Assembly (NCBI GenBank): GCA_019135865.1
Contig: JAGVVD010000011.1
Coordinates: forward strand, 1-64,000
Direction: 5' to 3'
DNA from: Elusimicrobiota bacterium
Lineage (GTDB): Bacteria > Elusimicrobiota > Elusimicrobia > Elusimicrobiales > UBA9959
Length of the DNA: 64,000 nucleotides
The notes below the pieces were generated by a model that did not search any database, was not told where the DNA came from, and saw nothing but the letters and a program-made list of their open reading frames with translations. Below are positions 1-64,000 of the stretch, in pieces; position 1 is the first letter of the stretch; the number at the start of each line of letters is the position of its first letter. A program made the translations under genes and the position numbers.

Positions 1-114
1 GAGATGACCGTGGAACTGATATCCCCGATCGCCATGGAGAAGGGCCTGCGCTTCGCTATCCGCGAAGGCGGCCACACCGTAGGATCGGGCGTAGTCACCG
101 AGATAGTGGAATAA
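1..114 (+). CDS. tuf: Elongation factor Tu, C-terminal end (partial)
   Basis: The open frame from base 1 encodes the last 37 residues of EF-Tu, the GTPase that delivers aminoacyl-tRNA to the ribosome. The tail reads [17 protein letters not shown], the conserved end of domain III, and stops with TAA. Most of the gene lies upstream of the window. It is followed after 11 nt by rpsJ, the usual str-to-S10 junction (fusA-tuf-rpsJ). Identification is very safe despite the short fragment. Confidence 0.95.
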
Positions 115-125
115 GGCCGCATACT

Positions 126-473
<348 letters not shown>

Positions 474-493
474 TCCCGCCGTACCGTCCTGGA

Positions 494-527
494 GGAAGCC
501 CGGGCTCCCGCCCGGGCTTCCGCTTTT
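494..527 (+). terminator. Hairpin terminator after tuf-rpsJ
   Basis: A perfect 12-bp stem (GGAAGCCCGGGC at 494-505 pairing with 510-521) with a TCCC loop starts 20 nt after the rpsJ stop. It is followed by a short CTTTT run rather than a long U-tract. It is a good candidate for ending, or strongly attenuating, the tuf-rpsJ transcript. Confidence 0.7.
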
Positions 528-538
528 GCGGCCCCCTA

Positions 539-568
539 TTGCTTTCCCGGCGCCCGTTTTGCTAGAAT
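539..568 (+). promoter_or_regulatory. Predicted promoter of the rplC ribosomal operon
   Basis: TTGCTT at 539-544 and TAGAAT at 563-568 are separated by 18 nt. The expected start of transcription is near 575, exactly where a small perfect hairpin begins. The site lies between the rpsJ hairpin and rplC, so the S10 operon here probably has its own promoter starting at rplC. The rest of the 474-800 gap holds only the terminator and the leader described next; I see no gene in it. Confidence 0.6.
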
Positions 569-574
569 TACCCT

Positions 575-800
575 GAGCGCGGATGCGCTCGTTCGGTTCT
601 CTTTGAAAAAAGTTGTTTTTATACGCCGCCGCGTTCTTCGGAATACGGGCGGCGGCCCTATAGACGGAGCGGCCTTCGATTCCCTCCGGCTGCGGGCTAT
701 ATCGTAAAAACATAAAAGCAGGATACCAAGGAAACCGGGACCGGTAAGGTTCCGGAAGTGCCGTTCGCTTTTCACGCGCGCGGCCGCCCAGGAGTTTACT
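575..800 (+). promoter_or_regulatory. Structured 5' leader of rplC operon
   Basis: About 226 nt separate the predicted start site from the rplC ATG. I see three good stem-loops: GAGCGC/GCGCTC with a GGAT loop (575-590), GCCGCC/GGCGGC (625-656), and an 8-bp stem with one G-U pair and a GGTAA loop (735-755). The Shine-Dalgarno AGGAG follows near 791. Ribosomal operons often carry leaders bound by one of their own products (L4 does this in gammaproteobacterial S10 operons). That this leader works in that way is inference. Confidence 0.45.
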
Positions 801-1607
801 ATGACCGACGAAAACAAGAAAGAAGCCCAGTCCCCGCAGGACGGGGATAAAGCCCCGGAAGCCGCCGCGCAGCCTAAAGCCGCGGGCGAGTTGCCGGGCT
901 CCTTCAAGTTCATTATCGGCGAGAAGCTGGGCATGACCCAGCTTTTCGACGCCGAGGGGTCGCTGATGTCCGCCTCGGTGGTCAAGGCCGGCCCCTGCCG
1001 CGTAGTCTACACCCGCACGCCCGACCGCGACGGCTACAGCGCCGTCTGCCTGGGCTACGGCCACAAGAAAGAGAAGAACACCCCGGCCGGCATGAAGGGC
1101 GTGTTCAAGAAGATCGGCGTCAAGCCGATCCGCCACCTCAGGGAGTTCCGCGTGGTCAAGACCGACGGGGCCGAGGGCGGCCAGACCGCCGGCCTCGCCG
1201 GCCGCTTCCAGGCGGGCGACTGGGTGGACATCCAGGGCGTCAGCAAGGGCAAGGGTTTCGCCGGCGGCATGAAGCGCCACAATTTCGCGGGTCAGCCCGC
1301 CTCCCACGGCGCCTCGGACCGCGAACGCGCTCCGGGCTCGCTGGCCTCGCGCCGTTCCCTGGGCCGCGTGCTCCCGGGTCAGCGCATGGCCGGCCACCTG
1401 GGCCAGGATAAGCTCACGATCCACAAGGTGAAGGTCGTAAAGGTCGTGCCCGAGGAGAACCTTATTTTCCTCAACGGCCCGGTCCCCGGCGCCGCCGGCA
1501 CCATGGTCTCCATAATGCAGACCGTCAAAAAGACCCCCAAACCCCCGGCCCAGGCCAAGAAGTCGGCCAGGAAAGAGGCGGTAAAAGCCGCCCCCAAGAA
1601 GAAATAA
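801..1607 (+). CDS. rplC: 50S ribosomal protein L3
   Basis: 268 residues, much longer than the usual ~210. The L3 core starts near residue 39 (IIGEKLGMTQLFD) and contains the conserved loop segments GFAGGMKRHNF and GQPASHGASDRERAPGS. L3 is an early 50S assembly protein reaching towards the peptidyl transferase centre. The ~38-residue N-terminal extension is Ala/Glu/Lys-rich and the C-terminal ~28 residues are Lys/Pro/Ala-rich; both look disordered. The ATG at 801 has a good AGGAG site upstream, which supports the extension being translated. First gene of its transcription unit. Confidence 0.96.
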   Translation: MTDENKKEAQSPQDGDKAPEAAAQPKAAGELPGSFKFIIGEKLGMTQLFDAEGSLMSASVVKAGPCRVVYTRTPDRDGYSAVCLGYGHKKEKNTPAGMKGVFKKIGVKPIRHLREFRVVKTDGAEGGQTAGLAGRFQAGDWVDIQGVSKGKGFAGGMKRHNFAGQPASHGASDRERAPGSLASRRSLGRVLPGQRMAGHLGQDKLTIHKVKVVKVVPEENLIFLNGPVPGAAGTMVSIMQTVKKTPKPPAQAKKSARKEAVKAAPKKK

Positions 1608-1622
1608 GAAGAAGGAAAGGAC

Positions 1623-2249
1623 ATGGAAACTAAACTCCTCAATATAAAGGGCCAGGAAATCGGCAAGCAGGACCTGCCCGGTTCCATCTTCTCCGTGAAA
1701 GCGGACCCGCACTTCCTCCACGAGGCCGTGCGCTACTACCTCTCGAACAAGCACCGCGGCACGGCCTGCACCAAGACCCGCGGCGAGGTCTCCGGCGGCG
1801 GCCACAAGCCCTGGAAGCAGAAGGGCACCGGCCGCGCCCGCGCGGGCAGCAACCGCTCCCCGGTGTGGCGCAAGGGCGGCATCGTGTTCGGCCCCCGTCC
1901 GCACTCCTACAGGCGGGACATGCCGGCCGCCAAGCGCCGCCAGTTCCTCATCGAGGCCCTGTCCGCCCGCTGCGCCGAGGGCGCCGTGGTCGTGATGGAC
2001 AACTTCGACCTGCAGGACGCCAGGACGAAGTCGCTGCGCGAGGCCTGGAAGGCCCTGCAGGCGGACAAGACCCTTTTCGTCATGGACAAGCCGGACCGCA
2101 ATCTCATCGGCGCCGGCCGGAACATCGAGGGCTTCGGCTGGGCCGTCGCCTCCAATCTCAACGCCTACCAGGTGCTCAACGGCGGCAAGCTGGTCTTTTC
2201 GGCCGCCGCTCTGAAGGCCCTGGAGAAGAGCCTCGGGGAGGGCAAATGA
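1623..2249 (+). CDS. rplD: 50S ribosomal protein L4
   Basis: 208 residues, normal for L4. The conserved extended loop is visible around residues 45-95 (GEVSGGGHKPWKQKGTGRARAGSNRSPVWRKGG region), which lines the peptide exit tunnel. It is preceded by an AGGAAAGG Shine-Dalgarno and its stop overlaps the rplW start (ATGA). L4 is the autogenous repressor of this operon in some bacteria, making it one candidate ligand for the rplC leader. Confidence 0.97.
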   Translation: METKLLNIKGQEIGKQDLPGSIFSVKADPHFLHEAVRYYLSNKHRGTACTKTRGEVSGGGHKPWKQKGTGRARAGSNRSPVWRKGGIVFGPRPHSYRRDMPAAKRRQFLIEALSARCAEGAVVVMDNFDLQDARTKSLREAWKALQADKTLFVMDKPDRNLIGAGRNIEGFGWAVASNLNAYQVLNGGKLVFSAAALKALEKSLGEGK

Positions 2250-2542
2250 CCAGTAACGTCTCCGGGATACTGATATCCCCGATACTCAGCGAGAAGAGCG
2301 TCACGCAGAAGGACGAGGCCAACCGCTACACCTTCCGCGTCGCCGCCTCCGCCAACAAGACCGAGATCAGGAAGGCCGTGGAGTCGCTGTTCAAGGTCAA
2401 GGTGAGCGCCGTCAACACCGTCAGCGTGCGCGGCAAGTTCCATCGCGTCGGCCGCAATGAGGGCCGCAGGTCGGACTGGAAGAAGGCGATAGTCACGGTC
2501 AAGCAGGGTCAGAAGATAGACGTGACCGACCTTCCTAAATAA
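2246..2542 (+). CDS. rplW: 50S ribosomal protein L23
   Basis: 98 residues starting [19 protein letters not shown]; the ISPILSEKS and [20 protein letters not shown] motifs are typical of L23. L23 lies at the tunnel exit and docks trigger factor and SRP. The start was placed at the ATG overlapping the rplD stop by 4 nt; upstream in-frame sequence is only an out-of-frame reading of rplD. Confidence 0.97.
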
Positions 2543-2557
2543 GCCGAGGGGAAAAAT

Positions 2558-3400
2558 ATGCCATTGAAGACATTCAGACCTTATACCCCGTCCCGCAGGA
2601 CGATAACGATAAGCGATTACTCCGACATCACCAAGACCGAGCCGGAGAAGAACCTCACCGTCGGCATGCGCAAGAAGGGCGGCCGCAACAACACCGGCAT
2701 GGTGATGGTGCGCCACCACGGCGGCGGTCACAAGCGCCGCTTCCGCGCCGTGGACTTCAAGCGCGAGAAGTTCGGCGTGCCCGCCCGCGTCGCGGCGATA
2801 GAGTACGACCCCAACCGCAACGCCCGCATCGCCCTGCTGTTCTACAAGGACGGCGACAAGCGCTATATCCCGGCCCCCGTGGGCCTGGGCGTCGGCGACG
2901 AGGTGGTCAGCGGACCGCAGGCCCCGATCAAGACCGGCAACGCGCTGCCGCTGAACAATATCCCCGACGGCACGTTCATCCACGCCATAGAGATGGTGCC
3001 CGGCCGCGGCGCGCAGTTCGTGCGCTCCGCCGGCACGCAGGCCCAGCTGATGGCGAAAGAGGGCGATTACGCCCTGGTCAAGATGCCTTCCGGCGAGCTG
3101 CGCAAGGTCCTCAGGAACTGCCTGGCCACCGTCGGCCAGGTCGGCAATATCGAGCACAACACGATAACCTTCGGCAAGGCCGGCCGCAAGCGCCACCTGG
3201 GCATACGCCCGACGGTGCGCGGCGGCGCGATGAACGCCGTCGACCACCCGCTGGGCGGCGGCCGCGGCCGTTCCAAGGGCAACAACGTGCCCCGCTCGCC
3301 GTGGAACCAGCCTTCCCGCGGCTTCAAGACCAGGACCAAGTCCAAGATCTGGGGCTGGATGATAGTCCAGGACAGGCGCAAGTCCAAGACCGAGATCTAA
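2558..3400 (+). CDS. rplB: 50S ribosomal protein L2
   Basis: 280 residues, close to the usual 273-277. L2 binds 23S rRNA near the peptidyl transferase centre and is needed for subunit joining. The C-terminal segment [20 protein letters not shown] carries the conserved histidine of this family, and the N-terminal RPYTPSRR and [18 protein letters not shown] motifs are intact. It begins 15 nt after rplW, behind a GAGGGG site. Confidence 0.98.
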
Positions 3401-3420
3401 AAGTTAAGGAGAATCCGAAA

Positions 3421-3708
3421 ATGAGCAGATCTTCCAAAAAGGGTCCGTACGTAGACCAGAAGCTCCTGGCGAAGGTCCAGAAGATGAACCAGGCCGGCGA
3501 GAAGAAGCCGATCAAGACCTGGGCCAGGGCCTGCACCATACCCCCGGAATTCGTGGGGCACAATTTCATGGTGCACAACGGCAGGAAGTTCCTGCCCGTG
3601 TACGTGACGGAGCGCATGGTCGGCCACAAGCTGGGCGAGTTCTCTTTCACCCGGATCTTCAAGGGCCACGGTTCGGCGCATACCAAGGAAGCGACGGCCC
3701 TCACCTGA
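3421..3708 (+). CDS. rpsS: 30S ribosomal protein S19
   Basis: 95 residues beginning [16 protein letters not shown], the standard S19 N-terminus. S19 forms a heterodimer with S13 in the 30S head. [19 protein letters not shown] is the conserved core. The start was set at the ATG 20 nt after the rplB stop, behind AAGGAG. The same frame is open further upstream, but that part merely reads rplB out of frame. Confidence 0.97.
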
Positions 3709-3738
3709 GCGGGACAGGGCGCATAACGGAGAATAACC

Positions 3739-4098
3739 ATGGACGCGAAATGCTATCTCAAATATCAGAGGTACGGCCGCCGCAAGGTGGGCCAGGTCCT
3801 CGACCAGATAAGGGGCAAGTCCCTTTACGAGGCCGAGCAGATACTCAATAACCTGCCGATGCGCTGCACCGAAGTGCTGCAGAAGGCGGTCCGGTCGGCC
3901 GGCGCCAACCTGTCGGTCAAGCTCGGCCGCAAGGTCGATCTCAAGGCCGTCTGGGTCAAGGAAGCCTTCGCCAACCAGGGCTCGACCAAGTTCCTGCGCC
4001 GGATGCAGCCGGGTCCGCAGGGCCGGGCGATGCCGTTCAAGCGCAAGATGTGCCACATAACGATGACCGTCAGCGACAGCAAGGAGGCGAGCAGGTAA
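3739..4098 (+). CDS. rplV: 50S ribosomal protein L22
   Basis: 119 residues, average for L22. L22 contacts all 23S rRNA domains and its beta-hairpin lines the exit tunnel. The conserved region KYQRYGRRKVGQVLDQIRGK and the hairpin RRMQPGPQGRAMPFKRK are clear. It starts 30 nt after rpsS with a GGAG site. Confidence 0.96.
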   Translation: MDAKCYLKYQRYGRRKVGQVLDQIRGKSLYEAEQILNNLPMRCTEVLQKAVRSAGANLSVKLGRKVDLKAVWVKEAFANQGSTKFLRRMQPGPQGRAMPFKRKMCHITMTVSDSKEASR

Positions 4099-4123
4099 GC
4101 CCCGCGCTTAGCTGCGAGAAATT

Positions 4124-4846
4124 ATGGGTCAAAAGATCAATCCCAAGGGTTTAAGGCTGGGTTATATCCACGACTGGCAGTCCAGGTGGTTCGCGCCCAA
4201 GAACATGCCGGAGCTCATCGGCGAGGATTTCGAGATACGGAACCTCGTGCGCGATCGTTTCCACCTCGCCTCCGTGTCCTGGGTGGACATAGAGCGCGCG
4301 GGCTCCTATCTCAAGCTCACGATACACACCGCCCGCCCCGGCATCGTCATAGGCCGCCGCGGCACGGACATCGAGAACCTGAAGAACGACGTCGAGAAGA
4401 TCACCGGCCGCAAGGTCTTCATCAACGTCGCCGAGATCAAGATCCCCGAGCTCGACCCGCGGCTCGTCGGTCAGTCGATCGCGCAGCAGCTCGAGAAGCG
4501 CGTTTCCTACAAGAAGGCCATCAAGCGCGCTATGGAGCGCACGCTGGCCTCCGGCGCCAAGGGCGTGAAGATCATGGTCGGCGGCCGCCTCGGCGGCTCC
4601 GAAATAGCGCGCCGCGAGTGGTTCCGCAAGGGCCGCGTGCCGCTGCAGACCCTCTCGGCCGACATCGACTACGGTCTCACCGAGGCCCACACCACGATGG
4701 GCAAGATCGGCATCAAGGTGTGGATCTTCAAGAAACTTTTCTTCGCCAAGACCCCCAAGGACCTGATGGAGCAGCTCAAGAAGCTGGAGGCCGACACGGT
4801 GGTCCAGCGCGACCCTCAGGAACCGGAAGAGGCCAAAGGAGCTTAA
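4124..4846 (+). CDS. rpsC: 30S ribosomal protein S3
   Basis: 240 residues with the usual start MGQKINPKGLRLGY. The KH domain motif GIVIGRRGTDIENL is at about residues 68-81, and the C-terminal domain (GRLGGSEIARREWFRKGRVPLQTL) is intact. S3 helps form the mRNA entry site and its helicase activity. The acidic tail (about 10 residues) is a common variation. Confidence 0.97.
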   Translation: MGQKINPKGLRLGYIHDWQSRWFAPKNMPELIGEDFEIRNLVRDRFHLASVSWVDIERAGSYLKLTIHTARPGIVIGRRGTDIENLKNDVEKITGRKVFINVAEIKIPELDPRLVGQSIAQQLEKRVSYKKAIKRAMERTLASGAKGVKIMVGGRLGGSEIARREWFRKGRVPLQTLSADIDYGLTEAHTTMGKIGIKVWIFKKLFFAKTPKDLMEQLKKLEADTVVQRDPQEPEEAKGA

Positions 4847-4849
4847 TCT

Positions 4850-5263
4850 ATGCTGATGCCCAAGCGCGTCAAGTACCGCAAACCCCATTCGGCGCCCAGG
4901 ATCAAGGGCAAGACCAAGGGCGGCGCCACGCTGCACCTCGGCGACTACGGGATGAAGGCACTGGAGCCCAAGTGGATCACCGCCCGCCAGATCGAGGCGT
5001 GCCGCGTCACGATCAGCCGCTTCATGAAGAAGAAGGGCAAGCTCTGGATCCGCATCTTCCCGGACAAGGCCGTGACCAAGCACCCCGCCGAGACCCGCAT
5101 GGGCAAGGGCAAGGGCGCCCCGGACCACTGGGTGGCCGTCGTGAAGCCCGGCAGGATAATGTTCGAGCTCGAGGGCCTGGACCTCGCCACGGCGAAGGAA
5201 GCCATGGAGCGCGCGGCCGCGAAGCTGCCGATACGCACCAGGTTCGTCGCCAGGGAAAACTAA
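4850..5263 (+). CDS. rplP: 50S ribosomal protein L16
   Basis: 137 residues, [11 protein letters not shown] at the start. L16 contacts the A-site tRNA and 5S rRNA region. Two ATGs are possible (4850 and 4856); the first is preferred because AAGGAG at 4836-4841 gives an 8-nt spacing and the family often begins MLxPKR. The segments [22 protein letters not shown] and the C-terminal helix are typical. Confidence 0.97.
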
Positions 5264-5279
5264 TTCCGGAGAACTGAAC

Positions 5280-5507
5280 ATGAAAAGCAAGGACAGGGAA
5301 AACCTCAGGAACATGGCCCCGGAAGAGCTGGCGACCCAGCTGCGGGACCTGGACAAGAAGCTGTTCCAGCTGAAGTTCAAGCGGACCACCGCGCCGCTGG
5401 AGAACCCGCTGGAGATCCGCAATCTGCGCCGCAAGGCCGCGACGATACGGACCTTCCTCGGGCAGAAAGAGGCGGCTAAGAAGCTTTCGGAGGCTGCGAA
5501 GAAATGA
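5280..5507 (+). CDS. rpmC: 50S ribosomal protein L29
   Basis: 75 residues. The two-helix L29 fold is recognisable from LFQLKFKRTTAPLENP and EIRNLRRKAATIRTFL. L29 sits beside L23 at the exit tunnel. Its stop overlaps the rpsQ start by 4 nt (ATGA), so translation is likely coupled. Confidence 0.95.
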   Translation: MKSKDRENLRNMAPEELATQLRDLDKKLFQLKFKRTTAPLENPLEIRNLRRKAATIRTFLGQKEAAKKLSEAAKK

Positions 5508-5776
5508 CCGAAAATACCGATAACAGGAACATCAGGAAATCCATCCGCGGCGTGGTCGTCTCGGACAGGATGGAGAAGACCCGCGTGATAAGCGTGGAAC
5601 GCGCCTTCAGGCACGCCACCTACGGGAAGACGGTCCGCCGTTCTTCCAAGTTCTACGCCCATGACGAGGCCAACGAGTCCAGGTCGGGCGACCTCGTCGA
5701 GATAGTCAGCACCAGGCCGATGTCCCGCCTGAAGCGCTGGCGCGTGGCCCGCATCCTTCAGAAGGCCGCCCGGTAA
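5504..5776 (+). CDS. rpsQ: 30S ribosomal protein S17
   Basis: 90 residues, OB-fold protein binding 16S rRNA early in 30S assembly. The motifs GVVVSDRMEKTRVISVER and KFYAHDEANESRSGDLVEI are standard. The ATGA overlap with rpmC fixes the start. Confidence 0.96.
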   Translation: MTENTDNRNIRKSIRGVVVSDRMEKTRVISVERAFRHATYGKTVRRSSKFYAHDEANESRSGDLVEIVSTRPMSRLKRWRVARILQKAAR

Positions 5777-5794
5777 GGCGGCACGGGAGAACAC

Positions 5795-6163
5795 ATGATA
5801 CAGTTAAGATCCATCCTTAACGTGGCCGACAATTCCGGGGCCAGGAAGCTGCAGTGCTTCAAGGTCCTCGGCGGCAGCACCCGCCACTACGCCTACCTCG
5901 GCGACATCGTGGTCTGCTCGGTGCGGGACGCCATCCCGCACGGGGCGATAAAGAAGGGCGAGGTCGTCAAGGCCGTCGTCGTCAGGACGCGCAAGGAGTC
6001 CCGCCGCAAGGACGGCTCCTATATCCGCTTCGACGACAACGCGGTCTGCGTGATCGACGACAACGGGGAGCCCAAGGGTACCCGCGTGTTCGGTCCCGTG
6101 GCCAGGGAACTGCGCGGGAGGAACTTCCTCAAGATAGTGTCCCTCGCCCCCGAAGTGATCTGA
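5795..6163 (+). CDS. rplN: 50S ribosomal protein L14
   Basis: 122 residues, exactly the usual L14 length. [19 protein letters not shown] and the C-terminal [23 protein letters not shown] are hallmark segments. L14 lies at the subunit interface (bridge B5/B8). Starts 18 nt after rpsQ with a GGGAG site. Confidence 0.98.
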
Positions 6164-6177
6164 GGAGCTCTTTAATT

Positions 6178-6486
6178 ATGAAACTCAAAAAGAAAGACAT
6201 GGTCGTGGTCCTCTCCGGCAGGGACAAGGGCAAGAAAGGCGAGGTCAAGGAAGTCAACCCTGACAAGATGACGGTCACCGTGACCGGGATAAACATGGTC
6301 TCCAAGCACGCCAAACCCTCCAAGAGCAAGCCCGGCGGCATACACAAGATAGAGGCCCCGATGTCCGCCTCCAAGGTGCAGCTGGTCTGCTCCAAGTGCG
6401 GCAAATCGTCGAGGCCCAGGATCACCGTCGCCCAGAGCGGCGACAAGCTGCGCGCCTGCAGGAAATGCGGCGAAGCGATAATATAA
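6178..6486 (+). CDS. rplX: 50S ribosomal protein L24 with zinc-ribbon tail
   Basis: 102 residues. The N-terminal KOW motif (KKKDMVVVLSGRDKGKKGEV) is standard. The C-terminus carries four cysteines at 71, 74, 94 and 97 in a CxxC-x19-CxxC arrangement, a likely zinc ribbon seen in some bacterial L24 proteins. The start was set at the ATG behind GAGGAG, 14 nt after the rplN stop; the upstream continuation of the frame is an rplN shadow. Confidence 0.95.
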   Translation: MKLKKKDMVVVLSGRDKGKKGEVKEVNPDKMTVTVTGINMVSKHAKPSKSKPGGIHKIEAPMSASKVQLVCSKCGKSSRPRITVAQSGDKLRACRKCGEAII

Positions 6487-6499
6487 GGGGTACCGCAGG

Positions 6500-7111
6500 A
6501 TGAACAAGGAAAACAAGAACGAGAAGGGCGGCCAGGCCGTCCGCAAGGATTACCGGCCCAGGCTACGGACCGCTTACGACAGCACCGTGGCCCCGGCCCT
6601 GGTCAAACAGCTCGGCCTGCCTTCCACGATGGCCGCGCCCAGACTGACCAAGATCGTCATCAACATGGGCGTCACCGAGGCCAAGGAGAACGCGCAGGCC
6701 ATCGACCAGGCCAAGGAAGACCTGGCCCTGATAGCCGGCCAGGCTCCCCAGGTCCGCAAGGCCAAAAAGTCGATCTCGAACTTCAAGCTGCGCGAAGGCA
6801 TGCCGATAGGCGTGCGCGTCACGCTGCGCGGCGCGCGCATGTACGAGTTCTTCGACCGCTTCGTCTCGCTGGCGGTCCCGCGCATCCGCGACTTCCAGGG
6901 CTTCGATCCCAGGATCTTCGACGGCCGCGGCAACCTGAACATCGGCCTGAAGGAACATCACATCTTCCCCGAGATAAGCATGGAGAAGTCGCCGAAGGCC
7001 CGCGGCATGAACATCACTTTCGTGACGACCGCCGGCGAGGATTCGCGCGGCAAGGCGCTGCTCGAGAACATGGGCATGCCTTTCAGGAAGCCCAAAGAGC
7101 AGAAGGCTTAA
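6500..7111 (+). CDS. rplE: 50S ribosomal protein L5
   Basis: 203 residues. L5 binds 5S rRNA and contacts P-site t[38 protein letters not shown] and IFPEISMEK are family signatures. About 20 extra polar residues precede the core compared with the common ~180-residue form. It lies 13 nt after rplX. Confidence 0.97.
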
Positions 7112-7133
7112 GGCTCAAGGAGAAAAGGACTTT

Positions 7134-7319
7134 ATGGCTACATACGCTTGGATGGCTAAGATGCGCAAGCCGCAGAAATTCTCTACCCGGTTCCGCAACC
7201 GGTGCCAGGTCTGCGGCCGCCCGCGCGCCTACTACCGCGACTTCGGCCTCTGCCGCATCTGCCTGCGCAAGATGGCCCACGAGGGGCTCATCCCGGGCCT
7301 GAGGAAATCCAGCTGGTAA
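7134..7319 (+). CDS. rpsN: 30S ribosomal protein S14, zinc-binding type
   Basis: 61 residues, the short C+ form of S14. The zinc ligands are C24, C27, C40 and C43 (CQVC and CRIC). It ends with the conserved [12 protein letters not shown]14 sits in the 30S head beside S3 and S10. An AAGGAGAAAAGG site precedes the ATG. Confidence 0.97.
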
Positions 7320-7349
7320 GCGGACGGAATAATTTACAAGAGGTGAAAC

Positions 7350-7757
7350 ATGGATCCCATATCCGACATGCTCAGCACTATGCGGAACGCGGTCGCCAAG
7401 AAGAAGGAGCGCGTGGACGTGCCCTTCTCCGGCGTCAAGATGAACATAGCCAAGGTCCTCAAGGACGAGGGCTTCGTCTCCGGCTACAAGATGATGAAGA
7501 ACGAGTCCGCGAAAGTCCCCGATAAGAGGGGCTTCATCCGGATAACGCTGAAGTACACGCAGGACAAGCGCCCGGTCATCACCGGCCTCAAGCGCGTTTC
7601 CAGGCCCGGCCTGCGCGTCTACCGGCCCTACGACGAGATACCGCGCGTGCGCGCCGCCTTCGGGGTCACGATACTCTCGACCTCGAAGGGGCTGCTGACC
7701 GACGCCGAGGCCCGCAAGCAGAAGGTCGGCGGCGAAGTGCTGTGCCAGGTCTGGTGA
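7350..7757 (+). CDS. rpsH: 30S ribosomal protein S8
   Basis: 135 residues. S8 binds the central domain of 16S rRNA and in some bacteria represses the spc operon by binding its mRNA. MDPISDMLSTMRNA and the C-terminal ILSTSKGLLTDAEARKQKVGGEVLCQVW are diagnostic. Starts after an AGAGGTG site. Confidence 0.97.
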   Translation: MDPISDMLSTMRNAVAKKKERVDVPFSGVKMNIAKVLKDEGFVSGYKMMKNESAKVPDKRGFIRITLKYTQDKRPVITGLKRVSRPGLRVYRPYDEIPRVRAAFGVTILSTSKGLLTDAEARKQKVGGEVLCQVW

Positions 7758-7793
7758 CCGGGCGCCCGAGAACCTGATCCAAAGGGGAAAGAC

Positions 7794-8354
7794 ATGAGCA
7801 GAATAGGCAAAAAACCGATATCGCTGCCCGACAAGGTCAAGGCGAAGGTGGAGAACCGGACGGTCTTCGTGGAAGGCCCGCTGGGCAAGCTCTCCTACTC
7901 GCTGCCCGAGGGCATCAACGCCGGGATCAAGGATTCCGTGCTCACCGTGAGCGTCGCCCAGGGCGCCGCCGACAAGGCCGCCATTTTCGGCACCGTCAGG
8001 GCCAGGCTCAACAGCATGGTCTCGGGCGTGACGACCGGCTTCACGAAGGTGCTCGAGATAAACGGCGTCGGTTTCAAGGGCGCCGTGGAAGGGAACCGCG
8101 TCTCGCTGCAGCTCGGCTTCTCCCATCCCGTGCTGGTCGACATCCCGCAGGGCGTCAAGATGAGCTTCGACCCCAAGCAGACCGTCCTGACCATCACCGG
8201 CTACGACAAGGAGAGGGTCGGCAATATCGCCTCCCAGATAAGGAGGCTCAAGCGGACCGAGCCTTACAAGGGCACAGGCATAAAGTATCAGGGCGAGCAT
8301 ATCATCCGCAAGGCCGGCAAGACCGCGGCCGGCGCGGGCGCCGCCGCCAAATAA
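7794..8354 (+). CDS. rplF: 50S ribosomal protein L6
   Basis: 186 residues, two tandem L6 domains. [15 protein letters not shown] and the C-terminal [26 protein letters not shown] are conserved. L6 lies near the GTPase centre (sarcin-ricin loop). The short Ala/Gly tail is a minor extension. Good GGGGA-type ribosome site upstream. Confidence 0.97.
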
Positions 8355-8365
8355 GGACCGAGACT

Positions 8366-8719
8366 ATGATAAGCAAACAGGAAAAATACCAGATACGCAG
8401 CGAACGGACCCGCCGCAAGCTCCTGGAGCGCGACGTGACCAGGCCGCGCCTGAGCGTCTTCCGCAGCACGCGCTACATCTACGCCCAGGTCATCGACGAC
8501 GCGCAGGGCAGGACCGTCGCCGCCGCTTCCAGCGCGGAGAAAGAGGTCAAGACGAAGGGCAAGAACCTCGAGACGGCCAAGGCCGTCGGGGCGCTGGTCG
8601 CCAGGCGCGCCCTGGACAAGGGCGTCAAGGAAGTCTGCTTCGACAGGGGCGGCCGCATATACCACGGCCGCATCAAGGCCCTCGCCGACGCCGCCCGCGA
8701 AGCCGGGCTGAAATTCTGA
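8366..8719 (+). CDS. rplR: 50S ribosomal protein L18
   Basis: 117 residues. L18 binds 5S rRNA together with L5. [20 protein letters not shown] and [26 protein letters not shown] are textbook L18. It begins 11 nt after rplF. Confidence 0.97.
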
Positions 8720-8734
8720 CCCCCTGGAGATAAA

Positions 8735-9298
8735 ATGATCCTCAAGAACGCCAAGAAGATGAAGGAAGACAAGGAGATCACCGCCGACTCCAAGCTCAAT
8801 AAGACCGAGGTCGAGAGCCTGGAGCTGGATGTCCCCAAGTTCGAGGAGCGGACGGCCGTCGTCGCGATCAACCGCGTCACCAAGGTCGTGAAGGGCGGCA
8901 AACGCTTCTCCTTCAACGCGCTCGTCGTGGTCGGCGACAACAACGGCGGCGTGGGCGCCTCCGTGGGCAAGTCCAACGAGGTGCAGGGCGCCATACAGAA
9001 GGCCACCGCCGGCGCCCGCAAGGAAATGATACATTTCCCGATCAAGGACATGAGCGTCCCGCACGAGGTAGAGGGCCGCTTCGGCGCCGGGCACGTCTGG
9101 ATGAAGCCCGCCGTCAAGGGGACCGGCCTCATCGCCGGCGGCGGCGTGCGCGCCGTGCTCGAAGTCTCCGGCATCAAGAACATACTTACCAAGAACCTGG
9201 GCTCGCGCAACGCGTTCAACACCGTGTACGCCACCCTCGACGCCCTTTCCCGGCTCAAGAGCCGGGAAGAGGTCGCCAGGCTCAGGGGGGAGAAATAA
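8735..9298 (+). CDS. rpsE: 30S ribosomal protein S5
   Basis: 187 residues. The double-stranded RNA-binding N-terminal domain follows a ~38-residue charged extension; [24 protein letters not shown] and the C-terminal GARNAFNT-like segment ([17 protein letters not shown]) are conserved. S5 affects decoding accuracy. Its stop lies 1 nt before rplO, so rpmD (L30), normally between them, is absent. Confidence 0.97.
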
Positions 9299-9299
9299 C

Positions 9300-9755
9300 A
9301 TGGCTCTGCATAATCTGAAACCCAAGCCGGGCTCGACCCACAGGAAGAAGCGTCTCGGCACCGGCCAGGGTTCCGGCCATGGCCAGACCTCCACGAAGGG
9401 CCAGAAGGGCCAGAATTCCACCGCCGGCGGTTCCAAGCCGCACGGCTTCGAGGGCGGCCAGACGCCGCTGCTGAGGCGCATCCCCAAGATGGGCTTCAAC
9501 AACGTGAAGTTCCGCGTCGAGTACGCCTGGGTCAACGTCTCCTCGCTGGAGAAGTTCTTCGAGACCGGCGCCGAGGTGAACCCCGAGTCGCTCAGGAAGA
9601 CCGGCCTGGTGAAGACGGCGTACCCCGTGAAGGTGCTCGGCGACGGCGAACTGAAGAAGAAGCTCAGCGTCACCGCCCACGCCTTCTCGAAGTCGGCGAA
9701 AGAGAAGATAGAGAAAGCGGGCGGCAAGACCGTCCTCATAGAAGCCAAGGCCTGA
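9300..9755 (+). CDS. rplO: 50S ribosomal protein L15
   Basis: 151 residues. The Gly-rich N-terminus LKPKPGSTHRKKRLGTGQGSG with the following GQ-rich stretch is characteristic of L15, which threads into 23S rRNA. It directly abuts rpsE. It is followed by a 140-nt gap with a palindromic repeat and a terminator-like hairpin before secY. Confidence 0.97.
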   Translation: MALHNLKPKPGSTHRKKRLGTGQGSGHGQTSTKGQKGQNSTAGGSKPHGFEGGQTPLLRRIPKMGFNNVKFRVEYAWVNVSSLEKFFETGAEVNPESLRKTGLVKTAYPVKVLGDGELKKKLSVTAHAFSKSAKEKIEKAGGKTVLIEAKA

Positions 9756-9788
9756 GGTCGTCCCTTCCCCGTCGTCCGGCCATGGCAC

Positions 9789-9815
9789 GGGGACACCATG
9801 CCGCATGGTGTCCCC
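9789..9815. repeat. Perfect palindrome, copy 1 (GGGGACACCATGC type)
   Basis: GGGGACACCATGC (9789-9801), one C, then its exact reverse complement (9803-9815): 13-nt arms with a single-base spacer. A second copy with the same 12-nt arm core lies at 22609-22633, also between genes. The pair looks like a dispersed palindromic repeat, or a binding site, rather than part of either gene. Confidence 0.8.
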
Positions 9816-9839
9816 CGCTGATACGGCGGGAGGTTTTTT
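9814..9839 (+). terminator. Possible weak terminator/attenuator before secY
   Basis: CCCGC (9814-9818) can pair with GCGGG (9826-9830), followed by AGG and six T residues (9834-9839). The stem is short. It shares two bases with the end of the palindrome just upstream, so the two hairpins cannot both be fully formed. I see no convincing promoter between here and secY, so read-through from rplO is expected. Confidence 0.35.
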
Positions 9840-9895
9840 GAAAGCGGATATCCCCCGCGGACGGGCCCGACAGCCCCGCGTTACGGAGATGACGA

Positions 9896-11224
9896 ATGCA
9901 GCAGATCACCGACATATTCAAGATCGAAGACCTTAAACGCCGCATCATTTTCGTCGTCCTGGCCCTGGCCGCCTACCGGCTGGGCGCCGTCATCCCGATA
10001 CCGGGCATCAATACCCAGGCCCTGCAGGCGCTCTTCGAGGCCAACAAGGGGAGCCTGCTCGGCTTCCTCGACATTTTCTCCGGCGGCGCGCTGGGACGCT
10101 TCTCCATCTTCTCGATGGGCGTGATGCCCTACATCAACGCGTCCATCATCATGAGCCTGGTGCAGGGGGCGCACGTGTTCCCGCTGCTCGACCGCCTGCA
10201 GAAGGAGGGCGAGAGCGGCCGCAAGAAGATAACGCAGATCACGCGCGTCTTCACGCTGTTCCTCGCCGCTTTCCAGTCCCTCGGCCTGACGCTGGCGCTC
10301 AACAACATCCAGACGCCCGGCAATATCCCGGTCATCCCGAACCCGACCGTCGGCTTCTATTTCGTGACCGTCCTCACGCTCACCACCGGCACGGTGTTCG
10401 TGATGTGGCTCGGCGAGCAGATCACCGAGCGCGGCATAGGCAACGGCATCTCGCTGATCATCTTCGCCGGCATCGTGGAGGGGCTGCCCTCCGCCATCAA
10501 GAACATGATCTCCCTGGTCCAGGCCGAGGAAATGAGCCTGCTGACCGCGATGCTGATCCTGGCGCTGGTCGCCGTAGTGACCGCCCTGGTCGTCTGGGTG
10601 CAGACCGCGCAGCGCAAGATCCCGATCCAGTACGCGCAGCGCCAGGTCGGCCGCAAGATGTACGGCGGCAGCACCGCGTTCCTGCCGCTCAAAGTGGACC
10701 AGAGCGGCGTCATCGCGGTCATCTTCGCCGTCTCGCTGCTCAGCGTCCCTTACACCATAGTCAGCTTCAACCCGCAGGCCCCCTGGGCCTCCAAGGTCAT
10801 GTCGCTGATGAGCCACACGAGCGTCTGGTACCAGCTGGTCTACGTCGCGCTGATAGTCTTCTTCTGCTACTTCTACAATTCGGTCAGCATCAACCCCAAG
10901 GACCTGGCCGAGAACATGAAGAAGTGGGGCGGTTTCATCCCGGGCATCCGCCCCGGCGAGCCGACCGCGCAGCACATCGAGTGGGTGCTCAACCGCATCA
11001 CGCTGGGCGGGGCGCTGTTCGTCGCGGCCATCGCCGTGCTGCCGGACTACATGAGGGCCAAGTTCAACGTGCCGTTCTATTTCGGCGGCACCTCGCTGCT
11101 CATCGTCGTCGGCGTCGCGCTGGACACGATAGCCCAGATGGAAGCCCACCTGCTGATGCGCAACTACGAGGGCTTCTACAAGAATTCCAAGATAAAGGGC
11201 CGCTGGTTCAACGTAGGGGGTTAA
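9896..11224 (+). CDS. secY: Protein translocase subunit SecY
   Basis: 442 residues with about ten hydrophobic segments, the central channel of the Sec translocon in the inner membrane. The N-terminus (FKIEDLKRRIIFVVLALAAYRLGAVIPIPGI), GALGRFSIFSMGVMPYINASIIMSL and the cytoplasmic loop RKIPIQYAQRQVGRKMYGG are highly conserved. Its position after rplO is the normal spc operon order. It ends 4 nt before adk. A GGAG site precedes the ATG. Confidence 0.98.
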   Translation: MQQITDIFKIEDLKRRIIFVVLALAAYRLGAVIPIPGINTQALQALFEANKGSLLGFLDIFSGGALGRFSIFSMGVMPYINASIIMSLVQGAHVFPLLDRLQKEGESGRKKITQITRVFTLFLAAFQSLGLTLALNNIQTPGNIPVIPNPTVGFYFVTVLTLTTGTVFVMWLGEQITERGIGNGISLIIFAGIVEGLPSAIKNMISLVQAEEMSLLTAMLILALVAVVTALVVWVQTAQRKIPIQYAQRQVGRKMYGGSTAFLPLKVDQSGVIAVIFAVSLLSVPYTIVSFNPQAPWASKVMSLMSHTSVWYQLVYVALIVFFCYFYNSVSINPKDLAENMKKWGGFIPGIRPGEPTAQHIEWVLNRITLGGALFVAAIAVLPDYMRAKFNVPFYFGGTSLLIVVGVALDTIAQMEAHLLMRNYEGFYKNSKIKGRWFNVGG

Positions 11225-11228
11225 TGGG

Positions 11229-11876
11229 ATGAACGTCATACTCCTCGGTTTTCCGGGTTCCGGGAAAGGCACGCAGGCGAAGGCCGTGGCCGCGAGGCTG
11301 GGTATGCTGCATTTTTCCACCGGGGACATCTTCCGCGAGGAGATAGCCAAGAAGACCCCGCTGGGCGAAAAGGTCCAGTCCTACCTGGCCTCCGGCCGGC
11401 TGGTCCCCGACGAGGTGGTCATCGAGGTCATCAAGTCGCGCGTGACCGGCGCGGGCAAAGGGATCCTTTTCGACGGTTTCCCCAGGACGGTGGAGCAGGC
11501 GCAGGCCCTGGACGAATTTTTCGACGCGAGGGGGGAGAAGATAGACGCCGTCGTCTTCCTGGCCGTCCCCGAGCAGGAAGTGGTGAACCGGCTCACCGCC
11601 AGACGGACCTGTTCCAAGTGCGGGAAGGTCTACAATCTCAATAGCAATCCTCCCGCGGCGGAGGGCAAATGCGACGATTGCGGCTCCCCGCTGGCGGCGC
11701 GCGACGACGACAAGCCGGAAGTGGTGGCCAAGCGGCTGATGGTCTATAAAGACCTGACCGAACCGCTGATCTCCTATTACCGCGGCAACGGGGTGTTCCT
11801 GGAAGTCCCGGGCGCGCTGGAACCCGCCGCCGTCACCGAGGGACTGTTCTCCGCCCTGGCCGGCAGGGCCGCCTGA
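11229..11876 (+). CDS. adk: Adenylate kinase
   Basis: 215 residues; interconverts ATP + AMP and 2 ADP. The P-loop GFPGSGKGTQAK is at residues 6-17, the AMP-binding segment LHFSTGDIFREE follows, and DGFPRT is present. The lid carries four cysteines (CSKCG and CDDCG), the zinc-binding long form. The secY-adk-map-infA order is the classical arrangement. Confidence 0.98.
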   Translation: MNVILLGFPGSGKGTQAKAVAARLGMLHFSTGDIFREEIAKKTPLGEKVQSYLASGRLVPDEVVIEVIKSRVTGAGKGILFDGFPRTVEQAQALDEFFDARGEKIDAVVFLAVPEQEVVNRLTARRTCSKCGKVYNLNSNPPAAEGKCDDCGSPLAARDDDKPEVVAKRLMVYKDLTEPLISYYRGNGVFLEVPGALEPAAVTEGLFSALAGRAA

Positions 11877-11888
11877 GGCCCCGACCGG

Positions 11889-12665
11889 ATGGTTGAGATA
11901 AAATCGGCCGCCGAACTGGAGAAGATGCGCAAGGCGTCGTCCATAGTGGCCGAAGTGCTCGTTCTTTTAAAAGACATGGTCAGGCCGGGGGTCCTCACCT
12001 CGGACCTGAACGCTTTCGCCGAAAAGGAAATACGCGCCAGGGGCGGCGAGCCCGCCTTCCTGGGCTACCGCGGCTATCCGGCCACGCTCTGCGTCTCCAT
12101 AAACGAAGAGGTCGTGCACGGCATCCCTTCCCCGTCGAGGAAGATCGGGGAGGGCGATATCGTCAGCCTGGACCTGGGCTGCGTGTGGCGGGATTATTAC
12201 GGCGACGCCGCGCTTACCGTGGCCGCCGGGAGGATCTCCAAGGAGGCGGCGCGGCTGATGGCCGTGACGGAGCGGAGCCTGGCCGAAGCCCTGGCGCAGG
12301 TCAGGGACGGGGCCAAGCTCGGCGACGTGTCCCACGCCGTCGAGAGCTGCGCCTCGGCCGCGGGGTTTTCGGTGGTCAGGGAGTTCACGGGCCACGGCAT
12401 AGGCCGCCGGCTGCACGAGGACCCCACGATCCCCAACTACGGCCGCCCCGGTTCCGGGATAACGCTCAGGGAGGGGATGACCATCGCGATAGAGCCGATG
12501 GTCTGCGCCGGCCGCCCGGGCGTGGAAGTGAAAGAGGACGGCTGGACGGCCGTGACCAGGGACGGGGCGCTGTCGGCCCATTTCGAGCACACCGTCTGCG
12601 TAAAAAGAGGAGGCTGCGAGATACTCAGCGCGGGGCCCGCCGGGACGGCCTGGGCCCTTATTTAG
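11889..12665 (+). CDS. map: Methionine aminopeptidase, type I
   Basis: 258 residues; removes the initiator methionine from nascent proteins. The five metal ligands of the family are visible in SLDLGC, YYGDAA, TGHGIGRRLHEDP, IAIEPMV and FEHTVCV. There is no N-terminal zinc-finger extension. Its last codons contain the TATAAT box of the predicted infA promoter. Confidence 0.97.
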   Translation: MVEIKSAAELEKMRKASSIVAEVLVLLKDMVRPGVLTSDLNAFAEKEIRARGGEPAFLGYRGYPATLCVSINEEVVHGIPSPSRKIGEGDIVSLDLGCVWRDYYGDAALTVAAGRISKEAARLMAVTERSLAEALAQVRDGAKLGDVSHAVESCASAAGFSVVREFTGHGIGRRLHEDPTIPNYGRPGSGITLREGMTIAIEPMVCAGRPGVEVKEDGWTAVTRDGALSAHFEHTVCVKRGGCEILSAGPAGTAWALI

Positions 12666-12671
12666 TATAAT
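12666..12671 (+). promoter_or_regulatory. Predicted -10 box of infA (leaderless start)
   Basis: A perfect TATAAT overlaps the map stop region. Adding the usual ~7 nt places the transcript start at about 12678, 3 nt before the infA ATG at 12681. No -35 consensus and no Shine-Dalgarno are seen, so an internal leaderless promoter for infA-rpmJ is likely. Confidence 0.55.
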
Positions 12672-12680
12672 ATTAAAGAT

Positions 12681-12899
12681 ATGCCGGATAATCAGAAAAT
12701 AGAACTTGAGGGCGTAGTGAAGGAATCGCTTCCCAACGCCACTTTCAGAGTGGAGATCGCGCCCGGCAAAGTGATACTCGGGTTCATCTCGGGCAAGATG
12801 CGCATCCACCACATAAAGATACTGCCCGGCGACAAGGTCAAGCTGGAGCTTTCGCCCTACGACCTGACCAAGGGCCGCATAGTTTACAGGGAGAAGTGA
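12681..12899 (+). CDS. infA: Translation initiation factor IF-1
   Basis: 72 residues, exactly the family length. The single S1/OB domain reads [19 protein letters not shown] and [25 protein letters not shown]-1 binds the 30S A site during initiation. No Shine-Dalgarno precedes the ATG. Followed by rpmJ as in most bacteria. Confidence 0.97.
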
Positions 12900-12919
12900 A
12901 GTTTTCAGAGAGGTACAAG

Positions 12920-13033
12920 ATGAAAGTCAGAGCGAGCGTGAAACCGATCTGCATAAAGTGCAAGGTCATCAAACGCAGGGGCGTAGTACGCGTCATCTGC
13001 ACCGATCCCCGCCACAAGCAGAGGCAGGGCTGA
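12920..13033 (+). CDS. rpmJ: 50S ribosomal protein L36, zinc-binding
   Basis: 37 residues: [15 protein letters not shown] at the start, ending HKQRQG. The zinc ligands C11, C14, C27 and H32 of the C+ form are all present. L36 stabilises 23S rRNA near the L7/L12 stalk base. The gene is short but lies exactly where rpmJ belongs, between infA and rpsM. Confidence 0.96.
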
Positions 13034-13105
13034 GAGAACGCTGAACGTGAGCGTCCGGCCGACGGCCCCGCGCTCCGCGGTTCACGGAACACTTAAGGAG
13101 AAGTT

Positions 13106-13504
13106 ATGGCACGAATAGCTGGAATAGACCTGCCGAGGGAAAAGAGGGTCGACGTGGCCCTCGCCTATGTTTACGGGATAGGCCGCCCCATGGCGAAAAA
13201 AATACTGGAGTCCCTCAAGGGGCAGATAGACCCGGCCACCCGCGTGAAGAACCTCACCGAGGACCAGGTCGGTCTGCTGAACTCCCACATTTCCAAGGAA
13301 TACAAGGTCGAGGGCGAACTGCGCCGCGAGGTCAACGCGAACATCAAGCGGTTCGTCGAGATCAACAGCTACAAGGGTTACCGCCACCGCCGCAACCTGC
13401 CCGTGCGCGGGCAGCGCACCAAGACCAACGGCAGGACCCGCCGCGGCCGCCGCAAGACCGTCGGCTCGGCGTCCAAGGCCCCGGCCGCGCCGGCCGCCAA
13501 GTGA
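13106..13504 (+). CDS. rpsM: 30S ribosomal protein S13
   Basis: 132 residues. [21 protein letters not shown] and the C-terminal [31 protein letters not shown] (31 residues seen, basic tail) identify S13, which bridges to the 50S subunit and contacts P-site tRNA. An AAGGAGAAG site precedes the ATG. About 12 extra Ala/Pro residues close the protein. Confidence 0.97.
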
Positions 13505-13522
13505 GCAGGAGGACTTTGAACC

Positions 13523-13978
13523 ATGAACGATAATCCGAACCGCAAAGAAGAAGCCAAGCCCGCGCCGGCCGCCGGCGCCCAGAGGCCGGCCCCGGCCGGC
13601 AAGCCCCAGGTCCGGCGCCGCTCCGGCGGTCCCGTGACCTTCGGCCGGGTCTACATAACCTGCTCCTTCAACAACACGATCATCACGATCACCGACGAGA
13701 AGGGCGGCGCCGTTTCCTGGTCCACCGCCGGCTCGAACGGTTTCCGCGGCACCAAGAAGGGCACTCCCTTCGCCGCCCAGATAACCGCGTCCAAGGCGGC
13801 GGCCAGGGCCGTCGAGTACGGAATGCGCCAGGCGATGGTCTTCGTCAGCGGCCCCGGCCCCGGACGCGAGACCGCGGTGCGCGCGGTCGCGGCTTCCGGC
13901 ATACACGTCGTCTCCATCAAGGACGTCACGCCGATACCGCACAACGGCTGCAGGCCCCCTAAGGCCCGCCGCGTCTAA
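13523..13978 (+). CDS. rpsK: 30S ribosomal protein S11
   Basis: 151 residues against the usual ~128. The core ([51 protein letters not shown]) is intact; S11 lines the mRNA exit channel on the 30S platform. The first ~30 residues form a Pro/Ala/Lys-rich extension, the same style as in L3 and S10 of this genome. AGGAGG site upstream. Confidence 0.97.
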
Positions 13979-14011
13979 GCAGAACCGAGAAGAACAAAGG
14001 AGAGTTTTGAA

Positions 14012-14653
14012 ATGTCACGCTATACGGGTCCCAGCTGCAAGAGGTGCCGCAAGAAGGGCACGAAGATGTTCCTCAAGGGCGCGAAGTGCACGGCGAACTG
14101 CGTCGTGGACCGCGAGAAGGCGGCCGAGAAGGGCCGCAAGTTCGGCGGGGGCGGCAAGTTCCAGCCCAAGATGTCCGACTACGGCAAGCACCTCAAGGAG
14201 AAGCAGATCGCGCGTTACACCGCCCAGGTCAACGAGGCGCAGTTCCGCCGCTTCTTCGCCAAGGCCTCCAAGGAGAAGGGGCAGACCGGCACCGCGCTGC
14301 TGAGGCTGCTGGAGACCCGGCTGGACAATATCGTCCGCAGGCTCGGTTTCGCGGCCTCCCTCAAGGCGGCCCGGCAGCTGGTCAACCACGGGCACGTGAA
14401 GCTGAACCACAGGACCGTGACGATCCCGTCCTGCCTGGTCAAGCCCGGCGACAGCGTGGCCGTTTCGCAGAAGACCGCGGAGACGCCGCTGGTCAAGATG
14501 GGCCTCGAGAGCGCCGACAAGGCCAACTCGCGTCCCAGCTTCCTCGCCTATGATCCCGCTTCGCTGACCGGCAAACTGCTGCGCTGGCCCGACAGGGCGG
14601 AGATGTCCATCAACGTGGACGACCAGCTCATCGTCGAATTCTACTCCAAGTAA
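14012..14653 (+). CDS. rpsD: 30S ribosomal protein S4, zinc-binding type
   Basis: 213 residues. Cysteines 9, 12, 26 and 30 form the N-terminal zinc cluster known from Thermus-type S4. The S4 RNA-binding domain (LETRLDNIVRRLGFAASLKAARQLVNHGHV) is at about residues 95-125. S4 nucleates 30S assembly and represses the alpha operon in some bacteria. AAAGGAG precedes the ATG. Confidence 0.97.
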   Translation: MSRYTGPSCKRCRKKGTKMFLKGAKCTANCVVDREKAAEKGRKFGGGGKFQPKMSDYGKHLKEKQIARYTAQVNEAQFRRFFAKASKEKGQTGTALLRLLETRLDNIVRRLGFAASLKAARQLVNHGHVKLNHRTVTIPSCLVKPGDSVAVSQKTAETPLVKMGLESADKANSRPSFLAYDPASLTGKLLRWPDRAEMSINVDDQLIVEFYSK

Positions 14654-14674
14654 GGAACCCGGAGGCTTTCACAA

Positions 14675-15652
14675 ATGACCCATACTTTCGCCAAGACGCT
14701 GATAATACCGGAAGCCCTCAGGACCGAGGGCGAAGCCGGGAACTACGCCAAGTTCGTGGCCGAGCCTTACGAGCGCGGCTACGGCCATACGATAGGCAAT
14801 TCGCTGCGCAGGATCCTGCTCTCCAGCCTCGAGGGCGCGGCCGTGGTGGCCGTGCGCATACGCGGCGCCCGTCACGAGTACTCCACCATCAACGGGGTGC
14901 ACGAGGACGTCATCAACATCCTGCTCAACCTCAAGAAGCTGCGCGTGCGCCTGAACTCCGACATGCCCGAGACCGTGCTGATCAGCGTCTCCGGCCGCCG
15001 CCAGGTCAAGGCTTCGGACATCAAGACCAGCGCCAACGTCGAGATCGTCAACAAGGACCTCGTGATCTGCAGCCTGGAGGCCGGCACGAACTTCGAGGCC
15101 GAGCTCGAGATCGCCAGGGGCTCCGGCTACCTGACCGCCGAAGAGGTCCGCGAAAAGATGAACCTGCCCGCGGACTTCATCCCGATGGACGCGCTGTTCT
15201 CGCCCGTCCAGAAGGCCCACTACAACGTGGAGAACGCCCGCGTCGGCCAGCGCACCGACTACGACAAGCTCGTGCTCGAGGTCTGGACCGACGGCACGCT
15301 GACGCCCGCCGAGGCGGTCAACAGGGCGACCGCGCTGCTGCGCCGCTCGATCACGCCGTTCCTGCCCGCCGAAGAGGCCCAGGCCGGCAAGGCCGAGGCC
15401 GGCCCGCAGGAAGCCGGGGCCGAGGGGCAGTCCGGCGACAAGCTGGACCAGGGCGTCGAGATGATAGAACTCTCGTCCCGCGCCTCCAACTGCCTGAAAG
15501 TGGCCGGGATCCGCACCATAAGGGAACTGGTCGAGAAGACCCCCGAGGACCTGCTGGCCGTGAAGAACTTCGGCCAGAAGTCGCTCGACGAGATACAGGA
15601 GAAGCTGCAGGGCATGGGCCTCTCGCTGGGCTCCAAAAGATCGGAGGAGTAA
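14675..15652 (+). CDS. rpoA: DNA-directed RNA polymerase subunit alpha
   Basis: 325 residues. The N-terminal assembly domain (YGHTIGNSLRRILLSSLEGAAV, THEYSTI-like HEYSTINGVHEDV) is followed by an Ala/Glu/Gly-rich linker at about residues 235-262 and the alpha-CTD (ELSSRASNCLKVAGIRTIRELVEKTPEDLL) that binds UP elements and activators. Standard alpha operon position between rpsD and rplQ. Confidence 0.98.
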   Translation: MTHTFAKTLIIPEALRTEGEAGNYAKFVAEPYERGYGHTIGNSLRRILLSSLEGAAVVAVRIRGARHEYSTINGVHEDVINILLNLKKLRVRLNSDMPETVLISVSGRRQVKASDIKTSANVEIVNKDLVICSLEAGTNFEAELEIARGSGYLTAEEVREKMNLPADFIPMDALFSPVQKAHYNVENARVGQRTDYDKLVLEVWTDGTLTPAEAVNRATALLRRSITPFLPAEEAQAGKAEAGPQEAGAEGQSGDKLDQGVEMIELSSRASNCLKVAGIRTIRELVEKTPEDLLAVKNFGQKSLDEIQEKLQGMGLSLGSKRSEE

Positions 15653-15655
15653 GAC

Positions 15656-16003
15656 ATGATCAAGAATCTGGGAGCGAGGAAACTTTCCAAGACCGGCTCG
15701 CACCGGCGGGCGATGTTCTCCAATATGATCTCCAGCCTGCTGCTGCACGAGAAGGTGACCACCACCGTGCCCAAGGCCAAGGAGCTCAAGCGCTTCGCCG
15801 AGAAGGTCATAACCGCCGCCAAGAAGGGCCAGCACGTCTCCGTGCGCAGCTCGCTGCGCGGCAACCGGCAGGCCTGCGAGAAGGCCCTGGGCGCCATAGC
15901 CGAACGCTACAAGACCCGCAACGGGGGCTACACCCGCGTGCTGAAACTCGGTCCCCGGCGCGGCGACGCGACCGAGATGGCTCTGGTGAAACTGGTGCAA
16001 TAA
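15656..16003 (+). CDS. rplQ: 50S ribosomal protein L17
   Basis: 115 residues. [37 protein letters not shown] and the ending [14 protein letters not shown] are typical of bacterial L17. It starts 3 nt after rpoA and ends 1 nt before mreB, so the shape genes are probably transcribed together with the ribosomal operon. Confidence 0.97.
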
Positions 16004-16004
16004 A

Positions 16005-17048
16005 ATGTTCGACTACATCTTCAGCCTGTTCTCCAACGACATAGGGATAGACCTCGGCACGGCCAACACGCTCGTCTACGTGAAGGGCAAGGGCATCGTG
16101 CTGCGGGAGCCGTCCGTGGTCGCGAGCGACAAGAACAGGCGGAAGGTGCTCGCCGTAGGCAGCGACGCCAAGCTCATGCTGGGGCGCACGCCGGCCAACA
16201 TCGTGGCCGTGCGCCCGCTGCGCAACGGCGTCATAGCGGATTTCGAGTCCACGCAGGAGATGATCAAGTATTTCATCAGGAAGGTGCATAACCGGCGCAG
16301 CCTCCTGCATCCGCGCATCGTGATAGGCATCCCCTCGGGCATCACCGAGGTGGAAAAGCGCGCCGTCCAGGAGTCGGCCGAGCAGGCCGGCGCCAGGGAA
16401 GTGCATCTCATCGAGGAGCCCATGGCCGCGGCCATCGGCTCGGACCTGCCGGTCTCGGAGCCCCACGCCAGCATGATCTGCGACATAGGCGGCGGGACCA
16501 CCGAGGTCGCCGTGATCTCGCTGGGCGGCATGGTCGTCGCCAGGTCCCTGGACGTGGCCGGCGACGAGATGGACGACTGCATAGTGCAGTATTTCAGGCG
16601 CAAGCACAACCTTATAATCGGCGAGACCACCGCCGAAGAGGTCAAGATTCAGATAGGATCGGTTTTTCCCTTGAAAGAAGAGAAGACTATCGAAGTAAAG
16701 GGCCGGGACCAGGCGAAAGGCCTGCCGAGGACGATACTCGTCACTTCGGAGGAGATACGCCAGGCGCTGATGGAGCCCGTTCAGCTGATAGTTGACGTCA
16801 TCAAGCAGGTGCTCGAAGAGACCCCGCCGGAACTTTCCTCGGACCTCGTGGACCGGGGCATGGTGCTCGCCGGCGGAGGTTCCCTCCTGAGGGGCTTTCC
16901 CGAGCTCATACGACAGGAGACCGAGCTCCCTGCTCACAGGGCGGCCGATCCGTTAAGTTGCGTTGCTTTGGGATGCGGCAAGTATCTCGAAGAACTCGAC
17001 AGGATTCAGCAGCGGCCCGAATTCCTGAAGTCGTACAGGCAGGACTGA
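16005..17048 (+). CDS. mreB: Rod shape-determining protein MreB
   Basis: 347 residues, the actin-like ATPase that forms filaments under the inner membrane and guides lateral wall synthesis. The phosphate-1 motif [10 protein letters not shown] is near residue 16, followed by [13 protein letters not shown], the phosphate-2 motif [13 protein letters not shown] and [12 protein letters not shown]. It begins 1 nt after rplQ, an unusual direct join of ribosomal and shape operons. Confidence 0.98.
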
Positions 17049-17103
17049 GCCCTCCCGGGCCTGGTCCTATTTCAGGCTTCGGGCCCTCGAAGGAGGAGCC
17101 CGG

Positions 17104-17958
17104 ATGAACAGGGAGAAAGACCTGGCCAATTACGCGTTGGCCTTCTTCGCCGCCGCCTCTTTCCTTCTGCTGGTCTTCCCGTCCACCCCCTCCCTGCATT
17201 CGGTCAGGCTGCTTTTCAGCTACTCCTTATATCCGGTCCTCCAGGGGGCCAGGCTGGACTACCGGCTCCGCAACGTCCCGGATAACGTGCTGCGCCTGGT
17301 GCGCGCCGACCAGGAGAACCTCCGCCTGAAGGCCGAGCTGGCCGAGGCCGAGCTCGAAGCGGGCCGGGCCGGCCGGCTGGAAGCCGAGAACGAACGACTG
17401 GCTTCGATGCTGGCCCTCTCCCGGGACGCCCGCTGGCGCGGGACCTGGGCCCGCGTGATCTCCAAATCCCCGCGCGACTGGTTCGGCACGGTCTTCATCG
17501 ACAAGGGGACCGACCACGGCGTGCGCCTGCACGCCACCGTGCTCGCGCTGTCCGGCGGCCGCCCCGTCCTGGCCGGCCGCGTCTTCGAAGTCTATCCCTC
17601 CTTCTCCAAGGTGATGCTGGTCACCAGCGAGCTCTCCTCCGTGATCTGCCGCCTGCGTTCCTCCGGGCACGAGGGCATGCTCGAAGGGCGCGGTTCCCGG
17701 CGTCTGCGCCTGGGCTACCTTCAGGAGAAGGCCGAGCCGCGTCCCGGCGACGAGCTGGTGACCTCGGTCGGCGGGCTGCTGTTCCCGCCCGGCATCCTGG
17801 TGGCGACGGTCTCCGGGACCGCCTCCCGGGACGCCTCGATGAACCTTTTCGCGGCCGAAGCCGAACCGGCCGTCGAGCCGGATTCGCTGCAGGAGATCTA
17901 CGTGGTCAACATGGACTTCCCCGCGGAGATACGCCGCTATTCGGAGGAGAACCTGTGA
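17104..17958 (+). CDS. mreC: Rod shape-determining protein MreC
   Basis: 284 residues. One membrane helix lies at about residues 11-27, followed by a coiled coil (about 60-105, rich in Glu/Leu) and the periplasmic beta-rich MreC domain (RVISKSPRDWFGTVFIDKGTDHGV). MreC links MreB to PBP2 and RodA. It overlaps mreD by 4 nt. AAGGAGGAG site upstream. Confidence 0.96.
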   Translation: MNREKDLANYALAFFAAASFLLLVFPSTPSLHSVRLLFSYSLYPVLQGARLDYRLRNVPDNVLRLVRADQENLRLKAELAEAELEAGRAGRLEAENERLASMLALSRDARWRGTWARVISKSPRDWFGTVFIDKGTDHGVRLHATVLALSGGRPVLAGRVFEVYPSFSKVMLVTSELSSVICRLRSSGHEGMLEGRGSRRLRLGYLQEKAEPRPGDELVTSVGGLLFPPGILVATVSGTASRDASMNLFAAEAEPAVEPDSLQEIYVVNMDFPAEIRRYSEENL

Positions 17959-18431
17959 CGGCGCTCAAGGACCTCTTTTTCTTCCTGCTGATCTGCTCCG
18001 GGCACTGGTGGCTGCACTGGTCCTTCCCGATGGGCGGCCTGGCGCCGAACCTGCTCTTCGCCTCGGCCTTCGCCTCCGCCGTGACCGGCGGCCCGGTGCG
18101 GGGGATAGCGCTGCCTTTCTTTTTCGGCCTCTACGCGGACCTGCTGGGCTCCGGCGCGGCCGGTTCCTGGGCGCTGATCTACACGCTGATCGGTTACGCG
18201 GTACAGGTGATGAAACGCCATTTCGACCTGGGCAGCCCTTTCTCCCAGGCCGCGGCCGCGCTGGTCCTGTCGCTGCTTTCCCTTTTCGCCTACCAGTCGG
18301 CCTACCTGGCGGTGAGCGGCATATCGCCGCTTCCCCTGAAAGTCCTCGTCCTCGAGCCCCTGATAACCGCGCTGACGGTGCCGCCGGTCTTCCTGCTGGC
18401 GTGCCGTTTTTCCCGGAGGCCGCGCCGGTGA
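17955..18431 (+). CDS. mreD: Rod shape-determining protein MreD
   Basis: 158 residues with about five hydrophobic segments, the size and topology of MreD, an inner-membrane partner of MreC. Sequence identity to the family is low as usual; the call rests on topology (GLAPNLLFASAFASAVTGGPVRGIALPFFFGLYADLL) and position between mreC and the PBP2 gene. GTG start overlapping the mreC stop (GTGA). Confidence 0.92.
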   Translation: MTALKDLFFFLLICSGHWWLHWSFPMGGLAPNLLFASAFASAVTGGPVRGIALPFFFGLYADLLGSGAAGSWALIYTLIGYAVQVMKRHFDLGSPFSQAAAALVLSLLSLFAYQSAYLAVSGISPLPLKVLVLEPLITALTVPPVFLLACRFSRRPRR

Positions 18432-20581
18432 GGGCCGTTACTCCCGTTCCGGAGAGGCTCGAGATACTGTGGACTCTGGCCTGGGCCGCAGGCCTCCTCT
18501 TCCTGCTGCGCCTTACCGGGATACAGGTGCTCCAGTCCTCCCATTACCGGGAACTGGCCGAGAAGAACCGCACGCAGGTCATAGCGCAGAGCGCCCCCCG
18601 CGGCCGCATCATCTCCAGCGACGGGGAACTGATAGCCGCCAGCAAGCCTTCTTTTACTCTCGTGTATTTCCCCGGCGCGGAAGTGCAGGCTTCCTACGCC
18701 GACAGGCTGGCCGAGGCCCTGGCCGGCCCGCTGGGAACGAAGCAGGAGGACCTGAGGTCCTCGCTGCGCCGCGCGGTCACGCGCGAGACCCCCGCCCGCA
18801 TCGCCGAGAACCTTTCCGTCTCGGCGATGTTCGCCATCTCCGGGCTCAAGAACATCTACAGCGGCATAGACGTGATAACGGAGGCCAGGCGGCATTATCC
18901 TTTCGGCGCCTATCTCAGCCACCTGGTCGGCTACATGGGCAAGATGGACTCCAGGGAGTGGGCGCGCTACGGGGCCTCGGGCGGATACGGTTTCGATTCC
19001 CGCGTGGGCAAGACGGGCCTTGAGCGGATGTACGAAAAGGAACTGCGCGGCAAACCGGGCGGCATTTTCATGGAGGTGGACTCGCGGGGCAGGCTCTCCA
19101 GGATACTCGAGAGCCGCAAGTGGGTCCCCGGAGCGGACATAAGGCTGACGGTGGATTCCAAAGTGCAGACGGCCGCGGAGGAGGGCCTCCGGAGCTCGCC
19201 CAGCGGCCGCGGCGCCGTGGTCGCCCTCGACCCGCGCAACGGGGCCGTGCTGGCCTTCGCCTCCTCGCCCGGCTACGATCCCAACGCTTTCGTTTCCTAC
19301 AGCGACGAGGAGTTCCCGCGGCAGGCCGAGAAGATCCCGGAGTTCAACGTCGCCGTGCAGGGCACCTACCCTCCCGGTTCCATCTTCAAGATAATCAGCG
19401 CGGCGGCCCTGCTCGAATCGGGAAAGATGACCCCGTCCGAAAAGGTCTTCTGCCCCGGCTATTACGACGCCGGCTCGCGCGTCTTCAAGTGCTGGGAGAG
19501 GAAAGGGCACGGGAGGATGGATTTTCTCGACGGCCTCGCCCATTCCTGCGACGTCTATTATTATACGGCCGGGCTGCGCGCCGGGCCGCTGGCCATCGAA
19601 CGCAAGGCGCGGGAATTCGGTATCGGCCGGCCCACGGGCATCAGGCTGCCGGACGAGAAAGCGGGCAACCTTTTCGGTCCGACGCGCCGCGCCACCCGCA
19701 AAAGCTACTGGTTCGTGGGCGACACCCTGAACCTGAGCATAGGACAGGGGGAGACGCTGGTGACCCCGGCGCAGATGGCGGTCATGATGGCCGCCGTGGC
19801 TTCCCGCGGCTCGCTCTGGAAACCCCACTATCTGGACAGGATGGTCTCCCACGACGGCAGGGTCCTGCTCTCCCGTTCCCCGGAGCTGCGCGGCGAGGTC
19901 AGGCTCGCCGGCTCCACCTGGGACCTTATCTGGGAAGCCCTGCGCAAGACGGTGGAGGAGGGGACGGGGCGGCCGGCGAGGATAAACGGGGCCGAGGTCT
20001 ACGGCAAGACCGGCACGGCGCAGACCCCCCACGGCAAGGACCACGCCTGGTTCGTCGCTTTCGCGAGGATGCCCGGCGCCGAGCCCGAGGTCGCGGTGGC
20101 CGTGCTGGTGGAGCACGGCGAGCACGGTTCCTCCGCCGCCGGTCCGATAGCGCGGAAGGTCATGGAAGCGGCCATGCGCGAGACGCTGCCCAGGAAGGCT
20201 CCCGCGCCGGCGGTCCCCGTTCCCGCGCCGGCGATCCCCTTTTCCGCGCCGGCGACGCCTCTCTCCGCGCCGGCGCTGACCGTTCCCGCGCCGGCGATCC
20301 CCTTTTCCGTGCCGGCGACGCCTCTCTCCGCGCCGGCGCTGACTGTTCCCTCGCCGGCGGCTCCCGTTCCCGCGCCGGCGATCCCCTTTTCCGTGCCGGC
20401 GGCGCCTCTCTCCGCGCCGGCGCTGCCGGTCCCCTCGCCGGCGGCTCCCGTTCCCGCGCCGGCCGGCGCAGCGGCGCCGCAGGACGCGCCGGCGGAGGTC
20501 CGGGCCGCCGCACAGCCGGCCGGTCCGGAGGAAGCCGCGGCGTACGAAGCCGGCGGAGAGCCGGCCGGGGAGGCCGAATGA
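18428..20581 (+). CDS. mrdA: Penicillin-binding protein 2 (elongasome transpeptidase) with Pro/Ala tail
   Basis: 717 residues. One N-terminal membrane helix, the PBP dimerisation domain, then the transpeptidase domain with S318-I-F-K321 (nucleophile), S373-C-D and K527-T-G. PBP2 crosslinks lateral wall peptidoglycan together with RodA. The GTG start overlaps the mreD stop by 4 nt. From about residue 590 the protein runs into a repetitive Pro/Ala/Ser tail of ~125 residues encoded by a 21-bp minisatellite; the folded enzyme is complete without it. The tail is absent from ordinary PBP2 and probably disordered in the periplasm. Confidence 0.96.
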   Translation: MRAVTPVPERLEILWTLAWAAGLLFLLRLTGIQVLQSSHYRELAEKNRTQVIAQSAPRGRIISSDGELIAASKPSFTLVYFPGAEVQASYADRLAEALAGPLGTKQEDLRSSLRRAVTRETPARIAENLSVSAMFAISGLKNIYSGIDVITEARRHYPFGAYLSHLVGYMGKMDSREWARYGASGGYGFDSRVGKTGLERMYEKELRGKPGGIFMEVDSRGRLSRILESRKWVPGADIRLTVDSKVQTAAEEGLRSSPSGRGAVVALDPRNGAVLAFASSPGYDPNAFVSYSDEEFPRQAEKIPEFNVAVQGTYPPGSIFKIISAAALLESGKMTPSEKVFCPGYYDAGSRVFKCWERKGHGRMDFLDGLAHSCDVYYYTAGLRAGPLAIERKAREFGIGRPTGIRLPDEKAGNLFGPTRRATRKSYWFVGDTLNLSIGQGETLVTPAQMAVMMAAVASRGSLWKPHYLDRMVSHDGRVLLSRSPELRGEVRLAGSTWDLIWEALRKTVEEGTGRPARINGAEVYGKTGTAQTPHGKDHAWFVAFARMPGAEPEVAVAVLVEHGEHGSSAAGPIARKVMEAAMRETLPRKAPAPAVPVPAPAIPFSAPATPLSAPALTVPAPAIPFSVPATPLSAPALTVPSPAAPVPAPAIPFSVPAAPLSAPALPVPSPAAPVPAPAGAAAPQDAPAEVRAAAQPAGPEEAAAYEAGGEPAGEAE
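20225..20455 (+). repeat. 21-bp minisatellite inside the PBP2 gene
   Basis: Exactly 231 bp, eleven units of 21 bp, arranged as three 63-bp higher-order units (20225-20287, 20288-20350, 20372-20434) with two extra 21-bp units (20351-20371, 20435-20455). Each 21 bp encodes a heptad such as PAPAIPF or SAPATPL. The 63-bp units are almost identical, so expansion is recent, and unit gain or loss would stay in frame. Confidence 0.95.
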
Positions 20582-20582
20582 T

Positions 20583-21917
20583 ATGCTGAGCAAGGTCTCT
20601 CTCAAGAAGGGAAGGATGGACTGGGTCATACCGGCCTCGGCGGCGGCGCTGCTCTTCATCGGCACGCTGGCCGTCTTCTCTTCCGTCGGAGTGCTGCCGA
20701 ACTACGAGAGGATAATCCGGACGCACCTTATCGCGATGCCGATAGCCCTGATCTTCTTCTCCGTGGCCTGGAGCCTGAACTACCAGGTCTACCAGGACCA
20801 GTGGAAGTTCGTTTACGGCCTTTCCCTGGCGGTGCTGGCCGGCGTGCTCCTCTTCGGGGTGGCGGACAAGGGCGCCAAGTCCTGGTACAGGCTGCCGTTC
20901 TTCTCGGTCCAGCCTTCGGAACTCGCCCGCATAGGCCTGATAGTGGCGCTCGCCAACTACCTCGACAGGCGCGGCGGCAGGATCAGGGAGTTCGGCGGCT
21001 CGCTGGGAGCGATGCTGATAGCGCTGCCTTTCTTCCTGCTGCTGATGAAGCAGCCGGACTTCTCGGCCATACTGACCACTTTCCCCGTGGTGCTGGCGAT
21101 GATCTTCTGCGCCGGCGGCGGCGTCTCCCATATCGCCATCATACTCGGCTACGCCGCGGTCTCGGCCCTTTTCCCGATACTCTGGACGCTGCTCTCCCTT
21201 AACCCGGAACTCGTCCGGAACCCGCTGCTGGATTTCTTCCACGGCCTCTCCAGTTTCGGCTGGGACACGCTGATCTTCGTCGCCGGCGTGGCCGTCCTGG
21301 CCTGGGCCGCCTGGTTCCTGTCGGTCAAGCTCTACTCGAACATCTCGGGCGTCTTCTTCACCGGCGCGGCGCTCGTGATCATACTCGGCTTCTTCTCCGG
21401 CATGATGGTCAAGAACCAGATGAAGGAATACCAGCAGAAGCGCCTGGAAGTCTTCCTGTCCCCCGAAAGCGACCCGCGCGGCGCCGGCTACAACGTGATC
21501 CAGGCCAGGATAGCCATGGGCTCGGGCGGAGTGCTGGGGAAGGGCGTCTTTTCGGGCACGCAGTCGCGGCTGGGTTTCGTGCCCGAGCGGCACACCGATT
21601 TCATCCTGGCCGTGATCGGGGAGGAGATGGGCTTCATCGGCACCGGCTTCGTCATGACGCTTTACCTCATGCTGCTCTACAGGCTGAGATGCGTGGCGCA
21701 GCTGGCCCGCGACAGGTTCGGCTATCTGCTCTGCTGCGGCATCTTCTCCCTGTACCTGGTCTACTTCCTGATAAACTTCGGCATGCTGCTCGGCTTCGCC
21801 CCGGTCGCGGGCGTTCCCCTTCCCCTGCTTTCCTACGGCGGCTCCAACATGGTCGCCACCTTCTTCGCGCTGGGCGTCGCGGAATCCGTCTATTCGCGGA
21901 GGTACGCTTTCGTATGA
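20583..21917 (+). CDS. rodA: RodA, SEDS-family peptidoglycan glycosyltransferase
   Basis: 444 residues with about ten membrane helices. The SEDS signatures are visible: FFSVQPSELARIGLIVALA, MGSGGVLGKGVFSGTQSRLGFVPERHTDFILAVIGEEMGF, and the closing GVPLPLLSYGGSNM. RodA polymerises lipid II and works with the PBP2 encoded just upstream. ATG lies 1 nt after the PBP2 stop. It could be called FtsW by sequence alone; the mre context decides for RodA. Confidence 0.95.
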   Translation: MLSKVSLKKGRMDWVIPASAAALLFIGTLAVFSSVGVLPNYERIIRTHLIAMPIALIFFSVAWSLNYQVYQDQWKFVYGLSLAVLAGVLLFGVADKGAKSWYRLPFFSVQPSELARIGLIVALANYLDRRGGRIREFGGSLGAMLIALPFFLLLMKQPDFSAILTTFPVVLAMIFCAGGGVSHIAIILGYAAVSALFPILWTLLSLNPELVRNPLLDFFHGLSSFGWDTLIFVAGVAVLAWAAWFLSVKLYSNISGVFFTGAALVIILGFFSGMMVKNQMKEYQQKRLEVFLSPESDPRGAGYNVIQARIAMGSGGVLGKGVFSGTQSRLGFVPERHTDFILAVIGEEMGFIGTGFVMTLYLMLLYRLRCVAQLARDRFGYLLCCGIFSLYLVYFLINFGMLLGFAPVAGVPLPLLSYGGSNMVATFFALGVAESVYSRRYAFV

Positions 21918-22594
21918 ACGCCGACGGGCGGGAGGGACCGGCCATGCGCTGCCGTATGCGCTTCGAGCGCCGGGGCCCCGCCGGGGAAGAGGGCCATCTC
22001 GGCCTGATAAGGGACCTGAAGGCCCTGGTCGCCGGTTCGGGCCTGGCTTACTACGGCGCCAGGGGCCCCGCCGCAGGCACGCCCAGGATGGCTTTCGGCC
22101 CCGCCGGGGGAGCGGGACACGGGAGCCTCTGCGAGTACGCGGACGCCTGGTTCTCCAGGCTTTACAGGGAGGAGGAGCTCCGCGCGGCCCTCTCGCCCGG
22201 TACCGCCGGTCTGGCGCTGGCCGCGCTCAAGCGCGTGCCGCTGCTTTTCCCTTCGATCGAGGCGAGCGCCTCGGTCGCGCGGTTCGAGCTCGATTTTTCA
22301 TCGGCCCCGCCGGAAGCGGAGCGCCGGGTGGAAGAATTCCTGTCGGCCTCCGGGTTCATGGCCGAGCGGGAGAAGAAAGGGGAGAAGGTGCGCTACGACC
22401 TGCGCCCGGCGGTGCTGTCCGCCTCGTGGGAGGCCTCCGCCAACAGGCTGCGCGCGGACCTCAGGCTGCGCGCCGGGGGGAGGCCGGAGGTCCTGGCCTC
22501 CGCCCTCTTCGGCCCGGCAGCGCCGCCTTTCACCGTTCTCAGGACCGGGCTTTACTGGGAGGATTCTTCGGGGAAACTGAGGGAGATCTTGTAA
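21914..22594 (+). CDS. DUF2344-like (radical-SAM-linked) protein, diverged
   Basis: 226 residues. The N-terminal half follows the DUF2344/TIGR03936 plan: RMRFERRGPAGEEGHLGLIRDLKAL corresponds to the family RxRFxKxGxxxFxSHLDLxR, and the EYAD motif to the family EYxD. The central YSQGFNPHP-type motif has decayed to YYGARGPAAGTP. Family members normally accompany a radical SAM protein and lie just before RNase G; here rng follows but the radical SAM gene is missing and rodA sits in its place. Start overlaps the rodA stop (ATGA). Function unknown. Confidence 0.6.
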   Translation: MNADGREGPAMRCRMRFERRGPAGEEGHLGLIRDLKALVAGSGLAYYGARGPAAGTPRMAFGPAGGAGHGSLCEYADAWFSRLYREEELRAALSPGTAGLALAALKRVPLLFPSIEASASVARFELDFSSAPPEAERRVEEFLSASGFMAEREKKGEKVRYDLRPAVLSASWEASANRLRADLRLRAGGRPEVLASALFGPAAPPFTVLRTGLYWEDSSGKLREIL

Positions 22595-22608
22595 GACGCC
22601 ATCGGCGG

Positions 22609-22633
22609 GGGACACCATGCGGCATGGTGTCCC
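22609..22633. repeat. Perfect palindrome, copy 2 (GGGACACCATGC type)
   Basis: GGGACACCATGC (22609-22620), one G, then its reverse complement (22622-22633). The arm core is identical to copy 1 at 9789-9815. It lies in the 77-nt gap before the rng gene, 38 nt ahead of its ATG. Both copies are followed by a loosely similar ATACG...GGAGG stretch. Confidence 0.8.
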
Positions 22634-22671
22634 AGTACCATACGACGCTGGCAGGAGGACATTTAAGGAAC

Positions 22672-24123
22672 ATGGCAAACGAGAAAAAAGTCAGGAAGGA
22701 GATATTCGCCAACACCTCTTTCGAGGAGACGCGGATAGCGGTAGTGGAGGACGGCCGCATGGCCGAGCTGTTCTGGAAGCGGCAGTCGAGCGGCAACATC
22801 GTCGGCAACATCTACAAGGGCGTGGTCGAGAACGTCCTGCCGGGCATCTCGAGCGCGTTCATCAACATAGGCCTGGACAAGAACGCCTACATCTACATCT
22901 CGGACGTGCTGGGCAGCCAGCGCGACCCGATAGAGAAACTGCTCAAGAAGGACCAGGAGGTGCTCATCCAGGTCACCAAGGACGCGATCAGCACCAAGGG
23001 CATGAAGGTGACGATGGACGTCTCGCTGCCGGGGCGGTACCTGGTCTTCACGCCCTTCCAGGAATTCATAGGGGTCTCGAAGAACATCGAGAACGCCGAC
23101 GAGCGCAAGCGCCTCTCCGATATCATCAAGAAGATCACCACGGACGCGGACATGGGCAAGAAGGGCTGCATAGTCCGGACCGAGGCCGAAGGCGCGACCG
23201 AGGAGGAACTGGAGCGGGAGCTCAAGTACCTGATCAAGCTGTGGGAATCGGTCATGGAACGTTTCGAGACCTCCAGGCCGCCGGCCCTGCTGCACCGGGA
23301 CATGGACCTGCCGATGCAGGTGGCCCGCGACATCCTCTCCGAGGATACCGCCATCTATATGCTCGACAACAGGGACGATTTCCAGAGCGTGCAGGAGTTC
23401 GTCGCCAAGATGTCGCCCGACCTCAAGGAACGCGTGAAGCTCTACGAGGGCAAGACGCCGCTCTTCAAGGCCTTCAACCTGGAGAAGGGGCTCGAGGAAC
23501 TGCGCAAGGTGAAGGTGGAGCTGCCCAACGGCGGCAGCATCATCATACAGGAGGCCGAATCGCTCTGCGCGATAGACGTCAATACCGGCCGTTTCACGGG
23601 CAGCCGCTCGCAGGAAGAGACCGTCACGCTCAACAATATCGAGGCCGCGCAGGAGGTGGCCAGGCAGCTGCGCCTGCGCAATATCGGCGGCATCATCGTC
23701 ATAGACTTCATCGACATGAAGAAGGCGGCCAACCGCCAGAAGGTCGTGACCGCGCTGGAGAACGCGGTCAGGAACGACCGCGCCAAGATACGCATACTGC
23801 CGATCACGCGGCTGGGGCTGGTCGAGATGACGCGCGAGCGCAAGCGCGAGAGCACGCTGAGCCTGCTGACCGAGGAATGCCCCGAATGCCACGGCTCGGG
23901 GCGGGTGCTTTCCAGCGAGAGCATACGCATAAAAGTGCAGCGGGAGATCCGCAACCTCACCGCGGGCCGCCCCGGCGGCGCCCTGCGCGTGATCCTGAAC
24001 CCCATGCTGGCGGAGAACCTGCGGCGCAAGCACGCGATGATGGAGAAGAACGTGCAGCGTTCTTTCAAGATCGCCTCGGATCCCCAGCTGACGTGGGAGG
24101 ACTATCGTATCGTCCTCGAGTGA
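22672..24123 (+). CDS. rng: Ribonuclease E/G family endoribonuclease
   Basis: 483 residues, RNase G-sized. An S1 domain at about residues 40-125 (GNIYKGVVENVLPGISSAFINIG) is followed by the catalytic domain with the Mg ligands D302 (AIDVNTG) and D345 (IVIDFID) and the zinc-link CPEC at 403-406. It cleaves single-stranded RNA 5' of AU-rich sites in rRNA maturation and mRNA decay. No long C-terminal scaffold. Start chosen at the ATG after the palindrome with GGAGG upstream; the frame is open further 5' but that part lies within the previous gene. Confidence 0.96.
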   Translation: MANEKKVRKEIFANTSFEETRIAVVEDGRMAELFWKRQSSGNIVGNIYKGVVENVLPGISSAFINIGLDKNAYIYISDVLGSQRDPIEKLLKKDQEVLIQVTKDAISTKGMKVTMDVSLPGRYLVFTPFQEFIGVSKNIENADERKRLSDIIKKITTDADMGKKGCIVRTEAEGATEEELERELKYLIKLWESVMERFETSRPPALLHRDMDLPMQVARDILSEDTAIYMLDNRDDFQSVQEFVAKMSPDLKERVKLYEGKTPLFKAFNLEKGLEELRKVKVELPNGGSIIIQEAESLCAIDVNTGRFTGSRSQEETVTLNNIEAAQEVARQLRLRNIGGIIVIDFIDMKKAANRQKVVTALENAVRNDRAKIRILPITRLGLVEMTRERKRESTLSLLTEECPECHGSGRVLSSESIRIKVQREIRNLTAGRPGGALRVILNPMLAENLRRKHAMMEKNVQRSFKIASDPQLTWEDYRIVLE

Positions 24124-24150
24124 GAGCCCGGGGAGAACTCAGGAGAAGCC

Positions 24151-25875
24151 ATGCTTAAAAAGACACTGCTGACGCTCATACTGGCCGCGGGCGTTCCGTC
24201 CACCGCCGCGGCCGCCGTGGAGGAAGCTTCGTTCAGCCGGAACGGGAAGTACGCCGGGAAACTGGAGACCTACAGTTACGGCGGCGAGACCTACTTCGAC
24301 GCCTCGCGCCTGTCGCGCTACCTGGGAGGGAAGATCTACTGGTACCCGGTCTCGGGGAAGCTGGTCTTCCAGCTCAAGGGCAGGAGGGTCCAGGCCTCGG
24401 TCAAGAGCGACGAGGTGCTCTACGACAAGGAAGCCGCGGAGATGAGGTCCCCCGTGATCGTCAGGGGCGGCAGGTCCTTCCTTTCCAGGGAGTTCTTCGT
24501 CTCCGATCACTTCCATTCCTGTTTCGGCTTCAGGCTGCGTTACGACGAGGCCTCCCGGTCGCTGGACGTGATGGAGAAGATGAGCGTGGCCTCCTACAAT
24601 TACTTCTCCCACAAGGACAAGACCCGCTTCGTGCTCTACCTCAACGAGCCGCTGGAATACCAGACCTACCAGAAGTCCAACGGCCTGCTCACGATGGTGA
24701 TCGCGGGCGGCAGCCTGGCCTCGCCCGAGAAGATAGAGGTCGGCGACGGGCTGGTCAACTCCATAGAGCTCATCCAGGACAACAAGGTGCTGCGGGTGGG
24801 CGTGGCCATGGGGGAGAAGGCCGCGGGCTTCAACGCCTTCAAACTCTCCGACCCGGACCGCATAGTCCTGGACATACTTGCCGCTCCCGCCGACCGGCCG
24901 GCCGCCGGGCGGGCCGGTCCGGACGCCGCCGCGGACCAGGTCATACCTCCTTCCGCCCCCGCCGCCGGCGCGGAGCCCGCCGTGGAGGAACTGCCCCCTT
25001 CTTCCTCCGGGACGGAAGGCGGACCGGCCCCCCGGGCCTCTCCCGCGGCGGCGGACGGGTCTCTCGCGCCGCCGACGCCCTCCGTGCTGCCGGCGGCCGC
25101 GTCCGTTCCGGCCCCCGCGCCGCTCCCTTCGCCCGCGGCCGCTCCGGCGCCGTTCACGCCCGGCCTGCCCGACAAGGCGGTGCTGGACCCCAAGGCCAGG
25201 AAGAAAGTGATAATAGACGCCGGGCACGGCGGCAAGGACCCCGGCGGCCGGCGCATCTCGGGGATGAGGGAGAAGGACATAAATCTGGCGGTGGCGAAGG
25301 AGCTTTGGAAACTGCTCGAGAAGGAAGGTTTCTTCGACGTGCTGATGGTCCGGACCTCGGACGTGTTCGTCCCGCTGGCCGCCAGGTCCGAGTTCGCCAA
25401 CAGGCACAAGGCCGACGTTTTCATTTCGATACACGCCAACGCCACGCGCCGCTCCTCGGAGCACGGCTTCGAGATCTATTTCATGTCCGAGAACGCCTCG
25501 GACCCCATGGCGGCCGAGGTGGCCGACTACGAGAACTCGGTGCTGGACCTGGAGGACGATTCCTCCCGGCCGGACCCGGCGGCCATGCTGCTGCACTCGC
25601 TGGCCCGCAACGAGTACCTCAACGAGGGCAGCCAGCTCGCCGCTTTCATCACCCGCGAGTTCGAGCGCCACACCCCTTTCAAGAACCGCGGCGTCAAGCA
25701 GGCCGCCTTCTACGTGCTGCGCGGCACCTACGCCCCGGGGGTCCTGCTGGAGATGGGCTTCATGACCAATCCGAGCGACCAGAAGAACCTCAGCAGCAAG
25801 AGCGTGCAGGCGAAACTCGCCAGGGCCATACACAACGGCCTGAGCAAGTACGCGGAGCTCAAGGGCTGGAAATAA
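24151..25875 (+). CDS. N-acetylmuramoyl-L-alanine amidase (AmiC-like, AMIN + Amidase_3)
   Basis: 574 residues. A signal peptide (residues 1-22, ending STAAAA) leads to a periplasmic N-terminal region with a beta-rich segment and an AMIN-like domain (about 140-245), a Pro/Ala linker (250-340), and the Amidase_3 domain with zinc ligands H359, E374, H428 and catalytic E534. It cleaves the amide between MurNAc and the stem peptide, usually during cell separation. The N-terminal domain resembles copper amine oxidase N-domain repeats, less certain. Good AGGAG site. Confidence 0.92.
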   Translation: MLKKTLLTLILAAGVPSTAAAAVEEASFSRNGKYAGKLETYSYGGETYFDASRLSRYLGGKIYWYPVSGKLVFQLKGRRVQASVKSDEVLYDKEAAEMRSPVIVRGGRSFLSREFFVSDHFHSCFGFRLRYDEASRSLDVMEKMSVASYNYFSHKDKTRFVLYLNEPLEYQTYQKSNGLLTMVIAGGSLASPEKIEVGDGLVNSIELIQDNKVLRVGVAMGEKAAGFNAFKLSDPDRIVLDILAAPADRPAAGRAGPDAAADQVIPPSAPAAGAEPAVEELPPSSSGTEGGPAPRASPAAADGSLAPPTPSVLPAAASVPAPAPLPSPAAAPAPFTPGLPDKAVLDPKARKKVIIDAGHGGKDPGGRRISGMREKDINLAVAKELWKLLEKEGFFDVLMVRTSDVFVPLAARSEFANRHKADVFISIHANATRRSSEHGFEIYFMSENASDPMAAEVADYENSVLDLEDDSSRPDPAAMLLHSLARNEYLNEGSQLAAFITREFERHTPFKNRGVKQAAFYVLRGTYAPGVLLEMGFMTNPSDQKNLSSKSVQAKLARAIHNGLSKYAELKGWK

Positions 25876-25884
25876 TCCCGTGAT

Positions 25885-26706
25885 ATGAAAAAGGGCGACA
25901 GACCCATAGGCGTTTTCGATTCCGGCCTGGGCGGGCTGACCGTGCTGGCGGCCCTGCGCCGGGCCCTGCCGCGCGAGAATTTCATCTATTTCGGCGACAC
26001 CGCCCGCGTCCCTTACGGCACCAAGTCTCCCGAGGCCGTCAGGCAGTTCTCCGGCGAGATAACGGCCTGGCTCGTCTCGAAGGGGATAAAGACGCTGGTC
26101 GTGGCCTGCAATACGGCCTCTTCCGTCGCGCTGGACGCCGTGCGGGCGGCCGCCCGCGGCGTGGAGGTCACGGGGGTCATAGAGCCCGGGGCCTCGGCCT
26201 TCGCGGCCTCGGGGGGGCGGAAGGTCCTGGTGATAGGGACGGCCGCGACCGTCTCCAGCCGGGCGTACGGCCGCGCCCTGCGGCGGGCCGTTCCCGGCGC
26301 GCTGGTCACGGAGCGGGCCTGCCCGCTTTTCGTGCCGCTCGTGGAGGAGGGCTGGAGCGCCCCGGCGCGCGGGCGCCGCGCCGCCGCCGTCACAAGGCTG
26401 GCCGCGGAGGAGTATCTTTCGCGCTACCGCGGCAAAGGCTACGATTCGCTGATACTGGGCTGCACCCATTATCCGCTGCTGAAAGGCATAATAGCGCGGG
26501 CCGTCGGCGGCAAAATTAATATAATTGATTCCGCGGAAGCCGCCGCGCTGGAGGTAAGGAGAACCCTCGCCCGCGCCGGTCTGCTCCGGCCGTCCGGCTC
26601 CGGCCGCGCCGAGTTCTTCGTGAGCGACGCCCCGCGCCGTTTCGCCGCGCTGGCTTCGGCCCTGGTCGGCATAAAGCCCCGCCGGGTCGGGGTCAAAAGG
26701 TTCTAG
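25885..26706 (+). CDS. murI: Glutamate racemase
   Basis: 273 residues; converts L- to D-glutamate for peptidoglycan. Both catalytic cysteines are present, C75 in VVACNTASS and C193 in LGCTHYPLL, along with the N-terminal IGVFDSGLGGLTVL. It follows the amidase by 9 nt, so wall synthesis and turnover genes are grouped. The Shine-Dalgarno is poor. Confidence 0.97.
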   Translation: MKKGDRPIGVFDSGLGGLTVLAALRRALPRENFIYFGDTARVPYGTKSPEAVRQFSGEITAWLVSKGIKTLVVACNTASSVALDAVRAAARGVEVTGVIEPGASAFAASGGRKVLVIGTAATVSSRAYGRALRRAVPGALVTERACPLFVPLVEEGWSAPARGRRAAAVTRLAAEEYLSRYRGKGYDSLILGCTHYPLLKGIIARAVGGKINIIDSAEAAALEVRRTLARAGLLRPSGSGRAEFFVSDAPRRFAALASALVGIKPRRVGVKRF

Positions 26707-26718
26707 GAGATCCCCGTT

Positions 26719-27081
26719 ATGAAAAAGGTTGTGTTCCTGATAGCGCTCGCGGCCCTGCCGCTCTCGCTGTATTCCCAGCAGAAAGGTCCGGCGCAGGCGG
26801 CGGACGAAGAGGAGGGAGGGGTCGTGATCGACGGCGCCGAGACCGCCGGCCCGGTCTGGTCCGCGGAGCAGCCGGAAGAGGCGGCGACCGCGTCCGGCGC
26901 CGCGGACCCCGGCGCCCTTCCGGCCTCGCTGGGCGACGTGCGCGGCACGTTGACGGACGGCGGGCGCAGCATACTCGTCCTGCAGGCCGACGACGGCACC
27001 ATAAGTTTCGTGCAGGTCGTTTTCGGCAAGGGGGGCGTCTCCTGGAAGCCGGCCGGCTCCCTGCGCCGGAGCCGCGAATAG
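26719..27081 (+). CDS. Small exported protein, unknown
   Basis: 120 residues. A signal peptide is clear (MKKVVFLIALAALPLSLYSQ). The next ~55 residues are acidic and low in complexity; the last ~45 (LGDVRGTLTDGGRSILVLQADDGTISFVQVVFGKGGVSWKP) look like a small beta domain. I recognise no family. GGAG lies 8 nt upstream of the ATG, and the gene follows murI by 12 nt. Confidence 0.7.
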   Translation: MKKVVFLIALAALPLSLYSQQKGPAQAADEEEGGVVIDGAETAGPVWSAEQPEEAATASGAADPGALPASLGDVRGTLTDGGRSILVLQADDGTISFVQVVFGKGGVSWKPAGSLRRSRE

Positions 27082-27097
27082 ATCTTTTCGGAGGTGA

Positions 27098-27212
27098 GGC
27101 CCGGCGAAGAGCGAAACGCGGTGCGTTTCGCGCCCGGGCCGCAAGGCCGCAGGCGGTCACCCGCGTAAGCGTGACCGCCGAGGCGCGGCCGGAGAAAGCC
27201 GCTATGCGGCTT
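27098..27212 (+). other. Array of GC-rich stem-loops before the HicA-like gene
   Basis: The 143-nt gap packs several perfect hairpins: a 9-bp stem GCGAAACGC/GCGTTTCGC (27111-27131) inside a 7-bp outer stem GGCCCGG/CCGGGCC (27098-27140); GGCC-GCAA-GGCC (27137-27148) competing with it; a 9-bp stem GGCGGTCAC/GTGACCGCC (27152-27179) whose inner part can close on a GTAA loop; and AAGCCGC-TAT-GCGGCTT (27196-27212), 3 nt before the GGAGG site of the next gene. GCAA and GTAA fit GNRA tetraloops. It could be a leader, a small RNA or a palindromic repeat element. Confidence 0.65.
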
Positions 27213-27224
27213 ATCGGAGGTAAT

Positions 27225-27413
27225 ATGAAACGCAAGGAACTTGTCCGTTATCTGACCCAGGAAGGGTGCGTGCTTTCCCGCGAGGGAGGCAAGTACTCCA
27301 TCTTCACCAATCCAGCGACGAACAAGGAAGTGCCGGTGACCCGCCATAACGAGATAGCGGACTTCACCGTGCGCAAGATCTGCCGGGACCTCGGCGTGGA
27401 GCCTCCCCGGTGA
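27225..27413 (+). CDS. Solitary HicA/YcfA-like protein
   Basis: 62 residues with the HicA (double-stranded-RNA-binding-like) pattern: an N-terminal MKRKELVRYLTQEGCVLSREGG, a NPATNKEVPVTRH turn and a C-terminal helix RKICRDLGV. HicA toxins cleave mRNA with a histidine in the GxHxIY-type segment; here that segment is GGKYSIF, so the catalytic His appears to be Tyr. No HicB antitoxin gene is adjacent: the next gene is a lipoprotein overlapping by 4 nt. GGAGG precedes the ATG. It may be a non-toxic RNA-binding relative. Confidence 0.75.
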   Translation: MKRKELVRYLTQEGCVLSREGGKYSIFTNPATNKEVPVTRHNEIADFTVRKICRDLGVEPPR

Positions 27414-27817
27414 AACGCCTGGCGGTACCGGTCCTGCTCCTCTCGGCCTTCTCCGCCTGCGCCTCTCCGCGCGTGGACGTGATACAGGTCGGCCCCTGGT
27501 TCCAGCCTAAGCACTGGAAAGAGGTCGAGGTATTCTCGTCGAGGACCGAGACCCGGAAACCGTGGGGGGCCATCGCCTTGTTCCACGGCGAGCATATCCC
27601 CGGCGCGGACCCCAAGGCTTTCGAGAAGCAGAAGATCAAGGCCCGCCGCCTGGCCGCCGATATCGGGGCGGACGCCGTCATACTCATCCCCGAAGCCGTG
27701 AACAGGACCGATGTCCCGCTTTCGTCCGGAGAGGGCGGCAGCGGCCGCGTCTTCCTGAGCGGTCTGGCGCTTAAATATGAAGCCAACGTCTCCACCGCCG
27801 CGATCCGGAACCCGTAA
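27410..27817 (+). CDS. Small lipoprotein, unknown
   Basis: 135 residues. The N-terminus MKRLAVPVLLLSAFSACAS is a lipoprotein signal with the acylated cysteine at residue 17, though Phe at -3 is not ideal. The rest has a KIKARRLAADIGADAVILIPE segment reminiscent of small lipoproteins with a YbjQ- or RcsF-like alpha/beta domain; I cannot place it firmly. GTG start overlaps the HicA-like stop (GTGA). Its end overlaps the next gene by 41 nt. Confidence 0.65.
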   Translation: MKRLAVPVLLLSAFSACASPRVDVIQVGPWFQPKHWKEVEVFSSRTETRKPWGAIALFHGEHIPGADPKAFEKQKIKARRLAADIGADAVILIPEAVNRTDVPLSSGEGGSGRVFLSGLALKYEANVSTAAIRNP

Positions 27818-28478
27818 GAAGGTCGCTTACGGCCCGGAAGAGGCCGGGGCCTGGCGCGGCCGGGCCGTGATCATAGACCTTTTCAGGTTCTCCAACACCG
27901 TCTGCGCGCTGCTCGAGAGCGGGCGCCGCGACGTACGGATCTACGCGGACGCGGGGCTGGCCGTGGCGGCCGCGCGCGCGTCCGGGGCGGACATCTTTTC
28001 CGAGAAGGACCTGCCCGGCGTCGAGAAATACGACAATTCCCCCGTGACCGCGCTGCGCGGCTCGGACCCTTCCCGCCCGGCGGTGATAGTCACCAATTCC
28101 GGCTCGAAAGCCGTCATGGCCTGCCCTTCCGCGGCCGAGATCCTCATCGGCTGCTTCGCCAACGCGGCCGCGCTCTCGGACTATTGCGCTTCCTCCCCCA
28201 TGGACACGCTTTTCGTGCCGGCCTGCCTCTACTTCAACGGGGCCCACGCCGAGGACTTTTCCTGCGCGCGCTTCCTGGCCGGGGAGATCTCGTACGGGGA
28301 CGCGGTCGCGGAGATCCATTCCAGCGGCAGGCCGCTGGACTTCCTGGCCGGCCGCCCGGGGGGGAAGGGGGACCTGGAGCTGGCCCTCTCCGCGGATATT
28401 CTAAGGACCGTGCCTTCCGCCAGCCACCGGGGCGTGTTCGCTCCGGTATTCCCGGCCGGGACGGGGGTGAAGGGGTGA
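27777..28478 (+). CDS. ComB-family 2-phosphosulfolactate phosphatase-like protein
   Basis: 233 residues. AVIIDLFRFSNTVCALLESG matches the ComB signature (VxIDxxRxTTTI..AL), and VIVTNSGSKAVMAC aligns with the family TTNGT segment. ComB removes phosphate from 2-phosphosulfolactate in coenzyme M synthesis, but many bacteria without coenzyme M carry homologues of unknown role. The ATG at 27777 overlaps the previous gene by 41 nt; no later start precedes the conserved domain. Its stop overlaps queC (GTGA), so it is translationally tied to queuosine genes. Confidence 0.75.
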   Translation: MKPTSPPPRSGTRKKVAYGPEEAGAWRGRAVIIDLFRFSNTVCALLESGRRDVRIYADAGLAVAAARASGADIFSEKDLPGVEKYDNSPVTALRGSDPSRPAVIVTNSGSKAVMACPSAAEILIGCFANAAALSDYCASSPMDTLFVPACLYFNGAHAEDFSCARFLAGEISYGDAVAEIHSSGRPLDFLAGRPGGKGDLELALSADILRTVPSASHRGVFAPVFPAGTGVKG

Positions 28479-29152
28479 AGCGCAAGGCGGCGGTCCTCTT
28501 TTCCGGCGGGCTGGATTCCACGGTCGCGCTCTCCTGGGCGCTGTCCAAAGGCTTCGAGTGCTCCGCCGTCTCTTTCGCCTACGGACAGCGCCATTCCCGC
28601 GAGAACCGCAGCGCCAGGGCCATCGCCCGCCGCCTGGGCGTGAAGCTTTACGAAATAGAACTGGACTTCCCCTGGTTCCGCGCCAGTTCGCTGGTCGGAA
28701 AAGGGGGCCGGCTGCCCGAGCAGAAGCTCTCCGCCATAGGCCGGCCCGGCGATATCCCTTCGACCTATGTCCCCGGCCGCAACCTCGTCTTCGCTTCGGC
28801 CGGCGTCTCGCTGGCGGACGCCATAGGCGCCCGGGCGGTCGTACTGGGCCCCAATATCGTGGACTATTCCGGCTACCCCGACTGCCGTCCCGCTTTCTAC
28901 CGCGCCCTCGAAAAAGCCGCCGCCTTCGGCACCCGCCAGGGCGACCGCGGCGAGCGGATAAAGCTCCTCACTCCTCTGATAAAACTGAGCAAGGCCGGCA
29001 TAGTGCGGCTGGGGATGAGGCTCAGTGCCCCGCTGGAGCTGACCTGGTCCTGCTACGCCGGCGGCCGACGGCCCTGCGGCCGCTGCGATTCCTGCAAACT
29101 GCGCGCCAAGGGTTTCACAGAAGCCGGCGTCCCGGACCCCGCCCTGAAATGA
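28475..29152 (+). CDS. queC: 7-cyano-7-deazaguanine synthase
   Basis: 225 residues; makes preQ0 from 7-carboxy-7-deazaguanine with ATP and ammonia in queuosine synthesis. The PP-loop SGGLDST is at residues 10-16 and the C-terminal zinc site CYAGG...CGRCDSC is complete. GTG start overlapping the ComB-like gene; the stop overlaps queE (ATGA). Confidence 0.96.
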   Translation: MKRKAAVLFSGGLDSTVALSWALSKGFECSAVSFAYGQRHSRENRSARAIARRLGVKLYEIELDFPWFRASSLVGKGGRLPEQKLSAIGRPGDIPSTYVPGRNLVFASAGVSLADAIGARAVVLGPNIVDYSGYPDCRPAFYRALEKAAAFGTRQGDRGERIKLLTPLIKLSKAGIVRLGMRLSAPLELTWSCYAGGRRPCGRCDSCKLRAKGFTEAGVPDPALK

Positions 29153-29847
29153 AAGTCCCCGCCGCGCCGGTACACGAGATCTTCTGTTCCCGGCAGGGCG
29201 AGGGCCTGCATTGCGGCCGGAAACAGGCGTTCCTCCGCTTCGCCGGCTGCAACCTGGGCTGCTCCTATTGCGACGAGCCCGCGGCCCGCGCGCTCCCGTC
29301 CTTCCTGATGACCCCGGCCGAGGCCGCCGCGGAGGTGGTCGGACAGGCCCGCCGCGGCCGCGCGCGGACGGTCTCCCTCACCGGCGGCGAACCGCTTATC
29401 CACTGGCGGTTCATAAAGGCGCTGGCGCCGCTGCTCAGAAAGGCCGGCCTCGGGATACACCTGGAGACCAACGGTACGCTCTGGCGCGAACTGGCGCGGG
29501 TGGCGCGGCACGTGGACGCGGTGGCCATGGACATCAAGGTCCCCTCGGCGGGGGGGCACCGCCCTCTCTGGGCCGCCCACCGCAGGTTCCTGGCCGCCGC
29601 CCGCGGCAAGGTCTTCGTCAAGGTCGTCCTCACCGCTTCTTCGTCGCTGTCCGACTTCGAGAAAGCCGCGGACCTGGCCGCCGCCGCCGGCCGGGATATC
29701 CCTTTTTTCATACAGCCGGCCACCCGCAATAAAGGAGCGCGCCCGCCGTCCGCCCTTTTCCTGCGCGAGGCCGCGGCTTACGCCCGGGGCCGGCTGGCCA
29801 GGGTGAAGATCCTCCCGCAGCAGCACCCGCTGTGGGGGGTCAGGTAG
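29149..29847 (+). CDS. queE: 7-carboxy-7-deazaguanine synthase
   Basis: 232 residues. A radical SAM enzyme with the CxxxCxxC cluster motif in CNLGCSYC, the QueE-type N-terminus HEIFCSRQGEGLHCGRKQAFLRFAGC and TGGEPL. It ring-contracts carboxy-tetrahydropterin to CDG, the substrate of QueC encoded upstream. queD and queF are not in the window. Confidence 0.95.
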   Translation: MKVPAAPVHEIFCSRQGEGLHCGRKQAFLRFAGCNLGCSYCDEPAARALPSFLMTPAEAAAEVVGQARRGRARTVSLTGGEPLIHWRFIKALAPLLRKAGLGIHLETNGTLWRELARVARHVDAVAMDIKVPSAGGHRPLWAAHRRFLAAARGKVFVKVVLTASSSLSDFEKAADLAAAAGRDIPFFIQPATRNKGARPPSALFLREAAAYARGRLARVKILPQQHPLWGVR

Positions 29848-29855
29848 GAGGAATC

Positions 29856-30161
29856 ATGTCGGAAGGCTCGTTCCTGATAGACTGTCCCTGCTGCAAGGCC
29901 CGCATCGAGGTGGACCGCAAGACCGGCAAGGTCCTGCGCCACTGGGACAAGCCCAAAGTGAAAGAGGGGGCGGACCCCATGGCGGAGGCCATGAAGAAGA
30001 TGCAGGAGGACAAGGCCCGCCTGGACGGCTATTTTTCCGGCGCCCGGGACGAGATGGACAAGAAGAAGAAGGACCTGCTGGACAAGTTCGAGCAGGAGAA
30101 GAAACGCATCGAGGAATCGGGCGAGGATATCAAGCCGATAAACCCCATGGACCTGGACTGA
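29856..30161 (+). CDS. Small CPCC zinc-ribbon / coiled-coil protein, unknown
   Basis: 101 residues. An N-terminal LIDCPCCKARIEVDRKTGKVL half zinc ribbon (one CxxC pair, so possibly a dimeric metal site) precedes a long Lys/Glu/Asp-rich helix (about residues 40-90) likely to form a coiled coil, and a PINPMDLD tail. Soluble, no signal. A strong TAGGAGGAATC site precedes the ATG. It ends the que unit, before a terminator. Function unknown. Confidence 0.75.
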   Translation: MSEGSFLIDCPCCKARIEVDRKTGKVLRHWDKPKVKEGADPMAEAMKKMQEDKARLDGYFSGARDEMDKKKKDLLDKFEQEKKRIEESGEDIKPINPMDLD

Positions 30162-30189
30162 CCGCGGGTCCCAAAAAGGCCTTCCCAAC

Positions 30190-30217
30190 GGGCCCACCTC
30201 CGGGTGGGCCTTTTTTT
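30190..30217 (+). terminator. Rho-independent terminator
   Basis: GGCCCACC (30191-30198), TCCG loop, GGTGGGCC (30203-30210) and seven T residues. A textbook terminator ending the queCE unit. Confidence 0.95.
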
Positions 30218-30242
30218 GTCTTAAAAAAGCCCTTCGGCCCTT

Positions 30243-30269
30243 TTGGAACGGGGGGGCGCGGGCTAGAAT
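30243..30269 (+). promoter_or_regulatory. Predicted promoter of the PLD-protein gene (leaderless)
   Basis: TTGGAA at 30243-30248 and TAGAAT at 30264-30269, spacer 15 nt (short). Only 5 nt separate the -10 box from the ATG, so the expected start of transcription coincides with the start codon. Confidence 0.55.
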
Positions 30270-30274
30270 ATAGC

Positions 30275-31927
30275 ATGATCAAAACCAAGTCCGTTCTCAT
30301 CGCTTCTTTGATCCTCCCCCTTATATCCTCCGGCTCCTTCGCCGGCGGGGATTACGATTCAAGGCTGGCCGAGTTGCAGTCCGGCATGGAGCGCACCGCC
30401 GCCTCGCTCGGCCTGCCGGTCCATGAGGACTGGGCCGCCGACCTCAGCGGCCGCTTCGACGGCTCGCTTTCCGGAGACCAGGCCGCCGCTCTGCAGCCGA
30501 CCCCGCTGCGCGCCCCCGCCGCGCGCCCGCTGGTCCCCGAGCTGCCCGTCATACCCCCGCTTCCTTCCGATTACCCGCTGCCCGAGCCGGTCTCCTACGC
30601 CGGCACCGCGGTCATAGCCTGGCACGCTCTCGGCGCCCAGCTCTCCGACAACGGCTGGATACCGTGGGCGGACGGCGCCCCCACTTTCGACGATGTCTCC
30701 AAGCGCGTACTGGACGCCTCGGTCTCCAGGTCCTATCCCGCCCGCCGCGCCGGCCAGCAGTCGCTTTTCCTCGACCCCGGCTTCGTGGCCGAGTACGAGA
30801 ACGCCACCGGCGCCCGCTTCGCGGCCGGCAACAGCGCCCGCTACCTGGTCAACGGCCCCGCCTCCTTCGCGATGCGCGACCGCCTGATGCGCGAGGCCAA
30901 AAAGAGCCTGCTGGTCTCCAGCTGGGCCTTCTACGACGATATCACCGGCTGGGAAGGCGCCCAGTACCTGATCCTCAAGAAGCGCGAGGGCCTGGAAGTG
31001 AAGGTCATCGTGGACAAGAAGGTCGCCGTCGGCCACGGCAAGCGCGTGCTCAAGCTGATGGAAGAGGCCGGCATAGAGGTCCTGCGCTACGACGAAGCCG
31101 GCCGCGGCAACGATATCTGGCACGTCAAGATGATGATAGTGGACGACAAGTACGCCATAGTCGGCGGCATGAATTTCGGCGACGTCTACTCCCACAAGGA
31201 CCCCAACAACGTGAAATGGCGCGACACCGACGTCATCTACTCCGGCCCCGCCGTGGCCGAGAGCCGCCGCCTCTTCGCCCGGGTCTGGAACGCCAAGGTC
31301 CGCGAGAGCAAGCTGAAGTTCGGGCTGGTCTCCGAGAACGCCTCCGGCGCCTGGGAGGGCGGTCCCGCGAAGATAGGCGTGGTAATGCAGAACCCTCCCC
31401 AGAACTCCCCGATACTGGTCAGCATAGTTAAGGCGATGTACGGCGCCACCGAGCGCATCAACATAGAGAACGCCTACTTCGTCTCGCTGCCCGTGGTCTC
31501 CAAGGCCGTGCTCGACGCGGTCGCCCGCGGCGTCGAGGTCAACATCATCACCAACTCCAAGGAGAGCATCGACCCCGAAGGCAAGACCATCGTGGACGCG
31601 ATGTACAAGTGCCTGATGCCCCTGGCCCAGGCCGGCGCCAACATCTACCTCTACCAGGGCGACGCCACGCTGCACTCCAAGTTCATGACCGTCGACGGCG
31701 TGTTCGCCAATATCGGCTCCTACAACCTGCACCCCCGCGGCGAGCGCTACGACACCGAGGTCAATGTCGCGATAGTGGACCCGGTCTCCACCGCGCAGCT
31801 GGACGAGGCTTTCGCCAACGATGTGGCCATGTCCCGCCGGGTGACCTCCCCCGACCAGCTGGGCGAGAAGCCGGGCTGGCTGTCGAGCTTCGTTTCCGAG
31901 TACTTCTACGCGCAACTGAAGAAATAA
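30275..31927 (+). CDS. Secreted phospholipase D / cardiolipin synthase-like protein
   Basis: 550 residues. A signal peptide (about 1-24, ending SGSFA) is followed by ~120 residues of Pro-rich N-terminal sequence and two PLD domains. HKD motif 1 is H283-V-K285...D290 and motif 2 is H467-S-K469...D474, each followed by the G-x-x-N element (GGMNFGD, GSYNLHP). Such enzymes transfer or hydrolyse phosphatidyl groups; export suggests a periplasmic or extracellular role rather than bulk cardiolipin synthesis. It stands alone between a terminator and another terminator and has no Shine-Dalgarno. Confidence 0.9.
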   Translation: MIKTKSVLIASLILPLISSGSFAGGDYDSRLAELQSGMERTAASLGLPVHEDWAADLSGRFDGSLSGDQAAALQPTPLRAPAARPLVPELPVIPPLPSDYPLPEPVSYAGTAVIAWHALGAQLSDNGWIPWADGAPTFDDVSKRVLDASVSRSYPARRAGQQSLFLDPGFVAEYENATGARFAAGNSARYLVNGPASFAMRDRLMREAKKSLLVSSWAFYDDITGWEGAQYLILKKREGLEVKVIVDKKVAVGHGKRVLKLMEEAGIEVLRYDEAGRGNDIWHVKMMIVDDKYAIVGGMNFGDVYSHKDPNNVKWRDTDVIYSGPAVAESRRLFARVWNAKVRESKLKFGLVSENASGAWEGGPAKIGVVMQNPPQNSPILVSIVKAMYGATERINIENAYFVSLPVVSKAVLDAVARGVEVNIITNSKESIDPEGKTIVDAMYKCLMPLAQAGANIYLYQGDATLHSKFMTVDGVFANIGSYNLHPRGERYDTEVNVAIVDPVSTAQLDEAFANDVAMSRRVTSPDQLGEKPGWLSSFVSEYFYAQLKK

Positions 31928-31947
31928 GGCCGCAGCCGCCCCAGGAA

Positions 31948-31983
31948 CCCCCGCCCCGGACCTGTCCGCGGCGGGGGCTTTCT
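31948..31983 (+). terminator. Terminator after the PLD gene
   Basis: CCCCCGCC (31948-31955) pairs with GGCGGGGG (31970-31977), with an inner CGGAC/GTCCG stem, followed by CTTTCT. Strong stem, moderate T-run. Confidence 0.85.
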
Positions 31984-31984
31984 G

Positions 31985-32014
31985 TTGACAGCGGGGGAGA
32001 GGAATGGCTAGGAT
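31985..32014 (+). promoter_or_regulatory. Predicted promoter of wrbA
   Basis: Perfect TTGACA (31985-31990), 18-nt spacer, TAGGAT (32009-32014). The predicted start near 32021 leaves a ~21-nt leader containing GGGAGGG before the ATG at 32042, a conventional leadered promoter unlike several others in the window. Confidence 0.75.
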
Positions 32015-32041
32015 GGGTCCATCGGTACACGGGAGGGTATC

Positions 32042-32656
32042 ATGAAAATACTTCTGGTCTATTATTCGATGTACGGCCACATGCACGGGATGATCGAGGC
32101 CGCCGCCGAGGGCGCGAAGTCGGTGAAGGGCGCCGAGGTGGAGATAAAGCGCGTGCCCGAGACGCTGCCGGAAGAGGTGCTCGGCAAGATGGGCGCGCTG
32201 GAGGCGCAGAAGGCCCAGGCCTCCGTGCCGGTCTGCTCGCCGGACGATCTGCCGAAAGCCGACGGCATAATCTTCGGCACGCCGACGCGCTTCGGCAATA
32301 TGTGCGGCCAGATGAGGCAGTTCCTGGATTCCACGGGCGGGCTCTGGGCCAAAGGCTCGCTGGTCGGCAAGGTCGGCAGCGTGATGTCCAGTTCCGCCAC
32401 CCAGCACGGCGGCCAGGAATCCACGATACTTTCGTTCCATAATACGCTGCTGCATCACGGCATGGTCATAGCCGGCCTGCCCTACGCCTTCCAGGGCCAG
32501 ATGGGCGTCGAAGAGGTCAAGGGCGGCAGTCCCTACGGCGCCTCGACGATAGCCGGCGGCCAGGGCGAGCGGATGCCCAGCAAGGTGGAGCTGGAGGCGG
32601 CCCGCTACCAGGGCAGGTACGTCGCGGAGCTGGCGAAGAAACTCTCCGCTAAATAG
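32042..32656 (+). CDS. wrbA: NAD(P)H:quinone oxidoreductase, WrbA type
   Basis: 204 residues. Flavodoxin-like fold binding [31 protein letters not shown] is the phosphate-binding start, and [18 protein letters not shown] and [13 protein letters not shown] are WrbA hallmarks. It reduces quinones by two electrons, avoiding semiquinone radicals. Single-gene unit between its own promoter and terminator. Confidence 0.95.
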
Positions 32657-32683
32657 GGCGGGCCTCCGCCGACGTTCCGGAAG

Positions 32684-32713
32684 GCCCCGGCCCGCGCCGG
32701 GGCTTTTTCTTTT
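32684..32713 (+). terminator. Terminator after wrbA
   Basis: GCCCCGGC (32684-32691), CCGC loop, GCCGGGGC (32696-32703) and a TTTTTCTTTT run. Textbook. Confidence 0.95.
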
Positions 32714-32736
32714 CCCGGCCGCGCCGGGCTAAATTG

Positions 32737-32742
32737 TATAAT
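32737..32742 (+). promoter_or_regulatory. Predicted -10 box of glnS (leaderless)
   Basis: Perfect TATAAT, 6 nt before the ATG at 32749; the expected start is the A of the ATG. No good -35 hexamer and no Shine-Dalgarno. Confidence 0.6.
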
Positions 32743-32748
32743 TCCCCT

Positions 32749-34443
<1,695 letters not shown>

Positions 34444-34452
34444 GGAGGCGGC

Positions 34453-36273
34453 ATGACCGAAAAGAAACAGGGCGTAAACTGGGACCTCACCTCTTATTTC
34501 CCGTCGTTCGACGGGCCGGAGATGAGGGCTTTCAAGAAGAAACTTTCCGCCGATATCGCGGCGATACAGAAGAAGGCCGCGAAGCTGCCCCCGCTGTCCG
34601 CCCGCGCGGCGAACGACTGGGAGAAGCTGATACTCGCCGCCGAGAACGCGGGCACGCGCCTGGGGCATCTTTACTCCTACGCCGGCTGCCTGAGCGCCGC
34701 CCACGCCGACAACGAGGCCTACGCCGCCGAGGAAGCGCGGCTGGCGGGCCTGGAAGCGGAGTATTCCAAGTTCCTCGTCGACCTGCTGCGGGCTTTCAAG
34801 GACGCCCCGGAAAAGGTCTTCGCCTCTTTCGTGAAGCGCCCGCGGCTGAAGGACATCGCCTATTCCCTGAAGCGGACGCGCGAGCGGGCCCGCCGCACCA
34901 TGAGCCCGTCCGAGGAGAAACTGGCCGCCGACCTCTCCGTCGACGGGTTCCAGTCCTGGGAGAGGCTCTACGACAAGATCTCCTCCAAGCTGACCTTCGA
35001 GATGCGCTGGCCGGACGGGCGCGTCGAGACGCTGCCCGTTTCGCGCTGGCGCGCGCTGATGGCCGACCCGGACCGCAAGGTCGGACGGGCCGCCTTCGAG
35101 GGCGGCAACCGGGCCTGGGCCGCGATAGAGGACCCCTGCGCCGCGGCGCTCAACGCGCTCAGCGGCACGCGCCTTACGCTCAACAAGCGCCGCGGGATGA
35201 GGCATTTCCTCGACCAGTCGCTTTTCGGCGCGGGGATAAAGCGCTCCACGCTCGACGCCATGTACAAGGCGGTGCACCGCAACCTCGAACCCGTGCGCGA
35301 CATCCTGCGCGTCAAGGCGGCCGCGATGGGACGCAAGGGGATAGCTTTCTACGAGCGCGAGGCCCCGCTGCCGCTCAAGGACGGCAAGACCTATACCTGG
35401 GAGGAAGGCTCGGCCAAGGTGGAGGGGGCTTTCGGCCGGGTCTATCCCGCGCTGGGGGCTTTCTATAAGGACTTCGTCGCCAAAAAGCGGCTGGAGAGCG
35501 AGGCCCGCGGCGGCAAGCGGCCGGGCGCCTTCTGCACCGGCTCGCATCTTACCGGCGAGGGCCGCGTCTACATGACCTTCAACGGGGCGCTGGGCGACGT
35601 CAATACGCTGGCCCACGAGATGGGCCACGCCTGGCACAGCCACCTGATGCGGGACATGCGCGGCTGGGCGACGGAATACCCGATGACGCTGGCCGAGACC
35701 GCCTCCATCTTCGGCGAGCATATCCTCGCGGAGGGCGTGCAGGGCGACCCGTCGGTGCCGGAGGCGCAGAAGCTCATCATGCTCGACGAGTACCTGACCG
35801 GCGCCGCCGTGACGATACTCGACATCACCGTGCGCTTCGAGTTCGAAAAGGCCTTCCACGAGGAACGGGCCGGCGGCGAGGTCTCCGCCGCCCGCCTGAA
35901 GGAACTGATGTCCGCCGCGCAGCGCAGGATCTTCGGCGACGCGCTGGAGCCGGGCGGCGAGGACCCCATGTTCTGGGCGTCCAAGCTGCACTTCTACCGC
36001 GCCGGCGTTTCGTTCTACAACTATCCCTATACCTTCGGCTTCCTGCTGGCGGCCACGCTGTTCAGGAAGTTCAAGGAAGAAGGGCCGTCGTTCCTGCCCA
36101 GGTACGAATCTTTCCTCCGTCTTTCCGGCTCCGACACGGCGGAAGGAGTGGCCCGCCGCAGCCTGGGCGCCGACATAGGGAAGCCGGAGTTCTGGGAGAC
36201 GGCGATAAAAGGGCTGGCGGAGCCGCTGGCGCGCTACCGCAAGCTGCTGGACGGCGTGAAAGCCGCGGCCTGA
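34453..36273 (+). CDS. pepF: Oligoendopeptidase F (M3B metallopeptidase)
   Basis: 606 residues, typical for PepF. The zinc motif is H388-E-M-G-H392 followed by AWHS, and the third ligand lies in the TLAETASIFGE helix. It degrades oligopeptides in the cytoplasm; no signal peptide is present. Starts 9 nt after glnS behind GGAGG, so the two are probably co-transcribed, ending at the terminator downstream. Confidence 0.94.
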   Translation: MTEKKQGVNWDLTSYFPSFDGPEMRAFKKKLSADIAAIQKKAAKLPPLSARAANDWEKLILAAENAGTRLGHLYSYAGCLSAAHADNEAYAAEEARLAGLEAEYSKFLVDLLRAFKDAPEKVFASFVKRPRLKDIAYSLKRTRERARRTMSPSEEKLAADLSVDGFQSWERLYDKISSKLTFEMRWPDGRVETLPVSRWRALMADPDRKVGRAAFEGGNRAWAAIEDPCAAALNALSGTRLTLNKRRGMRHFLDQSLFGAGIKRSTLDAMYKAVHRNLEPVRDILRVKAAAMGRKGIAFYEREAPLPLKDGKTYTWEEGSAKVEGAFGRVYPALGAFYKDFVAKKRLESEARGGKRPGAFCTGSHLTGEGRVYMTFNGALGDVNTLAHEMGHAWHSHLMRDMRGWATEYPMTLAETASIFGEHILAEGVQGDPSVPEAQKLIMLDEYLTGAAVTILDITVRFEFEKAFHEERAGGEVSAARLKELMSAAQRRIFGDALEPGGEDPMFWASKLHFYRAGVSFYNYPYTFGFLLAATLFRKFKEEGPSFLPRYESFLRLSGSDTAEGVARRSLGADIGKPEFWETAIKGLAEPLARYRKLLDGVKAAA

Positions 36274-36297
36274 ACGGTCCCGGGACCGCGCCGGCAA

Positions 36298-36331
36298 GGC
36301 CGGGGAGGAGAACCCTCCCCGGCCTTTTTTT
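36298..36331 (+). terminator. Terminator after pepF
   Basis: An 11-bp stem GGCCGGGGAGG (36298-36308) with CCTCCCCGGCC (36314-36324) and seven T residues. Textbook. Confidence 0.95.
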
Positions 36332-36349
36332 CCCGGCGGGCCGCCGGAT

Positions 36350-36378
36350 TTGGAAATGCGCGCCAAAAGAATTAAAAT
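36350..36378 (+). promoter_or_regulatory. Predicted promoter of the hpt-ftsH-cdaA unit
   Basis: TTGGAA (36350-36355), 17-nt spacer, TAAAAT (36373-36378); predicted start near 36385, 13 nt before the ATG. A second box TATAGT (36380-36385) would give an even shorter leader. There is no Shine-Dalgarno in either case. No further convincing promoter is seen before the sugar locus, so this may drive up to 16 kb. Confidence 0.65.
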
Positions 36379-36397
36379 ATATAGTCTGTAACTGTAT

Positions 36398-36937
36398 ATG
36401 CACAGGAACATAGCCGAGATACTGATAGAGCCGGAGAAACTGCAGGCCCGCATAGCGGAGCTGGCGGAGAAGATCTCCGCGGACTATCACGGCAGGACGC
36501 TTTCGCTCATAGGCGTGCTCAAAGGCAGCGTGCTGTTCCTGTCGGACCTGTTGAAGGGCCTCAAGCTCGACGCGCACGTGGATTTCATGATGGTCTCGTC
36601 CTATTCGGGCCAGAAGTCCACGGGCGTCGTGCGCACGCTGCTCGACCTCAAGGAGAGCATCGAGGGGCGCGACGTGCTGGTGGTGGAGGATATCGTGGAC
36701 TCCGGGCTGACGATGGACTACCTGCTCAAGAACCTCAAGACCCGCCGGCCCCGCTCCGTGGAGGTCTGCACCCTGCTCGACAAACCGTCCTGCCGGGCGG
36801 TGAAGGTCCCGATAAAGTACAAAGGTTTCGACATCCCGGATAAATTCGTGGTCGGCTACGGCCTGGACTACAACGAACTTTACAGGAACCTGCCCTATAT
36901 AGGCGTCCTGAAACCGTCCGCGATAAAAGGAAAGTAA
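36398..36937 (+). CDS. hpt: Hypoxanthine phosphoribosyltransferase
   Basis: 179 residues; purine salvage (hypoxanthine/guanine + PRPP). The PRPP motif VLVVEDIVDSGLTM and the segment LSLIGVLKGSVLFLSDLLK are standard. hpt next to ftsH is a common bacterial pairing. The next ATG follows directly on its stop. Confidence 0.96.
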   Translation: MHRNIAEILIEPEKLQARIAELAEKISADYHGRTLSLIGVLKGSVLFLSDLLKGLKLDAHVDFMMVSSYSGQKSTGVVRTLLDLKESIEGRDVLVVEDIVDSGLTMDYLLKNLKTRRPRSVEVCTLLDKPSCRAVKVPIKYKGFDIPDKFVVGYGLDYNELYRNLPYIGVLKPSAIKGK

Positions 36938-38812
<1,875 letters not shown>

Positions 38813-38815
38813 CCG

Positions 38816-39640
38816 ATGCAGTTCAAAACCTACCTGCTCAACGCGCTGGACATCTTCGCGGTATACTACCTCGTATACCGCCTGATCCTGCTCATAAAGG
38901 GCACCCGCGCCATGCAGGTGGTCTGGGGCGTCTTCATCCTGGCCGTCATCACCTCGCTGGCCAAGCTGCTGCATTTCTCGGCCACGGTCTGGCTGCTGCA
39001 GCAGTTCTGGCTGGCCGGTATCTTCCTGCTCATCGTGGTCTTCCAGCCTGAGATCCGCTTCGCGCTGGCCAATATCGGCGCGAACCCGCTGGGCCGCATC
39101 CTGGTGCCGCAGGAGTACCGGTTCATAAGCGAGCTCGTCTCCGCCGTCCGGCAGGCCTCCGAGACGAAGACCGGCATGCTGGTCGTGCTGGAACAGGACA
39201 TGGGCCTGCGCGACATAATCGAGAGCGGAACGCGCATAAACGGCGAGGTCTCCACGGACCTGCTGCTGACCATCTTCCACCCCAAGACCCCGCTGCACGA
39301 CGGCGCCGCGGTCATCGCCAATAACCGCATCGTGGCCGCCGGCTGCATCCTGCCGCTCACCGAGCAGCAGGAGCTCTCCAAGATACTCGGCATGCGGCAC
39401 CGCGCCGCGCTGGGCCTCAGCGAGATAGCCGACGCGATCGTGGTGGTGGTCTCCGAGGAGAACGGGACGGTCTCGCTGGCGCGCAACGGCAAACTGCAGC
39501 GCCACGTGGACACGGCCGACCTCGAAAAGATGCTTTACGAGCTCTACCGCTCCAAGGCGGAGAAGACGCTGCTGCGCAGGAGCGCCAGGCCGGAGGCCGC
39601 CGGCCGGCCGGAGTCCGGACAGGAGGGGGCCGGTAAATGA
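38816..39640 (+). CDS. cdaA: Diadenylate cyclase CdaA
   Basis: 274 residues. Three N-terminal membrane helices (to about residue 85) and the DAC domain with the D162-G-A and R194-H-R motifs that bind ATP and catalyse c-di-AMP formation. c-di-AMP controls potassium and wall homeostasis in many bacteria. In its classical cluster cdaA is followed by cdaR and glmM; here a 31-residue CdaR-like peptide follows (ATGA overlap) and glmM lies 15 kb away. Confidence 0.95.
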   Translation: MQFKTYLLNALDIFAVYYLVYRLILLIKGTRAMQVVWGVFILAVITSLAKLLHFSATVWLLQQFWLAGIFLLIVVFQPEIRFALANIGANPLGRILVPQEYRFISELVSAVRQASETKTGMLVVLEQDMGLRDIIESGTRINGEVSTDLLLTIFHPKTPLHDGAAVIANNRIVAAGCILPLTEQQELSKILGMRHRAALGLSEIADAIVVVVSEENGTVSLARNGKLQRHVDTADLEKMLYELYRSKAEKTLLRRSARPEAAGRPESGQEGAGK

Positions 39641-39732
39641 ACTTCCGGGAACTTTTCACGCTCAACTGGGAGATAAAGCTCCTTTCGCTGGTGATAGCGC
39701 TGCTGATCTGGTATTTCATAGTGGGGGGCTAG
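39637..39732 (+). CDS. CdaR-like transmembrane micropeptide (31 residues)
   Basis: A 31-residue frame, MNFRELFTLNWEIKLLSL at the start and ending LLIWYFIVGG, overlaps the cdaA stop by ATGA. It corresponds to the N-terminal anchor of CdaR/YbbR proteins (NWxxKLLSLxxAxxLW), after which full CdaR has several YbbR domains. The reading frame beyond the TAG shows no YbbR sequence. Either a remnant left when the sugar locus was inserted, or a functional minimal partner of CdaA. Upstream AGGAGG fits its ATG. Confidence 0.7.
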   Translation: MNFRELFTLNWEIKLLSLVIALLIWYFIVGG

Positions 39733-39740
39733 ACCGGCGC

Positions 39741-40244
39741 ATGGACGAGGGGAACCGCTGGACCCGGAAAGTGCTGGCCCTGGAGGAGCTGGCCTCCGAA
39801 CTCGCCCGGCTCAAGGCCGCGGGCCGCAGGATCGTCCTCTGCCACGGCTGTTTCGATCTCATGCACCCCGGGCACATAATGCACTTCCAGGCCGCCCGGG
39901 ACATGGGGGACGTGCTGGCCGTGACGATAACGCCCGACGAATTCGTCAACAAGGGGCCGGGCCGCCCGGTCTTCGAGGCCCGGCTGCGCGCCGCCAGCGT
40001 GGCCGCCCTGGAATGCGTGGATTTCGCGGCCGTGAACAGGTGGCCCGATCCAGTCGAAACGATAAAACTGCTCCGTCCCGACATATACGTCAAGGGGCAG
40101 GAGTACGAGACGGACGCGCGCAAGCGCGCGGAACTGGAGAAGGACCTGGAGGCCGTGGCCGCGGTGGGCGCCCGGATGGCCTTCACCCGCGAGAAGGTCT
40201 ATTCCTCCACCAAACTCATCGGCGAGCATTACGGGAAGAAATGA
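39741..40244 (+). CDS. HldE C-terminal-like nucleotidyltransferase (sugar 1-phosphate adenylyl/cytidylyltransferase)
   Basis: 167 residues. The nucleotidyltransferase HxGH motif appears as GCFDLMHPGHIMHFQ, and YSSTKLI near the end resembles the ISSTxI element. In LPS biosynthesis the homologous domain of HldE activates heptose 1-phosphate. First gene of the sugar locus, 8 nt after the CdaR-like stop; overlaps the next gene (ATGA). The nucleotide (ATP or CTP) and sugar are not decided by sequence. Confidence 0.85.
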   Translation: MDEGNRWTRKVLALEELASELARLKAAGRRIVLCHGCFDLMHPGHIMHFQAARDMGDVLAVTITPDEFVNKGPGRPVFEARLRAASVAALECVDFAAVNRWPDPVETIKLLRPDIYVKGQEYETDARKRAELEKDLEAVAAVGARMAFTREKVYSSTKLIGEHYGKK

Positions 40245-41437
40245 AACTCCTGAAGAAGATACGGACGGTGGACGATCTGGACGCGATGGCCGCCGCGCTG
40301 CGCCGCGCCGGCAAAAGGACCATGAAAGCGGCCGGCTGCGACCTTTATGTGTCCGACAGGGGCCATGCCCCCGGCATAATCGCCCAGTTCCTCGGTCTTT
40401 ACCCTCCGGCCACCCGCCGCTATCTCGCCGGTATCAGGTCCAGGTACGGCGCGGACGCCATAACGGAAGCCCTGAAGGCCCTCGGGAAGAAGCGCGCGCT
40501 GGTGATAGGGGACGGCATCCTGGACGAATACCACTACTGCGAGTCCATGGGCCGCTCTTCAAAGGAGCCGCTGGTGGTCCAGCGCTACCTCGGCGAGGAG
40601 GTCTTCGCCGGCGGGGCTTTCGCCGCGGCCAACCATATCGCCGAACTCTGCGGGAAGGTGACCCTGGTCTCCGTTCTGGGCGACAAGGACAGGCGGGAGG
40701 GCTTTATACGGGGCAAGCTGGGCCGCAACGTCCGCCCCCGCTTCTTCACCCGCTCCGGTTCCCAGACCATCCTCAAGAAACGCTTCATCGAGAAATACTC
40801 GGGCTCCAAGCTCTTCGAGATCTGCCATATGGACAAGGGCTACGTGTCCGCGCGCGAAGAGTCGGCGATCCTCTCCTTCCTGGAGCGGGAGCTGCCGCGG
40901 CACGACATGGTGCTGGCCCTGGATTTCGGCCACGGCCTCTTCACCGGCAGGATAATACGGCTGCTGGAAAAGAAGGCCCGGTTCCTGGCGGTGAACGTCC
41001 AGACCAACAGCGCCAACTCCGGCTTCAACATGATAACCAAGTACCGCCGGGCGGATTTCGCCTCGATAACGGAACTGGAGGCCCGCCTCGCCTGCCACGA
41101 CGAGTACGGCCCGACGGAAGGGGTGCTGAAGTCCATCTGTTCCGCCATCGGCTCCCCCATGATGCTTATGACCCGCGGCAAGCACGGCTCGATGGGGTAT
41201 TCCCCCAGGCACGGCTTCGTCACCGCCCCCGCGCTGGCCGCCCGCGTGGTGGACCGCGTCGGGGCCGGCGACGCCTTCTTCTCCTACGCGGCGCCGTGCG
41301 CCGCCGCCGGCCTGCCGCCCGACCTGGTCTCCTTCGTCGGCAACGCGGCCGGGGCCATAGCCGTGCAGATCGTCTGCAACAAGGAGCCGGTCCGCTCCGC
41401 CAGGCTTTTCGAGCTGATCTCGTCGCTGCTGGCCTGA
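40241..41437 (+). CDS. PfkB-family sugar kinase, HldE N-domain-like
   Basis: 398 residues. From about residue 82 the protein follows the HldE kinase pattern: ALVIGDGILDEYHY, FAGGAFAAANHIAEL and the catalytic DRVGAGDAFFSY near the C-terminus. HldE kinase phosphorylates heptose 7-phosphate at O1. The first ~78 residues are an extra domain that weakly resembles the start of the nucleotidyltransferase encoded just upstream (LRRAGKR...GCDL...GH). Gene order (C-domain gene first, kinase second) is the reverse of fused HldE. Confidence 0.85.
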   Translation: MKLLKKIRTVDDLDAMAAALRRAGKRTMKAAGCDLYVSDRGHAPGIIAQFLGLYPPATRRYLAGIRSRYGADAITEALKALGKKRALVIGDGILDEYHYCESMGRSSKEPLVVQRYLGEEVFAGGAFAAANHIAELCGKVTLVSVLGDKDRREGFIRGKLGRNVRPRFFTRSGSQTILKKRFIEKYSGSKLFEICHMDKGYVSAREESAILSFLERELPRHDMVLALDFGHGLFTGRIIRLLEKKARFLAVNVQTNSANSGFNMITKYRRADFASITELEARLACHDEYGPTEGVLKSICSAIGSPMMLMTRGKHGSMGYSPRHGFVTAPALAARVVDRVGAGDAFFSYAAPCAAAGLPPDLVSFVGNAAGAIAVQIVCNKEPVRSARLFELISSLLA

Positions 41438-41474
41438 GCGGGCCCGCCGCGGCCGGACGGCGGGGGTTCGATTT

Positions 41475-42056
41475 ATGAAAAAGTTCGTCAAAGAGTACTA
41501 TTCGGAGCTGGGCGGTCTTTTCTCGTCGGTCTCGGCTTCGGGCCCGGGCGGCAAAAGCCTGGACTTCGGCGAGAGCGTAGCCCTGGCCGCGGACCTGATG
41601 GAGGCGGCGTGCGGGTCCGGCCGCAAGATCATGTTCGTCGGCAACGGGGCCAGCGCGGCCATCTCCAGCCATCTCGCCGCCGACTATCTCAAGAACGGCG
41701 GCATGCGCGCCATGGCTTTCAACGACGCGGCCCTGCTCACCTGCGTTTCCAACGATATTTCGTACTCGAAGGTGTTCGAGGTCCCCCTGAAGGTGATGGC
41801 CGACGCGGGCGACCTGCTCGTGGCCATCAGCAGCTCCGGCCGGTCGCCCAACGTGATAGCCGCGGCGAAAGCCGCGTCCGCGGCCGGCTGCCCGGTGATA
41901 ACTTTGACCGGCTTTTCCCGTTCCAACCCGTTGCGCCGTTTGGGGGCGGTCAATTTCCACGTGCCTTCCTCCCTCTACGGCCATGTCGAGATCGTCCACC
42001 ACTCCATCTGCCACTGCATCCTCGAACACATCATCGAAGGGGCGAAAAAGCGATGA
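41475..42056 (+). CDS. SIS-domain sugar isomerase, GmhA-like
   Basis: 193 residues, the size of GmhA. SIS signatures: FVGNGASAAISSHLAADYL and LLVAISSSGRSPNVIAAAKAA; a conserved histidine pair lies in the HVEIVHHSICHCI helix. GmhA converts sedoheptulose 7-phosphate to D-glycero-manno-heptose 7-phosphate. The neighbours (kinase, nucleotidyltransferase, transketolase) favour a heptose role, though other SIS isomerases share these motifs. ATGA overlap with the next gene. Confidence 0.82.
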   Translation: MKKFVKEYYSELGGLFSSVSASGPGGKSLDFGESVALAADLMEAACGSGRKIMFVGNGASAAISSHLAADYLKNGGMRAMAFNDAALLTCVSNDISYSKVFEVPLKVMADAGDLLVAISSSGRSPNVIAAAKAASAAGCPVITLTGFSRSNPLRRLGAVNFHVPSSLYGHVEIVHHSICHCILEHIIEGAKKR

Positions 42057-43054
42057 AGCATAAGAAAGTCCTGGTGACCGGCGGAGCCGGGTTCATCGGC
42101 AGCCACCTGGTCGACAGGCTCCTGGCGGAGGGGCGGAAGGTCACGGTGATAGACAATTTCGCGACCGGCCGGCGCTCCAACCTGGCGTCGGCCTTCGGCA
42201 ACCCCCGCTTCACCCTGCGCAGGGCGGACGTCGCCGATCCCGGCTCGATAAAGTCCGCCTTCAAAGGGATCGACTGCGTTTTCCACCTCGCGGCGCTGGC
42301 CGATATCGTGCCCTCGATACAGCGGCCCCTGGACTATCACCGCGCCAACGTGGACGGCACCGTGTCGGTGCTGGAGGCGGCCCGCCTCGCCGGGGTGCGC
42401 AAGTTCGTCTACACGGCCTCCTCCTCCTGCTACGGCATACCGGACAGGACCCCCACCCCGGAGAGCGCCGAGATCCGGCCGATGTACCCCTACGCGCTGA
42501 CCAAGTACCTGGGCGAGCAGTACGCCCTGCACTGGCACAGGACCTACGGGCTGGACGTGACCTCCCTCCGGCTTTTCAACGTGTACGGCCCGCGGTCGCG
42601 CACCAGCGGCACCTACGGGGCCGTCTTCGGCGTTTTCCTGGCGCAGAAACTGGCCGGCAAGCCGTTCACCGTGGTCGGCGACGGCGAGCAGACCAGGGAT
42701 TTCACCTTCGTCAGCGACGTCGCCGCCGCTTTCGTCCGGGCCGCCGAGGCCGGCGGCGCGGGGAAGATCTTCAACGTCGGGTCCGGCGGCACTTACAGCG
42801 TCAATTCCCTCGTCCGGCTGCTCGGCGGGCCCGTGGAGCACATAGCCAGGCGGCCCGGCGAGCCCGACCGCACCTTCGCGGATATCAGGAAGATAGTCAA
42901 AGAACTGAAATGGCGCCCGACCGTGCGGTTCCGCGACGGGGTGAAGGTCATGCTGGACAACATAGCGCTGTGGCGGGACGCGCCCGTCTGGGACAGGCGT
43001 TCCATTTCGCGCGAGACGGCGGACTGGTTCCGCTACCTGGGAGAGGGGAAATGA
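42053..43054 (+). CDS. NAD-dependent epimerase/dehydratase (extended SDR)
   Basis: 333 residues. Rossmann motif VTGGAGFIGSH at residues 8-18, catalytic SSSCYG...YALTK, and a C-terminal substrate domain (RLFNVYGPRSRTSGTYGAVFGVF). Closest in style to GalE/WbpP nucleotide-sugar 4-epimerases. It likely acts on the NDP-sugar made by this locus. Overlaps both neighbours by 4 nt. Confidence 0.88.
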   Translation: MKHKKVLVTGGAGFIGSHLVDRLLAEGRKVTVIDNFATGRRSNLASAFGNPRFTLRRADVADPGSIKSAFKGIDCVFHLAALADIVPSIQRPLDYHRANVDGTVSVLEAARLAGVRKFVYTASSSCYGIPDRTPTPESAEIRPMYPYALTKYLGEQYALHWHRTYGLDVTSLRLFNVYGPRSRTSGTYGAVFGVFLAQKLAGKPFTVVGDGEQTRDFTFVSDVAAAFVRAAEAGGAGKIFNVGSGGTYSVNSLVRLLGGPVEHIARRPGEPDRTFADIRKIVKELKWRPTVRFRDGVKVMLDNIALWRDAPVWDRRSISRETADWFRYLGEGK

Positions 43055-44046
43055 GGACCATAAAGAAAGTACTCGTCACCGGCGGGGCCGGCTACGTGGG
43101 GAGCGCCCTCGTCCCCAGGCTGATAGCGGCCGGTTTCGAGGTCACCGTGGTGGACCTTTACATCTACGGCGACGGGACGCTGGCCGGGGCGAAGGGGTCG
43201 CCCCTCCTCAGGGAGATAAAAGGCGATATCCGGGACGCCGCCCTGATGGACGCCGCCCTGGAAGGGATGGACGCTGTCATACACCTGGCGTGCATCTCCA
43301 ACGATCCCAGTTACGACCTGGACCCGGAACTCGGCCGGAGCATAAACTACGACGCGTTCGTCCAGCTGGTCGAACTCTCTAAAAAACGCGGCGTCGGGCG
43401 CTTCATCTACGCCTCCAGTTCCAGCGTATACGGCATCAAGGAGGGGGTCAGCGTGACCGAGGACCTTCCTCTCGAGCCGCTCACCGACTACTCCCGGTAC
43501 AAGGCCGAATGCGAAAAAGTGCTCCTCGCCGCCGCGGCGGAAGACTTCGTCGTCTGCGTGCTCCGGCCCGCGACGGTCTGCGGCTACTCCGCCCGCCTGC
43601 GCCTCGACCTGACCGTCAACATACTCACCAACCACGCCGTGAACAAGGGGGAGATAACAGTGTTCGGCGGGGAGCAGCTGCGGCCCAACATACATATCGA
43701 CGACATGGCGGAACTCTATGTCCGGATGCTGGGCTACCCGGACGGGAGCATACACAAGAAGATCTTCAACGCGGGGTACGAGAACTACAAGGTGAGGGAG
43801 ATCGCGGAGATGGTGAGGAAGGTGGTCGGGGACGTACCGGTCCGCACGGTGCCGACCGACGATAACCGTTCCTACCACGTTTCTTCGGAGAAGATACGGC
43901 GGGAGCTGGGGTTCGTCCCTTCCCGCAGTATCGAGGACGCGGTGCGCGGGCTGCGGGACGCTTTCGCCGCGGGCAAGGTCCCGGACCCCCTCACCGACAG
44001 CCGCTACTTCAACATAAAGCGGATGACGGAACTGGGCCTGAAGTAG
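43051..44046 (+). CDS. NAD-dependent epimerase/dehydratase (second extended SDR)
   Basis: 331 residues. VTGGAGYVGSALVPRL, SSSSVYGIKEG and YSRYK form the SDR core, and LRPATVCGYSARLRLDLTVN is a subfamily marker often annotated in LPS gene clusters. Distinct from the previous SDR (low identity by eye), so two separate sugar modifications are implied. ATGA overlap upstream. Confidence 0.87.
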   Translation: MRTIKKVLVTGGAGYVGSALVPRLIAAGFEVTVVDLYIYGDGTLAGAKGSPLLREIKGDIRDAALMDAALEGMDAVIHLACISNDPSYDLDPELGRSINYDAFVQLVELSKKRGVGRFIYASSSSVYGIKEGVSVTEDLPLEPLTDYSRYKAECEKVLLAAAAEDFVVCVLRPATVCGYSARLRLDLTVNILTNHAVNKGEITVFGGEQLRPNIHIDDMAELYVRMLGYPDGSIHKKIFNAGYENYKVREIAEMVRKVVGDVPVRTVPTDDNRSYHVSSEKIRRELGFVPSRSIEDAVRGLRDAFAAGKVPDPLTDSRYFNIKRMTELGLK

Positions 44047-44058
44047 GCGCGGCGGGAT

Positions 44059-44670
44059 ATGACGCATATCGGCATAGACTTCGACAACACGATAGTCTCC
44101 TACGACGAGGTCTTTTACCGCTGCGCGCTCGAGCGCGGGCTCATAGCGCGGGGGGCGGACGCTTCCAAGAGCGGCGTCCGGAGCCTGGTAAGGGCGCTGC
44201 CGCGCGGGAACGAGCAATGGACCGCCCTGCAGGCGGTGGTATACGGGGAGCGGATGGCCGAGGCCTCCTTCATGCCGGGCGCGGAGCGGTTCATCCGGAA
44301 ATGCTCCGCCAGCGGTTTCCGGGTCTCCGTCATAAGCCACAAGACCGAGTTCGACGCGGCGGGTTCCGGGACGAACCTGCGCGCCTCCGCGCTGGCCTGG
44401 ATGCGGGCCGGGGGATTCTTCTCCGGGAAAGGCCTGGGGCTCTCGGAGGGCGACGTCTGCTTCGAGCCCACGCGCGCGGCCAAGCTGCAGCGGATAGCCG
44501 AGAGGGGCTGCTCTCATTTCATAGACGACCTGGCCGAGGTGCTGGAAGAGGAGCTCTTCCCGGCCGGCGTGGTGCGTCTCCATTACAATCCGGCCGGATG
44601 CGCTCCGGCCGCCGGTTCGCTGTGTTTCGACGGGTGGGACGGGATCTATGGATATTTCTTCGGGGCCTGA
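44059..44670 (+). CDS. HAD-superfamily phosphatase-like protein
   Basis: 203 residues. HAD motif I is DFDNTIV (residues 8-14), motif II lies in VSVISHKT, and motif IV in HFIDDLAEVL. It is not the DRDGT-type GmhB, but in this locus it could supply the missing sugar bisphosphate phosphatase step. Its 3' end overlaps the next gene by 23 nt. Confidence 0.75.
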   Translation: MTHIGIDFDNTIVSYDEVFYRCALERGLIARGADASKSGVRSLVRALPRGNEQWTALQAVVYGERMAEASFMPGAERFIRKCSASGFRVSVISHKTEFDAAGSGTNLRASALAWMRAGGFFSGKGLGLSEGDVCFEPTRAAKLQRIAERGCSHFIDDLAEVLEEELFPAGVVRLHYNPAGCAPAAGSLCFDGWDGIYGYFFGA

Positions 44671-45706
44671 CCGCTCCGCCGCCCTGGCGGGCGAATTCGC
44701 CGCGGCGCGGCTGGGCGGCGGCGTCCTTTCCGTGGAGCCGCTCTCGGCCTGGAACAGCGGCGTGTTCAGGGTCTTCCTCCGCGGCGGGGGGACCGTTATC
44801 GTGAAAGTCTACGGCGAAGGCAGGCGCGACCGGGCGGACGTCGAGTTCCGGGCGCTGGAGTTCCTGCGCGCCGGAGGCCTGAAGCGGGTCCCCGCCCCGC
44901 TTTTCCGCTCCCCGGACGGAAGCCTGTGCGCGTACGGCGACCTGGAAGGACGCAAGCTCCGCCCGGAGGAGATAGGCCGGCGCGAGACCGGCTCGGCCGT
45001 GTCGCTGCTCGCGGAGATCGCCGCCCTGTCCTCCGCTCCGGGGGCCGAAGCCATCCCCGCGGCGGCCGAGGCCTGCTTCACGGTGGACGGGTATCTGCTC
45101 AACGTCGGCCGCAGGCTGGACGCGCTGCGCGGGGCGGCCGCCTCCGGCGGCCACGCGGACCTCGCCGCTTTCCTGGAGGAGGCGGAGGTTTTCAGGAAGG
45201 AAGCGGCCGGCTACGTCCGGGAGGCCTGCGCCGCCCGAGGCCTTCTCCCCGGCGCCGAACTGCGCCGCGAAGCCAGGATCCTCAGTCCCTCCGACGTCGG
45301 TTTCCACAATATCCTGGCGGACGCCGGAGGCACGGCCCGCTTCGTCGATTTCGAGTATTTCGGCTGGGACGATCCGGCCAAGACCGCCGCCGACTTCATG
45401 CTGGAGCCGGCCGTCCCGTTCCCGGCCGGCCTGCGCGGTTTCTTCCTGGAGAAGTTCGCGGAAAGCGTCCCCGTGGACCCGGATTTCAGGAAGCGGCTGG
45501 CGGTCATCTTCCCGCTGCTCGGGCTCAAATGGGCGCTGATAATCCTCAACGACTTCCTCCCGTCGTCGCCCAGGCGGCGCGTCATGACGGCCGGGGAACT
45601 GGGGCCGCACCTGGCGGGACAGCTCGGCAAGGCCGCGGCCATGCTGAGGTCGGTGGCCGCCCAATACACGGAATTCGCCGTACTGGCGACTGGAGCCGCG
45701 GCATGA
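44648..45706 (+). CDS. APH-type (aminoglycoside phosphotransferase family) kinase
   Basis: 352 residues. VIVKVYG holds the ATP lysine, ILSPSDVGFHNIL is the catalytic loop (with the usual HxD changed to SD) and FVDFEYFGWDDP supplies the metal-binding DFE. Such kinases in sugar loci often phosphorylate a free sugar; the altered catalytic loop is normal for some branches. Substrate unknown. Overlaps the HAD gene by 23 nt and the next gene by ATGA. Confidence 0.75.
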   Translation: MDISSGPDRSAALAGEFAAARLGGGVLSVEPLSAWNSGVFRVFLRGGGTVIVKVYGEGRRDRADVEFRALEFLRAGGLKRVPAPLFRSPDGSLCAYGDLEGRKLRPEEIGRRETGSAVSLLAEIAALSSAPGAEAIPAAAEACFTVDGYLLNVGRRLDALRGAAASGGHADLAAFLEEAEVFRKEAAGYVREACAARGLLPGAELRREARILSPSDVGFHNILADAGGTARFVDFEYFGWDDPAKTAADFMLEPAVPFPAGLRGFFLEKFAESVPVDPDFRKRLAVIFPLLGLKWALIILNDFLPSSPRRRVMTAGELGPHLAGQLGKAAAMLRSVAAQYTEFAVLATGAAA

Positions 45707-46512
45707 AAAAGGGTATAGACCTTCGCCTGAGGCGCAAGATCCTGCAGGTGCTCGATTGCAGCCGGCGGGGCCATGTCCCGAGCTCTTTTTCCATAGTGGA
45801 GATCCTGAAGGTCCTTTACGGCGAGGTCCTCCGCTACAGGCCCGGCGAGCCGGCCTGGGAGGACAGGGACCGGTTCATACTGAGCAAGGGGCACGGCTGC
45901 CTCGCCCTCTACGTCCTCCTGGCGGAGAAAGGTTTTTTCCCAGAAGAGGAACTGGCCCGGTTCTGCCGCCCGGGCGGGATCCTGGGCGGCCATCCCGAGT
46001 ACGGCAAGGTGCCGGGGGTGGAATTCTCCACGGGGTCGCTGGGCCACGGCCTGTCCTTCGGGGTCGGCACGGCGCTGGCCGCCAGGATGGACGGCAAGGA
46101 TTACCGCACTTTCGTCCTCATGGGGGACGGGGAATGCCAGGAAGGGTCCGTCTGGGAAGCGGCCATGTGCGCGGGCAAGCACCGCCTCGCCGGCCTTACG
46201 GCCATGGTGGACTACAATAAGCGGCAGGCCTACGGCCCGGTGCGCGAAGTGCAGGACCTCGAGCCCCTGGCGCGGAAGTGGGAGAGTTTCAACTGGGAGG
46301 TCGTCTCCGCGGACGGCCACGACGAGGCGGCGATAAGGGAGACGTTCCGCAGGCTCCCCCTGTCGCCGGAAAAACCGTCGCTGATAATTTTCAATACCGT
46401 CAAAGGCAGGGGGATAGCGGCGCTGGAGAACGACCCGTCCTGGCATCACAAGAGCGGGATAAAGGACGACGCCATGAAAGCCCTCTGCGACGCGCTGGGA
46501 GAGGACGAATGA
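45703..46512 (+). CDS. Transketolase, N-terminal (ThDP pyrophosphate-binding) subunit
   Basis: 269 residues. FILSKGHGCLALY, FSTGSLGHGLSFGVGTALA and the metal/ThDP motif MGDGECQEGSVWEA are the transketolase N-domain. Split transketolases work as two chains; the second is the next gene (ATGA overlap). In this setting it could transfer a two-carbon unit to make sedoheptulose 7-phosphate, or a branched or longer sugar. Confidence 0.92.
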   Translation: MKKGIDLRLRRKILQVLDCSRRGHVPSSFSIVEILKVLYGEVLRYRPGEPAWEDRDRFILSKGHGCLALYVLLAEKGFFPEEELARFCRPGGILGGHPEYGKVPGVEFSTGSLGHGLSFGVGTALAARMDGKDYRTFVLMGDGECQEGSVWEAAMCAGKHRLAGLTAMVDYNKRQAYGPVREVQDLEPLARKWESFNWEVVSADGHDEAAIRETFRRLPLSPEKPSLIIFNTVKGRGIAALENDPSWHHKSGIKDDAMKALCDALGEDE

Positions 46513-47432
46513 GGAAGACCTGTCTCAACTGCGTGTACGAGCTGGCGAAAAAGGACCCGCGGGTGGTCTTCATCGGCTCCGACATCGGCGCCGGCACCCT
46601 GGACGCCTTCAAGCGGGAGTTCCCGGACAGGTTCTTCATGGAGGGAGTGGGGGAGGCCAACATAATCGGCCTCGCCGCGGGCCTGGCGCTGAACGGGAAG
46701 ATCGTCTACATCAACACCCTGGCCTCTTTCATCACCAGGAGATGTTTCGAGCAGGTCCTGCTGGACCTGGCGCTGCACCGGGCCAGGGTCCGCCTGATAG
46801 GCAGCGGCGGCGGGCTGGTCTACGGGCCGCTCGGGCCCACTCATAACCCGACCGAGGACATCGCCATCATGCGGGCGGTGCCCGGCATGACCATAGCGGC
46901 GCCGGCCGACGCCGAAGAGATGAAGCGGCTGATGCCGCAGACCCTGGAGGTCGGCGGGCCGGTCTACATACGGCTGGGGAAAGGCGGCGACCCGGTGGTC
47001 ACCTCGCCCGAACACGGTTTCAGGCTCGGGGAGCCCGTCCTGGCCAGGCCCGGGCGGGACGCGCTGCTGGTCTCCACGGGGATAATGCTGGGCCCGACCC
47101 TCCGGGCCGCGGAAGAACTGGGCGCGGAAGGCGTAGGCTGCGGAGTGCTGCACGTCCATACGGTCAAGCCGCTGGACGCCGCCGCCCTGCTCCGGGCCGC
47201 CGAAGGGGTGCCCGTCATAGCCACCGTGGAAGAGCACAGCGTGACGGGCGGCCTGGGCGGAGCCGTGGCCGAGGCGCTGATGGAAGCGGGGCCGGGCCGG
47301 GTGAAAAGATTCAGGCGGCTCGGTCTGCCGGACGCTTTCCCGGACGGTTACGGCTCCCAGGCCCAGCTTCTGGAGCGCTACGGCCTGACCGCCGGGGCGA
47401 TAGCGGAAAATATCAGAGAGATGAGGAGATGA
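46509..47432 (+). CDS. Transketolase, C-terminal (pyrimidine-binding) subunit
   Basis: 307 residues. The cofactor-activating glutamate lies in FMEGVGEANIIGLAAGLAL; the rest covers the transketolase pyrimidine and C-terminal domains (LGPTHNPTEDIAIMRAVPGM, VEEHSVTGGLGGAVAEALME). Forms one enzyme with the previous gene product. Housekeeping transketolase is normally a single chain, so this pair is probably dedicated to the sugar locus. Confidence 0.92.
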   Translation: MRKTCLNCVYELAKKDPRVVFIGSDIGAGTLDAFKREFPDRFFMEGVGEANIIGLAAGLALNGKIVYINTLASFITRRCFEQVLLDLALHRARVRLIGSGGGLVYGPLGPTHNPTEDIAIMRAVPGMTIAAPADAEEMKRLMPQTLEVGGPVYIRLGKGGDPVVTSPEHGFRLGEPVLARPGRDALLVSTGIMLGPTLRAAEELGAEGVGCGVLHVHTVKPLDAAALLRAAEGVPVIATVEEHSVTGGLGGAVAEALMEAGPGRVKRFRRLGLPDAFPDGYGSQAQLLERYGLTAGAIAENIREMRR

Positions 47433-47438
47433 ACCATT

Positions 47439-48101
47439 ATGGCCGACATCGATTTTCTTTCGGAGCTGCATAAAAAGACGAAAAGGGACTACGTGGCGCG
47501 GGTGACCGAGTACCCTAAGGCGGACGCCATCGCCATCGCCAAGCGCTACGACCGGGAATACTGGGACGGCGACAGGAAGTTCGGTTTCGGCGGCTACAGC
47601 TACGACGGACGCTGGAACCCGGTCGCCGCGAAAATGGCGAGGCATTACGGCCTCAAGAGCGGCGACAGCGTGCTGGACGTTGGCTGCGGCAAGGCTTTCC
47701 TCCTCTACGGCTTCACGCAGGCCGTTCCCGGCGTCTCGGTGCGCGGGCTGGACATCTCCTCCTACGCGGTGGAGAACGCCAAGGAGGAGGTGCGGCCTTT
47801 CCTGGAGGTGGGCGACGCCAGGAAGCTGCCTTATCCCGACAAGTCCTTCGACCTGGTCGTCTCCCTGAACACGCTGCACAACCTCTACATCTACGACCTC
47901 TTCGACGCGATAAGGGAGATAGAGCGCGTCGGGCGGAAGGACAAGTACATCGTGGTGGAGTCCTACCGCAGCGAGGCCGAGAAGGTGAACATGATGTACT
48001 GGGTGCTCACCGGCGAGTGCTTCTTCTCCGTGAAGGAGTGGGAGTGGATCTTCAAGCAGTGCGGCTATACCGGCGACTATTCCTTCATCTACTTCGAGTG
48101 A
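47439..48101 (+). CDS. SAM-dependent methyltransferase (class I)
   Basis: 220 residues. Motif I VLDVGCGKAFLLYGF is near residue 75, followed by GLDISSYAVENAKEE and LPYPDKSFDLVVSLNTLHNL. The ~65-residue N-terminal segment (YDREYWDGDRKFGFGGYSYDGRW) is distinctive. It may O- or C-methylate a sugar, or an acceptor carried by the locus. Starts 6 nt after the transketolase pair. Confidence 0.85.
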   Translation: MADIDFLSELHKKTKRDYVARVTEYPKADAIAIAKRYDREYWDGDRKFGFGGYSYDGRWNPVAAKMARHYGLKSGDSVLDVGCGKAFLLYGFTQAVPGVSVRGLDISSYAVENAKEEVRPFLEVGDARKLPYPDKSFDLVVSLNTLHNLYIYDLFDAIREIERVGRKDKYIVVESYRSEAEKVNMMYWVLTGECFFSVKEWEWIFKQCGYTGDYSFIYFE

Positions 48102-48111
48102 GGTCCCGAAC

Positions 48112-49158
48112 GTGAGAACAAAAGCGGCCATCCTGGTCGAGCAGCGCAAGCCGCTCGTGATAGACGAGATCGAGGTCCCCGCGCTCAAGTACGGGCAGGT
48201 CCTGGTGCGGATCGCCTACAGCGGGATCTGCGGGTCCCAGCTCGGCGAGGCCGACGGCGTAAAAGGGCCGGACAAATTCCTGCCCCACCTGCTGGGCCAC
48301 GAGGCCGGCGGGACGGTGCTGGAGACCGGCGAGGGCGTGACGAAGGTGCGCCGGGACGACAAGGTGGTCCTCCACTGGATGAAGGGGGACGGGATAAATT
48401 CTCCGACCCCGAGCTACGGCTGGGGGGGGCGGACGGTCAACGCCGGCTGGGTCACCACTTTCAACGAACTGGCGGTGGTCTCCGAGAACAGGGTCACCGC
48501 GATGCCCGCCGGCGGCGACATGAGGACGGCGCCGCTGTTCGGTTGCGCCATTCCCACGGGTTTCGGCGTGGTGAACAACGACGCACGGCTGAAACTGGGC
48601 GAATCGCTGGTCGTCTACGGCGCCGGCGGGGTCGGCCTGAGCGCCGTCCTCGCCGCCTCGCTCTCTTCCGCCCACCCCGTGATCGCCGTGGACGTCTCCG
48701 ACGAGAAACTGGCGCTGGCCGGCAAATTCGGCGCCGCTCACCTGGTGAACGCCAGAAAAGAGGACGCGGAGGCCGCGGTGCGGAAGCTCCTCGGCGCGGG
48801 CGGCGCCGACGCGGTGGTGGACACCACCGGCGATCCGGGGGTGATCGAAAAGGCCTACGGCCTCACGTCCGCCAGGGGCCGCACCATACTGGTGGGCGTG
48901 CCCAGGAAAGGCAACGACATCAGTATCTATTCCCTGCCGCTGCATTTCGGCAAAAGGCTTTCCGGCTCCTACGGCGGGGGGATCGACCCTTCCTACGATA
49001 TCCCCAGGTACATGGCCCTCTGCGCGCGCAAGAACATCGAGCTCTCCGGCATGATCTCGGCCGTCTTCCCCCTCGACGACATCAACACGGCCTTCGAGGA
49101 ACTGCGCGGCGGCCGGATAGCGGGACGCTGCCTGCTGGATATGGGGGCCGCGGGATGA
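48112..49158 (+). CDS. Zinc-dependent (MDR) alcohol/polyol dehydrogenase
   Basis: 348 residues. Catalytic zinc ligands appear in GICGSQLGE, LLGHEAGGTV and FGCAIPTGFGVV; the NAD motif is VYGAGGVGLSAVLAA. The four-cysteine structural zinc loop of classical ADHs is missing (HWMKGDGINSPTPSYGWGG instead). Likely oxidises or reduces a sugar or sugar-derived alcohol. GTG start, 10 nt after the methyltransferase; overlaps the next gene by 4 nt. Confidence 0.85.
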   Translation: MRTKAAILVEQRKPLVIDEIEVPALKYGQVLVRIAYSGICGSQLGEADGVKGPDKFLPHLLGHEAGGTVLETGEGVTKVRRDDKVVLHWMKGDGINSPTPSYGWGGRTVNAGWVTTFNELAVVSENRVTAMPAGGDMRTAPLFGCAIPTGFGVVNNDARLKLGESLVVYGAGGVGLSAVLAASLSSAHPVIAVDVSDEKLALAGKFGAAHLVNARKEDAEAAVRKLLGAGGADAVVDTTGDPGVIEKAYGLTSARGRTILVGVPRKGNDISIYSLPLHFGKRLSGSYGGGIDPSYDIPRYMALCARKNIELSGMISAVFPLDDINTAFEELRGGRIAGRCLLDMGAAG

Positions 49159-50141
49159 AAAAAGTCTGCGTGATAGGCAGCAATTCCTTTTCCGGCGGCG
49201 ACTTCATAGACCTGCTGCTGGAGAACGGCTACGAGGTGGCCGGGGTCAGCCGGTCCGAGGAGAAGTCGGGCGTTTTCCTGCCTTATAAAAGGCACGGGAC
49301 GCAGCGCTTCCGGTTCCACAGGCTGGACCTCAACAGGGACAAGGACGGGCTTTTCGGCCTCCTGTCGGAGTTCAGGCCGGACTACGTCGTCAATTTCGCG
49401 GCGCAGAGCGAGGTCGCGCCCAGCTGGGCGAACCCCGGACAGTGGTTCAGGACCAACGCCGTCGCCGTGGCCGACCTGGGCGATTTCCTGCGCAAGCAGA
49501 GCTGGCTGAAAAAGTACGTGCATATCTCCTCGCCCGAGGTCTACGGCACCTGCGTCGGCACGGTGAAGGAGGACGCCCCGCTCAACCCGAGCACTCCCTA
49601 CGCCGCCTCCAAGGCCGCCGGAGACCTTTTCCTGTTCACGCTCGTCAAGAATTACGGTTTCCCCCTGGTCATGATCCGCGCCACCAACGTCTACGGCGCC
49701 CGCCAGCAGCTCTTCAAGATAATCCCGAGGACCGTCATCTCCATAAAGTCGGGCAGGACCGTCGAACTGCACGGCGGCGGGAAAGCGGTGAAATCGTACA
49801 TCCACATACGGGACGTATCGCGCGGCGAACTGAGCGCCATGGAGTCCGGCAGGCCGGGACTGATCTACCACCTCTCCCCGGACGCGGGAATATCGGTGAG
49901 GGACCTGGTCGGGAAGATCTGCGCCAGGATGGGCGCCGACTTCGGAGCGGTCACCCGGGCGACGGGGGAAAGGCCCGGGCAGGACGCCGCCTACGTCATA
50001 GACTCCGGCCGGGCCCGGGGCGAATTCGGCTGGAAGCCGGAGATATCGCTGGAGGAAGGCCTCGGGGAAGTCGTGGACTGGGTCGAAAAAGAATGGGAGG
50101 AGATACGCCGGCTGCCGCTGGAGTACGCGCACAAAGAATGA
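49155..50141 (+). CDS. NDP-sugar 4,6-dehydratase-like SDR
   Basis: 328 residues. PDYVVNFAAQSEVAPSWANPGQWFRTNAVAVADL, ISSPEVYG and YAASKAAGDLF are close to RmlB/GDP-mannose dehydratase style enzymes. The Gly-rich motif is GSNSFSGGDF rather than GGAGFIG. A 4,6-dehydratase would allow 6-deoxy sugar formation. Start overlaps the dehydrogenase stop. Confidence 0.82.
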   Translation: MKKVCVIGSNSFSGGDFIDLLLENGYEVAGVSRSEEKSGVFLPYKRHGTQRFRFHRLDLNRDKDGLFGLLSEFRPDYVVNFAAQSEVAPSWANPGQWFRTNAVAVADLGDFLRKQSWLKKYVHISSPEVYGTCVGTVKEDAPLNPSTPYAASKAAGDLFLFTLVKNYGFPLVMIRATNVYGARQQLFKIIPRTVISIKSGRTVELHGGGKAVKSYIHIRDVSRGELSAMESGRPGLIYHLSPDAGISVRDLVGKICARMGADFGAVTRATGERPGQDAAYVIDSGRARGEFGWKPEISLEEGLGEVVDWVEKEWEEIRRLPLEYAHKE

Positions 50142-50818
50142 AAGGAAAAGAACGGAAAAGATGGAACGCGGCCGTGGGCCTGATCGACAGGGGCGAGGCC
50201 AGGCTGGGAAGGTATTTCTCCTACCAGGTGCTGCATAACACCAGGCACCTGGTCTTCGCGCTCTCCAGGTACAAGTTCGCCGCCAAGATGCTGCCGGGGC
50301 CCCGCAAGCCCTCCGTGCTGGAGCTGGGCTGCAGCGAAGGTGTGGGCACCCTTATCCTGGCCGAGCGGGCGGCCTCGGTGACCGCGGTGGACTTCGACGC
50401 CGCGTCGGTGGACTGGGCCGGGAAGAACATCGGGAACGGGAAGATCAAGTTCATCGCCGGGGATTTTCTCGGCAGGACCTACGGGCGGTTCGACGCCGCG
50501 GTCTCCATAGACGTGATAGAGCATATCCCCCGCGCGAAGACCGGGCTTTTCATGCGCACCCTCGCGGGCAACCTCGCCCCCGGCGGCTTCTGCGTAGTGG
50601 GAACGCCGAACAAGACCGCGGACCGTTACGCCTCGCCGGAGAGCCGCAAGGGCCACGTCAACACCTTCACGGCGGAAAGGCTGAGGGCGACCTTTTCACG
50701 CTATTTCAGGAACGTCTTCCTGTTCGGGATGAACGACGAGGTGCTCCATACCGGCTTCGAGCCGATGTGCCAGTATCTCTTCGTCCTGGCCTGCGGTCCG
50801 CTGCGCCGCCGCCCATGA
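50138..50818 (+). CDS. SAM-dependent methyltransferase (class I, second)
   Basis: 226 residues. VLELGCSEGVGTLILAERAASVTAVDFD is motif I/II, and FDAAVSIDVIEHIPRAKTGLFMRTLAGNLAPGG follows the UbiE/Coq5-like pattern. HNTRHLVFALSRYKFAAKML near the N-terminus is a feature of methyltransferases found in sugar loci. Substrate unknown. ATGA overlaps on both sides. Confidence 0.85.
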   Translation: MKGKERKRWNAAVGLIDRGEARLGRYFSYQVLHNTRHLVFALSRYKFAAKMLPGPRKPSVLELGCSEGVGTLILAERAASVTAVDFDAASVDWAGKNIGNGKIKFIAGDFLGRTYGRFDAAVSIDVIEHIPRAKTGLFMRTLAGNLAPGGFCVVGTPNKTADRYASPESRKGHVNTFTAERLRATFSRYFRNVFLFGMNDEVLHTGFEPMCQYLFVLACGPLRRRP

Positions 50819-51681
50819 TAACGGTTTTCGGGGCCTCGGGTCTTATCGGCCGGCATATACTGGAACTCTGCGCCTCCGATCGCGTCCCGGCCGCGGGGAC
50901 CTGCTTCCGGAAAAATGTCCCGGGGCTCGTCCGCTGCGACCTGGCCGGGTCCCCGGAAGAGGCGGCCTCCGCCGCCGGGGAAGGTCCCGGACGCGCCATC
51001 ATAGCCGTCGGCGCCGGCGGCGTGGACCGGTACCGCGCGCACCCGGCCGGGGCCGCCGCCCTGAACGCAGGTATCATAAGGCTGCTGGCCCTGCTGCGGG
51101 ACAGGGGGATAGTGCCGGCGCTACTCTCCTCGGACTATGTTTTCGAAGGGGTTTCGGGCGGGTACAGGGAGGACTCCCCGGCCCGGCCTACGACGGAGTA
51201 CGGCCGCAGGAAGAGGGAACTCGAGGAGTGGGTCCTGGCCAACCTGCGCGAATACAGGATAATCAGGCTGGGCAAGGTCTACGGCTACGCGCCCGGGGAC
51301 GGCACCCTGCTGACGGATATTTTCGACAGGCTCTCCCGGGGCGAGGTCTTCCGCGCGGCCGTCGACCAGATGGTGGCCCCGACCTCGGTCAGGGACGCCG
51401 CGCGCGGCATACTGGCGATAACGCTGGGCGCGGAGAGCGGCGTCTTCCACGTCTCCTCCCCCGAGGTACGCAGCCGCTACGACCTGGCCGACTCGGTCCG
51501 CCGCGCCCTGGGCCGCGGCCCGGAACTCGTGGAGCGCGTCCGGCTGGAGGACCTGTCTTTCGGCGAGCGCCGGCCGGCGGACACCACCATGAACGCGGAC
51601 GCCACCTCCGCCCGTTTCGGGCTTTCCTACAGGCCGCTGGGGACGGAGCTGGCCGCCATCTCCGCTCTCTACGGCGGGTGA
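50815..51681 (+). CDS. dTDP-4-dehydrorhamnose reductase-like SDR (RmlD family)
   Basis: 288 residues. ITVFGASGLIGRHIL, LLSSDYVFEGVSGGYREDSPARPTTEYGRRKRELEEWV and RLGKVYG follow the RmlD pattern. It would reduce a 4-keto NDP-sugar produced by the dehydratase two genes upstream. Overlaps the methyltransferase by 4 nt. Confidence 0.85.
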   Translation: MITVFGASGLIGRHILELCASDRVPAAGTCFRKNVPGLVRCDLAGSPEEAASAAGEGPGRAIIAVGAGGVDRYRAHPAGAAALNAGIIRLLALLRDRGIVPALLSSDYVFEGVSGGYREDSPARPTTEYGRRKRELEEWVLANLREYRIIRLGKVYGYAPGDGTLLTDIFDRLSRGEVFRAAVDQMVAPTSVRDAARGILAITLGAESGVFHVSSPEVRSRYDLADSVRRALGRGPELVERVRLEDLSFGERRPADTTMNADATSARFGLSYRPLGTELAAISALYGG

Positions 51682-51694
51682 GGCAGGAAGCACT

Positions 51695-52639
51695 ATGACC
51701 GCTCCTTCGCTCTCCGTCATCCTGCCCAACTTCAACCACGCGCATTACCTGCGCGGGGCGCTGCCGGCCATCCTGGAGCAATCCTTCCCCTGCCGGGAGC
51801 TTATCGTCGTGGACGACGGGTCCACCGACGACAGCGTGGCCGTGGTGGAAGCGCTGGCCGCGGCGTATCCGGAAATACGGCTGGTGAAAAGTCCGCGCAA
51901 CGAGGGGGTCGTGGCCGCGCTGGAGAAGGGCTGGGCGCTGGCCACCGGCGAGTACGTCTGCCTGCCCGCCGCGGACGACCTGCTGCTGCCCGGCCTGTTC
52001 GAAAAAGCGATGAGGCTGCTCAGCGAGCACCCTTCGGCCGGCCTGTGCGTCTGCGACGTCTTTACGGAGGAAGGGTCCGGGAAACGCGGCCTGAGCAGGC
52101 GGAGGCTGTGCAGGGAGGCCCGCTATATCCCGCCGGAGGAACTGGCGGGGCTCATGAGGAGCAGGACGGTCTATCTTTCCGGGCTCGGCGCCATTTTCAG
52201 GAAGAGCGTCCTGGAGGAGACTGGTTTCCTGCCGGAACTGAAATGGAGCAGCGACAGGATCTACTCGACCGTCGCCGCCCTGCGGCACGGCCTCTGCTGC
52301 CTCCCGGAACCGCTGGCCGTGTTCCGCCTCAGGGGCGATTCGTACAGCGCGGCCGGCCTGTCGGACCTCGAAGCGCACGGAGAGGTCATCGGGCGGACGC
52401 TGGACCTGCTGAGCGGGGAAGCCTATGCCGACGTCCTGCCGGTCTTCAGGCGCTCCTCCGCGCTGGCGAGTTTCGAGATGCCGCTCCTTTTTTTCCTGGC
52501 TTTCAGGCCCCGCTATCTCCGGTTCCTTACCCCCAACCTGGTCTGGCGGATACTCTGCGGTTCCATACGCAGGACCCTGGCGGGGCTCGCGCCCGAAGCT
52601 CTCAGGCGCTTTTACCGGCGTCTTCCGGGGCGGGGCTGA
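51695..52639 (+). CDS. Family 2 glycosyltransferase
   Basis: 314 residues. GT-A fold motifs: SVILPNFNHAHYLRGAL, IVVDDGSTDDS and the metal DxD-like LPAADDLLLPG. It probably transfers the sugar made by this locus. The C-terminal ~70 residues contain a short hydrophobic stretch. Its 3' end overlaps the convergent flippase gene by 38 nt. It is the only glycosyltransferase in the locus; no Wzy polymerase or initiating transferase is visible. Confidence 0.9.
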   Translation: MTAPSLSVILPNFNHAHYLRGALPAILEQSFPCRELIVVDDGSTDDSVAVVEALAAAYPEIRLVKSPRNEGVVAALEKGWALATGEYVCLPAADDLLLPGLFEKAMRLLSEHPSAGLCVCDVFTEEGSGKRGLSRRRLCREARYIPPEELAGLMRSRTVYLSGLGAIFRKSVLEETGFLPELKWSSDRIYSTVAALRHGLCCLPEPLAVFRLRGDSYSAAGLSDLEAHGEVIGRTLDLLSGEAYADVLPVFRRSSALASFEMPLLFFLAFRPRYLRFLTPNLVWRILCGSIRRTLAGLAPEALRRFYRRLPGRG

Positions 52640-53918
52640 CGGGGGGACCTTCCATATAGAGTCTCCTGGCCCGGAAATACCAGGCTATGGTCAGCGCGTA
52701 AGTGGCGATGAAAGAGACCGCGGCTCCCCGGACCCCGAGCGGCGGTATGAGCAGCAGGCACCCCGCCAGGTTCAGCAGCCCTGCGGCCCAGGAAGCGAAC
52801 ATGAAGGGCCTGGCGACGCTGATGCCCTCGGAGAACAGGATATGCGCCAGGGAGTTCTGCACCATCGTCAGCGCGCCTGCGGCTGAAAAAAGCAGCAGGA
52901 GCGCGGGGTCCAGCCTGTATTGCGCCCTGCCCATGAGGGTCACTACCGCGGCCCCCCCGGCCAGGAACAGCAGCAGCGCCGCCGGGAACAGCCGCAGCCA
53001 GGTCCTTACCGCCAGGGCCCAGAGCCTCCCGCGATTGGTGCTGGCCGAAGCCTTGGGAAAAAGCACGGTACCCACCGTGTGTCCCAGATAAGCGGCGATA
53101 TTTATAGTGGCCATGTAATAGGCCGCGTACACGCCCACTTCCCCCGGCGCCAGGTAGGCGTTGAGCACCAGGGCCTGCACGTTGAGAAGGAAGAAAGAGG
53201 ACAGCCCGCCCCCGAACGAATAGGCGCTGAAGCCGAGGATGGTCCCGGCCCCGCTCCTGTCCGGCAGGGCCGGTCTCGTCCGCAGCCCCGCCCGGACGGC
53301 CAGTAAAAGCCCTACGCCCCCGAAAGCGGCGATATAGGAAAAGGCCATGGCCTTGTAGGTCCTGCCCATCAGGAAGAACCCGCCGAAGAACACCGCGGCC
53401 ATGACCAGGCTGAACGCGATCTCTCCCAGCCCTCTCAGCGAAAAAGAGCCTTCGGCCTGCAGCGTCCCGGCGGCTATCAGGAATATGCCGGTGGCGAGGG
53501 CGTAGGAGAGGGAGAGGGTCATCATTTCGGGCGTGACCCCCAGGAAAGAGGACAGCCGCTCCCGCTCCAGCAGCACGACGAGCGCTGTCAGCGAGGCCAT
53601 GACCGCGAAGGCGGCCCCGGCCAGGGTGAAGGTCGCGTTCCTCCGGGCCGGCTCGACGCCGTAGCGCACGATCGCGTTGTTGAGCCCGAACAGCATGAAC
53701 GGGGCCAGCGCCGCGCCGGCCGAGACCATGACGCTTATCTTCCCGTACTCGTCCGGCCCCAGCAGCCTTCCGGCCATGATGTTGACGAGGGCGGAGATCA
53801 CTTTCGCCGCGGCGAAGGTGAAGCCTATCCAGCCGAGGTTCCTCACGAACCTGTTCGCGCCCTCGTCGGGATATTCTCCCGTCAGTCCATGGTACAGGCG
53901 GTCGGCCAGGGGCTTCAT
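52602..53918 (-). CDS. Oligosaccharide flippase (Wzx/MATE-like)
   Basis: 438 residues with about 12-14 hydrophobic segments. The pattern NLGWIGFTFAAAKVISALVNIMAGRLLGPDEYGKISV is the N-terminus of polysaccharide biosynthesis/flippase proteins. It would move a lipid-linked glycan across the inner membrane. It is the only clear reverse-strand protein gene in the window, converging on and overlapping the GT2 gene by 38 nt. No Shine-Dalgarno; a TATAAT box is 7 nt before its ATG. Confidence 0.9.
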   Translation of the reverse strand: MKPLADRLYHGLTGEYPDEGANRFVRNLGWIGFTFAAAKVISALVNIMAGRLLGPDEYGKISVMVSAGAALAPFMLFGLNNAIVRYGVEPARRNATFTLAGAAFAVMASLTALVVLLERERLSSFLGVTPEMMTLSLSYALATGIFLIAAGTLQAEGSFSLRGLGEIAFSLVMAAVFFGGFFLMGRTYKAMAFSYIAAFGGVGLLLAVRAGLRTRPALPDRSGAGTILGFSAYSFGGGLSSFFLLNVQALVLNAYLAPGEVGVYAAYYMATINIAAYLGHTVGTVLFPKASASTNRGRLWALAVRTWLRLFPAALLLFLAGGAAVVTLMGRAQYRLDPALLLLFSAAGALTMVQNSLAHILFSEGISVARPFMFASWAAGLLNLAGCLLLIPPLGVRGAAVSFIATYALTIAWYFRARRLYMEGPPVSPAPEDAGKSA

Positions 53919-53925
53919 GGATTGA

Positions 53926-53931
53926 ATTATA
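53926..53931 (-). promoter_or_regulatory. Predicted -10 box of the flippase gene (leaderless)
   Basis: Perfect TATAAT on the minus strand, 7 nt before the flippase ATG at 53918, so the transcript should start next to the start codon. No -35 consensus is visible. Confidence 0.55.
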
Positions 53932-53973
53932 GCGGTTTTTGGCGGGGGCCGGGCCGCCGGCCGGCAAATTTAT

Positions 53974-53979
53974 TACAAT
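53974..53979 (+). promoter_or_regulatory. Possible -10 box of the 54023 gene
   Basis: TACAAT within an AT-rich island (53967-53980), diverging from the flippase promoter. The leader to the ATG at 54023 would be ~37 nt and contains GAGGAGG, a strong Shine-Dalgarno. Confidence 0.45.
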
Positions 53980-54022
53980 AGGGGCGCGGCCCCGCGGCGG
54001 GCGCCGCGAGGAGGACGGGTCT

Positions 54023-54679
54023 ATGGGGAAGAAGATCTTCTGGCTGCTGGTCGTTCTTGCGGGGGCCTACTGCGCCCTGCTTTACAGTCCCGACTTCCTT
54101 TTCAAGCATTCCGTCGAACATCGCGGTTTCCATCTGCGGTCGGCCGAGCCGCTGGAGAAACCGTACGGGGAGCTCCTCGACAAGGTCGCCGAGCGGCTGG
54201 AGGCTACCCGCCTCTATTCGCCGGGCAGGGAATTCAAGGTCTACCTGGCGGGCCCCGGTTCCCTCTACGTCCTGCTGACCCCTTTCTGCGGGGACGGGAA
54301 AGGGTGCACCTATGGCATGCTGGCCGACAGGATCGTCCTGCCCTTCAGGACCCCGGAGGAGGCCGGCCTGCCCCTGCTGGTCCGCCAGACGCTCTATGAC
54401 CTGCTCCAGGAGAAGCTCCGGCCGCTGGAATACGCTTTCCTGAAGGACTGGAAACTGGAGGGCTACGCCGAGAGCGTCGGCGGCGAGAGCGTCGGTTACA
54501 CGCCGTCCGCGGTCTGCGGCAGGGACGACGTACCTGAGGATTTCCGCCTGCTCCTGGAGAAACGCCTGGTGGTGGAACTGCTCATGACCGACGAGAAGAT
54601 AGGCATAATGGCGCTGCTGAAAGGGCCGTACGCCTACGAGCCGGCCAAAGCACGCATGACGCAGAGGTATTGCCAATGA
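54023..54679 (+). CDS. Membrane-anchored protein, degenerate gluzincin-like
   Basis: 218 residues. One N-terminal membrane helix (about 4-22), then an extracytoplasmic domain. LLVRQTLYDLLQEKLRPLEYAFLKDWKLEGYAESVGG resembles peptidase-MA-type proteins in which HExxH is followed by WxxEGxAEYV; the histidine pair is missing here, so it is likely not a zinc peptidase. The ATG behind GAGGAGG is preferred over an upstream TTG. Overlaps the next gene (ATGA). Function unknown. Confidence 0.6.
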   Translation: MGKKIFWLLVVLAGAYCALLYSPDFLFKHSVEHRGFHLRSAEPLEKPYGELLDKVAERLEATRLYSPGREFKVYLAGPGSLYVLLTPFCGDGKGCTYGMLADRIVLPFRTPEEAGLPLLVRQTLYDLLQEKLRPLEYAFLKDWKLEGYAESVGGESVGYTPSAVCGRDDVPEDFRLLLEKRLVVELLMTDEKIGIMALLKGPYAYEPAKARMTQRYCQ

Positions 54680-54888
54680 GCGTCGCGGACGTCGCCTACT
54701 ACGGAGTGTTCGGCGAACCGCTGTTCAAGGCGGTCGGCCTGGCCGCCGCCGCGGCCTTCCTCTCGGCGGCCTCGGTGCCGCTGCTCAACAGGCGCGGCGC
54801 CCGCGTCCCGATGAAATTCCATTCCCGGCTCGCCTGGACCGGCCTGCTGCTGGCCGCGGTCCACATCGGCCTGGTGTTCTTCTCCTGA
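54676..54888 (+). CDS. Small two-helix membrane protein with H-x13-H
   Basis: 70 residues. Two hydrophobic helices (about 18-38 and 53-69). The second contains FHSRLAWTGLLLAAVHIG: two histidines 14 residues apart on one helix, the spacing used for bis-heme ligation in ferric-reductase-like b-type cytochromes. A heme-binding dimer is possible but unproven. Coupled to the previous gene by ATGA; followed by a terminator. Confidence 0.65.
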   Translation: MSVADVAYYGVFGEPLFKAVGLAAAAAFLSAASVPLLNRRGARVPMKFHSRLAWTGLLLAAVHIGLVFFS

Positions 54889-54932
54889 GCCCGCGGGCCC
54901 GTCCGTCGCCCCGCTCTCCCTCCGCATCGATA

Positions 54933-54956
54933 AAAACCCCGCTTTCGCGGGGTTTT
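54933..54956. terminator. Bidirectional terminator
   Basis: AAAACCCCGC / GCGGGGTTTT with a TTTC loop. It has A- and T-runs on both sides and so can end both the + strand small membrane-protein unit and the minus-strand tRNA-Ser transcript, whose 3' end is 7 nt away. Confidence 0.95.
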
Positions 54957-54962
54957 GAATAT

Positions 54963-55053
54963 TGGCGGAGGGAGTGGGATTCGAACCCACGGTACGGGTT
55001 AACCGTACACCGGTTTTCAAGACCGGCGCCTTAAACCGCTCGGCCATCCCTCC
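54963..55053 (-). tRNA. tRNA-Ser (anticodon UGA)
   Basis: 91 nt including an encoded CCA. On the minus strand the acceptor GGAGGGA pairs with TCCCTCC, the anticodon loop CTTGAAA carries TGA, and the long variable arm (GTACGGTTAACCCGTAC) is typical of serine tRNA. The T arm is GTGGGTTCGAATCCCAC. It reads UCA (and by wobble other UCN codons). Divergent from glmM. Confidence 0.98.
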
Positions 55054-55061
55054 AGCCTCAG

Positions 55062-55067
55062 ATTATA
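55062..55067 (-). promoter_or_regulatory. Predicted -10 box of tRNA-Ser
   Basis: Perfect TATAAT on the minus strand, 8 nt before the tRNA 5' end, leaving essentially no 5' leader. No clear -35 hexamer. Confidence 0.55.
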
Positions 55068-55112
55068 CAAAACGCCGGAGGCGGGGGATTCCGGCCATTT
55101 ATTGTTAAATGA

Positions 55113-55118
55113 TATAAT
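55113..55118 (+). promoter_or_regulatory. Predicted -10 box of glmM
   Basis: Perfect TATAAT, 9 nt before the glmM ATG at 55128; expected start about 55125. TTCCGG at 55089-55094 is a poor -35 at 18-nt spacing. No Shine-Dalgarno. Confidence 0.6.
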
Positions 55119-55127
55119 AACGGGTTC

Positions 55128-56534
55128 ATGAAGAAACTTTTCGGCACCGATGGCATAAGGGGCCTGGCGGGCAGGCATCCCTTCGAACCCGATTTCGTCA
55201 GAAAGATAGGTTTCGCCGCCGCCAAAGTCTCCCTGGCGCGCCTCAACGGCTCCCGCAAGGCGAAACCCTCCGTCATCATAGGCATGGACTCGCGCGGTTC
55301 CGGCCCCTCCATAAAGGCCGCGCTCGCGGAAGGACTGGCCGCCGGCGGCTTCGAGATCCTCGACCTGGGGCTCATTCCGACCCCCGCCGTCTCCTACCTC
55401 GTGAAGAGGGAGGGGGCCGACCTCGGCGTGGTCATCTCGGCCAGCCACAATCCGCCGGAATTCAACGGCATCAAGTTCTTCTCCGCCGAAGGGCTCAAGC
55501 TCTCCGACGCCGACGAGGCGTCCGTGGAGCGGCTGCTGGCCTCGCCGGACTTTTCGGCCCCGTCCGCCGCGCCCGGGATCAGGAGGTCTGATTTCTCCGC
55601 CGACTACGAGGAGTTCCTCCTCTCCACTCTGCCGGCCGGTTTCAGCCTGAAAGGCGTGAAGGTGGTCCTGGACTGCGCCAACGGCGCGGCCAGCGAGCTG
55701 GCCCCCAGGATCTTTAAAAAACTCGGCGCGGAGATAAGGGTCCTCGGCGCCAGCCCCGACGGGACCAATATCAACGTCGGCTGCGGGGCGCTGGAGACCG
55801 GCCCGATGCGCGCCGAGACCGCCGCCTGGGGCGCCTGGTGCGGCGTCAGCTTCGACGGCGACGCCGACCGCTGCATGCTCTCCGACGAGAAGGGCCGCCT
55901 GCTCGACGGGGACGACATAATCTCGATAGCCGCGCCGCACCTCAAGGCCGGCGGCAGGCTCAGGAATTCCAGGGTCGTGCTGACCCTGATGTCCAACTGC
56001 GGCCTGATAAAGCATCTCCATTCGCTGGGCATAGGCGTGACGCAGGTCGCCGTCGGAGACAAGAACGTGACCGAGGCCATAGAGAAAGAGGACCTGAGCC
56101 TTGGCGGCGAATCCAGCGGGCACACGATCTTCCGCGAGTTCGCCCCGACGGGCGACGGCCTGCTGACGGCGCTGCAGGTGCTGGCCGCGGCCCGCGAGGA
56201 CGGCCGGCCCATGAGCGCGCACGCCGCCTGGAAGCGCTTCCCGCAGGAGGTCCGTTCGCTGAAGGTGGAGTCCAAGCCCGCGCTGGAGACCATCCCCGGC
56301 TTCCCGGAGATGATAGCGGAGTGGGAGCGGCGCATGGGCGGCGAGGGCCGCATCTTCGTCCGCTATTCCGGGACCGAGCCGCTGCTGCGCGTGCTGGTGG
56401 AGGGGGAGGACGGCGTTCTGGTCAAAGAGATCGCCGAAGGGATAATAGGGTTTTACGGCAGGAATTCCGGCCGCGCCGCGGCCGGCGGCGCCCGAGGGGG
56501 CGCGCAGAGCCGGGATATCGTGGAGGGGAAATGA
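55128..56534 (+). CDS. glmM: Phosphoglucosamine mutase
   Basis: 468 residues; interconverts glucosamine 6- and 1-phosphate for UDP-GlcNAc. MKKLFGTDGIRGLAG, the phosphoserine S106 in ISASHNPPEFNGIKFFS, the metal loop DGDADRC and the sugar motif GGESSGH are all present. The last ~20 residues are a Gly/Ala/Arg extension. In many bacteria glmM follows cdaA-cdaR; here it is separated from them by the sugar locus and starts its own unit, glmM-pdxJ(-glmS). Confidence 0.97.
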   Translation: MKKLFGTDGIRGLAGRHPFEPDFVRKIGFAAAKVSLARLNGSRKAKPSVIIGMDSRGSGPSIKAALAEGLAAGGFEILDLGLIPTPAVSYLVKREGADLGVVISASHNPPEFNGIKFFSAEGLKLSDADEASVERLLASPDFSAPSAAPGIRRSDFSADYEEFLLSTLPAGFSLKGVKVVLDCANGAASELAPRIFKKLGAEIRVLGASPDGTNINVGCGALETGPMRAETAAWGAWCGVSFDGDADRCMLSDEKGRLLDGDDIISIAAPHLKAGGRLRNSRVVLTLMSNCGLIKHLHSLGIGVTQVAVGDKNVTEAIEKEDLSLGGESSGHTIFREFAPTGDGLLTALQVLAAAREDGRPMSAHAAWKRFPQEVRSLKVESKPALETIPGFPEMIAEWERRMGGEGRIFVRYSGTEPLLRVLVEGEDGVLVKEIAEGIIGFYGRNSGRAAAGGARGGAQSRDIVEGK

Positions 56535-57250
56535 AGAAGGTAAAGCTCGGAGTGAACATAGATCACGTCTGCACCGTCCGCCAGGCCCGCCGGGAGAAGA
56601 ACCCGGACCCGGTCGAGGCGGCGCGCGTCGCGCTGGCCGCCGGCGCCGAGATGATCGTCATGCACCTGCGCGCCGACCGCCGCCACGTGCAGGATTCGGA
56701 CGTCGAGAGGGTGCGCGCCGAAGTGAAGGGCATGCTGCACCTGGAGATGGCCGCCACGCCGGAGATGGAGAAGTTCGCGCTGAAGACCAAGCCCGATTCG
56801 GTCTGCCTCGTGCCCGAATCGCCCAACGAGGTCACCACGCAGGGCGGGATAAAGCTCTCCGGCAGGAACGCCGAGCTGGAACGCGTGATAAAGTCGCTTT
56901 CCGGCGCGGGCATAGAGGTCGCCGTCTTCACGGACCCCGAGCCCGAGGCGATACGCAAGGTGCACAAACTGGGCGCCGACTCCATCGAGCTCTGCACCAG
57001 CGCCTACTCCTCTTCCTGGGGCAAGAAGCTCCAGGCGCGCGAGCTCGAAAAACTGCAGCTCGCCTCGTTCCTGGTCAAGGAACTCAAGCTGGGCCTGCAC
57101 GCCGGCCACGGCCTGGACTATTACAATGTCTCGCAGGTCGCCCGCATAGACGGCATGGACTGCCTTAACATCGGCTACGCGATAATTTCCCGCGCCGTCT
57201 TCACCGGCCTTCGTTCGGCCGTCGCCGAGATGAAGCGCCTTATACAATAG
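56531..57250 (+). CDS. pdxJ: Pyridoxine 5'-phosphate synthase
   Basis: 239 residues, TIM barrel enzyme closing the pyridoxine ring from deoxyxylulose 5-phosphate and aminoacetone phosphate (DXP-dependent B6 route). LGVNIDHVCTVRQARR, MIVMHLRADRRHVQDSDV and LHAGHGLDYYN are diagnostic. Overlaps glmM by ATGA. Confidence 0.97.
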   Translation: MKKVKLGVNIDHVCTVRQARREKNPDPVEAARVALAAGAEMIVMHLRADRRHVQDSDVERVRAEVKGMLHLEMAATPEMEKFALKTKPDSVCLVPESPNEVTTQGGIKLSGRNAELERVIKSLSGAGIEVAVFTDPEPEAIRKVHKLGADSIELCTSAYSSSWGKKLQARELEKLQLASFLVKELKLGLHAGHGLDYYNVSQVARIDGMDCLNIGYAIISRAVFTGLRSAVAEMKRLIQ

Positions 57251-57323
57251 GAGGCCGGAGCGCCGGCTGGACGCGCCGGGCGGCCCGGCCGCCCCGTCCC
57301 GCCGCCGTCCGTCGCTGTCTGCA

Positions 57324-59188
<1,865 letters not shown>

Positions 59189-59189
<1 letters not shown>

Positions 59190-59566
59190 TGAAGGCCCGC
59201 AGAGCACGCAGGCCCGGCGCGCCCGGTCTCGGGATAGACATAGTCGAGGTCTCCCGCGTGCGGCGGCTGGCCGCGCGCCGTCCCTCCTTCCTGTCCCGCT
59301 TCCTGACGCCGGCCGAGGAGAAATACTGCTCCGCCTCCGCCAACCGCTACGAGCGCATCGCGGCCCGTTTCGCCGCGAAGGAGGCCGTCATCAAGGCCCT
59401 CGACGACAGGAGCATCCCGCTCAGGTCCATAGAGGTGCTCAAGAACGTCTCGGGCAAGCCCGCCGTCCGGGTCAGCGCCCCCGGTTATTCCCGCGTTGGC
59501 ATAGAGCTTTCGCTCACCCATACCTCCACTTACGCCTGCGCCGCGGCGCTGGTCTGGCGGAAATGA
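59189..59566 (+). CDS. acpS: Holo-[acyl-carrier-protein] synthase
   Basis: 125 residues. Transfers 4'-phosphopantetheine from CoA to ACP. GIDIVEVSRVRRL (metal-binding D) and RFAAKEAVIKAL (E) are the AcpS motifs; ELSLTHT is the third. About 10 extra basic residues begin the protein. Start overlaps the glmS stop (TGATG) and its end overlaps nnrD (ATGA). Confidence 0.95.
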
Positions 59567-60447
59567 AGCCGCTCCCGCTCTCCCGCTCTTCCCTGAAGCC
59601 CCTGCTGCCGCCGCGCCCGCGCGGCGCGCATAAAGGCGATTTCGGCCGCCTGCTGGTCGTAGCCGGTTCGCGCGGCATGAACGGCGCGGCCGTCGTCTGC
59701 GCGCGCGCCGCCCTGCGCGCCGGCGCCGGGCTCGTTACCGCGGCCCTGCCGGAGTCCGAGCGCGCCGTCATGGCCGCCGCGGTCCCGGAGGCCATGACGC
59801 TGCCGCTGCCCGGCCGCGGTTCTTTCCGGCCCGCGGCCGCCGCCGCGCTGCTGCGCGCCGCCGCTTCCGGGGCCTACGACCTGGCCGTGATAGGCCCCGG
59901 CCTTTCGCCGCGCTCTTCCGCTTTCGCTCTCAGGGCGCTCCGCGGCCTGCGCCTGCCGGTCGTCGTGGACGCCGACGCTCTCAACGCCCTGGCCGCGTCC
60001 GGCTGGAAAGGCGGCGGCATCCCCGGCGGCGTCCCCGCGGTGCTGACCCCGCACCCCGGGGAGTTCGCCAGGCTTTTTCCCGGTTTCCGCGGAGGCCGCG
60101 AGCACGCGGCCGCGGCCCTGGCCGCGCGCGGCGTGACGGCCGTGCTCAAAGGTCCCGGAACGCTCATAGCCTGCGGCAAAAAGGTCTGGAAGAACGCGAC
60201 CGGCGGCCCCGAACTGGCCAAGGGCGGCTCGGGCGACGCGCTGGCGGGCATCATCGGGGGCCTCTGGGCGCAGCTCGGCCGCCGCGGCGGTTTCACGGCC
60301 GGAACGGCCTGCGCGGCCGCCCGGCTCGGGGTCTGGCTGCACGGGACCTGCGGTTCGCTGGCCGCGCGCCGCCTGCATCCCCGCTCGGTCACGGCCATGG
60401 ACCTGGTCGAGTCGCTGCCGGCGGCTTTCAGGAGGCTCGAACGGTGA
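59563..60447 (+). CDS. nnrD: ADP-dependent NAD(P)H-hydrate dehydratase
   Basis: 294 residues, ribokinase-like fold; repairs hydrated NAD(P)H. GDFGRLLVVAGSRGMNGAAVVCARAALRAGAGLVT, LTPHPGEFARL and the catalytic GGSGDALAGIIGGL (Asp) are family signatures. It lacks the NnrE epimerase domain often fused to it. Sits between acpS and thiL, overlapping both by 4 nt, a common arrangement for acpS. Confidence 0.94.
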   Translation: MKPLPLSRSSLKPLLPPRPRGAHKGDFGRLLVVAGSRGMNGAAVVCARAALRAGAGLVTAALPESERAVMAAAVPEAMTLPLPGRGSFRPAAAAALLRAAASGAYDLAVIGPGLSPRSSAFALRALRGLRLPVVVDADALNALAASGWKGGGIPGGVPAVLTPHPGEFARLFPGFRGGREHAAAALAARGVTAVLKGPGTLIACGKKVWKNATGGPELAKGGSGDALAGIIGGLWAQLGRRGGFTAGTACAAARLGVWLHGTCGSLAARRLHPRSVTAMDLVESLPAAFRRLER

Positions 60448-61397
60448 AGAAGGCGCGCGGCGAGGACGCCCTGATCGAACACATGGAGCGCGCCTTCCCC
60501 GGCGGCGGCCCGCTGCTGCTGGGCCCCGGCGACGACGCGGCGGTGCTCAGGGTGCGTCCCGGGTACCGCCTCGTCGCCACCGTCGACGAGATGTGCGAAG
60601 GGGTCCATTTCCTCGACCGGTTCTCCACGCCGGAGCTGATAGCCGGCAAACTGCTGCGCATGAACCTCAGCGACCTGGCCGCCATGGGCGAAGCGCGGCC
60701 GCTGGCGCTGCTGACCGCGGCCGGCCTGCCGCGCGCGGCCAGCGGGGCCTGGGCGCGCCGCTTCGTGGCGGCGCTGCGGGCCGGGGCCCGCCGGTTCCGC
60801 GTGGCCGTGGCCGGCGGCAATATAACCCGCTCGGCGGACAAACATTTCTCGATGACGCTGCTCGGGGAGTGCCGGGGTTTCGTGACCAGGTACGGCGCGC
60901 GGCCCGGCGACCTGGTCTATTCGCTGGGCCCGCTGGGCCTGGCGCGCGCCGGCCTGGAACTGCTGCTGTCGGGGGCTGCGCGCGCCGGCTGGGCGGAACT
61001 CGTCGAGGCCTTCTGGCGGCCGCGGCCCATGCTGGCCGAGGGGGCGCTGATAGGCCGCCGGGGGCTGGCCTCGGCGATGCTGGATAATTCCGACGGCCTT
61101 TACCGCAGCCTCGGCATCATAGCCAGGCTCTCCGGCTGCCGCGTGAAGGCCTCGCTTCCCGACGAGGCGTGTTCTCCGGCCCTGCGGCGCTGGGCCGCGG
61201 CCCGGAAGAAAGACTGGCGGCTTTATGCCCTGGCCGGCGGCGAGGATTACGGCCTCGTTTTCTGCTGCCGGCCGTCCAAAGCGGCCCTGGTCGGGCGGCT
61301 GCTGCCGGACGCGGTGCCCGTCGGAGCGGCGGCGAAAGGGCGTGGCGTGGAAGTGGAGGGTTATGGCGGCGAGATCCCCGTCTTCGAGCATTTTTAA
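60444..61397 (+). CDS. thiL: Thiamine-monophosphate kinase
   Basis: 317 residues; phosphorylates TMP to thiamine diphosphate, the cofactor of the transketolase above. GPGDDAAVL, the Asp-rich VATVDEMCEGVHF, MNLSDLAAMGEARP, AVAGGNITRS and AGGEDYGLVF are ThiL motifs. GTG start overlapping nnrD; the 3' end overlaps tsaE by 35 nt. Confidence 0.95.
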   Translation: MKKARGEDALIEHMERAFPGGGPLLLGPGDDAAVLRVRPGYRLVATVDEMCEGVHFLDRFSTPELIAGKLLRMNLSDLAAMGEARPLALLTAAGLPRAASGAWARRFVAALRAGARRFRVAVAGGNITRSADKHFSMTLLGECRGFVTRYGARPGDLVYSLGPLGLARAGLELLLSGAARAGWAELVEAFWRPRPMLAEGALIGRRGLASAMLDNSDGLYRSLGIIARLSGCRVKASLPDEACSPALRRWAAARKKDWRLYALAGGEDYGLVFCCRPSKAALVGRLLPDAVPVGAAAKGRGVEVEGYGGEIPVFEHF

Positions 61398-61917
61398 GAC
61401 CGACGGGCCCGGGGCCACGCGCGCGCTGGCCGCGGCCTTCGCGCGTTCCGCCCGCGGCGGAGAATGCCTGGTGCTCACCGGGCCGATCGGCGCCGGCAAG
61501 ACGGAGTTCGTAAAGGGCCTGGCGGCGGCGCTGGGCTCCAAGGATTCTCCCGTCAGCGCGAGTTTCAACATCCTGCGGACCTACGGAACAGGGCGGCGTT
61601 TGCCGCGGTCGGCGCCGCGAGCTCTGCGAGCGGCCGGGGGCCGTCTCAAGGTCTTCCATTTCGATCTTTTCAGGCTGGGCCCCGGCGAGCTGGAGAACAC
61701 CGGCTTCGCCGACTACGCGGGCCGCTCCGACGGTATAATGGCCGTGGAATGGGGCGGCGACATACGGGACACCGCCTACGGCGCCGAAAGGCTGGAGCTG
61801 GATTTCAGGCTGGCCGGCGGCGACAGGCGCGAGATACGCGCCGCGGCGGCGGGCGCGGAGCACGCCTCGCTGCTGGCGCGCATGGAGAAGGTATGGCGCG
61901 GAAGAAAAAAGAAGTGA
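61363..61917 (+). CDS. tsaE: tRNA t6A biosynthesis ATPase TsaE
   Basis: 184 residues. Walker A GPIGAGKTEFVKGL, SPVSASFNIL, the HFDLFRL element and MAVEWGGDI are the TsaE pattern. TsaE drives turnover of the TsaBD complex in t6A37 formation. Between the SxSF segment and HFDLFRL there is an extra ~20 residues rich in Arg/Ala. The ATG at 61363 with GGAGGG upstream is chosen; it lies inside the end of thiL. Confidence 0.92.
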   Translation: MAARSPSSSIFKTDGPGATRALAAAFARSARGGECLVLTGPIGAGKTEFVKGLAAALGSKDSPVSASFNILRTYGTGRRLPRSAPRALRAAGGRLKVFHFDLFRLGPGELENTGFADYAGRSDGIMAVEWGGDIRDTAYGAERLELDFRLAGGDRREIRAAAAGAEHASLLARMEKVWRGRKKK

Positions 61918-62600
61918 TACTTTCGGTCTGCACGAGCGGCGGCCGCCTCAAACTGGGGCTGGCGGCCGGCGGGCGTTCCTTCGCCCTGAGCGAGAAGGAG
62001 CCCAACCAGGAGAAACGGCTTTTCCCTTTGCTGGATAACCTGCTCGGCAAGGCGCGGGCCGGGCTCGGCGACATAACGGAGGTGCGCGCGGTGCGCGGAC
62101 CCGGCCGCTTCACCGGCATACGCATAGGGCTCACGCTGGCCCGCTCGCTGGAACTGCTGCTCGGCTGCCGCGCCCGCGGCGTGACCGTCTTCGAGACCCT
62201 GGCCCTGTCCGCCGCCCAGCTGCTGCCGGCCGGCGGGAAACTGGCGGTCCTTCTTCACGCCTTCAAGGAAGAATATTTCGTCCAGTTCTACCGAATTCCC
62301 TCCGGCGGAAAGGTCCCGAAGCCGCTCGGCGCCCCGGTCTGGCTGCCCGAGGCCGGCGCCAGGGAGCTCCTGTCCTCTTCGGCCCCGGACCTCTGCGTCG
62401 CCGACGCCGAGGAGAAGCCCGGAATATATTCGCTGGCCCCGGCCGGCTGTCCCAGGGCGCCCGCGCGGCTCTCCCTGGTCACGCCGGCGGCGGTGTGCGC
62501 CGCGGGCGCGGTCTACTGCGCTCCGCCGGAGCCGCTCTATCTCAAACCGGCCAAGTACGAGCTGGACGCGAAAGCGAAAGCCCGGGGGCGCGGAAAATGA
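61893..62600 (+). CDS. tsaB: tRNA t6A biosynthesis protein TsaB
   Basis: 235 residues. VRAVRGPGRFTGIRIGLTLARSLELLLG is the TsaB signature, and the ASKHA-type N-terminal strand VILSVCTSGGRLKLGLA lacks catalytic residues, as expected for this structural partner of TsaD. Overlaps tsaE by 25 nt and rimI by 4 nt. tsaC and tsaD are not in the window. Confidence 0.93.
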   Translation: MARKKKEVILSVCTSGGRLKLGLAAGGRSFALSEKEPNQEKRLFPLLDNLLGKARAGLGDITEVRAVRGPGRFTGIRIGLTLARSLELLLGCRARGVTVFETLALSAAQLLPAGGKLAVLLHAFKEEYFVQFYRIPSGGKVPKPLGAPVWLPEAGARELLSSSAPDLCVADAEEKPGIYSLAPAGCPRAPARLSLVTPAAVCAAGAVYCAPPEPLYLKPAKYELDAKAKARGRGK

Positions 62601-63049
62601 CGGTGCGCCGCGCCTTCGGGAAGGACATCCCCGCGCTGGCCGCCATCGAGGCCTCCTGGCCGGGCTACCCGGCCTGGGGGGAGAAAGGCCTGCGCGAGGA
62701 ACTGACGAAACCGGATTCCGTGACCCTGGTCGCCGAGGAGAACGGCGCCGCCGCGGGGTTCATTAACTTCTGGATAGTGAGGCCCGAGGCGCAGATAAAC
62801 TCGCTGGCGGTGTCGAAGGATCTCCTCCGCCGCGGGACCGCCCGCGCCCTGCTGGGCAAATGCGCGGAATACGCGCGCAAGAGCGCCTGCTCCTCGATGA
62901 CGCTGGAGGTCGCGGAAGGCAATTCCGCCGCCCTCGCGCTCTACGCCTCGGCCGGCTTCGCCGTGGAAGGGCGCAGGCCCAGGTTCTATAATAACGCGGA
63001 GGACGCCCTGCTGCTGCGCAAGGCGCTGCCCGCAGGAGACAAGACATGA
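62597..63049 (+). CDS. rimI: GNAT N-acetyltransferase, RimI-like
   Basis: 150 residues. The acetyl-CoA motif here is LLRRGTARALLGKCAEYARKS, and LEVAEGNSAALALYASAGFAVEGRRPRFYNN is the RimI C-terminal pattern (S18 N-terminal acetylation in E. coli). The tsaE-tsaB-rimI order supports the call. Start set at the ATGA overlap with tsaB. Confidence 0.92.
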   Translation: MTVRRAFGKDIPALAAIEASWPGYPAWGEKGLREELTKPDSVTLVAEENGAAAGFINFWIVRPEAQINSLAVSKDLLRRGTARALLGKCAEYARKSACSSMTLEVAEGNSAALALYASAGFAVEGRRPRFYNNAEDALLLRKALPAGDKT

Positions 63050-64000
63050 GGAACACGCTGCTCGCCGTACTGCTCTTCGCCGCCCCCGCCGCCGCGGCCT
63101 TCAACAAGTCGGCCTATCTCCATTTCATGACGGGCGTCACCCGCGAGAGGAAGGGGGAATACGACGAGGCGCTGCGCGAGTACAGGGCCGCCATGCTGCT
63201 GGACCCCCGGTCCGTCTATGTCCGCCGCCAGGCCCTGAACCTGGCCCTGCACGTGGGCAAGGTGCAGGAGGCCGAGGCCTGGGCCGACTATATAGTGGAG
63301 GCCGAGCCGGCGTCGGCGGAGAACTGGATCCTCTACGGCAACGTCCGCTGGGCGAAGAACGATATCGACGGGGCGCTGAAGGCCTTCTCCAAAGCGGTGG
63401 AGCTGGAGCCGGAGAACGACGAGGCCGTCTACCAGCTGGCCGGCGCCAGCAGCACGCGCGACCCCGCGGCGAGCATAAAGCACCTCGAACGCTACGCGGA
63501 ACTGCGGCCGGACGTCGCGGCGGAGACCTGGTTCCAGATAGGCACGCTTTACAGCGCGACGGGCAGGAACGAAGAGGCCAGGTCGTACATGCTCAAGTCG
63601 GCCGCCGCCGATTCCTACTACCTGCAGCCGCGCTACGCGCTGGGAGGCTATTACGAGACCGTCGGGGACACCGCCGCGGCCGTGGCCCAGTACGAGGAAC
63701 TGGCCGACCTGGACCCTTCGAACAGGGACCTCCTCAACCATCTCGGCGCCATGCTGGCCGGGCCGGGGGTGAACGACCTCGATAGAGCGGAGATGTACTT
63801 CCTCAAAGCCAACGCCCTGGCCCCTTCCGACCCGGATTCCTGCTTCTGGCTGTCGCTCATCGCCGAGCAGCGGGGGGATTTCGGCGGCGCCGCCGCCTAT
63901 ATGGAACGCTCGGCCGGGCTCAAGGACAACCCCGGCCTGGTCATGCGCCTCGCCTATTACTACAGCCGGGCGGAGACGACGGACAAAGCGGTCGCCCTGC
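63046..64000 (+). CDS. Exported TPR-repeat protein (partial at window end)
   Basis: At least 318 residues, open to the window edge. A signal peptide (MRNTLLAVLLFAAPAAAAF) is followed by tandem tetratricopeptide repeats, for example GEYDEALREYRAAMLLDP, NDIDGALKAFSKAVELEP and GDTAAAVAQYEELADLDP, spaced ~34 residues apart. Such proteins act as periplasmic or outer-membrane scaffolds. The ATG overlaps the rimI stop (ATGA). The partner is unknown. Confidence 0.85.
   Translation, partial: MRNTLLAVLLFAAPAAAAFNKSAYLHFMTGVTRERKGEYDEALREYRAAMLLDPRSVYVRRQALNLALHVGKVQEAEAWADYIVEAEPASAENWILYGNVRWAKNDIDGALKAFSKAVELEPENDEAVYQLAGASSTRDPAASIKHLERYAELRPDVAAETWFQIGTLYSATGRNEEARSYMLKSAAADSYYLQPRYALGGYYETVGDTAAAVAQYEELADLDPSNRDLLNHLGAMLAGPGVNDLDRAEMYFLKANALAPSDPDSCFWLSLIAEQRGDFGGAAAYMERSAGLKDNPGLVMRLAYYYSRAETTDKAVAL

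Follow-up and report, generated by a model that had tools for sequence, protein, structure and literature searches.

A frame of only 31 codons, overlapping the end of cdaA in the 64,000-nucleotide stretch of Elusimicrobiota DNA analysed here (the window), raises the question whether so short a reading frame is a gene at all and, if it is, what its product does for the enzyme encoded in front of it. CdaA makes the second messenger c-di-AMP, and CdaR in its canonical form consists of a single N-terminal membrane helix, which binds the membrane helices of CdaA, and of the extracytoplasmic YbbR domains that follow it. The explanation considered fairly likely is that the frame encodes a CdaR consisting of the helix alone (“micro-CdaR”), which serves CdaA as a membrane subunit and has lost the YbbR domains; its topology, its binding and its effect on c-di-AMP are inferred. 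The features concerned are the following:

36938..38812, forward strand: ftsH, directly 5' of cdaA, named from the ORF translation without a profile scan
38816..39640, forward strand: cdaA, membrane diadenylate cyclase of 274 aa with an N-terminal membrane domain and a DAC domain
39621..39626, forward strand: Shine-Dalgarno sequence AGGAGG of the micropeptide, read from the sequence, with a spacing of 10 nt to the ATG
39637..39640, forward strand: ATGA, where the micropeptide start overlaps the cdaA stop and couples the two genes, read from the sequence
39637..39732, forward strand: putative micro-CdaR, 31 aa (MNFRELFTLNWEIKLLSLVIALLIWYFIVGG), stop codon TAG, a helix-only CdaR with the conserved face K14, S17, A21 and W25
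39741..40244, forward strand: nucleotidyltransferase of the RfaE2/HldE-C type, named from the ORF translation without a profile scan
55140..56444, forward strand: glmM, the gene that stands third, after cdaA and cdaR, in the canonical operon (TIGR01455 match above cut-off, 461 bits)

The cyclase gene is securely identified, as its product matches TIGR00159 (E 1.3e-66, above cut-off) and both PF02457 and PF19293 (DAC plus CdaA_N) above their cut-offs. The initial annotation had described a 31-residue ORF with a Shine-Dalgarno sequence, an ATGA overlap with cdaA and no YbbR sequence after the stop, all of which is confirmed in the sequence, downstream frames included. The nucleotidyltransferase gene starts 8 nt past the micropeptide stop, and glmM is also in the window, about 15 kb further downstream. 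In the profile scan the micropeptide matched no Pfam or NCBIfam family, and PF07949 (YbbR) had no match anywhere in the genome (2.95 Mb, listed as 100% complete). Frameshifting or readthrough into a hidden YbbR domain is excluded, since none exists in the downstream frames or the genome and the downstream genes vary; among close relatives, other genes stand 3' of the micropeptide in L003, L006, L017 and L018.

Whether the frame is a gene can be answered from the 40 nearest Elusimicrobiota loci found in a search with the CdaA of the window. A peptide of 31-35 aa and of the same sequence type is encoded 3' of cdaA with an intact frame in all 40, either directly after cdaA or no more than about 120 nt away in 39 of them, where it has 31-33 aa, and about 0.3 kb downstream in the fortieth (L037), and a start overlapping or closely spaced to cdaA is common. 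An alignment of 38 copies gives a median dN/dS of 0.17, with none of 272 pairs above 1; between the window and its relative L001, 12 of 22 synonymous sites differ and only 1 of 71 nonsynonymous sites. Codon position 3 is the most variable in the aligned copies, while the two other frames lack such a bias. The micro-ORF is therefore a genuine conserved coding gene, far beyond chance, and a chance ORF or debris is excluded by the conservation across relatives together with dN/dS. The initial annotation would have been overturned by absence or decay of the frame in sister genomes, as judged by synonymous and nonsynonymous rates, and it withstood that check. The gene is short enough for annotation to miss.

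The same data bear on the idea that the frame is a leader or coupling peptide acting in cis, in which translation rather than the product would control the downstream gene. Tight coupling and small size would suit such a role, which is nevertheless refuted by dN/dS and by the fusion of the peptide to CdaA in some loci, and is scarcely credible: it is the amino-acid sequence that is under selection, the downstream gene varies, and no unusual RNA fold was found at the micro-ORF (z 0.3). As the fold is not unusual, RNA structure provides no explanation for the conservation, and an RNA element is excluded as the identity of the locus.

The reach of the peptide, which includes part of the Verrucomicrobiota, is well beyond what the window alone shows. 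Among 295 Elusimicrobiota genomes, CdaA is present in 194 and matches to the peptide profile in 142 (E<=0.05), with PF07949 in 4 only; three of these four matches share the open frame of CdaA (G004, G087, G274), and the fourth genome (G009) has no CdaA match. When 160 Elusimicrobiota cdaA loci were examined, the helix was beside or inside cdaA in 149, as a separate micro-ORF in 104 (mostly 25-48 aa) and fused to the C-terminus of CdaA in 45 (41 in frame by HMM and 4 divergent ones, in f8 and f17, placed by eye). About ten of the 45 fusions also contain a single YbbR-like domain (f8, f6, f14, f4, f17), and in none of these 160 loci was a separate CdaR with YbbR domains found next to cdaA. Eleven loci have no helix at cdaA. 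Eight of them belong to three small groups without a detectable CdaR helix, in which cdaA is followed by gyrB (f22; L112, L170, L185, L215) or by glmM (f5, L211 and L222; f10, L225); these groups keep CdaA without the helix, which is thus not strictly required for every CdaA. The remaining three comprise G008 (L263), where the peptide is encoded directly upstream of glmM and cdaA is on another contig, and two f7 loci, one a second copy in G261 and the other from G214, whose fetched stretch is short.

The neighbouring family f2 (G003, G007, G010, G016 and others) is mostly without CdaA and without a convincing peptide, and in G129 of this family a peptide lies at a contig edge. In the small f15 genomes G106, G110 and G114, cdaA is broken or partial and the peptide match is absent, so that cyclase and peptide seem to have been lost together. 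The micro-ORF holds the cdaR slot, 3' of cdaA and often right before glmM, which comes next after the peptide in many loci of f15, f16 and the Verrucomicrobiota.

Most of the Verrucomicrobiota loci fetched carry a form of 44-72 aa that overlaps or follows cdaA, often with glmM next, and L064, L065 and L278 have it as a fusion with CdaA. The micro or helix-fused form occurs in 24 of 115 Verrucomicrobiota genomes and PF07949 in 68, and the two exclude each other without a single overlap (P 4.6e-12); this value ignores relatedness and therefore describes the sample and is no test of independent events. In many members of the phylum (L042-L054, L058) the overlap of the genes is long, the micro-ORF starting in another frame about 60-120 nt ahead of the cdaA stop, and the CdaA tail in these loci looks like low-constraint sequence. 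Elsewhere in the phylum (G317, G388, G401 and others) a distant DAC protein with frames of about 450-480 aa replaces the typical CdaA.

Fusion of the helix alone to CdaA, without YbbR, arose several times, namely in f7, in f1 (L202/L246), at least twice in f15 (L190/L198 and L239) and in Verrucomicrobiota (L064/L065, L278). There is also a second, divergent Elusimicrobiota CdaA clade in which one chain comprises CdaA, the CdaR helix and one YbbR-like domain (L137, L144, L146, L147, L150, L196, L247, L261, L262), several of these YbbR-like domains falling below Pfam detection; G004 has such a fusion plus a separate cdaA with a micro-ORF. In a CdaA tree of 124 sequences the helix-only f7 fusions are nested among these longer fusions, which suggests that YbbR was lost and the helix kept, with the reservation that the root of the clade is not firmly placed. 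The Verrucomicrobiota micro-forms fall within a group that also contains genomes with full CdaR, apart from the Elusimicrobiota main clade. As a single origin of the separate micro-form in both phyla is not rejected (p-AU 0.18), the number of YbbR losses is unsettled, and the Verrucomicrobiota form may have a separate origin or share descent with that of the Elusimicrobiota.

It could be argued that a functionless, decaying remnant of cdaR is all that is left, given that only the first CdaR helix survives and that three groups have no helix. This is refuted, and next to nothing speaks for its revival, in view of the strong purifying selection, the intact frames in the nearest loci, the retention across the phylum and the repeated fusion. 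The proposal of the initial annotation that the frame is a functional helix derived from CdaR, kept rather than left as debris, has gained support from the same observations.

The likeness to CdaR itself lies in a register, N-x(3)-K-x(2)-small-x(3)-small-x(3)-W, which runs through 254 sequences of micro-ORFs, fusions and full CdaR. Small residues occupy +3 and +7 in 252 of them and make up no more than 28% at any other position; the register was set partly by the lysine at 0 and the aromatic residue at +11, and the small residues were not used. In each of the three classes conservation follows a period of 100 degrees, which places the constrained residues (K0, small+3, small+7, W+11) on one helix face. 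A profile built solely from helix-only peptides (A4) finds the N-terminal helices of long proteins in 25 of 119 genomes from the phylum of the planctomycete G295 and in 38 of 98 from the phylum of G307, the best match to an N-terminal CdaR helix in these two phyla having an E of 4e-10. Of 30 matched loci examined there, 29 adjoin cdaA, and all 30 continue for about 190-340 residues past the helix, as full-length CdaR does; no micro-form was found among them. Measured against what defines a CdaR, the micropeptide has the N-terminal CdaR-type membrane helix (profile match, shared face) and the position directly 3' of cdaA, in the window and in relatives, and it fails on the extracytoplasmic YbbR domain (PF07949), the stop coming after residue 31. 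Because this defining domain is absent, it is not classed as a CdaR/YbbR protein; it is a helix-only variant and probably works as the CdaR helix does.

The shortness of the motif counts against this reading and leaves room for a membrane micropeptide partner of CdaA of independent origin that came to resemble the CdaR helix by convergence, all the more as membrane helices often contain small-xxx-small packing motifs. Such an origin is improbable and already disfavoured: the genomic slot is identical to that of cdaR, the whole register is common to full CdaR, the helix-only profile is specific in picking out CdaR N-termini next to cdaA, and the f7 helix-only fusions sit inside a clade of CdaA-helix-YbbR fusions.

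The partner of the peptide has to be inferred, as no binding data exist. The natural fusions to CdaA support CdaA, if indirectly. The peptide might instead mainly serve another protein, for example as a membrane tether for GlmM or in presenting CdaA to the FtsH protease, in line with ftsH upstream in the window, with the peptide next to glmM in G008 and with the genomes G355 and G367, in which it is 0.8-1.3 kb from cdaA but adjoins glmM. This must be rated quite unlikely, since the fusions are to CdaA, the window has no glmM next to the peptide, close relatives differ in the downstream gene, and GlmM binds the cytoplasmic DAC domain with no further factor needed (PMC8573169). CdaA and CdaR make contact via their membrane domains, which two-hybrid data place in the membrane region of CdaA (PMC6368335, PMC8573169, PMC10243994), and according to one review AlphaFold models of streptococcal CdaA-CdaR fusions suggest TM1 of CdaA as the partner. 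The simplest reading is that the peptide supplies the CdaA-contacting helix and nothing else. Both AF2 models, one of a readthrough fusion (L023) and one of a natural fusion (L154), have a helix at the peptide, with moderate pLDDT (about 68-83), and the Foldseek matches listed concern the DAC domain only. No covariation between CdaA and the helix was found above control (MI, within-family permutations, 250 pairs).

A helix-only CdaR would act as follows. In Elusimicrobiota and part of Verrucomicrobiota the YbbR domains would have gone and the helix alone been left, made in step with CdaA through an overlapping or nearby start or through fusion to the CdaA C-terminus. It is predicted to insert N-in/C-out, a likely but inferred topology that fits its fusion to the cytoplasmic C-terminus of CdaA. 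The face formed by K0, small+3, small+7 and W+11 could then pack against the CdaA membrane bundle, so that the subunit would probably set the stability, orientation or oligomer geometry of CdaA, with extracytoplasmic sensing via YbbR dropped. In the absence of expression or binding data, topology, direct binding to CdaA and the direction in which c-di-AMP synthesis is affected remain inferences, and sequence alone does not reveal whether the peptide raises, stabilises or restrains CdaA. The “minimal regulator of CdaA” of the initial annotation has indirect support as far as the partner is concerned, whereas regulation has not been demonstrated: without an extracytoplasmic domain a constitutive membrane subunit is more likely than a regulator, as the retention of the helix without YbbR also suggests. 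Published accounts call the way in which CdaR itself acts on CdaA unclear or unknown (PMC8573169, PMC10243994).

Large lineages that keep the helix alone under strong selection, or welded to the enzyme, amount to a natural truncation experiment, which suggests that the helix is the essential part of CdaR. The wider claim, that the helix is the functional core of CdaR everywhere and an obligate CdaA subunit, with YbbR as an optional sensor that was given up on more than one occasion (in the Elusimicrobiota main clade, the f7 fusions and the Verrucomicrobiota) or attached to the enzyme again, is tentative, and doubt slightly outweighs belief. The four face residues K14, S17, A21 and W25 are targets for testing, and a 31-residue peptide offers a minimal system for structures of full-length CdaA. 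The PDB holds a CdaA-DAC/GlmM complex (9g69); a full-length CdaR had no sequence match there, and no solved membrane complex was found. No earlier description of a helix-only CdaR was found in the literature searched, from which subscription papers and preprints were mostly missing.

Among known systems, CydX and KdpF are small single-helix subunits of membrane enzymes, and the micropeptide resembles them as a helix of about 30-40 aa that is encoded with a membrane enzyme and presumed to pack on it. Unlike them, it descends from, or matches, a longer partner (no sequence relation to them was examined). That partner, CdaR (YbbR), likewise follows cdaA, often before glmM, and has a single N-terminal helix with N, K0, small+3, small+7 and W+11; the micropeptide lacks its extracytoplasmic YbbR domain and has 31 aa as opposed to roughly 230-350 aa. 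The streptococcal CdaA-CdaR fusions (PMC10243994) unite CdaA with the CdaR helix in a single polypeptide, as do f8, f14, f6, f4 and f17, whereas in f7, L202, L246, L190, L198, L239, L064, L065 and L278 it is the helix alone, without YbbR, that has been joined to the enzyme.
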